A stretch of DNA of 51,719 nucleotides from the NCBI GenBank assembly GCA_902801375.1, contig CADCIB010000020.1, positions 1 through 51,719 on the forward strand, read 5' to 3'. Of the stretch, positions 1-51,719 are shown one piece after another (positions within the stretch are counted from its first letter, which is position 1; each line of letters starts with the position of its first letter). The notes beneath the pieces are model-generated. The model ran no database searches. It saw only the letters and a program-made list of their open reading frames with translations, and was not told the DNA's origin. Origin of the DNA: an uncultured Prevotellaceae bacterium (GTDB lineage Bacteria; Bacteroidota; Bacteroidia; Bacteroidales; Bacteroidaceae). A program made the position numbers and the translations under genes.

Positions 1-48
1 AACTGTTAATCTTATCACTTTTTATAGTTTTATCTAACGTTTTATGTT

Positions 49-69
49 TAAGAGTTCTTAAGACTCTTA
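49..69. promoter_or_regulatory. 21-bp near-palindrome in a presumed 5' leader
   Basis: The arms TAAGAGT and ACTCTTA flank a TCTTAAG core, making a near-perfect palindrome. It lies just downstream of the leftward -7 box at 81-88, so it would fall in the first bases of that transcript. It could be an operator or a leader hairpin. The gene it would control is outside the window. Confidence 0.3.
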
Positions 70-80
70 GTATTCAGCTG

Positions 81-88
81 CAAAGTTA
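81..88 (-). promoter_or_regulatory. Bacteroidota -7 box (TAACTTTG), leftward
   Basis: Read on the minus strand the bases are TAACTTTG, matching the TAnnTTTG -7 consensus of Bacteroidota. No clear -33 box was found. It would drive a gene beyond the left edge of the window. Confidence 0.45.
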
Positions 89-127
89 AAGTGTGAGATT
101 TAGTTTTCGCGAGGTATGCGACCCCCT

Positions 128-213
128 CTATCTCCCCCTGTAGGGGGAGGAAAGTTACCTCTATCTTGCCCTGTAGGGGGAGGTAAGTTAGAACTATCTC
201 CCCCAGGGGGAGG
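128..213. repeat. 33-bp tandem array of a GC palindrome (3 units)
   Basis: Three copies of a palindromic core (CTATCTCCCCCTGTAGGGGG type, ending AGG) begin at 128, 161 and 194, an exact 33-bp period. The 10-bp spacers are AAAGTTACCT and TAAGTTAGAA. The third copy lacks the TGT at its loop. Each core can form a CCCCCTnnAGGGGG hairpin. The short plus-strand reading frame over it (116-331) is low-complexity and is not called as a gene. Related copies occur at 284-325 and, inverted, at 36636-36671. Confidence 0.8.
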
Positions 214-283
214 TCATGAAAGGTCAATTACTATATCATTGCCATTCTCTATGTCGCAGCATGGGGTGAGGCTCTGTCTATCA

Positions 284-325
284 AGCGCCCCCTCTCACTC
301 CCAAGGGGAGCAGGAGGGGGTGCCT
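284..325. repeat. Diverged copy of the GC-rich palindromic repeat
   Basis: Contains GCGCCCCCTCTCACTCCC followed by GGGGAGCAGGAGGGGGTGC. It is the same C-rich/G-rich family as the array at 128-213, with its right end resembling the inverse of the segment at 115-137. The rest of 214-377 shows no gene. Confidence 0.55.
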
Positions 326-377
326 CTGTGACTCTCTGCGCCAGAGCGCGAGACGTCTTTCGACTTATGCTTGGAAT

Positions 378-3300
378 CTACTTCACCACAAACTTATGGC
401 CTTTGCGGAGGTAGATGCCTTGCTGCGGCTTGCTGTTCACGCGGCGGCCCTGCAGGTCGTAGGTCGCATCAGGACGAGACTGATCCGCGTCGTACTCGAC
501 CACGCCAGTGGTGCTGCCCTCCTTGGTGGTGAACTGCACCGTTTGGCTCCAGTCGCCGATGCGGTCGTCACCCTCGAAGATGCCCTGCACCTGCAAGTCG
601 TAGCGCGTACTGGGCTTCAGACCTAAGATTGTGTAGCCCTGTGCAGCAATCTCTTCCACCGTGTTCCACTCGCCGGCCTCCACGTAACCGCTCTCAGGAT
701 AGGTCATATACGAGATGTCGTCGATATACAGGTAGGTACCCTTCTCGCTGTCGTGGTGGCGGATGGCGATGTAGCCCATACCCGAAGCGCTGATGTCGCT
801 CAGGTCGACGGTATACTTCCGCCAATCATAATGGTCCACTAAGAATTGCTGCGAGGCCTGCTGGAAGTTATCCGTGTCGAAGTTGTTGGTCGAGACATAC
901 ACTGTGACGTGCTCGTCGTAGTTACTATAGGGGCAGCGTGCCCAGAACGAGAAGATGCCGCCCAGTTCCAGCTTCGGCGAGAGGAACCAGTTGTCAGTGC
1001 CTTCCTTCGCCAACGAATAGAGCAGATACCAGCCATCGTGGGCATTCGTGTTCCTTTCTTTATTCCAGCCAGAACCGTCGCCGTCTCCGTCTATATAGGT
1101 CCAATCGTAGGGGCCGCTCTCGAAGTCCACATAGTCATAGGTGCCGTTGTCGCTCTCGCGGTAGCGCAGGTTCCACATCATCTCGCCGCCGTTAGCCGGC
1201 CATGTGGCTTCGGCACTCGTCGACCAAGTGTTCACGGCGATGTCCTTGGTCACCGACACAGGATAGTCGTACTTCGGCTCATCGACATTATAGTGTACAC
1301 TTTCGTCCGTCGGACCCTCTACCTTCACGAACACGGCCTGCAGCGGGGCCAAAGGTCCGCTGGCGGGCTGGAAGTTGCCGTCGTCGTCCATCACCCAGTA
1401 CTGCCGCTTGGCATCGTAGTCATCGCTATAGCTCAGCCAGGCATCGCAGGGATAGGTGTTGCCCACCAGGTTCCAGCCTTCGAAGGGACTGCCGAGCTCT
1501 ATCGAGATGTCGGTACGCATACCAATGCCTGAATGCGGCGGAGTGCCTCGCAGGTCTACGGTCAGGTCGGTAGTCCTGCGGTAGCGGTAGCAATAATACT
1601 TCTGGTTTCCATTGCTCAAATAATAGAGCAGATTCTCGGCCGAGATGCTCCTCCAGCCATAGATCTGGTCGAAATACTCCAAGGTATAACTGCCCTCGAG
1701 CATCTCGTCGGGGAAGTAGAATTGCTGCGGTATACGCAGGTAGTAGTATTGGTTGGCCTTGAAAGTACGTTCAATGCCCACCCATACGCGCTGTCCGTCG
1801 TCGGGACGATACTTCAGCTGTCCGCCCTCCTTGATGGTGAGTAAGCCCAGACCGTCATCCACCTTGATGCCTTTCGCCTCAGCGATATAGCCGGCGGGTA
1901 TGTCACACTCGGCGGCGATGATGACGTCGGCATCGGCGGGCGGCACCTCTTCGTTGAACCAGCAGTCAGGATCGTTCCAGTTGCCATCGCTGATGAACAC
2001 CAGGTCGCTCCACGTCTTGAAGCGCACGATGTCGCTCCACGGGGTGTACACACCGCCGCCTAACTGGCCGCGCACCTTCACGTTGTAGTCGGTGTTCAAG
2101 TCCAGGTCGGTCAGGTTGTGCCAGCCGTTGTCCGTCAGGTTATATTCGTCCACCCAATCGTCCTCCCAGTACTCGCCGTTGAAATGGCCGCTCAGGTAGG
2201 CGATGTCATCGATGACGAGCCAGTTTCCTCCATTGCTGCCATACGCGCGGAGGGCGATATATCCATACTGCCCCAGATACTGGTCGCGCAGCTCGTCGGT
2301 GTCGAGCAGTTCCGGCAAGTCCACGACAAACTGCTGGTACTCCAAAGGCCAATCCCATGTGGGCGACACCTTCACGAAGCTGCTCAGGTCGTCGCGGTCG
2401 GTGGACACATACACCTCCAACTTTCCGCGGTTTGATACTGTGCTGCCGTAGCCCCATGCCCAGAAGGTCATGATGCTGTTCAGGTACTGTGCGGGCAGGA
2501 CGACCCATTCGTCAGCCTGTCCATCATTTGCTATGAGCGAGCAGTTTCCAGTGTGAGCCAAATAGCTATAGCCACTACCCAACACTTCCCAGGTGTACCC
2601 ATCGGCATTGGCATCGTAGACCTTCCAGTCGTCGTTCAGTTCGCCGCTCTCGAAGGTCTCTTCGGGCTCCTTGTCCTTCCAGTAGCGCAGGTGCCACTTC
2701 GTCTCGCCACATCCTGGCTCCCACGCCAAGCTGGCGCGGTCCTGCTTCACGTTAAATACATAGAAATCGTAAGGCGGCAGCATAGAATTGGTCGTGACGA
2801 AGACGGGCGACGACCATCCGCTGACATTGTTGCAGTCGCCGTTCACGGCCATCACCTGAACCACGTAATTTTTCGCAGGCTGCAAGTCCGACAACGTGTA
2901 GGGGTTATTCGTCACGTTCAGCTTATACTTCCATTTGTCCGAATTGCCGGGAAGAGAGGCGGCAGCAAATTCGTATGTGATATAGTCAACGTCTAAGATA
3001 AACTGATCCGTGACATTGAAATGGCGAATGGCCACATAGCCCTCGCCGGAATAGGATGACAAATCAACCGTGTACTCCTTGTATTCTGATTCTGTTGTAA
3101 ACTCCTCCGACACCTGCACGAAGCTGCTTGGACTTGTATTGCCGCTTGTAGAGACAAACACGGCAAAGTGCTCGCTGCAATAACTGGTATCCTGTCCCTT
3201 AGCCCAAAACTTCAGCACACCGCCCAGAGTGAGCTTTGGCGACACTAACCAATTGTCAGGTGTCAGAGCAGAACTTTTGTCATTGTCATAACTCGCAGAA

Positions 3301-4409
3301 CAGACCACTCCTTCACCACTATATGGATTACAGTGCGGAGTGTGCACTTGTTCATGATTATAGAACCAGTCATTTCCGTCGCCGTCAGCATCGATAGAGG
3401 TCCAGCCATCGAATTCCAGTTCAGGGTCTTCAAAGTCCCAGACCAACGTCGTGGTTGTCCCATCAGACTCTCCTCCCTCCTCGGGTAGGCCGTAGCGCAC
3501 AATCCACTTCGTCTCTGTACCACCTGCAGTCCAGCTTATGTTGGCGCTGTTGATGGTAACGTCGGAAGGCACTACGTCTGAAGGCGAAGGCAGGTTGCCG
3601 TCTTCCAATCGCATGGTGAAAGCCTTGCCGTAGCCACTGTTGTTGATGGCCTTGGTCAGGGCGATGGACTCCTCATAGCTCACGCCGCAGAGTACCACTG
3701 CGGGTATGCTACTGATCAAGGCATAAGCGTCCGACAAGGTCAGGCGCAACTCATCGCGCAGCACACCGGCGAGGCTGTCATTGCTCGTTGCGTTCCACAC
3801 CGTGGTCATCCACGTGCCGGAGGGGTCGGCGGGATCGGCTTCCCCGACGGGAACCATCTGCACCGTTGCGCCAAGTGCCGCCAAAGCATTGAAGAGTTCT
3901 GCCGCCGTCTCGTAGTCGACATTCTCCAGGAGTGTGCAGGGGGCGCTGTCGACCAAGTCCTTGGCCTCTTTTAAGCCAATACCTAACAAATTCTTCACCA
4001 CTTTGACCACCTCAAGCTTCTGTGGCCCTGCATTTTCCAAAACCACGTTATAGGTGGGAACGCCTATATAGGTGGGCGGTGTGTACGCCACCTCAGGGTC
4101 GGTGTCGATGAGCGTGGCCGTTGCGCCAGCATCCACGAGGTCGTCGTAGAATGCCTTCGCTGGCTCATAATACGAATTTTCCAACAGCACACAGGGTGCG
4201 CTGTCTACCAAATCCTTGGCTTCCTTCATCCCCAGTCCCAAGTGTTCCTTCACCAACGTAATCACTGTGATCTTGCTGGCCCCGGCACTCTGGAGCGTCA
4301 GTCGCCAAGAGGCTGTCTCCGCCGTCTTGTGCATCGGCGGCAGCTGGGCGGCCCGCGTGCCCACTATCGCGAGCAGGGCCACCATCAAGACTAATAGTTT
4401 CTTTGTCAT
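378..4409 (-). CDS. Secreted multidomain surface protein with three N-terminal L7/L12 C-terminal-like domains, adhesin modules and T9SS-like tail
   Basis: A 1343-residue protein if started at 4409, where a signal peptide begins (MTKKLLVLMVALLAIVG...AAQ); an in-frame start at 4463 would spoil that signal. Residues 35-102 and 119-186 closely resemble the C-terminal domain of ribosomal protein L7/L12, including the helix motif GLGMKEAKDLVDSAP / GIGLKEAKDLVDSAP. Residues 200-269 are a weaker third copy. Then come three FN3-like plus choice-of-anchor/cleaved-adhesin jelly-roll units with Asp-rich DGDGDG turns (around residues 320, 580 and 1090). A G-N-W-N-D-P-D-C-W segment lies near 800. The C-terminal Y-D-L-Q-G-R-R...G-I-Y-L tail resembles a T9SS sorting signal. 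It is probably co-transcribed with the upstream large protein (64-bp gap). Function unknown; extracellular adhesion or scaffolding is inferred. Confidence 0.85.
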   Translation of the reverse strand: MTKKLLVLMVALLAIVGTRAAQLPPMHKTAETASWRLTLQSAGASKITVITLVKEHLGLGMKEAKDLVDSAPCVLLENSYYEPAKAFYDDLVDAGATATLIDTDPEVAYTPPTYIGVPTYNVVLENAGPQKLEVVKVVKNLLGIGLKEAKDLVDSAPCTLLENVDYETAAELFNALAALGATVQMVPVGEADPADPSGTWMTTVWNATSNDSLAGVLRDELRLTLSDAYALISSIPAVVLCGVSYEESIALTKAINNSGYGKAFTMRLEDGNLPSPSDVVPSDVTINSANISWTAGGTETKWIVRYGLPEEGGESDGTTTTLVWDFEDPELEFDGWTSIDADGDGNDWFYNHEQVHTPHCNPYSGEGVVCSASYDNDKSSALTPDNWLVSPKLTLGGVLKFWAKGQDTSYCSEHFAVFVSTSGNTSPSSFVQVSEEFTTESEYKEYTVDLSSYSGEGYVAIRHFNVTDQFILDVDYITYEFAAASLPGNSDKWKYKLNVTNNPYTLSDLQPAKNYVVQVMAVNGDCNNVSGWSSPVFVTTNSMLPPYDFYVFNVKQDRASLAWEPGCGETKWHLRYWKDKEPEETFESGELNDDWKVYDANADGYTWEVLGSGYSYLAHTGNCSLIANDGQADEWVVLPAQYLNSIMTFWAWGYGSTVSNRGKLEVYVSTDRDDLSSFVKVSPTWDWPLEYQQFVVDLPELLDTDELRDQYLGQYGYIALRAYGSNGGNWLVIDDIAYLSGHFNGEYWEDDWVDEYNLTDNGWHNLTDLDLNTDYNVKVRGQLGGGVYTPWSDIVRFKTWSDLVFISDGNWNDPDCWFNEEVPPADADVIIAAECDIPAGYIAEAKGIKVDDGLGLLTIKEGGQLKYRPDDGQRVWVGIERTFKANQYYYLRIPQQFYFPDEMLEGSYTLEYFDQIYGWRSISAENLLYYLSNGNQKYYCYRYRRTTDLTVDLRGTPPHSGIGMRTDISIELGSPFEGWNLVGNTYPCDAWLSYSDDYDAKRQYWVMDDDGNFQPASGPLAPLQAVFVKVEGPTDESVHYNVDEPKYDYPVSVTKDIAVNTWSTSAEATWPANGGEMMWNLRYRESDNGTYDYVDFESGPYDWTYIDGDGDGSGWNKERNTNAHDGWYLLYSLAKEGTDNWFLSPKLELGGIFSFWARCPYSNYDEHVTVYVSTNNFDTDNFQQASQQFLVDHYDWRKYTVDLSDISASGMGYIAIRHHDSEKGTYLYIDDISYMTYPESGYVEAGEWNTVEEIAAQGYTILGLKPSTRYDLQVQGIFEGDDRIGDWSQTVQFTTKEGSTTGVVEYDADQSRPDATYDLQGRRVNSKPQQGIYLRKGHKFVVK
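3603..4307 (-). other. Region encoding tandem L7/L12-CTD-like domains
   Basis: Three consecutive roughly 68-residue segments share the order of ribosomal L7/L12 C-terminal domains: strand (YNVVLENAG), helix with K-V-x-V-I/V-K-x-V-K, the conserved G-[LI]-G-[LM]-K-E-A-K-D-L-V-D-S-A-P helix, then a final helix and G-A-T-x-x-[LM] strand. The first two are strong matches. The third keeps the spacing (LRLTLSDAYALISSIPAVV) but not the charged residues. They follow directly after a signal peptide. Confidence 0.75.
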
Positions 4410-4473
4410 AATTATTTCGAATTGATTGTTTATATTGTCAAGAATTAGAGAATAATCTCGCATGATGTGGGGA

Positions 4474-7400
4474 TTATTTCACCACCACTTTGCGGCCCTG
4501 ATAGAGATAGATGCCGGGCTTCGCGGGCTGGGCATCCAGCTTCTGTCCGCCTAAGGTGTACCAACTCCCCTCGCCCTTTGGAGAGGGGCTGGGGGTGAGG
4601 CTTTCCATCCCCGTCGCCACTCCTGTCGGCTCGATGGTAATCTTCTTGGCCGTGTTGCCCTTCGAGTTCACAATCTCGCCGTAGTTCACATAACCGCCCT
4701 CGGGCAGCGTGATGGCGCAGTCCTCCAGCTCGATGCCGCCCATGAAGTCGTAGATGCCACGCATGGTGGCCTCCACCTGTACGCGCGCGTTCCTTATGAT
4801 TAGTTTGCTCTCCTTGCCAGTAGCGCCAGACAGGCCATACTTGCCGCTGACGTAGAGGTTGGCGTCCTCAATGAGCAGCGACGAGGATGTGGTCACCTCG
4901 ATGCCTTTCTTCTCAGAGAGGAGCGACAGCTGGTGGCTGCCTGTCAGCGTAGTGGCCGTTTCCAACAGGATGGCTGCATCGCCGCTCTTCAGCTCGGCAT
5001 CGGCATCGACGCTGATGGTCACGCCGAAGGTGCGGTTGCGAATCACGTGGTCGCGCGTGGTTTCGTAGCTGCCCTTCACGTGGAGCACCATCGACTCTGG
5101 GTCGTAGCTGAACTGGCCGTCGCCCAGGATGTCGTCGCAGTTGCCCTGCGTCACCGACTGCTCGTTCACGAAAATGCTGTAGTTGTACACACGACTGATG
5201 ACCACATGGCTAGCCACGTTGCCGCTGGCGTCCACCACCTGCCCGCCGGCAATCTGTCCACCCGCAGGCTCCGTAATCTCGCAGCTGCTCAGCATGATGC
5301 CTTCGGAGAAGCCCGCGATGGCAGCCTCGCCGTCGGCCGATGTCACGTCGAGCGTAGCGCCCGTGATGGTCAGGTGGCAGCGTTTCTCGCCGGTAATGCC
5401 CAGCAGGGCCTGGCGTCCAGTGGCCACAAGGTTCATGGCCGACAGCGACAGCGTGCCGTTGGTGATGCTGACGGCATTCTCCGTACCTGTAAGCGTCACG
5501 TTGTTCGAGCCCGAGCCCCTCAGCGTCGTGCTGCCCGTGGCCTTGATGGCGGCGCAGCCCTCACCTTCAGCCGAAAGCGCGATGTCGTTCTTCAGCTCTA
5601 TCTGCAAGCCGTCGATGCGGCTCTCGATGGCGGGGCAGCCGTCGGTCATGATGTCGCAGCCCACCGTTAGGCGCTTGTTGTTCAGATCGTATTTTATCTT
5701 TCCGTTGCCGTCGATGTCGAAGCGGTTATGCTCGTTCACGCGCACGCCGCCTACCCAGAGGTCGTAGGCCTCGTAAGGTTTCGAGATGACTACCCACTGT
5801 TTCTGCACGATGTTGCCCTCGCCGTCGTACACATGCATGCCTTCGAAGTGTGCGCCCTCTGGCTCGTTGAGTACCAGCCCGTCGTTCAGCGTGAACGACT
5901 CCAGGCGGATGATGCTGCCATACGGGCCATATGCACGCACTTCCGTGTTGGCACCTTCCACAACAAGGTTGCTGGTGGGCGTGCCCGAAGGCGGTTTCAG
6001 CGAGCCGATAATGCCGTAGTATACTGTGCCGTGGGCTATCAGGCGCACGCCGCCGTTCACCGTCAGCGTAGAGTTTTGGGCAACGAACAGACTGGTGGGA
6101 GCCGTTGCCGTGAGGGTGCCCGATCCGCACAGGGTGACATCGCCCTGGAAAGTCACGGCGGTATTGTGCGAGCTGGTGATGTTGGTCTTGCCGTTCACCA
6201 CCACCTTCAGGCCAGGAATATTTGTCACAAGAGCCTTGCCATATTGCGATGCCGCATCGGTATCCGAGGCATCGTTATTGATGGTGGCATTGTCCAGCGT
6301 CAGCGTATTCGTCGCTTCGTCGTAGCTCACCTTGCCGTCGCCCAGGATGTCGTAGGCGAAGTCCTCGACCACCTGAGTACCTCCTACCCAGAGGTCATAC
6401 TTCTTGGGTGGCATCTTAATCAGCACCCCTGTGGCCTGATTGCCGTCAGCATCCACGATGCATTGTTTCAAGGCATTGAAACGCGCACCCTCGGGCTGGA
6501 CGATAGCCAGTCCGTCGTTCAGCGTCAGGGAAGCTATATCCACGATTCCATATTCCGCATAGACCTTTGTCTCGGCACCTGAAATGGTAAGCGGAGTGGA
6601 ATATTCACTGGCACAGCCAGAAATCTTGTCGGCATTGATTTCACAGCCACCTTCAATCGTAATACCCTTTCCTGCACAGATACTGCCGCTTAACGAGCCA
6701 GTGCCTGTGAAGATGCCATTCTTTTCTAACATTTGGATATCGTAGAACCCTCCCCAGTTATCCAGTTTGTTTTCACCTACGAGATTGATGGTAAAGTCTT
6801 CGCCTTCAAAACTTTCATCTACCCTGATGACAATGTCGTCAAGGAGCGTGATGCTAACATTGTCCAGCGTCAGCGTCTTCGTCGCATCGTCGTAGCTCAC
6901 CTTGCCGTCGCCCAGGACATCGTAGGCATTCTCCTCGTCGACCGCTATGCCACCCACCCTGAAGTTGTAGGCTTTCGATCTGCGGATAATCACACCTTTG
7001 GCCTCTGCTCCGCTTGTTGTCACCACGCGGTACTTTTCGACGTAATGCCCTCCCTTGGGCTCGACGATGGTCAACCCGTCGTTGAGTGTCAAAGACGGGA
7101 AGTAGTAGATGTTGCCAGAAAGCTCGATTTCCGTTCCTGCACCCGACACTATCAGGGGAACGTCGGTGAAGTCCCACGACACAAGGGCCGAAGCTGCAAT
7201 ATGGCAATCTCCGTTGATGCTCAAGCTTTTCTTTCCATTGATATAGATGGCTCCTTTAAGATTCAGCGCCCCAGGTCCCGTGATGATTGTATTCGAAAAA
7301 AGCTGCCAGTTGCTTCTGTGGTCCGACGGGGTGCTGAAAAGGTTGTCGCCAATCAGCTTGATGGTGAAATGGTCTATTGTTCCCCCATCGTCGGACATGA

Positions 7401-8250
7401 TGATGGAATTGTCATCGGAGCAACTGACAATGGTATTGTCGAGGGTGAGCGTCGCCGTCTCAGGGTCGTAGCTCACCTTTCCGCCGATGCCTTCGCCCGT
7501 CACGTTGCTGGCATTGTCCTTCGTCACCAGCTGTCCAGCCACCATGATAAAGGGCCAGTTGTCTTCCTCGTCTTCTGTCGATGCGATTTTCAATCTCACT
7601 GCCCTTTCTCCATTGGCATCCACCACGTATTTCTCATCCGTATCGTAATAGCCGTCTTTGGGGCGTATGATCTTCAGCCCGTCGTTCAGCACGAAATGGT
7701 CGTAGCCAATGACGCCCGAATAGTCGGACTGCATATCCAATTTTGTGTCTGCCCCACTCACGCTGAAGGTGTAGCCCGTGCCGTAGTAGTCGTCCGTATG
7801 AAAGTATACTCCCGTAATCTTACATCCCCCTGAGATATAGCAGTCGTCTTGCACCTCAAAATCGTCATTGGATTCCAATGTGCCAGGGCCCTTTATATAC
7901 GTAGTGACAAACGACTGTATGGCATGCCGTACAACCGTGTCGGTCTGCTTGACCAAGATTTTGTTGTCACCTTTCAATACCAGCGTGAAGTCATCACCAT
8001 CATGATGGGAAAACATGATATTCAATTCGATGCCATTATTGTCGGTCACATCGATGGTGGCATCCTCTAAGGTCATCGTGCGCGTTTCTGGGTCGTACGA
8101 GACTTTTCCGCTAATGCCCTCACCCGTGATGTTGGAGCAATTGTCAGATGTCACCTTGACACCTGCGACTTTTATGTCGTAAACATCAGCCCAAGCACCC
8201 TGAGCTATCGCCAAGAGCGCTATCAATAGTGTACAGATTCTTGTTTTCAT
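4474..8250 (-). CDS. Secreted six-repeat beta-rich protein with T9SS-like tail
   Basis: A 1258-residue protein from the ATG at 8250, which opens a signal peptide (MKTRICTLLIALLAIAQGAWA); the longer in-frame start at 8334 adds a non-signal leader. Six units of about 190-210 residues begin near residues 23, 231, 427, 617, 827 and 1022. Each opens with a pattern like Y-D-L-W-V-G-G-x-x-V...D-I-L-G-D-G-K-V-S-Y-D...L-T-L-D-N, followed by short beta strands typical of a right-handed beta-solenoid. This repeat is common in Prevotella and clostridial surface proteins of unknown role. The tail (Y-T-L-G-G-Q-K-L...G-I-Y-L-Y) resembles a T9SS sorting domain. Just before it, residues translated from a palindromic repeat (LTPSPSPKGEG) are inserted. 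No catalytic motif was seen. Confidence 0.85.
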   Translation of the reverse strand: MKTRICTLLIALLAIAQGAWADVYDIKVAGVKVTSDNCSNITGEGISGKVSYDPETRTMTLEDATIDVTDNNGIELNIMFSHHDGDDFTLVLKGDNKILVKQTDTVVRHAIQSFVTTYIKGPGTLESNDDFEVQDDCYISGGCKITGVYFHTDDYYGTGYTFSVSGADTKLDMQSDYSGVIGYDHFVLNDGLKIIRPKDGYYDTDEKYVVDANGERAVRLKIASTEDEEDNWPFIMVAGQLVTKDNASNVTGEGIGGKVSYDPETATLTLDNTIVSCSDDNSIIMSDDGGTIDHFTIKLIGDNLFSTPSDHRSNWQLFSNTIITGPGALNLKGAIYINGKKSLSINGDCHIAASALVSWDFTDVPLIVSGAGTEIELSGNIYYFPSLTLNDGLTIVEPKGGHYVEKYRVVTTSGAEAKGVIIRRSKAYNFRVGGIAVDEENAYDVLGDGKVSYDDATKTLTLDNVSITLLDDIVIRVDESFEGEDFTINLVGENKLDNWGGFYDIQMLEKNGIFTGTGSLSGSICAGKGITIEGGCEINADKISGCASEYSTPLTISGAETKVYAEYGIVDIASLTLNDGLAIVQPEGARFNALKQCIVDADGNQATGVLIKMPPKKYDLWVGGTQVVEDFAYDILGDGKVSYDEATNTLTLDNATINNDASDTDAASQYGKALVTNIPGLKVVVNGKTNITSSHNTAVTFQGDVTLCGSGTLTATAPTSLFVAQNSTLTVNGGVRLIAHGTVYYGIIGSLKPPSGTPTSNLVVEGANTEVRAYGPYGSIIRLESFTLNDGLVLNEPEGAHFEGMHVYDGEGNIVQKQWVVISKPYEAYDLWVGGVRVNEHNRFDIDGNGKIKYDLNNKRLTVGCDIMTDGCPAIESRIDGLQIELKNDIALSAEGEGCAAIKATGSTTLRGSGSNNVTLTGTENAVSITNGTLSLSAMNLVATGRQALLGITGEKRCHLTITGATLDVTSADGEAAIAGFSEGIMLSSCEITEPAGGQIAGGQVVDASGNVASHVVISRVYNYSIFVNEQSVTQGNCDDILGDGQFSYDPESMVLHVKGSYETTRDHVIRNRTFGVTISVDADAELKSGDAAILLETATTLTGSHQLSLLSEKKGIEVTTSSSLLIEDANLYVSGKYGLSGATGKESKLIIRNARVQVEATMRGIYDFMGGIELEDCAITLPEGGYVNYGEIVNSKGNTAKKITIEPTGVATGMESLTPSPSPKGEGSWYTLGGQKLDAQPAKPGIYLYQGRKVVVK
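4564..4602. repeat. Palindromic repeat embedded in frame in a coding region
   Basis: The bases run CTCCCCTCGCCCTTTGGAGA then GGGGCTGGGGGTGAGG. Read on the coding (minus) strand they give S-L-T-P-S-P-S-P-K-G-E-G-S, the well-known peptide signature of a dispersed C-rich/G-rich repeat translated by chance. It sits in the linker before the C-terminal sorting tail and does not break the frame. Confidence 0.7.
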
Positions 8251-8295
8251 ATAGCAATTGTTTTTGATTCTTAATTGATTGTTGCCATTTGTTTG

Positions 8296-8303
8296 CAAAT
8301 ATA
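8296..8303 (-). promoter_or_regulatory. -7 box (TATATTTG) for the 8250-378 surface-protein operon
   Basis: On the minus strand the bases read TATATTTG, a match to TAnnTTTG, 46 bases before the start codon at 8250. AT-rich sequence surrounds it. It is the only clear promoter ahead of the two large surface-protein genes. Confidence 0.55.
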
Positions 8304-8423
8304 CCAAAAAATTCCCACAATCCACCAAAAACAACTGTTAAACATTTTTAAACGACCGTGACCCACCCTTTTTTCGCAAGTAAAAAGCACTTTTACAGTC
8401 ATTTGAAGACGTGAAGAGAAGCA

Positions 8424-8468
8424 CAAAAAAAGGTTGGCATACCGCACTATGCACGGCTATGCCAACCT
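8424..8468 (-). terminator. Rho-independent terminator of rpsU
   Basis: Arms AGGTTGGCATA (8431-8441) and TATGCCAACCT (8458-8468) pair perfectly over 11 bp, with an inner CCG/CGG. On the minus strand the stem is followed by a run of Ts (the A-run at 8424-8431). It lies about 40 bases after the rpsU stop codon. Confidence 0.85.
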
Positions 8469-8508
8469 ATATTTTCAGTAAAAAGGGATAAACGTCGAGA
8501 CGCCTGAA

Positions 8509-8703
8509 TTACATTTCCTCAGCGGTACGGAGCTGCTGCACATAGATGGCATGCTCCATCTTGAGACGCTTCAGCACTGACGGTTTGTCGAACTGCTGAC
8601 GACGGCGCAACTCTTTCACCACGCCAGTCTTCTCATACTTTCTCTTGAACTTCTTCAATGCTCTCTCGATGTTCTCGCCATCTTTTACGGGTACGATAAT
8701 CAT
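8509..8703 (-). CDS. rpsU: 30S ribosomal protein S21
   Basis: A 64-residue basic protein matching bacterial S21 in length and sequence: it starts MIIVPVKDGENIERALKKFK and continues with R-K-Y-E-K-T-G and E-L-R-R-R-Q-x-F-x-K-P-S. S21 is a late-assembling small-subunit protein near the mRNA exit platform. In Bacteroidota it is associated with sequestration of the 16S rRNA anti-Shine-Dalgarno tail. The gene is monocistronic here, with its own promoter at 8781-8788 and a strong terminator at 8424-8468. Confidence 0.95.
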   Translation of the reverse strand: MIIVPVKDGENIERALKKFKRKYEKTGVVKELRRRQQFDKPSVLKRLKMEHAIYVQQLRTAEEM

Positions 8704-8780
8704 TTTCTTTGCTTTAAATTTTATCTGTTAAACTTCTTGTTATTTGTCGATTTACGATGCGCTGATACGAAACGCGGGTG

Positions 8781-8788
8781 CAAAATTA
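8781..8788 (-). promoter_or_regulatory. rpsU promoter -7 box (TAATTTTG)
   Basis: The minus strand reads TAATTTTG, with a TTG 20 bases upstream on that strand. This fits the Bacteroidota -33/-7 spacing. It lies about 80 bases before the rpsU start codon. Confidence 0.65.
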
Positions 8789-8922
8789 CTGCTTTTTTAC
8801 GAAACCGACAAGTTTTTTCGCAAAATATTTACGATTTTCCTCAACTTGAATGGAAATTTAACGCAACACCACGATTTTTCAACGCGAATTAATCGTGTAT
8901 GATTCTCTCACTCATGACCATC

Positions 8923-10725
8923 TCAGAGGGGACGAGTGGCTTCGCGAAGCCAGGTTTGCTCCTCGTCGTTGAGGTGTGGAGCCAGACGATCAAACACCCG
9001 CTGATGGTAATCGTTGAGCCATTGGCGCTCTTCGGCAGTCAACATGTCGATGACAATGGGACGCGTGTCGATGGGACAGAGCGTGAGCGGCTCAAACTGG
9101 AGAAACTCGCCAAACTCAGTGGTGCGGTATGGACGGACGAGCAGCGTGTTCTCAATGCGCACGCCAAAGCGCCCTTCGAGATAGATGCCCGGTTCGTCGG
9201 TCACCGTCATGCCAGTCTTCAAGGGCGCAGGGCGGTATTCCATGCGTATCTGGTGCGGACCTTCGTGCACATTGAGGTAAGCCCCTACCCCATGGCCTGT
9301 GCCATGCAAGTAGTTCATGCCCTCGCGCCACATGGCTGCCCGGGCGACGGCATCGAGCTGTGTGCCAGAAGCATTGGCCGGGAACTTCAGGTTCTGCAAC
9401 TGCAGATGACCTTTCAGCACCAGGGTGTAGACGCGTCGCTGCTCATCGGAGAGCGGACCGAGGGCGATGGTGCGCGTGATATCTGTGGTGCCATCTTGAT
9501 ATTGTGCGCCACTGTCGAGCAACAGCAAACCCTCAGCTTTCAGCGGAATGTCTGTCTCGGGCGTTGGCTCGTAGTGGACGATGGCCCCATGCTCCTGATA
9601 GGCGGAGATGGTGTCGAAGGAGATATCCTTGAACAGCGGTTGCTCACGTCTAAGGGTCTCGAGTTTCTGGGCTACGGTAAGTTCTGACAGTGGGCAGGGC
9701 GGAACCATGCCACACGGGGCAATGGCGCCCTCGAGCCAGCGGAGGAAACGAACCATCGCGATGCCATCCTTCAGCATGGCGCTACGGAAACCATCGATTT
9801 CAGCCTCGTTCTTCACGGCCTTCATCATCTTTACGGGCGACTGACTGCGAATGACGTCGCGAGTGACGGTCTTAAACAGCGTGTAGTTTACCTCAGCAGG
9901 GTCCATCAGGATATTATATTCGAAATAGTCCTTCAGTCCACGACGGATGTTCTCATAGTCATCGATGTCGACACCTTCGTCCATGAGATAGGCTTTCACG
10001 GCAGCCGAGAGCTTCACCTTATTAATAAATAAGGTAACCTTCGACGAGCTGATGAGCAGATAGCTGACGAAGACAGGATTGCAATGCACGTCGCTGCCAC
10101 GCAGGTTGAGCGTCCAGGCGATGTCGTCGAGGGCAGTAATGAGCATGCCGTCAGCATGCTGCTGGCGCAGGGCCTTGCGAATGCGCGCTATTTTCTCGTG
10201 GCATGGTTCGCCTGCCAGTTCCAATGGCTGTATGCTAACGGGATTCTGCGGGATGGCAGGCCGACCGCTCCATATCTGCTGCAGCGGGTCGAGATTGGTG
10301 CGGAGGGTCAGTCCGCCCTGCGCACGAAGGTCGGCAATGAGGCTCTCCACTTCAGCGGTAGCGCATACCATGCCGTCGATGCCCACCTCTGTGGTGGGTG
10401 CGTTTTTCAATTCCTGGCCAAGCCACTCGGCAATAGAGGGCGTGCCGGCAATGCGTTCCTTCATCAGCTGAAAGCCTGTGCCAGCCAACTGTTCGGCGGC
10501 AGCGATGAAGTAGCGAGAGTCGGTCCAGAGCGCCGCCTTGTCGAGTGTGACCACGGCAGTACCAGCCGAACCGTCGAAGCCGCTGATCCATTCGCGGCCT
10601 TTCCAATGGTCGGGCACATACTCACCGCTATGCGGGTCGGTACTGGGGAAGATAAAAGCACTCAGGTGTTCGCGGCGCATGAGGTCGCGGAGCTCGATAA
10701 GACGCTGGGGAATTTGTGGGTTCAT
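8923..10725 (-). CDS. Xaa-Pro aminopeptidase (M24B, aminopeptidase P type)
   Basis: A 600-residue cytosolic metallopeptidase expected to remove an N-terminal residue preceding proline. It has the long three-part layout of the eukaryotic/Bacteroidota aminopeptidase P: two creatinase-like N-terminal domains (from IPQRLIELRDLMRREHLSAF; D-S-R-Y-F near residue 70) and a C-terminal pita-bread domain. Metal ligands are visible: D in LLLLDSGAQYQDGTTD, the second D in TTDITRT, H in GTGHGVG, E in TDEPGIYLEG and E in GVRIENT. There is no signal peptide. It starts at 10725 with no better alternative. The next gene upstream is an unrelated thioredoxin-like gene, 87 bases away on the same strand. Confidence 0.93.
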   Translation of the reverse strand: MNPQIPQRLIELRDLMRREHLSAFIFPSTDPHSGEYVPDHWKGREWISGFDGSAGTAVVTLDKAALWTDSRYFIAAAEQLAGTGFQLMKERIAGTPSIAEWLGQELKNAPTTEVGIDGMVCATAEVESLIADLRAQGGLTLRTNLDPLQQIWSGRPAIPQNPVSIQPLELAGEPCHEKIARIRKALRQQHADGMLITALDDIAWTLNLRGSDVHCNPVFVSYLLISSSKVTLFINKVKLSAAVKAYLMDEGVDIDDYENIRRGLKDYFEYNILMDPAEVNYTLFKTVTRDVIRSQSPVKMMKAVKNEAEIDGFRSAMLKDGIAMVRFLRWLEGAIAPCGMVPPCPLSELTVAQKLETLRREQPLFKDISFDTISAYQEHGAIVHYEPTPETDIPLKAEGLLLLDSGAQYQDGTTDITRTIALGPLSDEQRRVYTLVLKGHLQLQNLKFPANASGTQLDAVARAAMWREGMNYLHGTGHGVGAYLNVHEGPHQIRMEYRPAPLKTGMTVTDEPGIYLEGRFGVRIENTLLVRPYRTTEFGEFLQFEPLTLCPIDTRPIVIDMLTAEERQWLNDYHQRVFDRLAPHLNDEEQTWLREATRPL

Positions 10726-10812
10726 GGGTGATGGATTAATGATGGGGGCAACGGCGAACTGCCGCTTATATGACCAAATGAAGGGGGCGGCAGAATAGCC
10801 GTTTACAGGACT

Positions 10813-11922
10813 TTAGAAACCGTAGATTTCTTTTAGCTTGTCGCCAAGTTTGGAGCCGCGGAGGTCGCGGGCGATGACCGTTCCTTCCGGATCGATGAGA
10901 AGACTCGAGGGGATGGAGTTGATGTTGTAGACTTCAGCAGCCTCTGACTGCCAGCCTTGCAGGTCGGAGAGGTGTATCCAGTAGAGCCCTTTGTCGCGCA
11001 CAGCCTTCTTCCAAGCCTCTGCTTTCTGGTCGAACGAGAGGCCCACGATCTGGAAACCCTTCGCGTGATACTTCTCATAATTGGCCTTCACATTGGGCAT
11101 TTCCGCCATACAGGGACCGCACCATGAGGCCCAAAAGTCGACAAGCACATAGTTGCCACGGCCGCAGTAGTCGCTCAAGCGGTGCATGCGTCCGTCCATG
11201 TCGGGCTCTTCAAGGTCGATGAAGCGCTGACCGATAAGATTTTGCAACTTCTCGTCGAGCATGATGCGCTCTATGGTCTCGCGGCCCATCGGGTAGTTGT
11301 AATATGGTCTTTCGGGCGATAGCAGTTGGGCTTTGATCTCTTCATTGCCCATAGCATTGCAGAGGTTTATCAACTCGTCGAGGTAGACCACAGGAATGAG
11401 ATTGTCCTTCTCACCAATGATTTCGGCATAGGTGGCCATCTCGTCGAGCCCTTGCGCCTGCATCCGCTTCATGAGGTCCACGACCTGTTGCTCGCAACCG
11501 TCAAGGGGATTGCCGTCGTTGTCGGTCAGCTGAAGCAATTCCTCGCCCAAGGCATCCTGCAAACCACTGATGGAGTCGAGCCGACGGTCGTAGTCGTTGA
11601 GGCGGTTGTTCACCTCCGAACTGCGAAGAATGCCGGTGATAAGGTCGGCCTGTACGGACTGTCCATCGTTGAAGAAGATGCTCACGGTGTTACCATCGTC
11701 CACGCCCAATCCGATGAGGGCATTGGCAGCGGCTTGTCCGTAAAGGGCAAATCGCCCATTGCTGACTGCCACGCTGTCGAGCAGCTGGAAATGGTCGGAG
11801 AGGTCGTAGACATACACTGTTGCCGCGTCGTCGGGACAAATGCCCGCCACGCTGTACTTCACCTGTGCCATCATGGCGACAGACAGCACAGAAAGCCATC
11901 CTATGGTCAGAAATCTCTTCAT
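10813..11922 (-). CDS. TlpA-like thiol-disulfide oxidoreductase with DUF4369-type N-terminal domain
   Basis: A 369-residue exported protein. It has a signal peptide (MKRFLTIGWLSVLSVAMMAQ), an N-terminal beta domain of the DUF4369 type common in Bacteroidota, a helical middle, and a C-terminal thioredoxin/AhpC fold. The redox motif is W-C-G-P-C with cysteines at residues 268 and 271 in DFWASWCGPCMAEMP. It probably acts in the periplasm as a reductase or cytochrome/lipoprotein maturation factor; the precise partner cannot be read from sequence. The mdh hairpin lies just upstream, so it is transcribed separately from mdh. Confidence 0.88.
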   Translation of the reverse strand: MKRFLTIGWLSVLSVAMMAQVKYSVAGICPDDAATVYVYDLSDHFQLLDSVAVSNGRFALYGQAAANALIGLGVDDGNTVSIFFNDGQSVQADLITGILRSSEVNNRLNDYDRRLDSISGLQDALGEELLQLTDNDGNPLDGCEQQVVDLMKRMQAQGLDEMATYAEIIGEKDNLIPVVYLDELINLCNAMGNEEIKAQLLSPERPYYNYPMGRETIERIMLDEKLQNLIGQRFIDLEEPDMDGRMHRLSDYCGRGNYVLVDFWASWCGPCMAEMPNVKANYEKYHAKGFQIVGLSFDQKAEAWKKAVRDKGLYWIHLSDLQGWQSEAAEVYNINSIPSSLLIDPEGTVIARDLRGSKLGDKLKEIYGF

Positions 11923-11938
11923 ATCGTTTCTTTGTAAA

Positions 11939-11981
11939 GACAGGTAGACGGATAGTTAGAAAAGCTATCTGCCTACCTGTC
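11939..11981 (-). terminator. Hairpin terminator after mdh
   Basis: GACAGGTAG (11939-11947) pairs with CTACCTGTC (11973-11981), and the inner GATAG pairs with CTATC. It lies in the 81-base gap between mdh and the thioredoxin-like gene. The trailing T-tract on the minus strand is short (TTTACAAAG), so termination may be partial. Confidence 0.6.
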
Positions 11982-12003
11982 TCATGATTATACCTATCAA
12001 AGA

Positions 12004-12996
12004 TCAGAGGTTCGGGTTGATCTTGCTCCACTCGCTGATGGGCGGCACGATGTTGAGTGTCACCAGCTCGTCGCGCATCTTGCAGAGGTGCTCGTAAGAA
12101 GCATCGAGCTTGGCGTTCTCCTCGGGCAGACCCTGCGGCACTTCATAGTGCGCACCGTTCTGGTCGAGGGTGGTCTTCATGGCCATCATGATGTGGTTGT
12201 ACTTATCGGTCGACACATAGGTACCCACGGGGAAGCGGAAAGGCTCACCGCCCATAGCCGAACGGATCATCTCAACAGAGAGATAAGCGGGGCTCTGGAA
12301 CGAGCTACGGCCACGCAGCTTGATGATGGCGGCACCACCCTGGGTGACGTCCTTCTTCATCTGTTCCCACTCCTCGGCGGGGAACTCGGCAGTACCGATG
12401 ATGTCGGTCAGCTTGCGACCAGCGATGGTCACGTGGCTGCCGAATACGGCCATCTGCTCGCCGTGTCCGCCGTATGTGGCGCAACCTGTGATCTCGCTCT
12501 GCATCACATTGAACTTCTTGGCCAGAGCCGACTGCAGACGGGTGGTATCCAAACCAGCCAATGTGGTCACCTGGCAGGGCTTCAGTCCGCTGTAGAGCAG
12601 CGTCACCAGACCGGTGAGGTCGGCGGGGTTGAAGATAATCACCACGTGCTTCACGTCGGGGCAGTACTTCTGGATGTTCTGACCGAGCTCCTCAGCAATC
12701 TTGCAGTTGCCAGCCAACAGATCCTCACGGGTCATACCCTCCTTACGGGGAGCACCACCAGAAGAGATGATGTACTTGGCACCACGGAAAGCTTCCTCAG
12801 CATTGGTGGTGGCGGTGATTTTCACGCTGTCGAAACCACTCTGGCGCATTTCTTCGGCTACGCCTTCGGGTGAGAATACGTCGTAGAGACAGATGTCGTT
12901 GGTCAGACCCATCATCAAAGCGGTCTGTGCCATGTTTGATCCGATCATGCCGGCTGCGCCGACGATGACCAGTTTGTCGTTAGTTAAAAATGCCAT
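12004..12996 (-). CDS. mdh: Malate dehydrogenase
   Basis: A 330-residue NAD-dependent dehydrogenase that interconverts malate and oxaloacetate, part of the fumarate/succinate pathway of these anaerobes. It has an N-terminal Rossmann motif (LVIVGAAGMIGSNMAQ), substrate-binding S-S-G-G-A-P-R-K-E-G-M-T-R, F-N-P-A-D in the NAD region, and the catalytic histidine region C-A-T-Y-G-G-H-G-E-Q-M. It resembles the Bacteroides-type enzyme rather than E. coli Mdh. It is divergently transcribed from the carbonic anhydrase-like gene, with its own promoter at 13036-13043. Confidence 0.95.
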   Translation of the reverse strand: MAFLTNDKLVIVGAAGMIGSNMAQTALMMGLTNDICLYDVFSPEGVAEEMRQSGFDSVKITATTNAEEAFRGAKYIISSGGAPRKEGMTREDLLAGNCKIAEELGQNIQKYCPDVKHVVIIFNPADLTGLVTLLYSGLKPCQVTTLAGLDTTRLQSALAKKFNVMQSEITGCATYGGHGEQMAVFGSHVTIAGRKLTDIIGTAEFPAEEWEQMKKDVTQGGAAIIKLRGRSSFQSPAYLSVEMIRSAMGGEPFRFPVGTYVSTDKYNHIMMAMKTTLDQNGAHYEVPQGLPEENAKLDASYEHLCKMRDELVTLNIVPPISEWSKINPNL

Positions 12997-13035
12997 TTCT
13001 TATCTGTTTTTAAAACATTAATTAAATTCACGTTG

Positions 13036-13043
13036 CAAAGGTA
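13036..13043 (-). promoter_or_regulatory. mdh promoter -7 box (TACCTTTG)
   Basis: The minus strand reads TACCTTTG, a perfect TAnnTTTG match, 40 bases before the mdh start codon. Confidence 0.65.
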
Positions 13044-13138
13044 ATGATTTTAGTGGAAACAACCACACAACTGAGTGAAAAATAAAGATAAAAACGTTCA
13101 ACAAATAAAAAATGCTTGGTTGTTCGCCTTTTTATTCG

Positions 13139-13146
13139 TAACTTTG
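13139..13146 (+). promoter_or_regulatory. Promoter -7 box (TAACTTTG) for the gamma-carbonic anhydrase-like gene
   Basis: TAACTTTG with a TTG (13116-13118) exactly 20 bases upstream, the usual Bacteroidota spacing. It lies 31 bases before the ATG at 13178 and is divergent from the mdh promoter. Confidence 0.7.
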
Positions 13147-13177
13147 CCCCCGAAATACTCATTCAAGGATAAAAATA

Positions 13178-13687
13178 ATGGCACTGATAAAAGAAGTAAA
13201 TGGACTCAAGCCCAAATGGGGCAAGAACTGCTATTTTAGTGAGAACGCTACGATCGTGGGCGAAGTGGAAATGGGCGACGAATGCTCGGTATGGTTCAAC
13301 GCTGTTGTGCGCGGCGACGTGATGTGGATACATATCGGCGACCGCACCAACGTGCAAGATGGAGCCGTGCTGCACACCACTTTCAAGACAGGCCCGCTGA
13401 CCATCGGCAGCGATGTGACCATCGGCCACAACGCCACCATCCACGCCTGCGTCATCCACGACGGAGCCCTCATCGGCATGGGAGCCACGCTGCTCGACCA
13501 CTGTGAGATAGGCGAAGGGGCTATCGTAGCCGCAGGAGCGCTCGTCGTTGGCGGCACGAAGATCGGTCCCCACGAGATTTGGGGAGGCGTGCCCGCTAAA
13601 TTCATCAAGAAGACACGTCCCGGACAGACGGACAATGCAGCCCACTACGTGGCATATATGGACTGGTACCGCGACCGCGAAGACTAG
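13178..13687 (+). CDS. Gamma-class carbonic anhydrase-like hexapeptide protein
   Basis: A 169-residue left-handed beta-helix protein. It shows hexapeptide repeats (isoleucine/valine every sixth residue, as in IGSDVTIGHNATIHACVI) and the family landmarks V-V-R-G-D, D-R-T-N-V-Q-D-G-A-V-L-H and G-H-N-A-T-I-H. The histidines in L-H-T-T, I-G-H-N and T-I-H-A match the three zinc ligands of gamma-carbonic anhydrases. Many such YrdA/PaaY-like relatives have no proven activity, so the call is to family level. It lies 46 bases before the CotH-family gene and may share its transcript. Confidence 0.88.
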   Translation: MALIKEVNGLKPKWGKNCYFSENATIVGEVEMGDECSVWFNAVVRGDVMWIHIGDRTNVQDGAVLHTTFKTGPLTIGSDVTIGHNATIHACVIHDGALIGMGATLLDHCEIGEGAIVAAGALVVGGTKIGPHEIWGGVPAKFIKKTRPGQTDNAAHYVAYMDWYRDRED

Positions 13688-13733
13688 CGAAAACGCTCCA
13701 CCGACACAAGACTGACTACAAACACAACTGAAT

Positions 13734-15971
13734 ATGACAAACAAATCAATCATCATCGCCATCCTGCTATTGATGGCGGGACAAATGGTTTACTCGCAGC
13801 AGGCCGACAACTATCGAGGTCGGTTGCGCAACCGATTCGTGAAGGTTGACAACACCAACCTCCCTATCGTCTTCATAGACGTCGAGGGGCAGATGATTCT
13901 GCGCGACACTTATATCCTCGCCAAGATGAAGATCATCGACAACGGCGAAGGGCAGCTCAACCACGGCGACACCATCGCTTATCCTGACCAGCATATCGAC
14001 TATCAGGGATGGATTGCCTTGAAATACCGCGGCAACTCGTCGTTCGACAGTTCCGACAAGAAGCCCTACGCCTTCCGCACGCTCAAGGAAGCCGTGCTTC
14101 CAGACGACGGAGGCGACAAGAAGAAAGTGGAGATTCTGGGCATGGGCAAGGACAACAAGTGGGCCTTCATCGCTCCTTGGTGCGACGAGGTGATGTTCCG
14201 CGACATCCTTTCCTTCGACCTGGCGCGCCCGTGGTTCGACTATGTGCCGCACGGTCGCCTCTGTGAGCTCTTCCTCGACGGCACTTATTATGGCGTCTAT
14301 GCCCTCTGCGAACGTGTTTCCCAGGGTAAGCAGCGTCTCAACCTCGAAGACCCAGGCACGCGCGACGGTGACCTCACGGGCGACTACCTCGTAGAGATAG
14401 ACCGCGACGACGAGCCGAACTACGTATCGAAACACCACCCATGGGGCGATATGGAGGGGTACAACGAGCTCAACTGGTACGACATCCACTACCAATATAA
14501 GTTTCCCGACGACGAGGACTGGGCCGCCCTACCCGCAGGAACACGAAACGCACTGCAGCAGGAAATTGATAATATGGAAGATTCCTTCCTTGCTGACGAC
14601 TGGCAGGACCCCGAGGGCGGCTATCGCAACTACATCGACGAGACTTCGTTCATCGACTACCTCCTCTCCACTGAGGTTGCAATGAACATCGACGGCTATC
14701 GGTTGTCCACCAACTTCTATAAATATAGTAACACACGTGCTGAGGAGACAGGCATCGACCCACGCTGGAAAATGTCGCTCTGGGACTTCAACATCGCGTG
14801 GGGTAACGCCAACTACTACCACGGACAGGAAACCGACAAGTGGCACTATGCCATGAACCTGCGCGACTCCTACGACGGACTGCAGGTGCCTTTCTACTGG
14901 CACCGAATGGTTTCTGACACCCTTTTCATGCAGCACGTCAAGGAGCGTTGGCAGCAATACCGGCAAGAAAACTATTCCGACGAACGTCTTTTCGCCACCG
15001 TCGATTCCTTGGCCACTCTCCTCACCAACGGTGGGGCTGCCGACCGCAACGAGCGCGCATGGGGCATGTACAGCCGCTCAAGCATTTGGCCGCTTCCCTT
15101 CTATGCCAAGTCGTACGACGAAGCTCTTGATTACCTCAAGACTTGGATCGTGCAACGCCTGGCATTTATGGACAAGAACCTCCGACTGCCACGCGTGATA
15201 GAGACGATGCCCATCATGATAGCCAACGGGTGGAATGCTGACATCGTGGCAGAGAAACGCCCCGCCAACACCTCCACATCGACCACCATCGACGGCTCTG
15301 ACCGAGCTTTCTACGCAGAATCGGTGCGACAAGACGGTGGACTGCCCGACAACGGACGTATCGTATCGGCCAATGAGAACGTGCAATATATCCTGGACGA
15401 CTATGCCGCCAACCAGTCATTGACCATGAAATCGCCGGGGATGAGTGGCACGCTTACCTTCTACAATCCCGTGGAAACCAGCGAACTCTTCGTGCTCGGC
15501 ACCAGCGGCAACGGTGAGGCCAGCGTAGCCGTCACCCTCAACTATGCCGATGGTGAAGAGGTGTCCTTAGGGAAGTATTCTATCCGCGACTGGTCGGTAC
15601 GCAATCCGCAGGGCGACGAAGCAGTCACAAAATTGGGCAACATCACACGAAACAGCGATGCCTTGAGCAGCGACAACCACTACTGTCTCTTCGACTTCTC
15701 CGTTCCCGTAGAAAAGAACCGCCCGCTTGCCTCCGTCACCTTTACCTCCACGAACTACGCCTACGCCTCGATCCTTGCACTGTCGGCGCTCTATGAGCCT
15801 GTGGTGATACCCACCGACATCGCGAACAGTGGCTTTGCAGACCACAACACAAAGGCCATCGAAGGCATGTATACCCTCGACGGCCAGCGTATTGTCCAAA
15901 AGCAACAGGCGAAAGGCGTGCTCATCATCCGCTACACGGACGGCACTTCGCGAAAAGTCATCGTCAGATAG
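13734..15971 (+). CDS. Secreted CotH-family protein with T9SS-like tail
   Basis: A 745-residue protein with signal peptide (MTNKSIIIAILLLMAGQMVYSQQ). Residues about 40-490 match the CotH family, an atypical protein kinase fold first known from spore coats. Visible hallmarks are I-K-Y/K-Y-R-G-N-S-S, K-K-P-Y-A-F-R, D-N-K-W-A-F-I-A, the F-R-D-I-L-S segment, F-L-D-G-T-Y-Y-G-V-Y-A-L-C-E, D-Y-L-V-E-I-D and L-W-D-F-N-I-A-W-G-N. A beta-rich C-terminal part follows, and the end (Y-T-L-D-G-Q-R-I...K-G-V-L-I-I) resembles the T9SS-type tail of neighbours. CotH proteins in secreted enzymes are linked to surface display or cellulosome-like assembly; the substrate here is unknown. It is convergent with the beta-helix gene, with only 13 bases between stops. 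Confidence 0.85.
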   Translation: MTNKSIIIAILLLMAGQMVYSQQADNYRGRLRNRFVKVDNTNLPIVFIDVEGQMILRDTYILAKMKIIDNGEGQLNHGDTIAYPDQHIDYQGWIALKYRGNSSFDSSDKKPYAFRTLKEAVLPDDGGDKKKVEILGMGKDNKWAFIAPWCDEVMFRDILSFDLARPWFDYVPHGRLCELFLDGTYYGVYALCERVSQGKQRLNLEDPGTRDGDLTGDYLVEIDRDDEPNYVSKHHPWGDMEGYNELNWYDIHYQYKFPDDEDWAALPAGTRNALQQEIDNMEDSFLADDWQDPEGGYRNYIDETSFIDYLLSTEVAMNIDGYRLSTNFYKYSNTRAEETGIDPRWKMSLWDFNIAWGNANYYHGQETDKWHYAMNLRDSYDGLQVPFYWHRMVSDTLFMQHVKERWQQYRQENYSDERLFATVDSLATLLTNGGAADRNERAWGMYSRSSIWPLPFYAKSYDEALDYLKTWIVQRLAFMDKNLRLPRVIETMPIMIANGWNADIVAEKRPANTSTSTTIDGSDRAFYAESVRQDGGLPDNGRIVSANENVQYILDDYAANQSLTMKSPGMSGTLTFYNPVETSELFVLGTSGNGEASVAVTLNYADGEEVSLGKYSIRDWSVRNPQGDEAVTKLGNITRNSDALSSDNHYCLFDFSVPVEKNRPLASVTFTSTNYAYASILALSALYEPVVIPTDIANSGFADHNTKAIEGMYTLDGQRIVQKQQAKGVLIIRYTDGTSRKVIVR

Positions 15972-15984
15972 CTTTCGCAATCAC

Positions 15985-17553
15985 CTATTTGAAACTATTG
16001 GGATAGTATTTCTTGACGAACGAAATCATGTCGTACACACCGCCCTTCGTGAGCGGCGTGCCACCGAATTTGCTCGGTTCGTCGGTTAGTTTCAGTTCGA
16101 AACGCTCACCATTCCAAGTCTGCGTAGCCAGCAGGCGATAAAGATTCTCGGCATCCACCATCTGGACGCTCTTGCCTAAGCGTGGCAGGACGGCACGACA
16201 ATCGATCTCAGAAGGAATGCCTTGGTAAAGTGTGATGAGCGGATTCGGTGTCAGTACACGTGTCGTAGGATCATAATCGTAGAAGTTCACTCCCAGTGCA
16301 TCGGTACAAAACAGATGGTTGATGGCGAAGAGACTGTGACCGTTCTTCATGCGCCAATAGCAGCACTCAATGGCACGGTAGTCGCCTTCCAAGTGGTTCT
16401 CAGTCGAATAGCCTGCCAGAATATAACCGTTGGGGACGTCGACCTCCAGCACATCCAGTTCGCTGTTGGCTGGGAAACGCACAGCGGCGCCCGTCTGCTG
16501 CATGAGTGGTGAGCGCGAGATGTCGGCCAAAGCGATGAAGAAATCGCGAATGGTGGGTTTCTTCACATCAGCCGGCAGAGTCAAGGGTTTCTCATCCCAA
16601 TCCCAATCCGTGTACATCATCTCATTATCGTCTTCGCCTTCGCCACAAGTACAATCACCATCTTCAGATTCATGATTAAGGTCGCCCATCCACTGATTCT
16701 CCCATACAATCCCTTCGTCGACCACCAAATCCATTTCGCCAAGACGACCTACGGGATGGTCGATGGTACAATTCACCATACGGATGGGGTTCCCACTGAC
16801 GCTGAACAATTCACCATCGTTGTCGTGAATGTCGCATTTCGTGAACGTGACTTCCTCACAAAAACTGACGTTGATGAGCGAGAACTCACGGCAGTTGTAG
16901 AAGTTGCAATCAGTAAAAGAGAAATTCTTGCAATGCTCCAAGGTCATGATCTGGTAGCTGCAGTCGCGGATGATGGTATTCTTGCATTGCAGGCCATTCG
17001 ACCTGTCAGCCCCAATGCCTTCCGTACCACAACCGTAGAGGTCGCAACCTTCAATAACAGTGTTTTGACATCCTCTGATGGCCACCACGCCACCCTGACA
17101 ATAGCCTGAATCGGTATGTCCGAGTGTCAGGTTGCGCAGGGTGATATCCTTACAGTTGAAGAAACTCAGCACATAGGCATAACGAGGCTCCACGATGATG
17201 CCCGCCATGTCGCCCTCGCCTTCGATGGTGAGGTTGCTCATACCTGCGATGTCGAGTTCCTTGCCGTCGAACTGGTCGGACCAACCCAATCGAGGTTTGT
17301 TGTATTCATCGTAGTGATCGTAGTAGATATCAAACTCACCGATGTTGTAGGCTGCCCTGATCTCCTCGTCTTCAATGGCAGGCGTTAGCTTCAAGACAGT
17401 ATATCCCGGGATGACAATGCGCGTGTCGTTGCCAAGCGCCTTGAGAAACTCCTCGGCCGTTGTCACGCGTTTCACCGTCTGTTTCTTCGCAGCATTGACA
17501 CTCTGCAAGCCAAGAAGCAGTCCGATGATCATAAAAATCGATATTCTCTTCAT
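15985..17553 (-). CDS. Secreted right-handed parallel beta-helix protein
   Basis: A 522-residue protein with signal peptide (MKRISIFMIIGLLLGLQSVNAA). Residues about 120-290 carry regular beta-helix coils with N/C-rich turns: LRNLTLGHTDSG, V-I-E-G-C-D-L-Y-G-C-G, I-I-R-D-C-S-Y, F-T-D-C-N-F-Y-N-C-R, F-T-K-C-D-I-H-D-N. This resembles pectate-lyase-like or DUF1565-type proteins. An acidic, Cys-containing linker (near residues 290-310) precedes a second domain of about 200 residues that I do not recognise. There is no catalytic signature that would assign a substrate, and no T9SS-like tail. It could bind or cleave a polysaccharide. Confidence 0.8.
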   Translation of the reverse strand: MKRISIFMIIGLLLGLQSVNAAKKQTVKRVTTAEEFLKALGNDTRIVIPGYTVLKLTPAIEDEEIRAAYNIGEFDIYYDHYDEYNKPRLGWSDQFDGKELDIAGMSNLTIEGEGDMAGIIVEPRYAYVLSFFNCKDITLRNLTLGHTDSGYCQGGVVAIRGCQNTVIEGCDLYGCGTEGIGADRSNGLQCKNTIIRDCSYQIMTLEHCKNFSFTDCNFYNCREFSLINVSFCEEVTFTKCDIHDNDGELFSVSGNPIRMVNCTIDHPVGRLGEMDLVVDEGIVWENQWMGDLNHESEDGDCTCGEGEDDNEMMYTDWDWDEKPLTLPADVKKPTIRDFFIALADISRSPLMQQTGAAVRFPANSELDVLEVDVPNGYILAGYSTENHLEGDYRAIECCYWRMKNGHSLFAINHLFCTDALGVNFYDYDPTTRVLTPNPLITLYQGIPSEIDCRAVLPRLGKSVQMVDAENLYRLLATQTWNGERFELKLTDEPSKFGGTPLTKGGVYDMISFVKKYYPNSFK

Positions 17554-17594
17554 ACTCAGACTATCTATGAATGGTTACACTAATCGATAGGAAC

Positions 17595-17632
17595 AATAAA
17601 GGGGCAGGCACACTTTTGCCCTGCCCCTTATT
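17595..17632 (-). terminator. Rho-independent-like terminator
   Basis: AATAAAGGGGCAGG (17595-17608) pairs with CCTGCCCCTTATT (17620-17632) around a short loop. It sits just after the stop of the minus-strand gene at 17654-18736. The T-tract is weak, but the stem is strong. Confidence 0.65.
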
Positions 17633-17653
17633 CCGGTTTGTAAAAAATTCAGT

Positions 17654-18736
17654 TTAGAAGTCGTCGTCGCGCTGCTGCTTGCCCTTCGAGTAGTAGCTCT
17701 TGTGGTTGTCATACAAGAACCAACCGTTCTTATTGGTGCTGCGAAGCTTCACGTTGTGGGCATTCGGGCTCTCGAACGAAATATCACTCTTGCTGGTAGC
17801 ATCGGGATTCGGGAACAACAGGATGCTGGCAATGGTGCAGTTCAGCTGAGCGGATTGACTGGTGGGCGAAACGGTGTCCCATGCCACGCGTACTTTATAC
17901 GGGCCAGTCCAATAGTTATTGCCGTTGGGCTTGTACATGTTGCCAGGAGAAGCACCTGCGAAGTGCTGGAACAGGTTGTTGTGCAACCAGCCGCCACCAA
18001 GGTCCTTGCCACCATTGTCGGTGAACCAACCGATGCAGAGGTTCTGGAAGTCGGTATTCGAGATACCAATGGTGTTCAGCTGCGAGTAGTGAGTGCCATA
18101 GAGATAGTTCACCATGTCGCGGCAGTCCTGGCTACAGTTGAGCAGTGCCGGCCACACCAGATAGCCCACGGCAGCCATGAAGAGCGGGTTCTTGCAAGCC
18201 TCTACGCGGCTTCCGTCAGGATTCTCGATGAGCGTCTTCAGCTCGGCCACGTTGCGGGGCAGGCGGTCGAAGGTGAAGGTAGCACCCTTGTATTTCTTTC
18301 CGTCACCGACGAAGGTGAATTCCTTTGTCGTGGTGGAGTCCTTCAGCGTCACCTTCTGCACAGGCTGGCTGTAGGAAGATATTTTCTTGATTTTGTCGAC
18401 GAGATACGGATAAGTGGCAGTGGCACCACCCTGTGCGGTACGTCCGTTCTCAATGTAGAACGATGAGTTCTCCGTCACGTTGGTTGTTGTGGTGCGGAAC
18501 CATAAGCCATTGTCGGCCTGGAAATCCAGATACTGGTGTTCGGGATTGCAATAGGTGTAGTTGTCCTTCATCGTAGCGGCCACACTGGTGTTGGATCCAG
18601 AGTTGCCACCCACAATGGGTACAGTGAATTCCACGCGATAGTACGTCTTCGCGGGGGTTGTTGAAGTTGCATGGTTCTGAGCCAAAGCTGTCATACCGAC
18701 TGCGGCCATGACAACGGTAAATAATATCTTTTTCAT
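17654..18736 (-). CDS. Secreted protein of unknown function, DUF6935-like core
   Basis: A 360-residue protein with signal peptide (MKKILFTVVMAAVGMTALAQ). Residues about 170-310 carry the order N-P-L-F-M-A-A-V-G-Y...C-R-D-M-V-N-Y-L-Y-G...H-N-N-L-F-Q-H-F-A-G-A-S-P-G-N-M-Y-K-P, followed by P-Y-K-V-R-V. That order resembles DUF6935-type proteins (A-A-L-x-V...F-L-K-G-P...Y-F-x-G-A-T-P-E-N-x-Y-x-P). The match is from memory and moderate. It ends in a charged K-Q-Q-R-D-D-D-F. The next gene upstream (18782-19528) is same-strand, 45 bases away and also secreted, so they probably form an operon. Confidence 0.75.
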   Translation of the reverse strand: MKKILFTVVMAAVGMTALAQNHATSTTPAKTYYRVEFTVPIVGGNSGSNTSVAATMKDNYTYCNPEHQYLDFQADNGLWFRTTTTNVTENSSFYIENGRTAQGGATATYPYLVDKIKKISSYSQPVQKVTLKDSTTTKEFTFVGDGKKYKGATFTFDRLPRNVAELKTLIENPDGSRVEACKNPLFMAAVGYLVWPALLNCSQDCRDMVNYLYGTHYSQLNTIGISNTDFQNLCIGWFTDNGGKDLGGGWLHNNLFQHFAGASPGNMYKPNGNNYWTGPYKVRVAWDTVSPTSQSAQLNCTIASILLFPNPDATSKSDISFESPNAHNVKLRSTNKNGWFLYDNHKSYYSKGKQQRDDDF

Positions 18737-18781
18737 AATGCTTTCTTGTTTTAATGGTTAATTGTCGATTGTAAAGAATGA

Positions 18782-19528
18782 TTACTTCTTGGTGAATTTC
18801 AGGGCTTTCTTACCCACCTTCACGACATAGATGCCTGCAGGCAGATTGGCCACGTTGACGTTGGTGCAACCACCTTCGACCTTTGCTCCACCCACCTGTG
18901 TTCCGTTGAGCGAATAGACAACAGCTGTCTTGGCATCACCACAACCCGACAGACTCAATTGAGTATACACGGGAGTGAGCAACTGCAACTGCTCGATGTC
19001 GCCCTGCTTCACAGGGTCGATGGCCGTTGCTCCGCCATTTGTCTGAGCGTTCCATGCTGTCTTGCTGCGATAGAAGGCCACATAGCGCACATCAGTGAGG
19101 TTTGTCCCGGACTTTGCCAACACTTCAAACCTGCTGCCGTCCACATTGGCCAACATGCTGACATTGTTTACCTTCATGTTGTCGCCTTTGTCGGTCTGCA
19201 GCCATACGGGCAGCGACACGTCAATATAGACAGATCCGTCGGCACTGTTGCCCTGATAACCAGAAAGGTCAATGTTCGAAGAGTGTTTTTCGAACGAGAT
19301 ACTGCTTACGCCTTGGGCTCCATCACCGTCTTTCGTCAAGATGTCGAACGTACTTCCGCCGTCGACCACCACTATCATGCTCACCCTGCAACATTCAATG
19401 TACTTGTTTGTGTTGGTCTTCAAGCACATCACATTCTTCTGGGCGGCAATCTCTTGTGCTGGCATCCATGCAGCAGCAAGCAAGATCAGTGGCATCAGGA
19501 TTTTCTTCTTTTGTAAAACTGTTTTCAT
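18782..19528 (-). CDS. Small secreted protein with T9SS-like C-terminal tail
   Basis: A 248-residue protein with signal peptide (K-K-K-I-L-M-P-L-I-L-L-A-A-A-W...A-A-Q). The middle contains two stretches that look like degenerate copies of one module: F-D-I-L-T-K-D-G-D...V-S-S-I-S-F-E and F-E-V-L-A-K-S-G-T...V-R-Y-V-A-F-Y. The C-terminus (V-Y-S-L-N-G-T-Q-V...L-P-A-G-I-Y-V-V-K-V-G) is a good T9SS/Por-type sorting domain. Function unknown. A promoter lies at 19594-19601 and it heads the likely operon with the DUF6935-like gene. Confidence 0.78.
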   Translation of the reverse strand: MKTVLQKKKILMPLILLAAAWMPAQEIAAQKNVMCLKTNTNKYIECCRVSMIVVVDGGSTFDILTKDGDGAQGVSSISFEKHSSNIDLSGYQGNSADGSVYIDVSLPVWLQTDKGDNMKVNNVSMLANVDGSRFEVLAKSGTNLTDVRYVAFYRSKTAWNAQTNGGATAIDPVKQGDIEQLQLLTPVYTQLSLSGCGDAKTAVVYSLNGTQVGGAKVEGGCTNVNVANLPAGIYVVKVGKKALKFTKK

Positions 19529-19593
19529 GCCTTACCTTTTAAAAGTGATTAAACATTATTTTGATAATTCTCTACATTTGTTCTTGCATGGTG

Positions 19594-19601
19594 CAAATAT
19601 A
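19594..19601 (-). promoter_or_regulatory. -7 box (TATATTTG) for the 19528-17654 operon
   Basis: The minus strand reads TATATTTG, a TAnnTTTG match, 65 bases before the start codon at 19528. The surrounding sequence is AT-rich. No clear -33 box was found. Confidence 0.5.
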
Positions 19602-19669
19602 GCAATTATTTTCCAAAAAACGTTCACTTTCCCTCAATTCTGTGTAAAATTTATATTATTTTAACTCTA

Positions 19670-20743
19670 CTAAGAGAGTCGCTTCAAGTGGCAGAAGAGC
19701 AGGCGACCGTCACTGTCGCGAAGATGCATGCCATTGCCCCGACAATAACGGAAATACTTGCATTCTGCGCATTCATCCTTTCGCATCCATGAGCGGTCGC
19801 GGTAAGGCTGGAAGCGGTTTTCCCAAACTTCCATGAAATCGTCTTGATAGATGTTACCCTGATGATAGTCAGCACGGATGCTGGTGCAAGCGGAGATGCT
19901 GCCATCAACGAGCACCGACCCTACGCTCACACCGGCCTGACAGGAGAAGAAATGGTTGCGCACATCGCCTTCGTAGTTGCCCAAGAAACCCTCGCAACCA
20001 TAGTCCACGCGGATGCGTCCCTCCTGTCGGGTTCGCTTGATGAAGTCGAACATGCCGCGGAACTGTTCGTCAGTGAGTCGCATCTGCGGATCGTTGGCTG
20101 CTCTGCCTACGGGGAAGATACTGAAGACACGCCATCGGCGTACCCCTTTGCTGATGAGATATTCCTTGATGTCGTCGAGTTTCGCGTAGTTGCGTTGGTT
20201 CACACAGGTGACGATGTCAAAAATGATTCGAGGTTCATGAACCAAAAGGTCAATGGCCTGATCAACCATGTGGAAACTGTCCTTGTGGCCACGCATCCAG
20301 TTGTGGTCGTCTTTCAATCCGTCGAGACTGAGGGTTATGCTATGCATGCCAGCATCGACAAGCGCGTGGAAACGCTGTGGCGTGAGATAAAGGCCATTGC
20401 ACACCATCCCCCAAGGGAAACCTCGACGGTAAATCTCTGCACCACACTGTTCCAAGTCGTCGCGCATCAGCGGCTCGCCGCCGGAAATGACCACGAACAC
20501 CTTGTGAGGATTGCACTTGCGGGCCACACTGTCAAGGACACGCAGGAAATCTTCCAAGGGCATATCCTGCTGCTCGTTTTTCACCTTACAGTCGCTTCCG
20601 CAATGTCGGCAATGCAGGTTACAACGTAGTGTACACTCCCAGAAGAGCTGTCGCAGGGGATGCTCCCTGACGGTGTTATTCACAATCTGACGATGCAGCT
20701 CGAGAGCTATTTTCCGGCGGAGGGTAAGAGGCGTTACGTTCAT
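19670..20743 (-). CDS. Radical SAM/SPASM maturase-like enzyme paired with a lipoprotein
   Basis: A 357-residue enzyme. The radical SAM iron-sulfur motif CNLHCRHC has cysteines at residues 41, 45 and 48, followed by I-S-G-G-E-P-L. A C-terminal SPASM-type cysteine cluster is present: C-E-G-F...C-Q-A-G...S-A-C-T-S...C-A-E-C-K-Y-F-R-Y-C-R-G...C. Overall it matches the Bacteroidales rSAM_w_lipo type (TIGR04133, from memory), which always travels with a small lipoprotein. Its start overlaps the stop of that lipoprotein gene by four bases (ATGA type), so the two are translationally coupled. The enzyme is expected to be cytosolic and to modify a peptide or protein; the substrate is not established. 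Confidence 0.88.
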   Translation of the reverse strand: MNVTPLTLRRKIALELHRQIVNNTVREHPLRQLFWECTLRCNLHCRHCGSDCKVKNEQQDMPLEDFLRVLDSVARKCNPHKVFVVISGGEPLMRDDLEQCGAEIYRRGFPWGMVCNGLYLTPQRFHALVDAGMHSITLSLDGLKDDHNWMRGHKDSFHMVDQAIDLLVHEPRIIFDIVTCVNQRNYAKLDDIKEYLISKGVRRWRVFSIFPVGRAANDPQMRLTDEQFRGMFDFIKRTRQEGRIRVDYGCEGFLGNYEGDVRNHFFSCQAGVSVGSVLVDGSISACTSIRADYHQGNIYQDDFMEVWENRFQPYRDRSWMRKDECAECKYFRYCRGNGMHLRDSDGRLLFCHLKRLS

Positions 20744-21231
20744 TCTTTGTTGATTTTCCCTAATTTGCGCTCAAAGGAGTACTCAAACTTGCCCCGATAC
20801 CAGTGCTCGCCCTTCTCCAGCTGCTCCTTCTTCATATCCTCAAGGTTGATGACGTCGGTTGCGAACTCACCGCCATTGGCTTCTCCGTCTGTGTCGCTCA
20901 GCTCGATATACGTATTGCCCGGAATCAGGAAGTGCGTTGTCTCACTGATGTTGTCGATGTTGAGATGGCCCAGTCTGTCGGTCAAGGCAGAGTCGCCATA
21001 TTCGAAATGCAATGTTTTCGAGCCGTCAGGATTCGTCACCTCTACCCCTAAACGTCCTTTTATACCTTCGATGGGTTCGCCACCCTCGTTGGTCACTGTG
21101 CCACGTATCTGATAAGTGGCATAAGGTGCACCATATTCTTCTCCTGTCTCTGTCACGTTGTCGCACGATTCAAAGCCCAAGAGAGCCAACAGCGAACCCA
21201 GAAGAGCATTGAAGCAATGTCTGATTTTCAT
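20740..21231 (-). CDS. Radical SAM-associated putative lipoprotein
   Basis: A 163-residue protein. The N-terminal signal ends L-L-A-L-L-G-F-E-S-C with the candidate lipidated cysteine at residue 23. A segment G-A-P-Y-A-T-Y follows, then a carboxypeptidase-regulatory-like beta domain (I-R-G-T-V-T-N-E-G-G-E-P-I-E-G-I). This is the layout of the rSAM-associated lipoprotein family (TIGR04134, from memory). It is the first gene of a two-gene operon with the radical SAM enzyme. The lipobox F-E-S-C is not canonical for E. coli but fits the relaxed Bacteroidota pattern. It is the natural candidate substrate of the enzyme; this is inferred, not shown. Confidence 0.82.
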   Translation of the reverse strand: MKIRHCFNALLGSLLALLGFESCDNVTETGEEYGAPYATYQIRGTVTNEGGEPIEGIKGRLGVEVTNPDGSKTLHFEYGDSALTDRLGHLNIDNISETTHFLIPGNTYIELSDTDGEANGGEFATDVINLEDMKKEQLEKGEHWYRGKFEYSFERKLGKINKE

Positions 21232-21328
21232 ATTCTTTCCTTTCTTTTTTGATGTTTATACTGCCTGTAAAACAACGCTGAGTGAGAAATCTTGCACGAA
21301 GAGTGGTAGATTTAATACTAATTAACCA

Positions 21329-22252
21329 TCAGAAGATAGACTGCTCCGTCTCTGTGGTGAGCATTTCCAATGCCTTCATGCCCATTACGGAGTTGCCCTT
21401 ATCGTTAAGTCGCGGACTCCAAACAGCCACCGAGTAGCGACGTGGATGAACGGCAGCGATGCCACCACCCACACCACTCTTACCTGGCAGTCCGACAAGA
21501 TAGGAGAACTCGCCAGCCTCATCGTAGAAACCACAGGTCTGCATGATGGCATTCATCCGCTTCACCTGAGAATCGGTCAGGCACACATCTCCAAAAGAGA
21601 AGGAGGCATGGTGATCGGCAAAGGGTCGGAAAGCATGGGCCAGTTCCCTACAATTCATCTCAACAGAACAGCTGAGGAAATAGAAGCGCAGCACATCCTT
21701 GATATGGTTCTCTATATTGCCATGATGCTTCAACAGGTTGGCGATGGCCGTATTCAAGTAAGCAGACTGCTGCTCAGAGCGCGCCACTTCATGATTATAG
21801 TCTACCGTTCCGCCACAAAGTTCGCGCACGAAATTAATGAACCGATTCTCGGGACTGCCCAGTCGGCTGATCAGAACATCCGCCATCACAATGGCTCCTG
21901 CATTGATGAAAGGGTTGCGCGGTTTGCCATGCTCATATTCCAGCTGCACGAGCGAGTTGAAGGCATTGCCACTGGGTTCCTTTCCCATACGCTTCCACAA
22001 TTCATCGCCTTCCAGACTCAGACACATGGCCAACATAAACACCTTTGAGATGCTCTGGATGGAGAATCGGTCTTCGGCATCGCCCACACAGGCCACCTCA
22101 TTGTCGCGGACTGATTCAATGCAGATGCCGAACTTATTGGCATCGACAGCAGCCAAGGCGGGGATGTAGTCGGCCTGTTTCCCCTCGCCAGCATAAGGCT
22201 GCACGTCGTGATAGATTTTATGTAGTATTTCCTGGTAGTTGATCGGTGTCAT
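21329..22252 (-). CDS. glsA: Glutaminase
   Basis: A 307-residue serine-dependent beta-lactamase-like glutaminase that hydrolyses glutamine to glutamate and ammonia. The S-x-x-K catalytic pair is at Ser67 and Lys70 in DRFSIQSISKVF. Other family blocks are E-P-S-G-N-A-F-N-S, N-P-F-I-N-A-G-A-I, S-E-Q-Q-S-A-Y-L-N and the glycine-rich L-P-G-K-S-G-V-G-G-G-I. The length is normal and there is no signal peptide, so it is cytosolic. It has its own promoter at 22288-22295. A role in nitrogen supply or acid resistance is possible. Confidence 0.94.
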   Translation of the reverse strand: MTPINYQEILHKIYHDVQPYAGEGKQADYIPALAAVDANKFGICIESVRDNEVACVGDAEDRFSIQSISKVFMLAMCLSLEGDELWKRMGKEPSGNAFNSLVQLEYEHGKPRNPFINAGAIVMADVLISRLGSPENRFINFVRELCGGTVDYNHEVARSEQQSAYLNTAIANLLKHHGNIENHIKDVLRFYFLSCSVEMNCRELAHAFRPFADHHASFSFGDVCLTDSQVKRMNAIMQTCGFYDEAGEFSYLVGLPGKSGVGGGIAAVHPRRYSVAVWSPRLNDKGNSVMGMKALEMLTTETEQSIF

Positions 22253-22287
22253 TATTCTCGAGTGAAATTTCTATCATTAATTGGCTG

Positions 22288-22295
22288 CAAAGTTA
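22288..22295 (-). promoter_or_regulatory. glsA promoter -7 box (TAACTTTG)
   Basis: The minus strand reads TAACTTTG, a perfect TAnnTTTG match, 36 bases before the glutaminase start codon. Confidence 0.65.
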
Positions 22296-22401
22296 CCGTT
22301 TTCGAGCGAGAGAACACTCCTTATCTTTTCATATTTATGCTTTTTTCAACATTCCATGGGAAAAAGTAGGGAAAGTATGGCGCTGAATCGAAAACTTTGC
22401 G

Positions 22402-22409
22402 TACTTTTG
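22402..22409 (+). promoter_or_regulatory. -7 box (TACTTTTG) for the MORN-GH25 gene
   Basis: TACTTTTG matches TAnnTTTG and lies 35 bases before the ATG at 22444. Confidence 0.55.
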
Positions 22410-22443
22410 CACGGACTTTATTAAGGATGCTTTGATTAATAAC

Positions 22444-24186
22444 ATGAGCCGGCAAGAGAGAATACAAAAAGCCACGAGGTGGGGCATCGTAGCCCTATGC
22501 GCTGTTGTCGCAGTACTTCTGATCCAACCCATGCTACCGCCCAGCGTTCAACAGCAGGAGCGGAATGTGGTGAAGGTGGAAGAACGCCATGCCTTTGTGC
22601 TGACAGCCAATGGCAATCCCGTGCTTTATATCCAAAACCTGCAAGGCGACTGGGCCGAGAGACCGCTGTCACCAACCTCTGATTCCACAGTTTGTTACGT
22701 GGACACGCTGGAAGGTCGATGGGTGAACCGCTTCTATGCATTCCCTTCGTGCAGGGGAAGGGTGCTGATTCCCGACATGGAACGTGCCGTCGACTCGCTT
22801 CTCGAGGAGACCAACCGCCGACTGCCCGATATTCTCAGGCACCAGAGGGACGTGATTCGGAAGAAGGAAAAGAAATACTCGCAACTGACCGACGAGCTGG
22901 ACTACTACTTAGAGGCCAACAACGTGACCGACGAAGGCTACAACACCATCGCCACCTACGCCACCTATGCCCTTCGCTACCGCCAACGGCTGCGTCAAGC
23001 ACTGCATGTCCTCGACAGCCTCTTGCCCACCGACACGCTGCACATCAGCCGTATCCATCACCACACGCTGCTCCTCCCCCATTCCTCTACGCTGTCCGAA
23101 GAGTCGAAGCGTAGCAGCGATTCAACTACTCTCCGCGTGTCCTGCCACGACGATGGGCCACAGAAACCCGGTCAGGCCTATCGTCGCATTCAGGCCGACA
23201 ACAGAGAGACCCCACAGGGTGCCTTTGCCCGATTTTTCGCCAAGCCATCGCTCAACGAAACATCTTTTCCCACCTCTCATGAACTGCCGGAGTTTGTCTA
23301 TACAGGAGAAATGAAAAACGGCAAACGCGAAGGCCACGGTATGTACATCGACCGTGAGGGATGCTATTACAACGGACAATGGGAGAACGGCAAGCGCAAC
23401 GGTTTCGGCTGTGACGTCGATTCCGCTGGGCGTGTCCGCGTGGGCGAGTGGAAAGACGACCGCTTCTTGGGCCAAAGGCTCACCTACACAGAGGAACGCA
23501 TCTATGGTATCGACATCTCGCGCTATCAGCACGACATCGGGAAGAAGCACTATGCCATCAATTGGCCACAGGTGCGCATTTCGCATTTAGGTACCATCAG
23601 CAAGAAGAAGGTCCATGGAACAGTGGACTACCCCGTATCGTTCTGTTTCATCAAGGTCACCGAGGGCATCACCATCCGCAACAACTATTTTGCCTCCGAC
23701 TATGCCTCAGCCCGCAAGCAGGGCATCCGCGTGGGTTGCTACCATTTCTTCTCCACCAAGAGCAGTGCATCGGAACAAGCACAGTTCTTTATTAGAAATG
23801 CGCGATTCAGCAAGGGTGACATGCCCCCCGTGCTCGACGTAGAGCCCACCGATGCGCAGATTCGTGCCATGGGGGGTGCCGAAGCGATGTTCAACCGCAT
23901 CCGCGTGTGGATGAAGGCCGTGGAGAAGCATTGCGGACAGAAGCCCATTCTCTATGTGGGTCAGAACTTCGTGAACAAGTATTTGGTGAATGCGCCCGAC
24001 ATCAAGCGCGACTACCAGGTGTGGATAGCCCGTTACGGAGAATACAAACCCGACGTGCGACTGGCTTTCTGGCAGCTCTGCCCCGACGGGCGCGTAAAAG
24101 GAATCGTAGGAACCGTTGACATCAATGTGTTCAACGGCTATCGCGACCAGTACGACGACTTCCTCGAACGGTATACTATTAAGTAG
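22444..24186 (+). CDS. Membrane-anchored MORN-repeat GH25 lysozyme
   Basis: A 580-residue protein; the ATG at 22444 is preferred over an in-frame TTG at 22432. An N-terminal transmembrane anchor (W-G-I-V-A-L-C-A-V-V-A-V-L-L-I) is followed by a helical region. At about residues 283-346 there are MORN-type repeats (Y-T-G-E-M-K-N-G-K-R-E-G-H-G, Y-N-G-Q-W-E-N-G-K-R-N-G-F-G, V-G-E-W-K-D-D-R-F). A C-terminal GH25 muramidase domain begins Y-G-I-D-I-S-R-Y-Q (Asp357) with the catalytic acid region L-D-V-E-P (Asp465, Glu467). GH25 enzymes cut the glycan strands of peptidoglycan. It is convergent with the OmpA-family gene. Confidence 0.9.
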   Translation: MSRQERIQKATRWGIVALCAVVAVLLIQPMLPPSVQQQERNVVKVEERHAFVLTANGNPVLYIQNLQGDWAERPLSPTSDSTVCYVDTLEGRWVNRFYAFPSCRGRVLIPDMERAVDSLLEETNRRLPDILRHQRDVIRKKEKKYSQLTDELDYYLEANNVTDEGYNTIATYATYALRYRQRLRQALHVLDSLLPTDTLHISRIHHHTLLLPHSSTLSEESKRSSDSTTLRVSCHDDGPQKPGQAYRRIQADNRETPQGAFARFFAKPSLNETSFPTSHELPEFVYTGEMKNGKREGHGMYIDREGCYYNGQWENGKRNGFGCDVDSAGRVRVGEWKDDRFLGQRLTYTEERIYGIDISRYQHDIGKKHYAINWPQVRISHLGTISKKKVHGTVDYPVSFCFIKVTEGITIRNNYFASDYASARKQGIRVGCYHFFSTKSSASEQAQFFIRNARFSKGDMPPVLDVEPTDAQIRAMGGAEAMFNRIRVWMKAVEKHCGQKPILYVGQNFVNKYLVNAPDIKRDYQVWIARYGEYKPDVRLAFWQLCPDGRVKGIVGTVDINVFNGYRDQYDDFLERYTIK

Positions 24187-24197
24187 TTTCTTCTAAC

Positions 24198-24322
24198 CAC
24201 GAATTACACGAATTACACGAATTTTTTGCGATTGGAGATAGGAAACAACCATAAATATAACGAATTGATTGTGCGGACAGGAAATCCGACAACCAATTCG
24301 TTTAATTCGTTTAATTCGTTGT
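24198..24322. repeat. Element with inverted arms of 9-bp ACGAATTA repeats and a central hairpin
   Basis: The left arm has three ACGAATT words at 9-bp spacing (24198-24223). The right arm (24294-24322) has three AATTCGT words at the same spacing in inverse orientation. Between them lies a strong hairpin: CGAATTG (24261-24267) pairs with CAATTCG (24294-24300), TTGT with ACAA and CGGA with TCCG. It fills the gap between two convergent genes and could act as a bidirectional terminator. It looks like a dispersed or MITE-like repeat, but no other copy was found in this window. Confidence 0.65.
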
Positions 24323-24341
24323 GTTAAATTCTGGTGGGCGA

Positions 24342-25190
24342 TTATTCTTCAGGAGCCTTGTCGATGAGCTCCATGAACTCGTCGAGCTTCGGCGTGATGA
24401 TGATCTGCGTGCGACGGTTGCGCTGCTTGCCCAGCTCAGTATCGTTAGTGGCCAGCGGGTTGTATTCGCCACGACCACCGGCCGTCAGACGCTTCGGATC
24501 AACGCCATACTTGTTCTGCAGTTCCTGAACCACGCTCGATGCACGCAGACAGGAGAGGTCCCAGTTGTTGCGGATATTGGTGCGCGAGATGGGCACATTG
24601 TCCGTGTTACCCTCGATGAGCACATCATAGTCCTTGTAGTCCTTGATGATCTTTGCTATCTTCGAGAGTGTCTCGGAAGCGCGGTCGTTGATCTCATACG
24701 AACCGCTCTTGTAGAGCATGTTGTCGGCCAGAGAGATGTAGACGACGCCTTTCAGCACCTGCACGTCCACTTCTTTCATCTCTTCTTTCGTCAGCGAGCG
24801 TGTCAGGTTGTTGGTCAGCACCATGTTCAGCGAGTCGCTCTTCGACTTCACCTCCACCAAGTGACGGATGTATTGATTCGATTCGTTAATCTGATCCACC
24901 AACTTCTCAATCGAGATATTGTTCTGTCCCTGATTTGTCAGACTCTTGTCGAGCGACTTCTGCAGGGCAGCATAGGCCTTCTTCTGTGCAGCAAGCTGCT
25001 CTTCAAGACTGGTCACACGGGCATTGGCAGCGGCCAACTGCTCCTTAGCCACCTGCCAATTTGTATTCAGTTCCTTGTTCTCATTGCTCAGGGCCTGATT
25101 GTCCAGGCGGCAGTTCTCCAGGTCTTTCTTGCTGGCGCAGCTGCCAAGAATCAGTACTGCGGCCACAGCCATCATCAATGTTTTCTTCAT
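24342..25190 (-). CDS. OmpA-family outer-membrane lipoprotein
   Basis: A 282-residue lipoprotein from the ATG at 25190 (MKKTLMMAVAAVLILGSC), with the lipobox cysteine at about residue 18; the longer in-frame start at 25247 would bury this signal. A long coiled coil follows (about residues 22-110, Q/E/K-rich heptads). A C-terminal OmpA-type peptidoglycan-binding domain comes last, with D-V-L-I-E-G-N-T-D-N-V-P-I, W-D-L-S-C-L-R-A-S-S-V-V, and the G-R-G-E-Y-N-P and R-N-R-R-T-Q motifs. It probably tethers the outer membrane to the cell wall. It is divergent from the M1 aminopeptidase gene. Confidence 0.92.
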   Translation of the reverse strand: MKKTLMMAVAAVLILGSCASKKDLENCRLDNQALSNENKELNTNWQVAKEQLAAANARVTSLEEQLAAQKKAYAALQKSLDKSLTNQGQNNISIEKLVDQINESNQYIRHLVEVKSKSDSLNMVLTNNLTRSLTKEEMKEVDVQVLKGVVYISLADNMLYKSGSYEINDRASETLSKIAKIIKDYKDYDVLIEGNTDNVPISRTNIRNNWDLSCLRASSVVQELQNKYGVDPKRLTAGGRGEYNPLATNDTELGKQRNRRTQIIITPKLDEFMELIDKAPEE

Positions 25191-25337
25191 TTTCTGTCCT
25201 TTCTTTTTATGAGTTATGATTCGTTTTCGGGTGCAATAATAATGCATTTTCTCTGATTATGACGTATTTATCCTTGGAAAGTTGCACAGGGTTAGTGATT
25301 TTTAACTTAAATGCTTGGTGTATTGTACGAAAAAGCT

Positions 25338-25345
25338 TAACTTTG
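25338..25345 (+). promoter_or_regulatory. -7 box (TAACTTTG) for the M1 aminopeptidase
   Basis: TAACTTTG with a TTG at 25315-25317, exactly 20 bases upstream. It lies 21 bases before the chosen start at 25367, which supports that start over the in-frame codon at 25259. Confidence 0.7.
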
Positions 25346-25366
25346 CAACGCAAAATAACAATCATT

Positions 25367-27709
25367 ATGAGCATCACGAACATACGACGAATGCTATGCC
25401 TGTTGCTGACCTTTGTGGCTTTCGAGGTTGCGGCGCAGGTGAAAGTGGAACCTGGCGTAAGTCAAGAATTGGCTCAATACAGGGCGAAGCACGTGCGAGA
25501 CGTGACATACGACCTGTCGTTTAAGATACCTGACAAGAAGATATATGGGGTGGAAATCGAGGAAGAAATCACTTTTAAGTGGGACGGAGAAGGCGACCTT
25601 CAGCTCGACTTCCAAGGTAAATTGACGTATGCATTGATCAAAAACACACACCTTGACAATAGCTGCTACCAGGATGAACATATCGTCATACCTGCCAAAT
25701 ACCTGAAGAAGGGACGCAACCGAATAAAGATTCAAGGAGGTTGCTCTGACAAATCTCTCAACCGCCAAGATGATTACCTATACACGTTGTTCGTCCCTGA
25801 CCACGCACGGAGTGCCTTTGCCTGTTTCGACCAGCCAGACATTAAGGCGAAATACAACCTTTCCTTGGAAATGCCCGACGGGTGGACGGCTATCAGCAAT
25901 GGGGCGTTGGTTCGCGCAAAAAAACAACGCATGACTTTCCAAACCACAGAACCCATTCCTACTTACCTTTTTTCGTTTACTGCTGGGCGGTTCTCAGAGC
26001 AGAAAGCCGTGCGCGACGGGCGCGAGTTGACGGCTCTTTACCGCGAGACCGACCCGGTGAAAGTGGCGCAATTGCCAATCATCTTCGATGAAATCGCCCT
26101 CTCCTTGAAGTGGCTGGAGCAATACACGGACATCCCCTACCCTTTCCAGAAATACGGTTTTGTGATTCTTCCTGGTTATCAGTTCGGCGGCATGGAGCAT
26201 CCCGGCTGCATCCAGTACAAGGACCAGACGCTTTTCCTCGGCCCCAATCCGACGCCCGACGAGGAGATGAACCGCCTTCACCTGCTGGCCCATGAGACGG
26301 CTCACATGTGGTTCGGCGACTTGGTGACGATGCGCTGGTTTAACGATGTGTGGACCAAGGAGGTGTTTGCGAACTTCATGGCCGATAAGATTGCGCGCGA
26401 ACAATACCCCGACATCAATCACGACCTGAGTTTCCTCCGCACCCATTACATCCCCGCCTTCGCCACCGACCGCACCGAAGGCACGCACCCCATCCAGCAA
26501 CCGTTAGCTAATCTGAACCAGGCCGGGCTGCTCTACGGCAACATCATCTACCACAAAGCACCTATCATGATGCGCAAACTGGAACAACAAATGGGCGAGA
26601 AACCCTTCCAACGGGGCTTGCAGAAATATCTGAAGCAGTTCTCTTACGGCAACGCCACATGGGATGAACTCATCGAAATCCTCAACGCGGAGGCACCTGA
26701 GGCAGGCATCCGCGACTTCGACCGCCAATGGGTGAAGCAGAAAGGCGTGCCTGTGAGAGCCCTCGACCCATTTGCCGAAATCTTGCCCAATGCCGATGGC
26801 ATGGACTATGTGCGTTATGAACTGGCAAATCAGGAAAGCGTTGAAAAGTATGTGAGGCGCATCTTCGACCTGCCAACAGAACAAAGTCGGTTAGCTACGG
26901 TGATGACCCTCTACGAGAACATGCTCATGCACCGCATGCAGCCAAAGGAATTTTTCAGCGCAACGCTGCTCTTAACCACTAACGAACAGAACGAACTGCT
27001 ACTCTCCGCCTACAGCAACTACTTGACAGGCACACTTTCTTACCTGTCAGACGATAAGCGTGACGAGTGTGAAGGCAAGCTATGGGAAGCCGCGCAGAAA
27101 CACCCGGTGAAGTCGTTCCGACAGCAACTGCTGCGCTCCCTCTCACGCATAGCGCAGTCGCCGGAGGTCGCAGACAGCATCTTTGCCATCTGGAAAGAAG
27201 GCAAACACCCACTGCTCAACGAGCGCGACTACATGCAGATGGCCTATCATCTGGCCATCGTCCGCCCTGACGATTGGCAACAAATCGTCTCAACCCAGCG
27301 GGAAAGGCTGACAAACGCTGACGTAAAGAAAGAGTTCGACTTCGTCAGCCGAGCCTGCACGCCTGACACGCTGGAACAGAAAAGGCTTTTCGAATCATTG
27401 CTACAACAAGAGAACCGAGCTGTGGAGCCGTATGCCTCAGCCTTGCTCAGCCTGCTGAACGACCCTACGCGCGAACCTTATAATAATAGGTTCATCACGC
27501 CGGGACTGGAGATTCTGGAAGAGATTCAGCGCACTGGCGACATCTTCTTTCCATTGAACTGGTGTCAGTCGCTGCTCAACGGCCATCGCTCCAAAGCGGC
27601 GGCAGACCTCGTGCAGGCCTTTCTCGACAGCCATCCCAACTACCCCAGTCAGCTCCGCAACAAGCTATTGCAGGCTGCTCACCCGCTCCTGAATCGATTC
27701 CACGACTAA
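25367..27709 (+). CDS. M1-family zinc aminopeptidase, exported
   Basis: A 780-residue protein from the ATG at 25367, which opens a signal peptide (M-L-C-L-L-L-T-F-V-A-F-E-V-A-A-Q). It has the M1 layout: N-terminal beta domain, catalytic domain, long helical C-terminal domain. The zinc motif is His309-Glu-Thr-Ala-His313, with the third ligand Glu332 at the expected spacing (HExxH-18-E). The substrate-binding signature usually written GAMEN reads G-G-M-E-H. It is expected to release N-terminal amino acids from peptides in the periplasm. The downstream GH53 gene follows after 15 bases and may be co-transcribed. Confidence 0.92.
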   Translation: MSITNIRRMLCLLLTFVAFEVAAQVKVEPGVSQELAQYRAKHVRDVTYDLSFKIPDKKIYGVEIEEEITFKWDGEGDLQLDFQGKLTYALIKNTHLDNSCYQDEHIVIPAKYLKKGRNRIKIQGGCSDKSLNRQDDYLYTLFVPDHARSAFACFDQPDIKAKYNLSLEMPDGWTAISNGALVRAKKQRMTFQTTEPIPTYLFSFTAGRFSEQKAVRDGRELTALYRETDPVKVAQLPIIFDEIALSLKWLEQYTDIPYPFQKYGFVILPGYQFGGMEHPGCIQYKDQTLFLGPNPTPDEEMNRLHLLAHETAHMWFGDLVTMRWFNDVWTKEVFANFMADKIAREQYPDINHDLSFLRTHYIPAFATDRTEGTHPIQQPLANLNQAGLLYGNIIYHKAPIMMRKLEQQMGEKPFQRGLQKYLKQFSYGNATWDELIEILNAEAPEAGIRDFDRQWVKQKGVPVRALDPFAEILPNADGMDYVRYELANQESVEKYVRRIFDLPTEQSRLATVMTLYENMLMHRMQPKEFFSATLLLTTNEQNELLLSAYSNYLTGTLSYLSDDKRDECEGKLWEAAQKHPVKSFRQQLLRSLSRIAQSPEVADSIFAIWKEGKHPLLNERDYMQMAYHLAIVRPDDWQQIVSTQRERLTNADVKKEFDFVSRACTPDTLEQKRLFESLLQQENRAVEPYASALLSLLNDPTREPYNNRFITPGLEILEEIQRTGDIFFPLNWCQSLLNGHRSKAAADLVQAFLDSHPNYPSQLRNKLLQAAHPLLNRFHD

Positions 27710-27724
27710 TCAAAAAGAACAATA

Positions 27725-29020
27725 ATGAAAAGGAAACAACTATTGAATAATGTGTCCAGAGGTTCTGCCTTTGGCTATCAGAGTAAGAAACTATGGCTAT
27801 CAGCCGCCATTGCGCTCCTGGCGACCCTGCCATCAATGGCTCAAAGGTATGTCGGAGGCGACATGTCGATGCTGCCCAAGTATGAAGCGGCCAACACAGC
27901 CTATAAGGACAAGCAGGGAAACCGCATTGACAACCTGCTCGACTTCGTGAAGAACGAGGCAGGCTTCAACATCATTCGCCTGCGCCTGTTCGTCAATCCC
28001 ACAGGGGCAACGGGCGTTGTGCAAGACCTGAACTACGTGAAAACATTCGGGAAACGCATTAAGGACGCGGGACTGAAACTGATGCTCGACTTCCACTACA
28101 GCGACTCTTGGGCCGACCCCAGTAACCAGTGGACACCCGAGGCATGGACAAACCTAAGCGACGAGGAACTGTATCAGAAGATTTACGACTATACAAAAGC
28201 ATGTCTTGAGGCCATGAATGAGGCAGGTGCCATGCCCGACTTCATCCAGACGGGCAACGAAATCAGCTACGGTATGCTTTGGGGAGATAAGAAAAACGGG
28301 CAAGGCAAGCGCTGCTACACGTCGAACGATGCCAACTGGCCGCGTTTCCGTTCCCTTCTCACACAGGCGGGGAAGGCCTGCAGAGAGGTGTGCCCCGATG
28401 CGAAAATCATCATCCACACCGAAAGGACGAACAATGTTTCGACCACCAAAGGCATCTACGAGCGGCTCGCCACCATCGACTACGACATCATTGGACTGAG
28501 CTATTATCCCGAATGGCACAACAATCTCAGTACGCTGACCAACACGTTGAAGACTTGTCACTCCAGTTTCCCAGACAAAGACATCATGATTGTGGAAACG
28601 GGTTACTATAACAACTGGTATCCCTCGAATGCCACCTACAACTTCACCAGTACCTGGCCAGCCTCCGCCGAGGGACAAAAAAAATTCCTTGACGACTTGG
28701 TGAATGCCGTCAAGGAACTGGAATATGTCAAGGGTTTGCTTTATTGGTTCCCAGAGGAGAACCCCTACAACAACAACCACGTTTATGAGCCTTGGTACAA
28801 CCACGGACTGTTCAACCCCAACACGGGCAAGGTGGTTGATGCTCTTTTCTCCCTGAAGCCCTTCCTCGGAAATGACCAAACAGCCCTGCCATCCCTGCAG
28901 TGTGATGCGGTACCGCCGCATCACTCCCCAGTCTACGACCTGCAGGGGCGCGTCACCAACATCCCTGCGGGTAGACATGGAATCTGCATCACCAACGGTC
29001 GGAAAATCGTCAACCGATAG
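27725..29020 (+). CDS. Secreted endo-beta-1,4-galactanase (GH53) with T9SS-like tail
   Basis: A 431-residue protein. After an N-terminal hydrophobic export segment (L-W-L-S-A-A-I-A-L-L-A-T-L-P-S-M-A) the GH53 catalytic barrel begins at Y-V-G-G-D-M-S-M-L-P. Glu179 in I-Q-T-G-N-E-I is the expected acid/base. Glu291 in I-V-E-T-G-Y-Y is the expected nucleophile. W-F-P-E-E-N-P-Y-N is also typical. The enzyme should cleave type I arabinogalactan side chains of pectin. The tail (V-Y-D-L-Q-G-R...R-H-G-I-C-I) is T9SS-like. No SusCD pair or other galactan genes are next to it, so it stands alone here. The start is 29 residues upstream of the hydrophobic stretch, unusually long for a signal peptide. Confidence 0.92.
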   Translation: MKRKQLLNNVSRGSAFGYQSKKLWLSAAIALLATLPSMAQRYVGGDMSMLPKYEAANTAYKDKQGNRIDNLLDFVKNEAGFNIIRLRLFVNPTGATGVVQDLNYVKTFGKRIKDAGLKLMLDFHYSDSWADPSNQWTPEAWTNLSDEELYQKIYDYTKACLEAMNEAGAMPDFIQTGNEISYGMLWGDKKNGQGKRCYTSNDANWPRFRSLLTQAGKACREVCPDAKIIIHTERTNNVSTTKGIYERLATIDYDIIGLSYYPEWHNNLSTLTNTLKTCHSSFPDKDIMIVETGYYNNWYPSNATYNFTSTWPASAEGQKKFLDDLVNAVKELEYVKGLLYWFPEENPYNNNHVYEPWYNHGLFNPNTGKVVDALFSLKPFLGNDQTALPSLQCDAVPPHHSPVYDLQGRVTNIPAGRHGICITNGRKIVNR

Positions 29021-29038
29021 CAGTTTCATGCGCAAAGG

Positions 29039-30169
29039 CTATTTGTCGGCCACGATTTGCGGGCCGCGAACACGCTCTTTCTGCCCCAGCCCTTTCTTGA
29101 CCTCAATACTTACGCCATCGCTTAATCCGATGGTGACAGGTCGGCGCGTGTAAGTTTTCTGATCGGCCGTACCGCCAAGCACATAGACGAAGGTGCTGTC
29201 ACCACTATACTCAATGGCACTTTCGGGTACGGAGAGTACCTTCTGCACACTGGCCAACACAATCTCGGCATTGGCGCTGTAGCCGCTGCGCAGTTTCAGG
29301 CTGCCCTTCGTACCGCCTTCCAACTTTGTCTTTGACGGTGAAATGGCGGCCTTGATTTCAAACTGGTTGGCCCCGTTGCTCTCCACGGCCTTCGGCGAGA
29401 TGTATTCCAGCGAGGCGTCGTAGCTCATGTCCTGCAAGGCGCCGATGGTGATTTTCATCGGCATACCCACCACAAGCTGTCCCACCTCGGTCTCGTCGAT
29501 GTTGCCACGGAATATGAGGTCGTTCATGTTGGCCACTGAGGCAATGGTTGTTCCGTCGTTGAAAGTATTGGAGTTGATCACGGAGTTGCCCACCTTCACG
29601 GGCACATCGAGAATCACGCCGCTGATCGTACTGCGCACCAAGGTACTGCTGGCCGAGGCATTCGATTTCGACACACCATCGCGTACCACCTGCAGGGCAT
29701 CGTCGGAAGCAGCCTTCTCTTCTTTGGCCTGCCGCAGCGTCTGGCGGGTCTTTTCATATTCGTCGGCACTGATCAGTTCCTTGTTGTACAGTTCTTCTAT
29801 CCTTCGGAAATCCACTTGTGCCTGCCGCAGGTTGATTTCCGCCAGCCGTACACGACTCTCTGCTGCCGACAATTGGCCCATGTCGGGAATGACTTTCACC
29901 TTGGCAATCACCTCGCCGGCCTGTACATAGTCACCAGCCTGCTTCAAGATGTCGGTGATGATACCCGATATCTGCGGTTTGACATTCACCTCGTTGCGAG
30001 GTTCTATCTTGCCCGTGACGATCGTTGACTTTTCGATGTCCCTCAATTCGGGCGTGAACTCGTTGTAGACAACCTCCTTGGGTTGCGACTTTTTCCACAA
30101 GAACACGAAAGTTCCCAGGAAGATAATGCCGATGATGGCGGCAATGATGAGTTTGCTGTATTTCTTCAT
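29039..30169 (-). CDS. Periplasmic adaptor of a MacAB-type ABC exporter (HlyD/RND adaptor family)
   Basis: A 376-residue membrane-fusion protein. A single N-terminal transmembrane segment (L-I-I-A-A-I-I-G-I-I-F-L-G-T-F) is followed by a lipoyl half (V-K-P-Q-I-S-G-I-I-T-D-I-L-K-Q-A-G-D-Y-V), a coiled-coil hairpin (about residues 85-150, R-L-A-E-I-N-L-R-Q-A-Q), the second lipoyl half (S-G-V-I-L-D-V-P-V-K-V-G) and beta-barrel/membrane-proximal domains. It bridges an inner-membrane ABC pump to an outer-membrane channel. It is the last gene of the four-gene operon; no TolC-like channel gene is in the window. Confidence 0.9.
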   Translation of the reverse strand: MKKYSKLIIAAIIGIIFLGTFVFLWKKSQPKEVVYNEFTPELRDIEKSTIVTGKIEPRNEVNVKPQISGIITDILKQAGDYVQAGEVIAKVKVIPDMGQLSAAESRVRLAEINLRQAQVDFRRIEELYNKELISADEYEKTRQTLRQAKEEKAASDDALQVVRDGVSKSNASASSTLVRSTISGVILDVPVKVGNSVINSNTFNDGTTIASVANMNDLIFRGNIDETEVGQLVVGMPMKITIGALQDMSYDASLEYISPKAVESNGANQFEIKAAISPSKTKLEGGTKGSLKLRSGYSANAEIVLASVQKVLSVPESAIEYSGDSTFVYVLGGTADQKTYTRRPVTIGLSDGVSIEVKKGLGQKERVRGPQIVADK

Positions 30170-30196
30170 CTTATCTCATATTTATTATTGTCAAAA

Positions 30197-31444
30197 CTAT
30201 TCATCACGCATTGCATCCACAGGTTTGATGCTCATGGCACGCAAGGCAGGAGCCAATCCCGCCAGGACACCCATAGCGGCGATAATCAATGCGGCCAACA
30301 ACGCCGTCCAGAAATTCACCTGGAAATGGGCATTGACAATGCCATCCTCAGTGTTTCCCATCTCAAGCAATTGCAGAATCATCACCCCGAAAAGGATACC
30401 ACTCATGCCAGCAACAAGGGTCAGCACCATACTTTCCGAGATGATCTGCGACAGTATCATGCGCGGGGTGGCGCCGATGGCGCGCCGGATGCCTATCTCC
30501 GTCGTACGTTCGCGCACCGTCACCATCATGATATTCGACACTCCGATGGCTCCGGCCAACAGCGTACCCAGTCCGACAAGCCATATCAGGAAGTTAACAC
30601 CTCGGAAAAGGCTGTCCAGCAGTTGGAACAACACCTCTGTATTGAACACGGTGACACCTTGCTCGTCGGTCGGGTCGACGGTATGAGCACGGGCCACGGT
30701 CTCTCTGATGCGCTGACTCAGCGTACTCATCACCACACCTTTGCGACCAGTCGCCGCAATCATATCCACTTGGTTACCCCGATTGTAGGCTTGCTGCATC
30801 AGCGTGATGGGCAAGATAACGTTCGTACCAGCCTCGGTACCAAACGACATGGCATCAGACATGTCGTAGTCTACGCCCACAATCTGGTAGTAGACAGAAT
30901 CTATCCTGATGCGCTTTCCACATGGGTCGCCACCGCCGGGGAACAGGTCTTTATAGGTTTTCTTGCCAATGACGCACACCTTACGGTGCTCGCTCAAGTC
31001 CATCTCGTTAATATATCGGCCATAATATATCTGCGGGCTCTTGATGAAAGCATATTCAGGGGCCGTGCCATTCATGCCAATCTGCGTCTTGCGGTCGCCA
31101 TAGTAAGCGAATCCCCCGTTGCTGAAGAGCATGGGCGTGACCACATCCAACTCCGGCACCCGCTGCCGGATGCGCTCTATGTCCTGATAGTCCATCTGCC
31201 AGATACGCCCCTTTCGGAAACCCTTGTACACCTTGGTGGTCGGCTGTGCCCATATCATCGCGGAGTTGGTGGCGAAGCCCGCAAAGTTCTTGTTCAGCAT
31301 TTCCTTCATGCCCTGGCCGCCTCCAATGAGCGCCACGAGCATGAACACGCCCCAGAACACGCCGAACCCCGTAAGGAACGAGCGGCTCTTGTTACGCGTC
31401 AGCGTATCAAGTATTTCGCGGTATTGGTCTATATCTATTCGCAT
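30197..31444 (-). CDS. MacB/FtsX-type ABC transporter permease
   Basis: A 415-residue permease. It has an N-terminal transmembrane helix (F-L-T-G-F-G-V-F-W-G-V-F-M-L-V), a large MacB-type periplasmic domain, and three C-terminal helices with the FtsX family blocks R-T-T-E-I-G-I-R-R-A-I-G-A-T-P and G-I-L-F-G-V. It ends L-A-P-A-L-R-A-M-S-I-K-P-V-D-A-M-R. It probably moves its substrate by mechanotransmission rather than through a channel. It is homologous to the preceding permease in the operon, so the complex may be a heterodimer. Confidence 0.9.
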   Translation of the reverse strand: MRIDIDQYREILDTLTRNKSRSFLTGFGVFWGVFMLVALIGGGQGMKEMLNKNFAGFATNSAMIWAQPTTKVYKGFRKGRIWQMDYQDIERIRQRVPELDVVTPMLFSNGGFAYYGDRKTQIGMNGTAPEYAFIKSPQIYYGRYINEMDLSEHRKVCVIGKKTYKDLFPGGGDPCGKRIRIDSVYYQIVGVDYDMSDAMSFGTEAGTNVILPITLMQQAYNRGNQVDMIAATGRKGVVMSTLSQRIRETVARAHTVDPTDEQGVTVFNTEVLFQLLDSLFRGVNFLIWLVGLGTLLAGAIGVSNIMMVTVRERTTEIGIRRAIGATPRMILSQIISESMVLTLVAGMSGILFGVMILQLLEMGNTEDGIVNAHFQVNFWTALLAALIIAAMGVLAGLAPALRAMSIKPVDAMRDE

Positions 31445-31511
31445 ATTCTATCTTTCTTTTATAGTTTCCAACGCGTCTATTGCTTCCATAGCCCTCAATA
31501 GCATTTGTCGT

Positions 31512-32783
31512 TTACTCCGCGCGCAGCGCCTCTATGGGCCGTATGCGGGCGGCTTTCAGGGCCGGCACGAGCCCGGCAATGGTTCCGGCAAGGATAATCA
31601 CCGCCGTAGCCTGCACGCAGACATCAAGACCCACGGTGGGATCGACGAACATCGTGGCCTTGAACAACCCCGTGTCGATGGTGTGATGGCCCAGCGTCGC
31701 GTCCATGTATTCGTTCACGGCGATGCCCAGCAGCATACCGATGTAACCGAAGATGGTGGTGATGATGACGCTTTCAATGATGATGAGTTTCAGGATGCTC
31801 CACGGCTTGGCGCCGATGGCCTTGCGGATGCCGAACTCGCGGGTGCGCTCCTTCACGGTGATGAGCATGATATTCGACACGCCCACAATGCCGCTCAGCA
31901 GCGTGAAAAGGCCGACAATCCACAATGCCGTATGGATAATGCCGATGCCCTTGTTCATCTGCATGCTCTGCGTGTAGCGGTTCCAAATCCAAACAGACCG
32001 TTCGTCGTCTGGCGCCGCCTGGTGATTGGCATTCAGCTGGGCGCGGTATTCCTTCTCGAATTCCTCATTGGCCTCTTCCGTAGGCAGCCCGTGGAAGGTA
32101 AACTCTATTCTGCCCACCTCGTCACCCATGCCAAACATCGTCGATAACGTGGTGAAGGCCGTGAGGGCATTGCTACGACCGTCCTCGCGCTCCTTATAGA
32201 TTCCCACCACACGGAAGGCGAAATTGCCCACATCCACATACTGACCAATGAGCCGACTGATGGACACATCGTCGTTGGGTTTCGTGCCAAGCAACTCCTG
32301 CGCATGCTTGTTGCTGAGCACGATGACCTTGCGCTGCTGTTGCAAGTCCAACTGATTGATGAAACGCCCATAAAGCATTTCCACCTTATCCACCTGATTG
32401 TGGTTGGGATAGACACCCAGCAGCGAGTTGCTGATGTATTGCTGGCCAAGGCTGATGGTCAGCCCTTCCTTCGACATCAAAGCCCCCACTTCGTCCATAT
32501 AGTCGGCAAAATCGTGGCGGGTGGTTTCCACGTCGCGTTTCTGGAGACGTATGTCGCGACCCTCTTTCAGTCCCTTGTAAGGCTTGCTGGTCTCGCCGCC
32601 GAATATCATCATGGAGTTGCTGAGGAAGCGGTTGCTCTGCTTCATCTGCGCATTGATGAGGCCATTGCCGGCTCCAAGCAGCACAATGAGCATGAAGATG
32701 CCCCAAGCCACGGCAAAACCCGTCAGTCCTGTACGCAATTTATTGCGCCGCGCCGTCTGCCATATTTCATTCAATAACTCCAT
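31512..32783 (-). CDS. MacB/FtsX-type ABC transporter permease (second)
   Basis: A 423-residue permease with the same layout as its neighbour: an N-terminal helix (A-W-G-I-F-M-L-I-V-L-L-G-A-G-N-G-L), periplasmic domain, and C-terminal block R-T-R-E-F-G-I-R-K-A-I-G-A-K-P with a terminal A-L-K-A-A-R-I-R-P-I-E-A-L-R. Its start overlaps the end of the ATPase gene by 17 bases, pointing to coupled translation. Two separate, non-identical permeases with one ATPase suggest a heterodimeric exporter. Confidence 0.9.
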   Translation of the reverse strand: MELLNEIWQTARRNKLRTGLTGFAVAWGIFMLIVLLGAGNGLINAQMKQSNRFLSNSMMIFGGETSKPYKGLKEGRDIRLQKRDVETTRHDFADYMDEVGALMSKEGLTISLGQQYISNSLLGVYPNHNQVDKVEMLYGRFINQLDLQQQRKVIVLSNKHAQELLGTKPNDDVSISRLIGQYVDVGNFAFRVVGIYKEREDGRSNALTAFTTLSTMFGMGDEVGRIEFTFHGLPTEEANEEFEKEYRAQLNANHQAAPDDERSVWIWNRYTQSMQMNKGIGIIHTALWIVGLFTLLSGIVGVSNIMLITVKERTREFGIRKAIGAKPWSILKLIIIESVIITTIFGYIGMLLGIAVNEYMDATLGHHTIDTGLFKATMFVDPTVGLDVCVQATAVIILAGTIAGLVPALKAARIRPIEALRAE

Positions 32784-33426
32784 CCTTAATCCTTATGATG
32801 CGGTTGGTTTGGTTTGCCACGCCTGGGTCGTGGGTCACGATAATTTGGGTAATGTGCTGCTCAGCATTCAGTTGCTTGAGCAACTGCATCACCTCCACCG
32901 AGGTCTTCGAGTCCAAAGCGCCCGTAGGCTCGTCGGCAAGGATGATGCGGGGGTGGGTGATCAGTGCACGGGCAATGGCCACACGCTGACGCTGACCGCC
33001 GGAAAGTTCGTTGGGATAGTGGGTGGCCCAGTCTAAAAGCCCTAACCTTTCGAGGTATTCCAAAGCCAACTGGTGGCGTTTCTTCCTGCCTACCCCCTGG
33101 TAAAAGAGGGGAAGCTCCACATTCTCCACCGCCGTCTTGAAACCAATGAGGTTGAACGACTGGAAGATAAAGCCTATCATGCGGTTGCGGTATTCAGCAG
33201 CCTTGCGCTCTGACAAGTCCTTGATCAGGGTACCAGCCAACCAGTATTCTCCAGAGTCGTAGTTGTCGAGGATGCCTAATATATTTAATAAGGTGGATTT
33301 CCCCGATCCGCTGGCTCCCATGATGCTCACGAACTCGCCTTCACCGATATGAAGGTCGATGCCCTTCAGCACATGCAACGGCTGCGCTCCCTGATAGGTT
33401 TTGTTGATGTCTTTTAGTTCAATCAT
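32767..33426 (-). CDS. ABC transporter ATP-binding protein (MacB/LolD type)
   Basis: A 219-residue stand-alone ATPase. It has Walker A G-A-S-G-S-G-K-S-T (about residues 37-45), Q-loop F-I-F-Q-S-F-N-L, signature L-S-G-G-Q-R-Q-R-V-A, Walker B I-I-L-A-D-E-P, D-loop G-A-L-D, and the switch histidine in I-V-T-H-D. This is the type that powers MacB-like permeases and lipoprotein or peptide exporters. It is the first gene of the operon reading 33426 to 29039; no clear -7 box was found ahead of it. Confidence 0.93.
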   Translation of the reverse strand: MIELKDINKTYQGAQPLHVLKGIDLHIGEGEFVSIMGASGSGKSTLLNILGILDNYDSGEYWLAGTLIKDLSERKAAEYRNRMIGFIFQSFNLIGFKTAVENVELPLFYQGVGRKKRHQLALEYLERLGLLDWATHYPNELSGGQRQRVAIARALITHPRIILADEPTGALDSKTSVEVMQLLKQLNAEQHITQIIVTHDPGVANQTNRIIRIKDGVIE

Positions 33427-33576
33427 ATATTATTAAGACGGGCCAACCACGCCTTTTGTTGCGGATGCCCGGTATTTTCAATCAGCAATTAACACTCTTT
33501 ACCATCTCAGCCCCCGCTTGCGGGAACGTCGGCAGACATCAGTCGCGATGTGATTTGCGGCAAATGCCAACCGTAC

Positions 33577-33656
33577 ATTATTAACCTACGCTGCCTACAT
33601 TATTAACCTACGCACCGTAGATTATTAACCTACGCTGCCTACATTATTAACCTACG
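33577..33656. repeat. 22-bp tandem repeat array (4 copies of ATTATTAACCTACG)
   Basis: The 14-base word ATTATTAACCTACG starts at 33577, 33599, 33621 and 33643, an exact 22-bp period. The 8-base spacers vary (CTGCCTAC, CACCGTAG, CTGCCTAC). It is the main content of the gene-free stretch 33427-33722, between the ABC operon promoter side and the end of the ChrA-like gene. Nothing else coding was seen in that stretch. Confidence 0.85.
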
Positions 33657-33722
33657 GTCGCCGTTTGCATGGAACGACGCGCTGAAATGCCAGCATAGGG
33701 CGGACCAGCAGACCTCTATGGC

Positions 33723-34298
33723 TCAATAGAGCAGCACCAAACCAGCCACAGCAGCATAGCAGATCATGCGGATAGGATTAATCTTCAGGAAGTAGGTACC
33801 CACAAAGGTGGCAGCAAAGAGAAAGCAACTCACTCCAAATTGCCAAGGATTCATGCTCGGGGTAGAGAAATTATCTGGGGTCATGAGCATCAATGTGGCT
33901 GCTGCCAACAGTCCCACCACTGCGGGGCGGAGTCCCTGGAAGACACTCTGCACCGAACGTGTCTGCATGTATCGGATGAACATCCGGCTGATCAGGATCA
34001 TCAGAATGAACGACGGAAGCACCAAAGCGAAGGTCGCCGTCAGCGAGCCAAGCACGGACATGGCACTGCCATAGCCGGCATTCTTCACCGCCGTGAAGCC
34101 ACAATAGGTGGCCGAGTTGATACCCACTGGGCCTGGCGTCATTTGACTGATGGCAACAATATCGGTAAACTCACCGGCATTCATCCAATGCCAGTGATAC
34201 ACCACCTCGCGCTGAATCAGCGACAGCATGCCGTAGCCGCCTCCAAAGCCAAACAGCCCGATTTCAAAAAACGTCACAAACAAATAGAGATAAATCAT
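33723..34298 (-). CDS. ChrA-family transporter half (short-chain CHR protein)
   Basis: A 191-residue membrane protein of the chromate-transporter family, with the N-terminal signature F-G-F-G-G-G-Y-G-M-L-S-L-I-Q-R and the block A-I-S-Q-M-T-P-G-P-V-G-I-N-S-A-T, then four or more hydrophobic helices. Short CHR proteins normally come as adjacent pairs that work together. Here no partner is present on either side: downstream is the repeat array, upstream the divergent PUL regulator. Its substrate is uncertain; many members probably do not move chromate. Confidence 0.87.
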   Translation of the reverse strand: MIYLYLFVTFFEIGLFGFGGGYGMLSLIQREVVYHWHWMNAGEFTDIVAISQMTPGPVGINSATYCGFTAVKNAGYGSAMSVLGSLTATFALVLPSFILMILISRMFIRYMQTRSVQSVFQGLRPAVVGLLAAATLMLMTPDNFSTPSMNPWQFGVSCFLFAATFVGTYFLKINPIRMICYAAVAGLVLLY

Positions 34299-34394
34299 CT
34301 CTGCAAAGATAAGACAAAATGGGGAAACCGTAAAAAACGCCCTAAAAAAGATTCATTTTTTTACCGATTGTTCACATAATTAAAATATTTTCTG

Positions 34395-34402
34395 TACTTT
34401 TG
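34395..34402 (+). promoter_or_regulatory. -7 box (TACTTTTG) for the PUL regulator
   Basis: TACTTTTG matches TAnnTTTG and lies 21 bases before the regulator's ATG. A word ACCGATTGTT at 34363-34372 differs by one base from the right half of the GH32 operator at 44251-44260, hinting at autoregulation, but at a different distance. Confidence 0.55.
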
Positions 34403-34422
34403 CAAGCAAAACAGACTATCCT

Positions 34423-36630
34423 ATGCGTAAAATACTACCCTATATACTGCTCTTAGCCATCTCATTAACAGCTTGTACACATAGCAAAAAGAACTACCGC
34501 ATTGGCGTTTCACAGTGCTCCAACGACATCTGGCGCGACAAGCAGAATGCAGAACTCAGAATGGGTGCCTATTTCCACGAAAACGTAGAACTGCTCTTTG
34601 CGACGGCCGACGACAGCGACGAACGGCAGGTGCAACAGATAGACAGCCTCGTGAAGAAGGGCATCGACCTGCTCATCGTGGCTCCCAACCAGGTGGCCAC
34701 CATCTCTCCTGCCATCGACCGCGCCTACGACAAGGGCATCCCTGTCATTGTGTTCGAGCGCAAGACCAACTCAAAGAAATACACCGCCTATATGGGTGCC
34801 GACAACTACGAGATGGGGCGAATCATGGGCGAATATGTGGCCACGCGCCTGAAGGGAGAAGGTAATGTGGTGGAGGTGATGGGACTGAAAGGTTCGTCGC
34901 CCGCCATCGAGCGACACAACGGTTTCAAGACTGCGCTCGACCGCTATCCTGACATCCATATCACGGCGACGTTGCAAGGCGACTGGACAGAACCTACGGC
35001 CTACGAAATCACGAAAGAATGGCTTGCCGCCAATCAAGGGCAACCTGTCGACCTTGTCTTCGGCATGAACGACCGTTCGGCCATGGGAGCCCGACGGGCC
35101 ATACTCGAAGCATCTCATCCCGCCACTTCGGGTTCTCGCCTCCCCCTGTTTTGTGGCATCGACGGTCTCTCAGGCAAAGACGGAGGCATACAGTTGGTTC
35201 GCGATTCCCTGCTCGATGCCTCGTATATCTATCCCACACGAGGCGATCAGCTCATCAGTCTGGCCATGGACATTCTTGAAGGAAAGCCCTACGACAAAGA
35301 AACATCGCTGATGTCTGCCATCGTCACGCGTGCCAATGCCAATGTGCTGCTCATGGAAGGCGAAGAGGTGATGAGGCAATCAGAATATGTGGAGAAGCTT
35401 CACCAAATGACCACGGGCTATCTCAAACAACTTGCCAACCAGCGCATCTTCATTCTCCTGACCATCTTCCTCATCGTGTTGCTGCTCTTGCTGGTAGTCG
35501 GCATGAGGCTCTACCATCGCCAGCATGTGCGCTTGGAGCAAGAACGCAGCAAGCTCGAACGCGAGCAATTGGAGTTTTACACGCAGGTGAGCCATGAGCT
35601 ACGCACCCCCCTGACGCTGGTTGAAGGACCGCTCAATCAGTTGGCGGCAACCCCCGAGATGAAACAGGCTTCAAAGGAAACCGCCCAATTGCTTGGAATT
35701 CTGCGCCGCAATGCCGCCCAATTATCGCTATTGGTCAATAAGATATTTGATGCTCAAGTGGGACGCATTGGCCAGAATCTTTCTTCGGAACAAATCGATA
35801 AACTCACGATGAGTCAGGAACGTGAACAACACGATATGATGCTCAACGAACCAGACGAAGCAGAGAAAGATGCAAAAGCCGACAGCGAACTGCCCACCGT
35901 ACTCGTGGTCGACGACAACCCCGACCTTCGCGTCTATCTGCGCAGCATCCTGCAGACCGACTACCGCATTCTCGATGCCGCCGACGGACAGCAGGGTATG
36001 GCCGTGGCCAAAGAAGAGGTGCCCGACTTGATTCTGAGCGATGTGATGATGCCCGTCATGAATGGCCTTGATTTCTGCAAGCAACTGAAGGCCGACGAGG
36101 TGACAAGCCATATCCCCGTCATCCTCGTCACAGCGCGGGCCATGAACCAGCACCAAGTGGAGGGCTATCAAAGCGGTGCCGATGCCTATCTCACGAAACC
36201 TTTCGTCGCCGAAGTACTCAAAGCGCGGATTGCCAACCTGCTCTGGCAGCGCCATGAACTCAGAAGCATGTGGGAAGGGAAAAAAGTGGAGAAGAAGAAA
36301 GAAGTGGCCAACGACCCCTTCATCCGACGTTTCCAGGCGGTGGTCGACGAACGGCTAACCGACAGCGACCTGAGTGTTGAGGACATTGCCTCAGAACTGG
36401 CGCTCAGCCGTGTTCAGCTCTATCGGAAGGTGAAGGCTGTCACTGGCTGCACCCCCGTCGACCTCTTGCGAAAGTCGCGACTCACCAAGGCGCGCCAACT
36501 GCTCGTCGAGAGCGATCTGACAGTCAGCGAGATTGCTTATCGTGTGGGATTTACCTCGCCATCCTACTTCACGAAGTGCTTCAAAGACGAATATGGCACC
36601 GTACCCGGCGAAGCCCGTACTCAGTTCTAA
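34423..36630 (+). CDS. Hybrid two-component sensor/regulator of the fructan PUL, lacking the HATPase domain
   Basis: A 735-residue protein. Order: N-terminal signal/anchor with a lipobox-like L-T-A-C; LacI-type periplasmic sugar-binding domain (about residues 27-330), the layout of the fructose-sensing BT1754 type; transmembrane helix (about 341-363); HisKA domain with His391 in S-H-E-L-R-T-P; receiver with Asp497/Asp498 and phosphoacceptor Asp540 in L-S-D-V-M-M-P; AraC-type DNA-binding domain (about 635-735). Only about 45 residues separate the end of HisKA (L-V-N-K-I-F-D-A-Q) from the receiver. No N, G1 or G2 boxes of a HATPase_c domain are present, so the protein cannot autophosphorylate by the normal route. 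The frame is intact across the gap. Adjacent susC and susD also carry deletions, so a recent deletion or assembly fault is likely. Confidence 0.88.
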   Translation: MRKILPYILLLAISLTACTHSKKNYRIGVSQCSNDIWRDKQNAELRMGAYFHENVELLFATADDSDERQVQQIDSLVKKGIDLLIVAPNQVATISPAIDRAYDKGIPVIVFERKTNSKKYTAYMGADNYEMGRIMGEYVATRLKGEGNVVEVMGLKGSSPAIERHNGFKTALDRYPDIHITATLQGDWTEPTAYEITKEWLAANQGQPVDLVFGMNDRSAMGARRAILEASHPATSGSRLPLFCGIDGLSGKDGGIQLVRDSLLDASYIYPTRGDQLISLAMDILEGKPYDKETSLMSAIVTRANANVLLMEGEEVMRQSEYVEKLHQMTTGYLKQLANQRIFILLTIFLIVLLLLLVVGMRLYHRQHVRLEQERSKLEREQLEFYTQVSHELRTPLTLVEGPLNQLAATPEMKQASKETAQLLGILRRNAAQLSLLVNKIFDAQVGRIGQNLSSEQIDKLTMSQEREQHDMMLNEPDEAEKDAKADSELPTVLVVDDNPDLRVYLRSILQTDYRILDAADGQQGMAVAKEEVPDLILSDVMMPVMNGLDFCKQLKADEVTSHIPVILVTARAMNQHQVEGYQSGADAYLTKPFVAEVLKARIANLLWQRHELRSMWEGKKVEKKKEVANDPFIRRFQAVVDERLTDSDLSVEDIASELALSRVQLYRKVKAVTGCTPVDLLRKSRLTKARQLLVESDLTVSEIAYRVGFTSPSYFTKCFKDEYGTVPGEARTQF

Positions 36631-36635
36631 CTATT

Positions 36636-36671
36636 CCTCCCCCTACAGGGGGAGACAGAGGGGGTCGCATA
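36636..36671. repeat. Inverted copy of the 1-kb-end palindromic repeat
   Basis: Bases here are almost the exact reverse complement of 115-150: a CTCCCCCTACAGGGGGAGA palindrome followed by CAGAGGGGGTCGCATA. It starts six bases after the regulator stop codon and could serve as its terminator. Confidence 0.75.
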
Positions 36672-36712
36672 ACTCAAGGACACGGCAAAGTCCCAAAATT
36701 CGTTCATCGTTC

Positions 36713-36741
36713 ATCAAAAATGTTACGCTGTAACAATTGTT
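36713..36741 (+). promoter_or_regulatory. Candidate PUL operator upstream of susC
   Basis: A block reading ATCAAAAATGTTAC, GCTGT, AACAATTGTT, containing a perfect inverted repeat TGTTAC-GCT-GTAACA (36721-36735). The same block (ATCAAAGATGTTGC...AACGATTGTT) occurs at 44233-44260. In both, the right half starts 56 bases before the -7 box. It is likely bound by the AraC-type domain of the neighbouring regulator (inference). Confidence 0.65.
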
Positions 36742-36787
36742 CTATCGGGCGAACGATATTTTTTACACCCAACGATTTGACAAATAG

Positions 36788-36795
36788 TACCTTTG
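36788..36795 (+). promoter_or_regulatory. susC promoter -7 box (TACCTTTG)
   Basis: TACCTTTG matches TAnnTTTG, 44 bases before the susC ATG. It lies inside an imperfect inverted repeat: AGTACCTTTGC (36786-36796) against GCAAAGTACT (36810-36819). Confidence 0.65.
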
Positions 36796-36838
36796 CATCA
36801 ACAATTTTTGCAAAGTACTAACCAAATCGTTCAAGCAA

Positions 36839-38426
36839 ATGAAACAAATCAGGTTTCTTTTGAGCTTCATGCTCATTCTTGCCTGTACTAGTAAGATTCT
36901 TGTTATCTCTTACATTGGCTACGACTCTCAGGAATTGCCTGCTCAGGACGGAATGTTCGTCCAGCTCAAAGACAATGCCAAAGAACTGGCTGAGGTCGTG
37001 GTCGTCGGTTATCAAGTACAGCGAAAGGCTGACCTCACAGGTGCCGTGGCAGTCATGGACATGAAAGGCCCCATCAGCGAGAGCGACCCCAACATGCTCA
37101 ACTCTATGCAGGGTAAGCCGCGCCGCCAACGGTGTCATCATCATCACCACCAAGCGAGGCAAAGAGGGCAAGATGGCCATCAACCTCAACTACAACGCAG
37201 CCCTACAGACCGTGGCCAAGACGTTCCAGGTGCTTAATGCCAACCAATGGGGACAGGCCTACTGGCAGGCCGCTCAGAACGATGGCATCGCGCCTACGGC
37301 AGCAGCTGCGCTCTACGGCACAGGGGCAACGCCTGCACTCGTAAGCAACGTCAATGGTTTCCAAACGGCCGACACCGACTGGCAAGATACAGTGCCATGC
37401 GTCAGCACCCGGCCATCCCCGTGTTCTCAGCACCCAGTGTCTATGCTGACCCTGTGGCCATGCTGGGATCCGATATCGACAACCCCGTGCAGACGCTCTA
37501 CAACATGCGCGACAACCAGAACTCGTCGTGGCGCATCTTCGGCAACGGCTACATTGAGGTGATCCCCATCACCGGACTCACACTGAAGAGCAATGTGGGT
37601 GTGGAGCATGTGCAATTCCTCAACAAGAATCTCACACGCAATGTCCGTGCTACCGACGATCCGGCTAACCGCGCCGTCAGCAGTGGCTACGGACAGGGCG
37701 ACACTTGGACTTGGACCAATACGGCCAACTATCTCTTCGATGTCGCCGCACAGCACCACTTCACCGTCCTGGCTGGCTCGGAAGCCATCAAGTATGTGTT
37801 TGAGGATCTTGCTGCCACACGCAAGGACTATGCTTTCGAGGATGCCGACTACATGCAGATTGGCTCGGGCTCGGGCACGATGACCAACGGCGGTGGCAAG
37901 CAGGAGTGGGCACTCTTCTCACTCTTCGGAAAACTCGACTACAACTTCGCCGACCGCTATCTCTTCTCGGCCACACTCCGTCGCGACCAGACCTCGCGCC
38001 TACACAAGGACCACAACTCGGGCATCTTCCCAGCCTTCCGATGTACCGCAACGAACTGGTTCGCCTCAACGACGAGGTTAGCATCATCGGAGGTGACTTC
38101 CGGCTCATCGAAGGCCAGCCCATGGGTGTCTACTACGGCTATGTCTGCGACGGCATCTTCCAGAATGCCGACCAGGTGTCCAACCACGCCATTGTCTCAC
38201 CCTGACAGCCAACTACAAGAACTGGACTCTCTCCACGTTCTTCCATTCCTGCACTCACCACCGTCGACGACAACAACGAGACGCGCATGTCTACCTACTT
38301 CGTCGAGGACGGCTCTTACTTAAAGTGCAAGTACATAAAGCTCTCTTATCGCTTCGACCAGCCGTGGATGAAGGACCCTATCCCCGTGCACGCACCTTCT
38401 CCATGGGACTCAACCTCACGTTCTAA
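36839..38426 (+). pseudogene. SusC-type TonB-dependent fructan transporter, broken by multiple deletions
   Basis: Recognisable SusC pieces lie in order but in changing frames, over 1.6 kb instead of about 3 kb. Signal peptide (M-K-Q-I-R-F-L-L-S-F-M-L-I-L-A) joins directly to the end of the carboxypeptidase-like domain (L-V-I-S-Y-I-G-Y-D). The TonB box region (V-V-V-V-G-Y) follows, and M-L-N-S-M-Q-G-K joins S-R-A-A-N-G-V-I-I-I-T-T-K-R-G, losing most of the plug. Barrel pieces follow. The end R-T-F-S-M-G-L-N-L-T-F then stops at 38424-38426. Junctions are near 36890, 37112, 37393, 38040, 38203, 38250 and 38390. No stop codons have accumulated inside the remaining pieces. It could not make a working transporter as read. 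Either a fresh multi-deletion allele or a misassembly. Confidence 0.85.
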
Positions 38427-38482
38427 TCCACGAGTTGACAAGCTATATGACATCATTCGTAACATATAAAAACAACAGAATC

Positions 38483-40087
38483 ATGAAAAATCAAAAATAT
38501 CATCCTCGTATGTTCTGTAAGTTGCGGTCTGTCCGCAACCCTCTCCTCGTGCTCCGACATGCTCGACACCGTGCCGCAGGGACAGTTCACGGCCGAACAG
38601 CTCGACGACTCTTCCATTGAGGGTCTCGTGGCCTCTGCCTATGCTGGCCTTGAAGCGCACTTCTTCGGCAACAACGAGGCCTTCGCCGGTCCGTCGACCA
38701 ACTGGATCTTCGACGTACGCTCCGACGATGCCTATAAAACAACTATTTCGCCATCTCGCGCGTCCACAACGCCATGCTCGCCTTGCAGAACGCTGAGGCC
38801 GTGAGCAACGCCGAACAAATCATGGGCGAGCTCAAGACACTCCGTGCTTGGTATTACTTCGACCTCATCCGCATCTTCAACCGCATTCCTTACTTCACCG
38901 AAGGCGAGGATGTGAACACGAAGCCCAACGATGAGTTCTCACGCGAGGAGATTTTCTCGTTCATCAAGCGCGACCTCACCGAGGCCATCACCGCCTTGCC
39001 GGCTCAGAAGAGTCCTGTAGGACGCATCACGCGCACCACGGCACAAGCCATTCTCGCCAAGGTATGCGCCTTTACAGCCGACTGGGAAGGGGTGAAGCAA
39101 AATGCCGATGCCGTCATCAGCAGCGGTCAATACAGCCTGTACGCTAACTTCGGCGACCTCTCGAAGGCGTCGATGAACAACGGAAGCGAGAGCATCTTTG
39201 CCCTGCAATGCTCCACAGCCAACGACAATGCGCACATCAACTGGTCGAACCTGCTGAACTGCACCTATTCCGATGGTAACCTCTACGGTACGGGCGACGA
39301 CTTCTTCTACGGCTCGCAAAACCTGGTGAACGCCTTCCGCACGAACCCTGACAACGGACTGCCCTATCTCGATGGCACCTTCAACCGCGTCAACGTCACT
39401 GCCGACTATGCCGGCACCCTCGATCCGCGACTCGACTTCACCGTAGGGCGCATCGGATTCCCCTGGCGTGGACATACCTACACGGCCGGATGGTGCCGCG
39501 CTTATGACACCTACGGCGAATATTCCAACAAGAAGGCATGGCCTGCACCTGAAGAGGCACTTGCCGCATGGCCATGGGGTGCCAACGCGCTCAACTTCAT
39601 GTTCATACGCTATGCCGATATCCTTCTGCTCAAGGCTGAGGCGCTCATCGAGACGGCTGCAGGCACCAATGCCGCCACCGACAACGACCTCGTCGAGGCT
39701 CGCAACCTCATCAACCAGGTGCGACAGCGCGCTGCCAACAGCATCGACGGCAGCTACTCTCCCGTCGACCTCGACCCCTTTATGGCGGAATACAAGGTGG
39801 AACCCTATCCCACCGACTACGACGGCAACCTCGCATGGACGAAAGACCGTGCCCGTATGGCACTCCGCATGGAGCGCCGACTCGAACTGGCACTTGAAGG
39901 CAATCGTTGGTTTGACCTTGTACGATGGGGCAACGACTACCTCATCAACACCATCAACACCTACATGACCGAGGAAGCCCCTCTGCGTCCTTACTACAAC
40001 GGGCGCTCCGTTACTGCCTCGGAAATCTTCCTGCCCGTGCCACTCGCCGAGATCGACAACGCCAACGGACTCTACAAGCAATACTAA
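38483..40087 (+). pseudogene. SusD-type fructan-binding lipoprotein, frame broken near the N-terminus
   Basis: Starts M-K-N-Q-K-Y, then shifts frame near 38515 to C-G-L-S-A-T-L-S-S-C-S-D (lipobox) and L-D-T-V-P-Q-G, the usual SusD start. It shifts again near 38740, where S-D-D-A-Y-K joins N-Y-F-A-I-S-R-V-H-N-A-M-L. From there to 40087 the SusD/RagB fold is intact: L-R-A-W-Y-Y-F-D-L-I-R-I-F (TPR-type helices), Q-A-I-L-A-K-V, F-M-F-I-R-Y-A-D-I-L-L-L-K-A-E-A, R-M-A-L-R-M-E-R-R-L-E-L-A-L-E-G-N-R-W-F-D-L-V-R-W-G. As read, at least one N-terminal segment (about 50-100 residues by family comparison) is missing. Its partner is the damaged susC; 30 bases separate it from the DUF4960 lipoprotein gene. 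Confidence 0.85.
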
Positions 40088-40117
40088 ATTACAATAAACA
40101 TTAAATATTTTAGCATT

Positions 40118-42133
40118 ATGAATCGTGTCATCAAAATATTCGCCAATAGAACAATGGTTATTGGATGTTGTATGTTGGTCGTAGCCCTCTCCTCCTGCTC
40201 CGATGTCGACCTCCTCGACGCCACCTACAGTGAGACGGTGCGCAACCTCGTCGCCGACTATACCAACGGCAGCCGCCAGGTAACCCTGCGCTGGGAAAAC
40301 CCCACCATGCAAGGCCAGTCGGGCATCCAGATTATCAAGGACAATACCGACATCACCGACATCGATGAGGTGGTCAATAGCTATCTCATCAAGAAGGCTC
40401 CCACCAACGTCGACGTAGCCTACACCGTGAAAGCCCGCTACAACGACGGACGTGTCTCTGAGGGACAGACCGTGCGCTTCAATATCGCCTACGAGGTGCA
40501 GAAGGGTGGCAACAAGGTGGCCATGCTCGTACCCAACGACTACACGGCCTCTGACGACGAGAAAGATGCTGTCGACTGGTTCCAGAAGAACTATGTCAAC
40601 ACGGGCAAGGGCATCCTCGTCACACCTGCCACCATCGACAATCTTGATATTGAGCAACAGGCTGCCTGCTGGGTGATGTGCGACCGCATCGGTGTGCAAC
40701 ACGGCTGGCAGAATCTCCCTGGCAATCTCGCATCGACAGAGACCATCAATGCCCTGAAGTCATTCTGCGAGGATGGCGGCAATCTCTTCCTCACCAACCA
40801 CGCCACACAGCTCACCGTAGCCGTGGGACGCATCGCCGACGCCTATGCACCTGGCATCTTCGGTAACGGCGAGGGCGGTCAAAACAACGACGTGTGGGGA
40901 TCACAGCCCATTATCGGCAATGCCGAGGGACAAATCTACGACCACTCAGGCCATGAAATCTACCGAGGCATGAACTTCGTCAGCGGACTCTATGAGCGCA
41001 GCATCTACTGCTTCGAAGGCGCTGGCATCAAGGGCGACCACAACTGCATGTGGGATCTCAACGCCTATGGTCTGGCCCCCAATCCCAACGTTGTGAAAAC
41101 ATGGGAAGAGCTCACCAACAGCACCGTGCTCGGCACTTGGAACCACGTGGTGGACTATTGCTGTGCCGGTATCGTCGACTTTGCGCCCACCACCACCTTC
41201 GCAGGGCGCATCCTCGCCGTGGGACTGGCTGCCTACGAATGGAACATCGGTGGCACAAACGAGTATCAGGGTCAGTTGGAGAAATTCACCAGCAACTGTC
41301 TGAGCTATGTCAGCCAGTCGGCTGAGTCGAAGGTGGCCATGCTCGTTCCCAACGACTACACCTCGAGCGATGACGAGAAGGATGCCGTGGCTTGGTTCCG
41401 CAAGACCTACGTCGACAACGGTACAGGCATTCTGCTCACTCCCGCAACGATCGACGAGCTCGACATCGAACAGAACCCCATGTGTTGGGTGATGTGCGAC
41501 CGCATCGGTGTACAGCACGGCTATCAGAATCTGCCAGGCGACTTGGCTTCAGCCGAGGTCATCAATGCCCTGAAGGCCTATACAGCTGACGGTGGCAACC
41601 TGCTTCTCACCAACCACGCCACACAGCTCACCGTAGCCGTCGGGCGCATTGCTGAGGCCTATGCTCCTGGCATCTTTGGCAACGGCGAGGGCGGTCAGAA
41701 CAACGACATATGGGGTTCACAGCCCATCATAGGCAATGCCGAGGGACAGATCTACGACCACTCTGGCCATGACATCTATTGGGGCATGGACTTTGTCAGC
41801 GGACTCTACGAGCGCAGCATCTACTGCTTCGAGGGCGCAGGCATCAAGGGTGATCACAACTGCATGTGGGACCTCAATGCCTACGGTTTGGCACCCAACC
41901 CCAATGTGGTGAAGACGTGGGAAGACACCACCAACTCCACCGTGCTGGGCACTTGGAACCACGTGGTGGACTACTGCTGCGCAGGAATCGTCGACTTCGC
42001 TCCCACCACCACCTTCCCCGGCCGCGTGCTCGCAGTGGGACTGGCCGCCTACGAGTGGAATATTGGTGGCACAAACGACTATCAGAGCCAGTTGGAGCGA
42101 TTCACCGCCAACTGCATCAGCTACCTGAAGTAA
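40118..42133 (+). CDS. Surface glycan-binding lipoprotein with two DUF4960 domains (BT1761-like slot)
   Basis: A 671-residue lipoprotein. The signal ends V-A-L-S-S-C-S-D, and S-S-C gives the lipidated cysteine. Residues about 35-125 form an FN3-like domain (V-T-L-R-W-E-N-P). Two near-identical domains follow, beginning at residues 134 and 405 with V-A-M-L-V-P-N-D-Y-T. Each carries N-H-A-T-Q-L-T-V-A-V-G-R-I, Y-D-H-S-G-H, C-M-W-D-L-N-A-Y-G-L and H-V-V-D-Y-C-C-A-G-I. From memory this is DUF4960, the domain of the levan-binding protein BT1761. Position directly after susD supports a surface fructan-binding role. The tandem copy looks like a recent internal duplication of about 813 bases. Confidence 0.88.
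   Translation: MNRVIKIFANRTMVIGCCMLVVALSSCSDVDLLDATYSETVRNLVADYTNGSRQVTLRWENPTMQGQSGIQIIKDNTDITDIDEVVNSYLIKKAPTNVDVAYTVKARYNDGRVSEGQTVRFNIAYEVQKGGNKVAMLVPNDYTASDDEKDAVDWFQKNYVNTGKGILVTPATIDNLDIEQQAACWVMCDRIGVQHGWQNLPGNLASTETINALKSFCEDGGNLFLTNHATQLTVAVGRIADAYAPGIFGNGEGGQNNDVWGSQPIIGNAEGQIYDHSGHEIYRGMNFVSGLYERSIYCFEGAGIKGDHNCMWDLNAYGLAPNPNVVKTWEELTNSTVLGTWNHVVDYCCAGIVDFAPTTTFAGRILAVGLAAYEWNIGGTNEYQGQLEKFTSNCLSYVSQSAESKVAMLVPNDYTSSDDEKDAVAWFRKTYVDNGTGILLTPATIDELDIEQNPMCWVMCDRIGVQHGYQNLPGDLASAEVINALKAYTADGGNLLLTNHATQLTVAVGRIAEAYAPGIFGNGEGGQNNDIWGSQPIIGNAEGQIYDHSGHDIYWGMDFVSGLYERSIYCFEGAGIKGDHNCMWDLNAYGLAPNPNVVKTWEDTTNSTVLGTWNHVVDYCCAGIVDFAPTTTFPGRVLAVGLAAYEWNIGGTNDYQSQLERFTANCISYLK
40517..42130 (+). 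repeat. Internal tandem duplication of the DUF4960-coding unit
   Basis: Two units start at 40517 and 41330-41333 (period 271-272 codons). They are nearly identical at the protein level over the full length and highly similar at the DNA level (shared stretches such as AACCACGCCACACAGCTCAC and TACGACCACTC). The duplication stays in frame. Confidence 0.85.
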
Positions 42134-42220
42134 TCACCTGCCTGGCGTAAGCGTAGCGTTTTTGCTTCAACGAAAAGTGATTCGTATAATTAAGAATAAG
42201 GTATCAAATAAATTCAAAAC

Positions 42221-44161
42221 ATGATGAAAAAGTTATTTATGATTGCAGCATTGATGCTCCTGATGAGTGCAACAATGTATGCTCAGACCAAGAAAGTTGG
42301 TCTGCTGATAGGCAGCGAGGAAGTGAGCGCCATTGAGAGTGCCGACGAACGGGCTGCTGCCGAGTGGTTCCAATCCACTTATCCCGAAGGCGTCATCGTG
42401 ACTCCTGAAACGCTAAGCGAGATTGCCAACCTTTCTACCTTGTGGGTTGCCATCGACCGCATAGGCATCCCTGCAGGTTGGACAAACCTGCCCGAAGGTT
42501 TTCGTACCAATGACGTGATCAACGCCCTGGCAAAGCATGTGAAGGCTGGCGGTTCGTTGTTACTCACCAACCACGCCACTCAGCTTACCGTTCCGATTGG
42601 CCGTATCGATGCCGCCTATGCACCCAATATCTTTGGAAGTGGCGAAGGTGGTGACAACTCAGACACATGGGGTGTACATCCCGTTATCGGCAATGCAGAG
42701 GCTGGAGATGTCTACGACCATGTCAATCATCCCATTTATGATGGTATGACCTATTATGCTGACCTGTTTGCAGGTATCTATTGTTTCGAGAGCGCCGGCA
42801 TCAAGGGCGACCACAACTGCATGTGGGACCTCAACGCCTATGGTCTGGTTCCGAATCCCAACACAGTGAAGGCTTGGGAAGATGCCACCAACAGCACCGT
42901 GCTGGGCACTTGGAATCATGTGGTGGACTATTGCTGCGCAGGTATCGTAGACTTCAACCCGACCACCACCATCGCCGGCAGGATCCTGGCTGTGGGTCTG
43001 GCTTCCTACGAATGGGACTTGGCTGGAGGCATCAATGAATACGCCGACCAGCTGCAGCTCTTCACACAGAACAGCCTGAACTATCTGTTGAACAACACGG
43101 AGAAAGACTTCAACTATGTTGACCCCGACGATCCCATCGACGTACCAACCGACGATGAAGCCACAGAACCCATGGCTGCTGTAGAAGGTACGGTAGGCTT
43201 GCTCATTGGATTCGACAATGTGTCGAACATCTTCGATGACGACGAGTTGGCTGCAGCCGAATGGTTTGAGAAAACTTTTGCCGATGGAATCATCATCACG
43301 CCTTCCACGCTCGACGACATGGCGAAAGTGAACACCCTCTGGGTTCCCATCGACCGCGAAGGTATTGAAATAGGCGCCTTCAACCTGCCTGAACCTTTCT
43401 GCGACGGCGATGTGGCACAGGCCATTGCCAACCACGTAAAAGAAGGCGGTTCGCTCCTGCTGACGAACCACGCCACACAGCTTGTATCGGCCATCGGACG
43501 TATTGACGAGAAGTTTGCTCCGAACATCTTTGGCGCTGGCACTGGTGGCGACAACGGCGACGTCTGGGGTGTGAACGCTCAGATTGGCATCACCCAAGAC
43601 GAACCCTACGACCACTCCAGTCACGACATCTTCACAGGACTGGCCAAGAACAACACCTTGTATGCCGACCACTCGTTCTTCCCCTTGCAGGGAGCCGGGT
43701 GGAAAGAGGACCACAACTGCAAGTGGGACTTCAATGCCGAGGCCTATGGTCTTGAAGATACTCCCAACAAGCTGGCCAACTTCGAACAGAAGACCACATC
43801 GGTTGTCTTGGGCGCATGGCAGCATGTAACCGACTATGCTTGTGCCGGACTCATCGAATTCCTGCCTGTCGGCGATTTCAAGGGAACAGTGATTGCCAAC
43901 GGTCTGGCAGCCTATGAGTGGAGCCAGAACAGCGGTGAGAATGCCTATCAGGTGAACATGGAGTATCTGACGTGGAACTGCCTGAACTACCTCAACGGCA
44001 AGTCGGTGAAGACCATCGACGCCACAGGCATCCACACCTTTGAGCATCATGCAGTTTCGCAGCATCAACAGATCTACGACCTCCAAGGTCGTGCCGTCAA
44101 ACAGTCGGCAGCTGTAAAAGGATTGTATATTCAGGGTAACAAGAAGTTTGCGATTAAATAA
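42221..44161 (+). CDS. Secreted protein with two DUF4960 domains and T9SS-like tail
   Basis: A 646-residue protein with signal peptide (M-M-K-K-L-F-M-I-A-A-L-M-L-L-M-S-A-T-M-Y-A). The first DUF4960-type domain begins at residue 26 (V-G-L-L-I-G) and the second at 325 (V-G-L-L-I-G-F). They are joined by an acidic linker (D-P-D-D-P-I-D-V-P-T-D-D-E). Both keep L-L-L-T-N-H-A-T-Q-L, W-G-V and H-V-[VT]-D-Y-[CA]-C-A-G. The first closely resembles the copies in the preceding lipoprotein; the second is diverged. The C-terminus (I-Y-D-L-Q-G-R-A-V...K-G-L-Y-I-Q-G) is T9SS-like, so this copy is probably released or attached by T9SS rather than lipid-anchored. A fructan-binding role is inferred from context; no catalytic residues are recognised. 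Confidence 0.85.
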   Translation: MMKKLFMIAALMLLMSATMYAQTKKVGLLIGSEEVSAIESADERAAAEWFQSTYPEGVIVTPETLSEIANLSTLWVAIDRIGIPAGWTNLPEGFRTNDVINALAKHVKAGGSLLLTNHATQLTVPIGRIDAAYAPNIFGSGEGGDNSDTWGVHPVIGNAEAGDVYDHVNHPIYDGMTYYADLFAGIYCFESAGIKGDHNCMWDLNAYGLVPNPNTVKAWEDATNSTVLGTWNHVVDYCCAGIVDFNPTTTIAGRILAVGLASYEWDLAGGINEYADQLQLFTQNSLNYLLNNTEKDFNYVDPDDPIDVPTDDEATEPMAAVEGTVGLLIGFDNVSNIFDDDELAAAEWFEKTFADGIIITPSTLDDMAKVNTLWVPIDREGIEIGAFNLPEPFCDGDVAQAIANHVKEGGSLLLTNHATQLVSAIGRIDEKFAPNIFGAGTGGDNGDVWGVNAQIGITQDEPYDHSSHDIFTGLAKNNTLYADHSFFPLQGAGWKEDHNCKWDFNAEAYGLEDTPNKLANFEQKTTSVVLGAWQHVTDYACAGLIEFLPVGDFKGTVIANGLAAYEWSQNSGENAYQVNMEYLTWNCLNYLNGKSVKTIDATGIHTFEHHAVSQHQQIYDLQGRAVKQSAAVKGLYIQGNKKFAIK

Positions 44162-44191
44162 AGGTTAGTATTTAGGATTGCAAAAAGAAGA

Positions 44192-44218
44192 GGGGGAAGG
44201 CAGCAAAGTCCTTTCCCC
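44192..44218 (+). terminator. Weak hairpin between DUF4960 gene and GH32 gene
   Basis: GGGGGAAGG pairs with CCTTTCCCC with one bulge. There is no clear T-run after it, so it may only attenuate transcription. It separates the susCD-led unit from the independently promoted GH32 gene. Confidence 0.35.
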
Positions 44219-44232
44219 ATCTTCGTTCCTTT

Positions 44233-44260
44233 ATCAAAGATGTTGCTTGGAACGATTGTT
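44233..44260 (+). promoter_or_regulatory. Candidate PUL operator upstream of the LamG-GH32 gene
   Basis: ATCAAAGATGTTGC...AACGATTGTT matches the susC-upstream block at 36713-36741 in both halves. The right half begins at 44251, 56 bases before the -7 box at 44307, exactly the spacing seen at susC. Confidence 0.65.
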
Positions 44261-44306
44261 TGCAACTTTTGCAACATATTTGATAGCTGTTTTGTCAGAA
44301 TATGCC

Positions 44307-44314
44307 TATCTTTG
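44307..44314 (+). promoter_or_regulatory. -7 box (TATCTTTG) for the LamG-GH32 gene
   Basis: TATCTTTG matches TAnnTTTG and lies 28 bases before the ATG at 44342. It supports that start over the in-frame codon at 44240, which precedes the promoter. Confidence 0.65.
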
Positions 44315-44341
44315 CATCAGAAATCAACAATTAGGAAAAAT

Positions 44342-46681
44342 ATGAAACTGAAAAAACTACTTCTCATGGCTTTGGGCGCACAGGCTGGCATGGCTGCCTA
44401 TGCTCAAAATGCCGTGGCGCATTTCGATATGTCGCTCCGGAATGGGAGTATTGTGGAAAGTGTCGCTAACAATGCCTACACGGTCCACTCCGAACTGCCC
44501 GCATGCAATGGCACAGGGCTCGACGGCGAAGCGCTCCGATTCGACGGTTATTCTAACTATGTGCGGGCCGCAGTGCCTGTGTCCTCACTGAGCACAGAGG
44601 CACTGACCATGAACGTGTGTCTGGCAGCAGAGAGTTATCCCATGATGCAGGTCGACGTAGCAGAGGCCACACCTACATATGCCACCATCTGTGGAAACCT
44701 GGACGAAACGAACAAGAAAGGCTTCGCGCTTCAACTGTCGTCGCAGGGCGACCTGCGCTTGCAGGTGGCGGTGGCTTATGGCAATGGCTACCTCATTGTG
44801 GTGGACGGCAACAAGAAACTGGAGCGCGGCCGTTGGAACAACGTGACGATGACGTTCGACAAGGCTGGCAATGCCGTCACGCTCTGTCTGAATGGCGAGG
44901 CTATTGGCACAAAGCGTGTCAACAAGTGCGCATTGCTTCATGGCGACACCGACTTCTATATCGGAAAGGATGCGAGCGACAAAAAGTTCGGCCCGTTCCT
45001 CATCAACACCTTCTGCGGTCTGATCGACGACATCATTCTCTACAACGAGCTGTTGGATAATAACCATTGGGCAATGGCTGATGAGCAAAGGCCTGACTTC
45101 AACTACCCCGACGAGCGCTATGCTGAGAATCTTTGGCGACCTCAGTTCCACGCCATGCCTTCGGGCAGCTGGACCAACGAGAGCCACGGCATGGCCTTCA
45201 GCGACGGACGCTGGCATGTGTTCTTCCAGAAGAACGCCAATGGGCCGTATATGTCGCGACTCCACTGGGGACATATCTCTTCAGACAATCTCTACGACTG
45301 GCGCGACGAGTCGATAGCCATCGCTCCTGGCGAGAGCTACGACTTGAAAGGTTGTTGGAGCGGATGTGTCTACGACGACGGGGGTACGCCAACCATCCTC
45401 TATACGGCAGTCGACAATGCCAAGGCAACCATCGCGCAGGCAAAAGCGACGGACTCCAGCCTGCAAGACTGGGAGAAGCAAGGCATCGTTATTAACGGAA
45501 AGCCTGCCGGCCTGTCCGACGATTTCCGCGACCCCTATTTCTTTACTGCCAATGGTGAGAAATACATCATCGTGGGAACGAGCAAAAATGGGATTGGTGC
45601 CTGCACGCTTCACAAATATCAGGGCGGAATGTGGACCAACGACGGTACGATTTTCTTTCAGGGAGGAAGTGCCACACAGCATGGTACGTTCTGGGAAATG
45701 CCCAACCTGACCAACATGGGCAACGGCAAATGGCTCTTCTCCTGCACACCGCTCAACACGGCATCGGGTGTCAGGACGCTGTGCTGGGTCGGAACGATAG
45801 GCACCGACGGCAAGTTCTCGCCCGACGGCAACGGCATGCAGTATCTTGAGATGGGCGGCATCAGTCGCGACGGCTTTGGACTGCTCTCGCCCACAATCTG
45901 TCAGAAGGATGGGAAAACGCTGCTCTTAGGTATTGTTCCCGACAAGCTGCCCACTGAACAGAACTTCAGAATGGGCTGGGCTCACAACTTCTCGTTGCCG
46001 CGCGAGCTGTCGTTAGACGACAATGGACAGATTCTCCAGAAGCCTTATGGCGGGCTCACCGCAATGCGCTCATCTACGTCTTTCGCCCAAGAGCAGACGC
46101 TCATGGGTGTACAGTCGCTCAGTCCGGTCAGCGGCCGCCAGATAGAAATGACGGGTGAGTTCACCGTAGGCAATTCAGGGCAGTGTGGCTTCCGATTCTT
46201 GAAGAACGGCAACAAGCAGGTGACGCTCTCTTACGACGTTGCGACCGGTATGCTGACGCTCAACATGGTTTCGATTGACCGGGTTTCTACCGACAACGGA
46301 GTTTGGTCAGCTGCATTGCCACAAAAGATTGCCAATGGAGAGAAGCTGAAACTCCACGTCTTCTTCGACGGCTCAATAGCCGATATCTTCGTCTGCGACC
46401 GCTGGGCTTTCAGCACCCGCATCTTCCCTACCGACGAGGATGCTGTCAACGCAGAGGTCTATACCACGTCATCAATGCCCGTGAAAGTCAACGCATGGAA
46501 ACTCACCAAAGAAGGTGGTGCGGCAACCTCCATCCGCCCTACAGTCCCGTATGATGCTGTATCACAGCATCCAAACACCCCCATCTACGACCTACAGGGG
46601 CGCTGCATCAGCGACCTCGCTCCCCAGGGAAAGGGCATCATCATCCAAAACGGAAGGAAAGTAATCTGCAATAAACACTGA
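44342..46681 (+). CDS. Secreted LamG-GH32-type protein with T9SS-like tail; nucleophile position is Glu
   Basis: A 779-residue protein with signal peptide (M-K-L-K-K-L-L-L-M-A-L-G-A-Q-A-G-M-A-A-Y-A). Residues about 22-235 are a LamG/concanavalin-like jelly roll. A GH32 five-blade propeller and C-terminal beta-sandwich follow. Conserved points are W-T-N-E-S-H-G (Glu280, where GH32 normally has the nucleophile Asp in W-M-N-D-P-N-G), R-D-P at 396-398, and W-E-M-P (Glu452, the acid/base position usually E-C-P). The end I-Y-D-L-Q-G-R-C-I...G-K-G-I-I-I-Q is T9SS-like. It probably acts on fructan at the cell surface, or has become a binding protein. It has its own promoter with the shared operator. 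The DUF1573 gene follows in the same frame three codons after the stop. Confidence 0.87.
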   Translation: MKLKKLLLMALGAQAGMAAYAQNAVAHFDMSLRNGSIVESVANNAYTVHSELPACNGTGLDGEALRFDGYSNYVRAAVPVSSLSTEALTMNVCLAAESYPMMQVDVAEATPTYATICGNLDETNKKGFALQLSSQGDLRLQVAVAYGNGYLIVVDGNKKLERGRWNNVTMTFDKAGNAVTLCLNGEAIGTKRVNKCALLHGDTDFYIGKDASDKKFGPFLINTFCGLIDDIILYNELLDNNHWAMADEQRPDFNYPDERYAENLWRPQFHAMPSGSWTNESHGMAFSDGRWHVFFQKNANGPYMSRLHWGHISSDNLYDWRDESIAIAPGESYDLKGCWSGCVYDDGGTPTILYTAVDNAKATIAQAKATDSSLQDWEKQGIVINGKPAGLSDDFRDPYFFTANGEKYIIVGTSKNGIGACTLHKYQGGMWTNDGTIFFQGGSATQHGTFWEMPNLTNMGNGKWLFSCTPLNTASGVRTLCWVGTIGTDGKFSPDGNGMQYLEMGGISRDGFGLLSPTICQKDGKTLLLGIVPDKLPTEQNFRMGWAHNFSLPRELSLDDNGQILQKPYGGLTAMRSSTSFAQEQTLMGVQSLSPVSGRQIEMTGEFTVGNSGQCGFRFLKNGNKQVTLSYDVATGMLTLNMVSIDRVSTDNGVWSAALPQKIANGEKLKLHVFFDGSIADIFVCDRWAFSTRIFPTDEDAVNAEVYTTSSMPVKVNAWKLTKEGGAATSIRPTVPYDAVSQHPNTPIYDLQGRCISDLAPQGKGIIIQNGRKVICNKH

Positions 46682-46690
46682 GCAAACGAC

Positions 46691-47374
46691 ATGATGATTT
46701 TCGCTGCTGATACGCTCATTGCCATAGGGCTTTCTACCATTTCCCTTGGCACCATCCAAGAAGCCGATGGCGTGCAAGAGCACCTTTTCTGCCTGCGCAA
46801 TGCTGGCACAGTGGCCGTCAGACTGACGGAGGGCTACAGCTCGTGCCACTGCACCACCGTCGTCTTCGATAAGAATGCCACCATCCTGCCTGGCGACAGC
46901 ACCCATGTGACACTTCGCTTCAATCCGCAAGGCAAGGGTGGTGACTTCTATGAGAGCGGCACCCTCAGGTATGAGGTGGAAGGGAAGGCGAGCGGAGAGA
47001 GAAAAGCCATTACCATGGCAATGGAAGGCACGTGCATCACCTCAGAGGAAACCCTCCTGAGACAGTTCCCCGTGCGCATTAACGACTCCATCCGGCTCTC
47101 TACCGACCGTTTCGACCTCGGATTCATGAATATCGGAGAGACCAAGGAGCGAAACGTCGTGGTGCTCTTTCGCAGCGAAGGCGATCGGCAGGAATGCATA
47201 CCCATCACATTCACCGTCGATGAGCAGACGCCCAAGGGGCTGCAGCACATTCCGTATTTAATCGGCTACCTCTCTCCAGAAGAAAAAAGTATTCTTGCTC
47301 CCCGCTCCTCCCTCCCCGCTCCTCGAGAAAATGTCACCCCCATTTACGTCACCCTTGATGTCTTTATTAGATAA
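46691..47374 (+). CDS. DUF1573-domain protein without a visible signal peptide
   Basis: A 227-residue protein with two immunoglobulin-like DUF1573-type segments. The first has the hallmark I-S-L-G-T-I...L-R-N-A-G-T...S-S-C-H-C-T-T; the second F-D-L-G-F-M-N-I-G-E-T-K-E-R-N-V-V. Such proteins in Bacteroidota are normally exported, but here the first residues (M-M-I-F-A-A-D-T-L-I) already run into the domain. The ATG lies in the same frame as the preceding GH32 gene, separated only by its TGA and three codons. Near the end, A-P-R-S-S-L-P-A-P-R is encoded by a 14-bp-period DNA repeat. Role in the fructan locus unknown. Confidence 0.72.
   Translation: MMIFAADTLIAIGLSTISLGTIQEADGVQEHLFCLRNAGTVAVRLTEGYSSCHCTTVVFDKNATILPGDSTHVTLRFNPQGKGGDFYESGTLRYEVEGKASGERKAITMAMEGTCITSEETLLRQFPVRINDSIRLSTDRFDLGFMNIGETKERNVVVLFRSEGDRQECIPITFTVDEQTPKGLQHIPYLIGYLSPEEKSILAPRSSLPAPRENVTPIYVTLDVFIR
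47298..47324 (+). repeat. Short tandem repeat (CTCCCCGCTCCTC x2) inside the DUF1573 gene
   Basis: The 13-base word CTCCCCGCTCCTC occurs at 47298-47310 and again at 47312-47324. It is translated as proline/serine-rich residues between the second domain and the final strand. It appears to be an inserted low-complexity repeat that kept the frame. Confidence 0.6.
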
Positions 47375-47443
47375 AATTGTTGCAATGTACTTTTTTTTAT
47401 AACTTTTGTATCATAATTGTTAGGACATTCAAAAGAAAATGAG

Positions 47444-47451
47444 TACTTTTG
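47444..47451 (+). promoter_or_regulatory. -7 box (TACTTTTG) for the periplasmic GH32 operon
   Basis: TACTTTTG matches TAnnTTTG, 44 bases before the GH32 start. ATCATAATTGTTAG at 47410-47423 resembles the left half of the shared PUL operator, but no right half follows. Confidence 0.5.
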
Positions 47452-47494
47452 CGGATGAAATTATTAACATCATCATTTCATACTACTAATAAGC

Positions 47495-49183
47495 ATGAAC
47501 AAATTATTAACACTGCTGGCGGCCATCCTTCTGGCTACGCCAATGAAAGCGCAAAATCCCATGGTCCTGGGCGACAACCATGCCATGCTGAGTGTCAAAC
47601 ACAACGCCAACGTACTGCTCCTGCCCGTAGAGGAAAAGGAAGAGAATGCCCACATCACCGTCATCGACCAACGCAATGAGGCTGTTAAGCATTTCAACAT
47701 CCGCCTCGCCGTGGACAAAGTCGACTATTACGTGCCGCTGGAAATCAATGGCAAGAATGGAACCAACACCGGCGATGCACAACTCTTAGACATTGTCTTC
47801 CATGGCGACCGCCGCACGAAAGGTGCCATCAAAGACTTTGCCTGCTGGCGCGAGATTAAGTATGTCGATGCCTTCGACACCACCAACCGCGAACAATTCC
47901 GCCCGCTCTACCACCACACGCCGCTCTATGGCTGGATGAACGACCCCAACGGCATGTTCTACAAAGATGGTGTGTGGCACCTCTACTACCAGTTCAACCC
48001 CTATGGTTCGCAGTGGGAGAACATGACGTGGGGACACTCCACCTCTCGCGACCTCATCCACTGGGAAGCACAGCCGATGGCCATCGAGGCCGATGCCCTG
48101 GGTGCCATCTTCAGCGGATCGTGCGTCACCAACGGCAACGAGGTTGTGGCCTTCTACACTTCGGCCGGACAGCACCAGACGCAGTCGATGGCCGTGTCGA
48201 AAGACAACGGACTGACTTTCCAAAAATACAGCGGCAACCCCATCCTCACCAGCGACGTGCCTGACTTCCGCGATCCGAAAGCGTTCTGGAACGAAGATAT
48301 CAAGGCTTGGAACCTCATCCTCGCAGCAGGACAGGAGATGCGCATCTACTCGTCGAAAGACCTCAAGGAGTGGAAATACGAATCGTCGTTCGGACTGGAG
48401 TACGGCAACCACGGCGGCGTATGGGAGTGCCCCGACTTGTTTGAACTTGGTGTCAAGGGTGAGCGCAAATGGGTGCTCCTCTGCAACATCAACCCCGGTG
48501 GCCCCTTTGGCGGCTCAGCCACACAGTATTTTGTAGGACAGTTCGACGGACATAAATTCACCTGCGAGTCGATGCCAAAAGTGACGAAATGGCTCGACTA
48601 TGGCAAGGACCACTATGCCACCGTATCGTTCTACAATGCTCCCGACAACCGCCGCGTAGCCTTGGCATGGATGTCCAACTGGCAGTATGCCAACAATGTG
48701 CCCACCAAGCAATTCCGCTCGGCCAACTCTATCCCTCGCGACCTCGGCCTGTTCACCTGTGGCGAGGAGACCTACGTCAGCGTAGTGCCCTCACCAGAGA
48801 TGCTGGCTGTGCGTGGCGCCAAACTGAAGAAGCCGACTGAAGCCTGCGAGATTGTGGTCGACATGAAGAGCAATGCCGAGATCATCCTGTCAAACGCCAA
48901 GGGCGAACGGGTGGTGATGCGCTACGACGGCACCAACCAGACATTCTCCATGGACCGCACACAGAGCGGCAACGTCGCCTTCAGCGAGACCTTCCCCTGC
49001 ACCACAGAGGCTCCCACCTACGGCTCTATCAGACAGCTGCGCATCTTCATCGACCGCTGCAGCATCGAAGCCTTCGATGCCGAGGGAAAGATGGCCATGA
49101 CCAACCTCGTCTTCCCCTCCGAACCCTACAACACACTGAAGGTGAAGGGCGGCAAGGCTACCATCTATGCTATTGAACATTGA
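47495..49183 (+). CDS. Periplasmic GH32 fructanase/fructofuranosidase
   Basis: A 562-residue enzyme with a cleavable signal peptide (M-N-K-L-L-T-L-L-A-A-I-L-L-A-T-P-M-K-A-Q) and no lipobox or T9SS tail, so probably periplasmic. An N-terminal beta extension of about 130 residues (D-N-H-A-M-L-S-V-K) precedes the GH32 propeller. All three catalytic signatures are intact: W-M-N-D-P-N-G with nucleophile Asp150, F-R-D-P with Asp260, and E-C-P with acid/base Glu311. The C-terminal beta-sandwich ends R-C-S-I-E-A-F. It should release fructose from imported fructo-oligosaccharides. The transporter gene follows after 17 bases, implying one transcript with transporter and kinase. Confidence 0.94.
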   Translation: MNKLLTLLAAILLATPMKAQNPMVLGDNHAMLSVKHNANVLLLPVEEKEENAHITVIDQRNEAVKHFNIRLAVDKVDYYVPLEINGKNGTNTGDAQLLDIVFHGDRRTKGAIKDFACWREIKYVDAFDTTNREQFRPLYHHTPLYGWMNDPNGMFYKDGVWHLYYQFNPYGSQWENMTWGHSTSRDLIHWEAQPMAIEADALGAIFSGSCVTNGNEVVAFYTSAGQHQTQSMAVSKDNGLTFQKYSGNPILTSDVPDFRDPKAFWNEDIKAWNLILAAGQEMRIYSSKDLKEWKYESSFGLEYGNHGGVWECPDLFELGVKGERKWVLLCNINPGGPFGGSATQYFVGQFDGHKFTCESMPKVTKWLDYGKDHYATVSFYNAPDNRRVALAWMSNWQYANNVPTKQFRSANSIPRDLGLFTCGEETYVSVVPSPEMLAVRGAKLKKPTEACEIVVDMKSNAEIILSNAKGERVVMRYDGTNQTFSMDRTQSGNVAFSETFPCTTEAPTYGSIRQLRIFIDRCSIEAFDAEGKMAMTNLVFPSEPYNTLKVKGGKATIYAIEH

Positions 49184-49200
49184 TAAGAAAACTGATAATT

Positions 49201-50370
49201 ATGAAAACAAACAAGATTGCAATTGTCTCCGTGATGCTCTGCTTCTTCTGCATGGGCTTCGTGGACTTGGTGGGCACTGCCTCCAACTATGTGAAAGCCG
49301 AACAAGGCCTTACCGACACCGTAGCCAACGTGCTGCCTTCGCTCGTGTTCTTCTGGTTCCTCATCTTCAGCGTGCCGACGAGTGTGCTGATGAACAAAAT
49401 CGGGAAAAAGAACACCGTACTGCTCTCGCTGGCAGTAACGGCACTCTCACTCCTCCTTCCCATCTTCGGCAACAGCTTCCCCCTGATGCTCGTGGCCTTC
49501 TCGCTCCTGGGCATTGGCAACACGCTCATGCAGACATCGCTCAACCCGCTCATGGCATTGGTCAGCGGCGGTGAGAACCTGGCTTCGCAGCTCACCTTCG
49601 GACAATTCATCAAGGCTATCGCCTCGTTCATGGCACCGCTCATCGCAGGCTGGGGCTACAAGGCGCTCATACCCACCTTCGGCCTCGATTGGCGCATTCT
49701 CTTTGCCATCTATTTCGTGGTCAGCATCGTAGCTACACTGCTGCTCTGGACCACCAGCATCCATGAAGAGCAGAAAGCTGCCGGCGAACTGCCCGCCGTG
49801 GGCACACAGTTTGTCAACTGTTTCCGCCTGCTGGGCGTTCCCGTGGTGCTCCTCTCCTTCTTGGGCATCATGTGCCACGTGGGCATCGACGTGGGCACCA
49901 ACACCACCGCACCCAAACTGCTCATCGAACGCACAGGGATGACGCTCGACGAGGCTGGCTTCGCCACCTCGCTCTACTTCATCTTCCGTACCGTGGGTTG
50001 TCTCACTGGCTCTTACTTCCTCCGCGTACTCAAGACGCGCACCTTCTTCATCATCTCCATCTGCATGATGGCAGCTGCCATGCTCCTCATGGGCTTCGGC
50101 GATACGAAGATGCTGCTCTATGCCGGCATCGCCCTCGTGGGCTATGGCAATAGCAACGTCTTCTCCATGTGCTTTGCACAGGCTCTCACCGCCATGCCCG
50201 AGAAGCAGAACGAGGTGAGCGGACTCATGATCATGGGTCTCTTCGGCGGTACCATCTTCCCACTCCTCATGGGCTTCGCCAGCGATGCCATGGGACAGAT
50301 AGGAGCCGTACTCGTGATGGCCATCGGCGTCGTCTATCTCTTTACATATATCAAACAACTAAACAGATAA
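49201..50370 (+). CDS. MFS sugar (fructose) transporter, FucP-like
   Basis: A 389-residue inner-membrane protein with about 12 hydrophobic helices, started at the ATG at 49201; an in-frame TTG at 49180 overlaps the previous stop and is unlikely. It is of the FucP/glucose-galactose porter type (G-F-V-D-L-V-G-T-A-S-N-Y-V-K; V-L-M-N-K-I-G-K-K-N in the loop 2-3 region; N-T-L-M-Q-T-S-L-N-P-L). Position between a periplasmic GH32 and fructokinase, as with BT1758 in the B. thetaiotaomicron levan locus, makes fructose the likely substrate. Confidence 0.92.
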   Translation: MKTNKIAIVSVMLCFFCMGFVDLVGTASNYVKAEQGLTDTVANVLPSLVFFWFLIFSVPTSVLMNKIGKKNTVLLSLAVTALSLLLPIFGNSFPLMLVAFSLLGIGNTLMQTSLNPLMALVSGGENLASQLTFGQFIKAIASFMAPLIAGWGYKALIPTFGLDWRILFAIYFVVSIVATLLLWTTSIHEEQKAAGELPAVGTQFVNCFRLLGVPVVLLSFLGIMCHVGIDVGTNTTAPKLLIERTGMTLDEAGFATSLYFIFRTVGCLTGSYFLRVLKTRTFFIISICMMAAAMLLMGFGDTKMLLYAGIALVGYGNSNVFSMCFAQALTAMPEKQNEVSGLMIMGLFGGTIFPLLMGFASDAMGQIGAVLVMAIGVVYLFTYIKQLNR

Positions 50371-50448
50371 GCGAGAGCAGAACGAGATTTCTCGTTATGC
50401 CGAGCGTTTGTTTGGTCGAACCAAGTTCAACTAAAAACCGCATAAACC

Positions 50449-51330
50449 ATGAATGAAAAACGTTATGTAGTCGGTCTCGGAGAAGCACTCTGGGACGTAC
50501 TTCCCGAAGGAAAGAAACTGGGTGGAGCACCCGCCAACTTCGCCTATCATGCCGGACAGTTCCTGGGAGCTGACAACACCATCGCCGTCAGCGCCTTGGG
50601 TGAAGACAAACTGGCCGAGGAAACCATTGAGTCGCTCGAAGAACACGGGCTCCACTATCTCATGCCCCGCGTGCCCTACCCCACCGGCACCGTGCAGGTG
50701 ACGCTCGACGACAAGGGCATCCCCACCTACGACATTAAGGAGAATGTGGCGTGGGACAACATCCCGCTCGACTCCGACATCCAGACCATCGCCCGCAACT
50801 GCCGCGCCGTCTGCTTCGGCTCATTGGCACAGCGCAACGTGGTCAGCCGTGAAACCATCCAGCGCTTCCTGGACCTCACGCCCAGCGACTGCCTGAAGAT
50901 CTTCGACATCAACCTGCGTCAGCAGTTCTACACCAAGGAGGTCATCCAGGAGAGCTTGCGCCGCTGCAACGTGCTGAAGATTAACGACGAGGAACTGGTC
51001 GTCTTCGGACGTATGTTCGGCTACCCCGGCCTCGACATGGAGAACAAGTGTTGGCTCATCCTGGGCAAGTACAATCTTGATATGCTCGTGCTCACCTGCG
51101 GCACCAACGGCTCGTATGTGTTCAAGCCCGGCGAGGTGTCCTTCCAGCCCACACCGAAGGTGGAGGTGGCCGATACCGTAGGTGCCGGCGACTCGTTCAC
51201 AGGGTCGTTCTGTGCCTCCATCCTCAACGGCAAATCGCTGCAGGAAGCCCACAAGACAGCCGTAGAGGTCAGCGCCTATGTCTGCACGCAAAACGGTGCC
51301 ATGCCCGTCATACCCGAACGGATGCTCTAA
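50449..51330 (+). CDS. Fructokinase (PfkB/ribokinase family)
   Basis: A 293-residue cytosolic sugar kinase. It has the N-terminal G-E-A-L-W-D-V-L-P and G-G-A-P-A-N-F-A-Y-H substrate motif, and the C-terminal PfkB signature D-T-V-G-A-G-D-S-F-T-G-S-F with catalytic base Asp248. It phosphorylates the fructose delivered by the adjacent permease, feeding glycolysis. It is the last gene of the locus and is followed by a strong terminator. Confidence 0.93.
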   Translation: MNEKRYVVGLGEALWDVLPEGKKLGGAPANFAYHAGQFLGADNTIAVSALGEDKLAEETIESLEEHGLHYLMPRVPYPTGTVQVTLDDKGIPTYDIKENVAWDNIPLDSDIQTIARNCRAVCFGSLAQRNVVSRETIQRFLDLTPSDCLKIFDINLRQQFYTKEVIQESLRRCNVLKINDEELVVFGRMFGYPGLDMENKCWLILGKYNLDMLVLTCGTNGSYVFKPGEVSFQPTPKVEVADTVGAGDSFTGSFCASILNGKSLQEAHKTAVEVSAYVCTQNGAMPVIPERML

Positions 51331-51360
51331 ACCATTATTAAGAATAACCTGAAAACGAAC

Positions 51361-51406
51361 CGCCGCGAAAGCATCCCGACAGGATGATTCGCGGCGTTTT
51401 TCTTTT
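51361..51406 (+). terminator. Rho-independent terminator of the fructan PUL
   Basis: CGCCGCGAA (51361-51369) pairs with TTCGCGGCG (51388-51396), with inner CATCC/GGATG, followed by TTTTTCTTTT. It lies 30 bases after the fructokinase stop codon. Confidence 0.92.
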
Positions 51407-51541
51407 AAAAGAGTTCCGGCCAAGCGAGTGAAAAGTCGCGAAATTCCGCTGAATTTGTTTTACAAAATTGCATCAGGGATTTCTGCAATTCTGGAGAACG
51501 GAGCGGAAGGAAATCGCCGTTTCAATCCATTGTTTTTGTGG

Positions 51542-51594
51542 TTTGCGTCACTTCACCTCGTGATTTGCGTCACTTCACCTCGTGATTTGCGTCT
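51542..51594. repeat. 22-bp tandem repeat array (TTTGCGTCACTTCACCTCGTGA type)
   Basis: TTTGCGTC starts at 51542, 51564 and 51586, an exact 22-bp period. The first two units are full copies (TTTGCGTCACTTCACCTCG) and the third is partial (TTTGCGTCTGATCAC). The period equals that of the unrelated array at 33577-33656. The remaining gene-free end of the window (51407-51719) holds this array and the hairpin at 51607-51663, and no gene. Confidence 0.8.
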
Positions 51595-51606
51595 GATCAC
51601 AGCGTG

Positions 51607-51663
51607 AAATGCCATCCGCGAGCGGCTCAGACCTATGCGCTGAGCGCCTGAAAGATGGCATTT
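51607..51663. other. Long-range hairpin in the gene-free right end
   Basis: AAATGCCATC (51607-51616) pairs perfectly with GATGGCATTT (51654-51663). Inside, GCTCAG (51625-51630) pairs with CTGAGC (51640-51645) around a 9-base loop. It follows the 22-bp array. It may be a structured RNA, a repeat end, or a terminator for a gene beyond the window; nothing decides between these. Confidence 0.45.
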
Positions 51664-51719
51664 TCCAGCACAAAACACCATCTTTGTGCATCATTTTCCA
51701 TTCACTTTGACATCCAAAA

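Follow-up and report, generated by a model that had tools for sequence, protein, structure and literature searches.

The locus described here raises the question of what a domain of the ribosomal protein L7/L12 is doing in a protein that appears to be destined for the cell surface. In the window (the whole stretch of DNA analysed, 51,719 nucleotides from an uncultured Prevotellaceae bacterium), the original prediction had placed three tandem units resembling the L7/L12 C-terminal domain (CTD), two strong and one weak, after a signal peptide. This arrangement is upheld by Pfam, by a profile of rplL and by hhalign comparisons, and the predicted coordinates were right to a few bases (the copies lie at about 4310-4101, 4061-3846 and 3824-3594). 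It seems that part of the translation machinery has been given a second use outside the cell.

Gene layout, secretion and genomic surroundings

The gene is a single, unbroken open reading frame on the minus strand, with an ATG at 4409 and a stop at 378-380, and its product contains, from the N- to the C-terminus, a signal peptide, L12 domains 1 to 3, three adhesin stretches with fn3 domains, and a tail. The features of the gene and its neighbour are listed below.

378..4409 (-): whole gene for a secreted multidomain protein of 1343 aa (open reading frame and translation; Pfam and NCBIfam)
4347..4409 (-): putative signal peptide MTKKLLVLMVALLAIVGTRAA, followed by QLPP (by eye; hydrophobic core 3.47, Kyte-Doolittle)
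4101..4310 (-): L12 C-terminal-like domain 1, residues 34-103 (PF00542, 62.4 bits on DNA; rplL profile, 42.9 bits)
3846..4061 (-): L12 C-terminal-like domain 2, residues 117-188 (PF00542, 77.4 bits; rplL profile, 64.3 bits; 1ctf, E 4e-16)
3594..3824 (-): degenerate L12 C-terminal-like domain 3, residues 196-272 (rplL profile, 8.5 bits; hhalign, 97.6%)
2976..3410 (-): best-scoring cleaved-adhesin / choice-of-anchor J stretch (PF07675, NF038128)
381..515 (-): putative short type IX secretion signal, ...TTGVVEYD...YDLQGRRV...GIYLRKGHKFVVK (by eye, against P. intermedia motifs)
4474..8250 (-): neighbouring secreted-looking repeat protein, 1258 aa (blastp to L12-fused repeat regions elsewhere)

The cleaved-adhesin / choice-of-anchor J models PF07675 (E 1.8e-45, 155.4 bits against a cut-off of 21.4) and NF038128 (E 8.1e-63, 211.4 bits against a cut-off of 30) each match three stretches of the 1343-aa protein, and fn3 likewise matches three stretches (E 2.8e-11). 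Together with a tail that looks, by eye, like a type IX signal, these matches agree with the earlier view that the remainder of the protein is of an extracellular type. The residue directly after the putative signal peptide, at the presumed cleavage site, is a glutamine, which fits the Q-rule for Bacteroidetes signal peptides (as given in the accessible part of PMC5837995). For the short type IX signals of P. intermedia, the portion of PMC11969387 consulted describes cleavage near PT/GI, a motif B that includes Gly, Tyr and a basic residue, a motif D of the form GxY and a motif E with Lys, and the tail YDLQGRRV...GIYLRKGHKFVVK shows features of these signals by eye; none of the curated secretion-tail models in Pfam and NCBIfam matched it at E values up to 1. 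In addition, the same genome encodes a type IX sortase (NF033707, 823.2 bits, over the cut-off). The protein is accordingly described here as a putative type IX secretion cargo, its export being read from sequence.

The neighbouring repeat protein has no Pfam family over the cut-off, and its C-terminal tail resembles that of the 1343-aa gene product. By blastp, its repeats match an Alloprevotella locus (L138, E 1.35e-40) and a locus of genome G084 (L064, E 2.6e-36), in both of which repeats of this type are fused to an L12 CTD. That the repeat protein adjoins the L12 gene here and is fused to the domain elsewhere hints at a function in common. Around the more distant relative in Prevotella sp. 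RGIG5176 (see below), no such repeat protein was seen by eye within 3.5 kb upstream or 0.8 kb downstream. The end of the gene lies 377 bases from the start of the contig, so that one flank is outside the view; the upstream flank is the repeat-protein gene and not rplJ.

Within the window's assembly (57 contigs, 96% complete), PF00542 matches only the 1343-aa gene, and neither rplJ (ribosomal L10) nor rplL was found. The joint absence of both genes indicates that the ribosomal operon probably fell into an assembly gap, and the notion that the secreted gene replaces a lost ribosomal rplL was rejected on these grounds.

The three units as L7/L12 C-terminal domains

When the whole protein is compared with Pfam, Ribosomal_L12 (PF00542) is matched over two stretches with an E value of 1.1e-40 and 138.2 bits (cut-off 25.9); copy 3 receives no PF00542 call. 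In the search of the DNA, the matches of 62.4 (copy 1) and 77.4 bits (copy 2) cover positions 3-66 and 1-66, respectively, of the 67 in the model. All three copies are detected, at 42.9, 64.3 and 8.5 bits, respectively, by a profile derived from the C-terminal domains of 30 distinct rplL of the same genus. The best match of solved structure is 1ctf, the C-terminal domain of E. coli L7/L12, over copy 2 (E 4e-16). The third unit was compared by means of a profile built from four sequences, which gave hhalign probabilities of 97.6% (score 60.6) against the secreted L12 domains of other gene families and 84.3% (score 32.1) against rplL, the maxima over 60 column shuffles per comparison being 1.5% and 1.0%, respectively. 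This result rules out a pure linker, and we take domain 3 to be a real, decayed L12 copy. Within the region that had been proposed for such a profile search, copies 1 and 2 score well over the cut-off, and copy 3 beats all shuffles.

The helix motif that had been described as kept from the ribosomal protein is present twice, as GLGMKEAKDLVDSAP and GIGLKEAKDLVDSAP in copies 1 and 2; copy 3 has LTLSDAYALISSIP in its place, and the description has to be restricted to the first two copies. The ClpS adaptor has the same fold as the L12 CTD, and no ClpS family appears at E values up to 1 in the Pfam or NCBIfam lists. TIGR00855, the NCBIfam model of whole L7/L12, aligns only at positions 59-123 of 125, which correspond to the C-terminal domain. 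Proteins of the bL12 family consist of an N-terminal dimerisation domain and the CTD, about 120-130 aa in all, and the 1343-aa protein has the CTD part only. By profile comparison, the domain is homologous to ribosomal bL12, but the protein is no member of bL12.

Occurrence in the genus and beyond

Recurrence downstream of signal peptides in other Prevotella had also been anticipated, and further carriers were found in the genome survey. Among 398 same-genus genomes, the window's own (G000) included, PF00542 matches 268, and nearly all of the matches listed are of rplL size. After a recheck of 41 genomes in which there were either two or more matches or just a weak one, and after 20 stretches had been opened, at least 14 of the 398 genomes (own included) were found to carry secreted-type L12 domains, in 18 genes. 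A clear hydrophobic signal sequence precedes 15 of these; none was clear at the starts tried in L071, L074 and L075. The closest same-genus relatives, judged by the 251-aa N-terminal region, are in G085 (67% identity) and G141 (65%, with a paralogue, L067, at 50%), and these two genomes are also the ones that hold relatives of the same build. In L067, the rplL profile reported no copy 3.

The partners of the module are diverse: a cleaved adhesin (L070 by Pfam; L067-L069, L073, L074, L076 and L079 by likeness), LRR (L077, with four L12 copies) and repeat regions (L064, L066, L071, L072 and L075), with dockerin-like ends in L071 and, below the cut-off, in L065. Another of the carriers (L078:2812-4395, plus strand) encodes a signal peptide, an L12 domain and then a GH8 glycoside hydrolase. 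Depending on the build of the protein, the L12 module is N-terminal, lies between jelly rolls or stands just before the secretion tail, and many carriers have one copy only. Such variation in position and build is what would be expected of an independent module. The arrangement is less isolated than it had first seemed and represents one instance of a secreted, mobile module of Prevotella-type bacteria. A separate observation in the same genus is a 770-aa protein without a signal peptide (G294, L063:1742-4054, plus strand), the C-terminal L12 domain of which is near rplL (89.3 bits). Of the weak PF00542 matches that begin close to profile position 22-23 in open reading frames of 250-300 aa, the two that were opened score -1.9 (L081) and 7.5 bits (L082) with the rplL profile and were set aside as chance; L082 reads by eye as a short-chain dehydrogenase.

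In a sample of 329 same-family genomes (own included), PF00542 matches 286, and with 26 genomes rechecked and 18 stretches opened, at least 17 are secreted-type carriers, three of which (G000, G061 and G365) are shared with the same-genus sample. The additional ones include G542 (two genes), G469, G517, G504 and G530, with a signal sequence in each. A second genus, g18, contributes nine carrier genomes; in eight of them the frames span 4670-4974 aa, and in the ninth the frame is truncated at 1129 aa. Eight of the nine were opened (L128, L129, L130, L131, L132, L139, L142 and L143). Close to their C-termini, the g18 proteins carry between one and five L12 copies (at least three in eight of nine), both of the protein starts that were read (L158 and L159) have a signal peptide, and LRR is the only other Pfam family over the cut-off in the scanned parts of two of them.

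A protein-motif pattern run across a named collection of 84,980 species returned 45 loci, nine of them not rplL, with six of the nine coinciding with genomes of the same-genus and same-family samples. The nine are Prevotella koreensis, P. falsenii, Prevotella sp. OH937_COT-195, Alloprevotella sp. OH1205_COT-284, RGIG5176, two uncultured Prevotella/Prevotellaceae, an uncultured Clostridia and an Amycolatopsis. The protein of the sheep-abomasum Prevotella sp. RGIG5176 is 42% identical to that of the window over 1178 residues and has two L12 copies, domain 3 being absent. The Clostridia locus (L099:2104-5490, minus strand) encodes 1128 aa with a signal-like start and a single C-terminal L12 domain.

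At the level of the phylum (218 genomes, 217 besides the window's own), extra copies are rare: more than one PF00542 match occurs in 5 of the 217 genomes, and a recheck of these five showed additional matches well above the cut-off in two (G880 and G911), where they lie in long frames. The frame in G880, from another Bacteroidota family (L153; G880:C72:78707-85675, minus strand), has 3165 aa and two L12 domains nearly 7 kb apart, and is perhaps a published conflict-system protein. Two further loci depart from rplL in other ways. L140 (3897-4976, minus strand) encodes a protein of about 359 aa with TIR, an L12 C-terminal domain and a SEC-C motif, for which a defence or signalling role is possible, and L141 (3068-3379, plus strand) is a frame of 104 aa that has an L12 C-terminal domain (45 bits) but does not resemble rplL at its N-terminus.

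Descent and conservation

A tree of 112 domain copies over 68 columns includes 62 of 63 secreted copies (L137 was too short and left out). In this tree, 33 secreted copies form one group (support 98/91), Bacteroidota rplL form a separate group that also holds two cytosolic copies (100/95), and 26 g18 copies form a third (96/70). The other three secreted copies lie outside these secreted groups: L065 next to the g18 group, and L135 (on a long branch) and L099 among rplL of other phyla. Copies 1 cluster together across the window protein and the proteins related to it (99/93), as do the copies 2 of the window, G085 and G141 (100/91), and since same-numbered copies cluster across species, the tandem is older than these species. 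The root serves for drawing only, and with 68 columns against 112 rows the alignment does not fix the order of the deepest forks; within that limit, the tree lends no support to a recent copying event from the rplL of the genus itself. The domain behaves like an accessory module that Prevotella lineages have distributed over their secreted proteins.

In all four comparisons, domain 1 is conserved better than any other part of the protein. Its identity between the window protein and that of G085 is 76%, relative to 57% for domain 2, 62% for domain 3 and 53% for the rest; the figures for the G141 paralogue are 64, 49 and 34% for domains 1, 2 and 3 and 49% for the rest, those for RGIG5176 are 64% (domain 1), 38% (domain 2) and 41% (rest), and those for G141 are 71% (domain 1) and 54% (rest). 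The dN/dS ratios, which are rough on account of large synonymous distances, are 0.13 for domain 1, 0.43 for domain 3 and 0.40 for the rest in the window-G085 pair (domain 2 being saturated), and 0.17, 0.17 and 0.68 for domains 1, 2 and 3 and 0.34 for the rest in the comparison with the G141 paralogue. The close pair G085-G141, with few changes, shows no measurable constraint (domain 1 dN 0.038, dS 0; domain 2 dN/dS 0.60).

The helix-4/5 face

In the ribosome, L12 is said to meet EF-Tu via helices 4 and 5 (Kothe 2004), and its C-terminal domain is reportedly the part that binds factors (Helgstrand 2007); positions 65, 66, 69, 70 and 73 are taken here to be sites of the helix-4/5 face. The part of PMC9239087 available names K81, K84 and K100 for the binding of IF2, EF-Tu, EF-G and RF3, and binding of RF3 by the C-terminal domain is also described in PMC6076264.

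Residues were counted in 36 secreted Prevotella-type copies, with L099 left out. Positions 65, 70, 73 and 84 are basic in 101 of 140 cells, compared with 29 of 144 for positions 95, 100, 107 and 108; with position 81 added to the former and 100 removed from the latter, the counts become 113/176 versus 26/108, and these are the fairer ones because K100 belongs to the face according to the same portion of PMC9239087. The contrast holds in 21 representatives under 60% identity (66/104 versus 16/63) and is small in 11 g18 representatives (29/55 versus 16/33). With K100 counted as part of the face, 116/212 cells are basic, and positions 81, 84 and 100 by themselves are basic in 42/108. In other words, K84 and R/K73 are mostly kept in the secreted Prevotella-type copies, K81 and K100 mostly are not, the helix-4/5 hydrophobics are mostly retained, and there has been drift in helix 6 and in most of the charges off the face. 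Copy 2 of the window retains K65, K70, K73, K81, E82 and K84 and is one of 10 copies among the 36 in which positions 65, 70, 73 and 84 are all basic; position 70 is not basic in 15 of 35 readable copies, copy 1 of the window included.

Of 37 secreted copies, that of L099 among them, 28 have a cysteine at position 92; the count includes two loci, L095 and L099, fetched with a pattern demanding Cys 92. The genus's own rplL has Ala or Ser at 92 and Cys at 76. The 38-row comparison set derives largely from the same pattern and so cannot serve as a control for position 92; it also contains a row, L141, that is probably not rplL.

Possible functions of the secreted module

We favour, at a probability of about one half, the reading that an exapted L7/L12 CTD, placed at the free end of a surface adhesin, serves to bind proteins or peptides outside the cell. 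Export would proceed by Sec and subsequently through the type IX system, and the C-terminus would become anchored on the outside of the cell; such anchoring would leave the L12 domains at the free N-terminal end, on a stalk formed by the adhesin and fn3 domains. There they would bind a protein partner via the helix-4/5 face, with tandem copies giving avidity, and the likely role would be adherence to other cells or to surfaces coated with protein. Homology, the tandem arrangement, recurrence with signal sequences, the conservation of domain 1, the basic face and the sortase speak for this reading. Against it stand the fall in face retention to 116/212 when K100 is counted and to 42/108 for positions 81, 84 and 100, the weak contrast in g18, a domain 2 that is hardly better conserved than the rest (57% versus 53%), a variable domain 3 and the close pair G085-G141, in which constraint is not measurable; moreover, retention of the basic face could reflect fold stability rather than binding.

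Binding is preferred over three further roles, namely a spacer, self-assembly and translation-factor capture, in that order. A small, stable and soluble L12 fold may possibly do no more than lengthen or cap surface proteins, without a ligand. Such a spacer would explain why many different positions and partners are tolerated, why helix 6 and most off-face charges have drifted, why copy 3 is degenerate and absent in RGIG5176, and why the conservation of domain 2 barely exceeds that of the rest, but it leaves unexplained the conservation of domain 1 above the adhesin part in four of four comparisons and the retention of K84, R/K73 and the helix-4/5 hydrophobics in most Prevotella-type copies. 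It seems unlikely that the L12 domains pair within or between molecules into a surface layer or fibre, as the tandem copies, a potentially cross-linking Cys 92 (28/37 copies, two of them fetched by the Cys-demanding pattern) and the term multimerizing, applied to the domain in the accessible part of PMC7159879, might suggest. Many carriers have a single copy, and the N-terminal domain, which is the dimer-forming part of L12, is absent here.

It is improbable that tandem L12 domains at adhesin tips serve as an extracellular receptor that catches translation GTPases such as EF-Tu, EF-G or similar proteins, on or from neighbouring cells, via the helix-4/5 face. EF-Tu can be displayed on cell surfaces, and the basic residues at 65, 70, 73 and 84 persist together in 10 of 36 copies, copy 2 of the window included. 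The L12 C-terminal domain does bind IF2, EF-Tu, EF-G and RF3 (PMC9239087), but position 70 is not basic in 15/35 copies (copy 1 of the window among them), and K81 and K100 are mostly lost. If true, a universal intracellular interaction would have been turned into a cell-recognition system, one that could work across many bacterial species. An assembly error or a mis-joined rplL, as the lack of any other L12 domain and of rplJ from the window's assembly might imply, has next to no probability: the gene is one unbroken frame, the domains are strongly divergent from rplL and fall outside its group in the tree, and an artefact is ruled out by relatives from other assemblies with the same layout.

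Relation to known systems

A ribosomal domain whose partners are well known has become a component of many secreted-type proteins in Prevotella and related bacteria. If the module binds a partner outside the cell, the known binding face makes the question of its ligand directly testable, and the fusions and giant proteins constitute a ready set of members, several of them in named isolates.

The literature search found no L12 domain within described cleaved-adhesin architectures and no report of a secreted or type IX L12 domain, a weak negative because coverage was partial and the spelling L7/L12 was unsearchable. Reuse of L12 outside the ribosome is already known; the secreted version may be new. 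To the type IX-carried cleaved-adhesin / choice-of-anchor J proteins, the window protein is similar in its adhesin domains, its fn3 domains and its putative short secretion signal. Among 473 putative orthocaspases, the portion of PMC8283722 consulted mentions one cyanobacterial protein with a Ribosomal_L12 domain, likewise a non-ribosomal L12 fusion, but caspase-like and not an adhesin. The vWA-MoxR-beta-propeller conflict systems of Bacteroidetes, for which the accessible part of PMC7159879 describes L12/ClpS domain insertions, share with the window protein the non-ribosomal reuse of L12 in the same phylum, whereas the window protein has a signal peptide, adhesin domains and a type IX-like tail. 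Compared with the bL12 CTD itself (PF00542, 1ctf), the likeness amounts to near full-length homology of the domain, with the helix-4/5 motif in copies 1 and 2, while the differences lie in the missing N-terminal dimerisation domain, the length of 1343 aa, the putative secretion, the tandem arrangement, the changed off-face charges and the grouping of the window's L12 copies apart from rplL.
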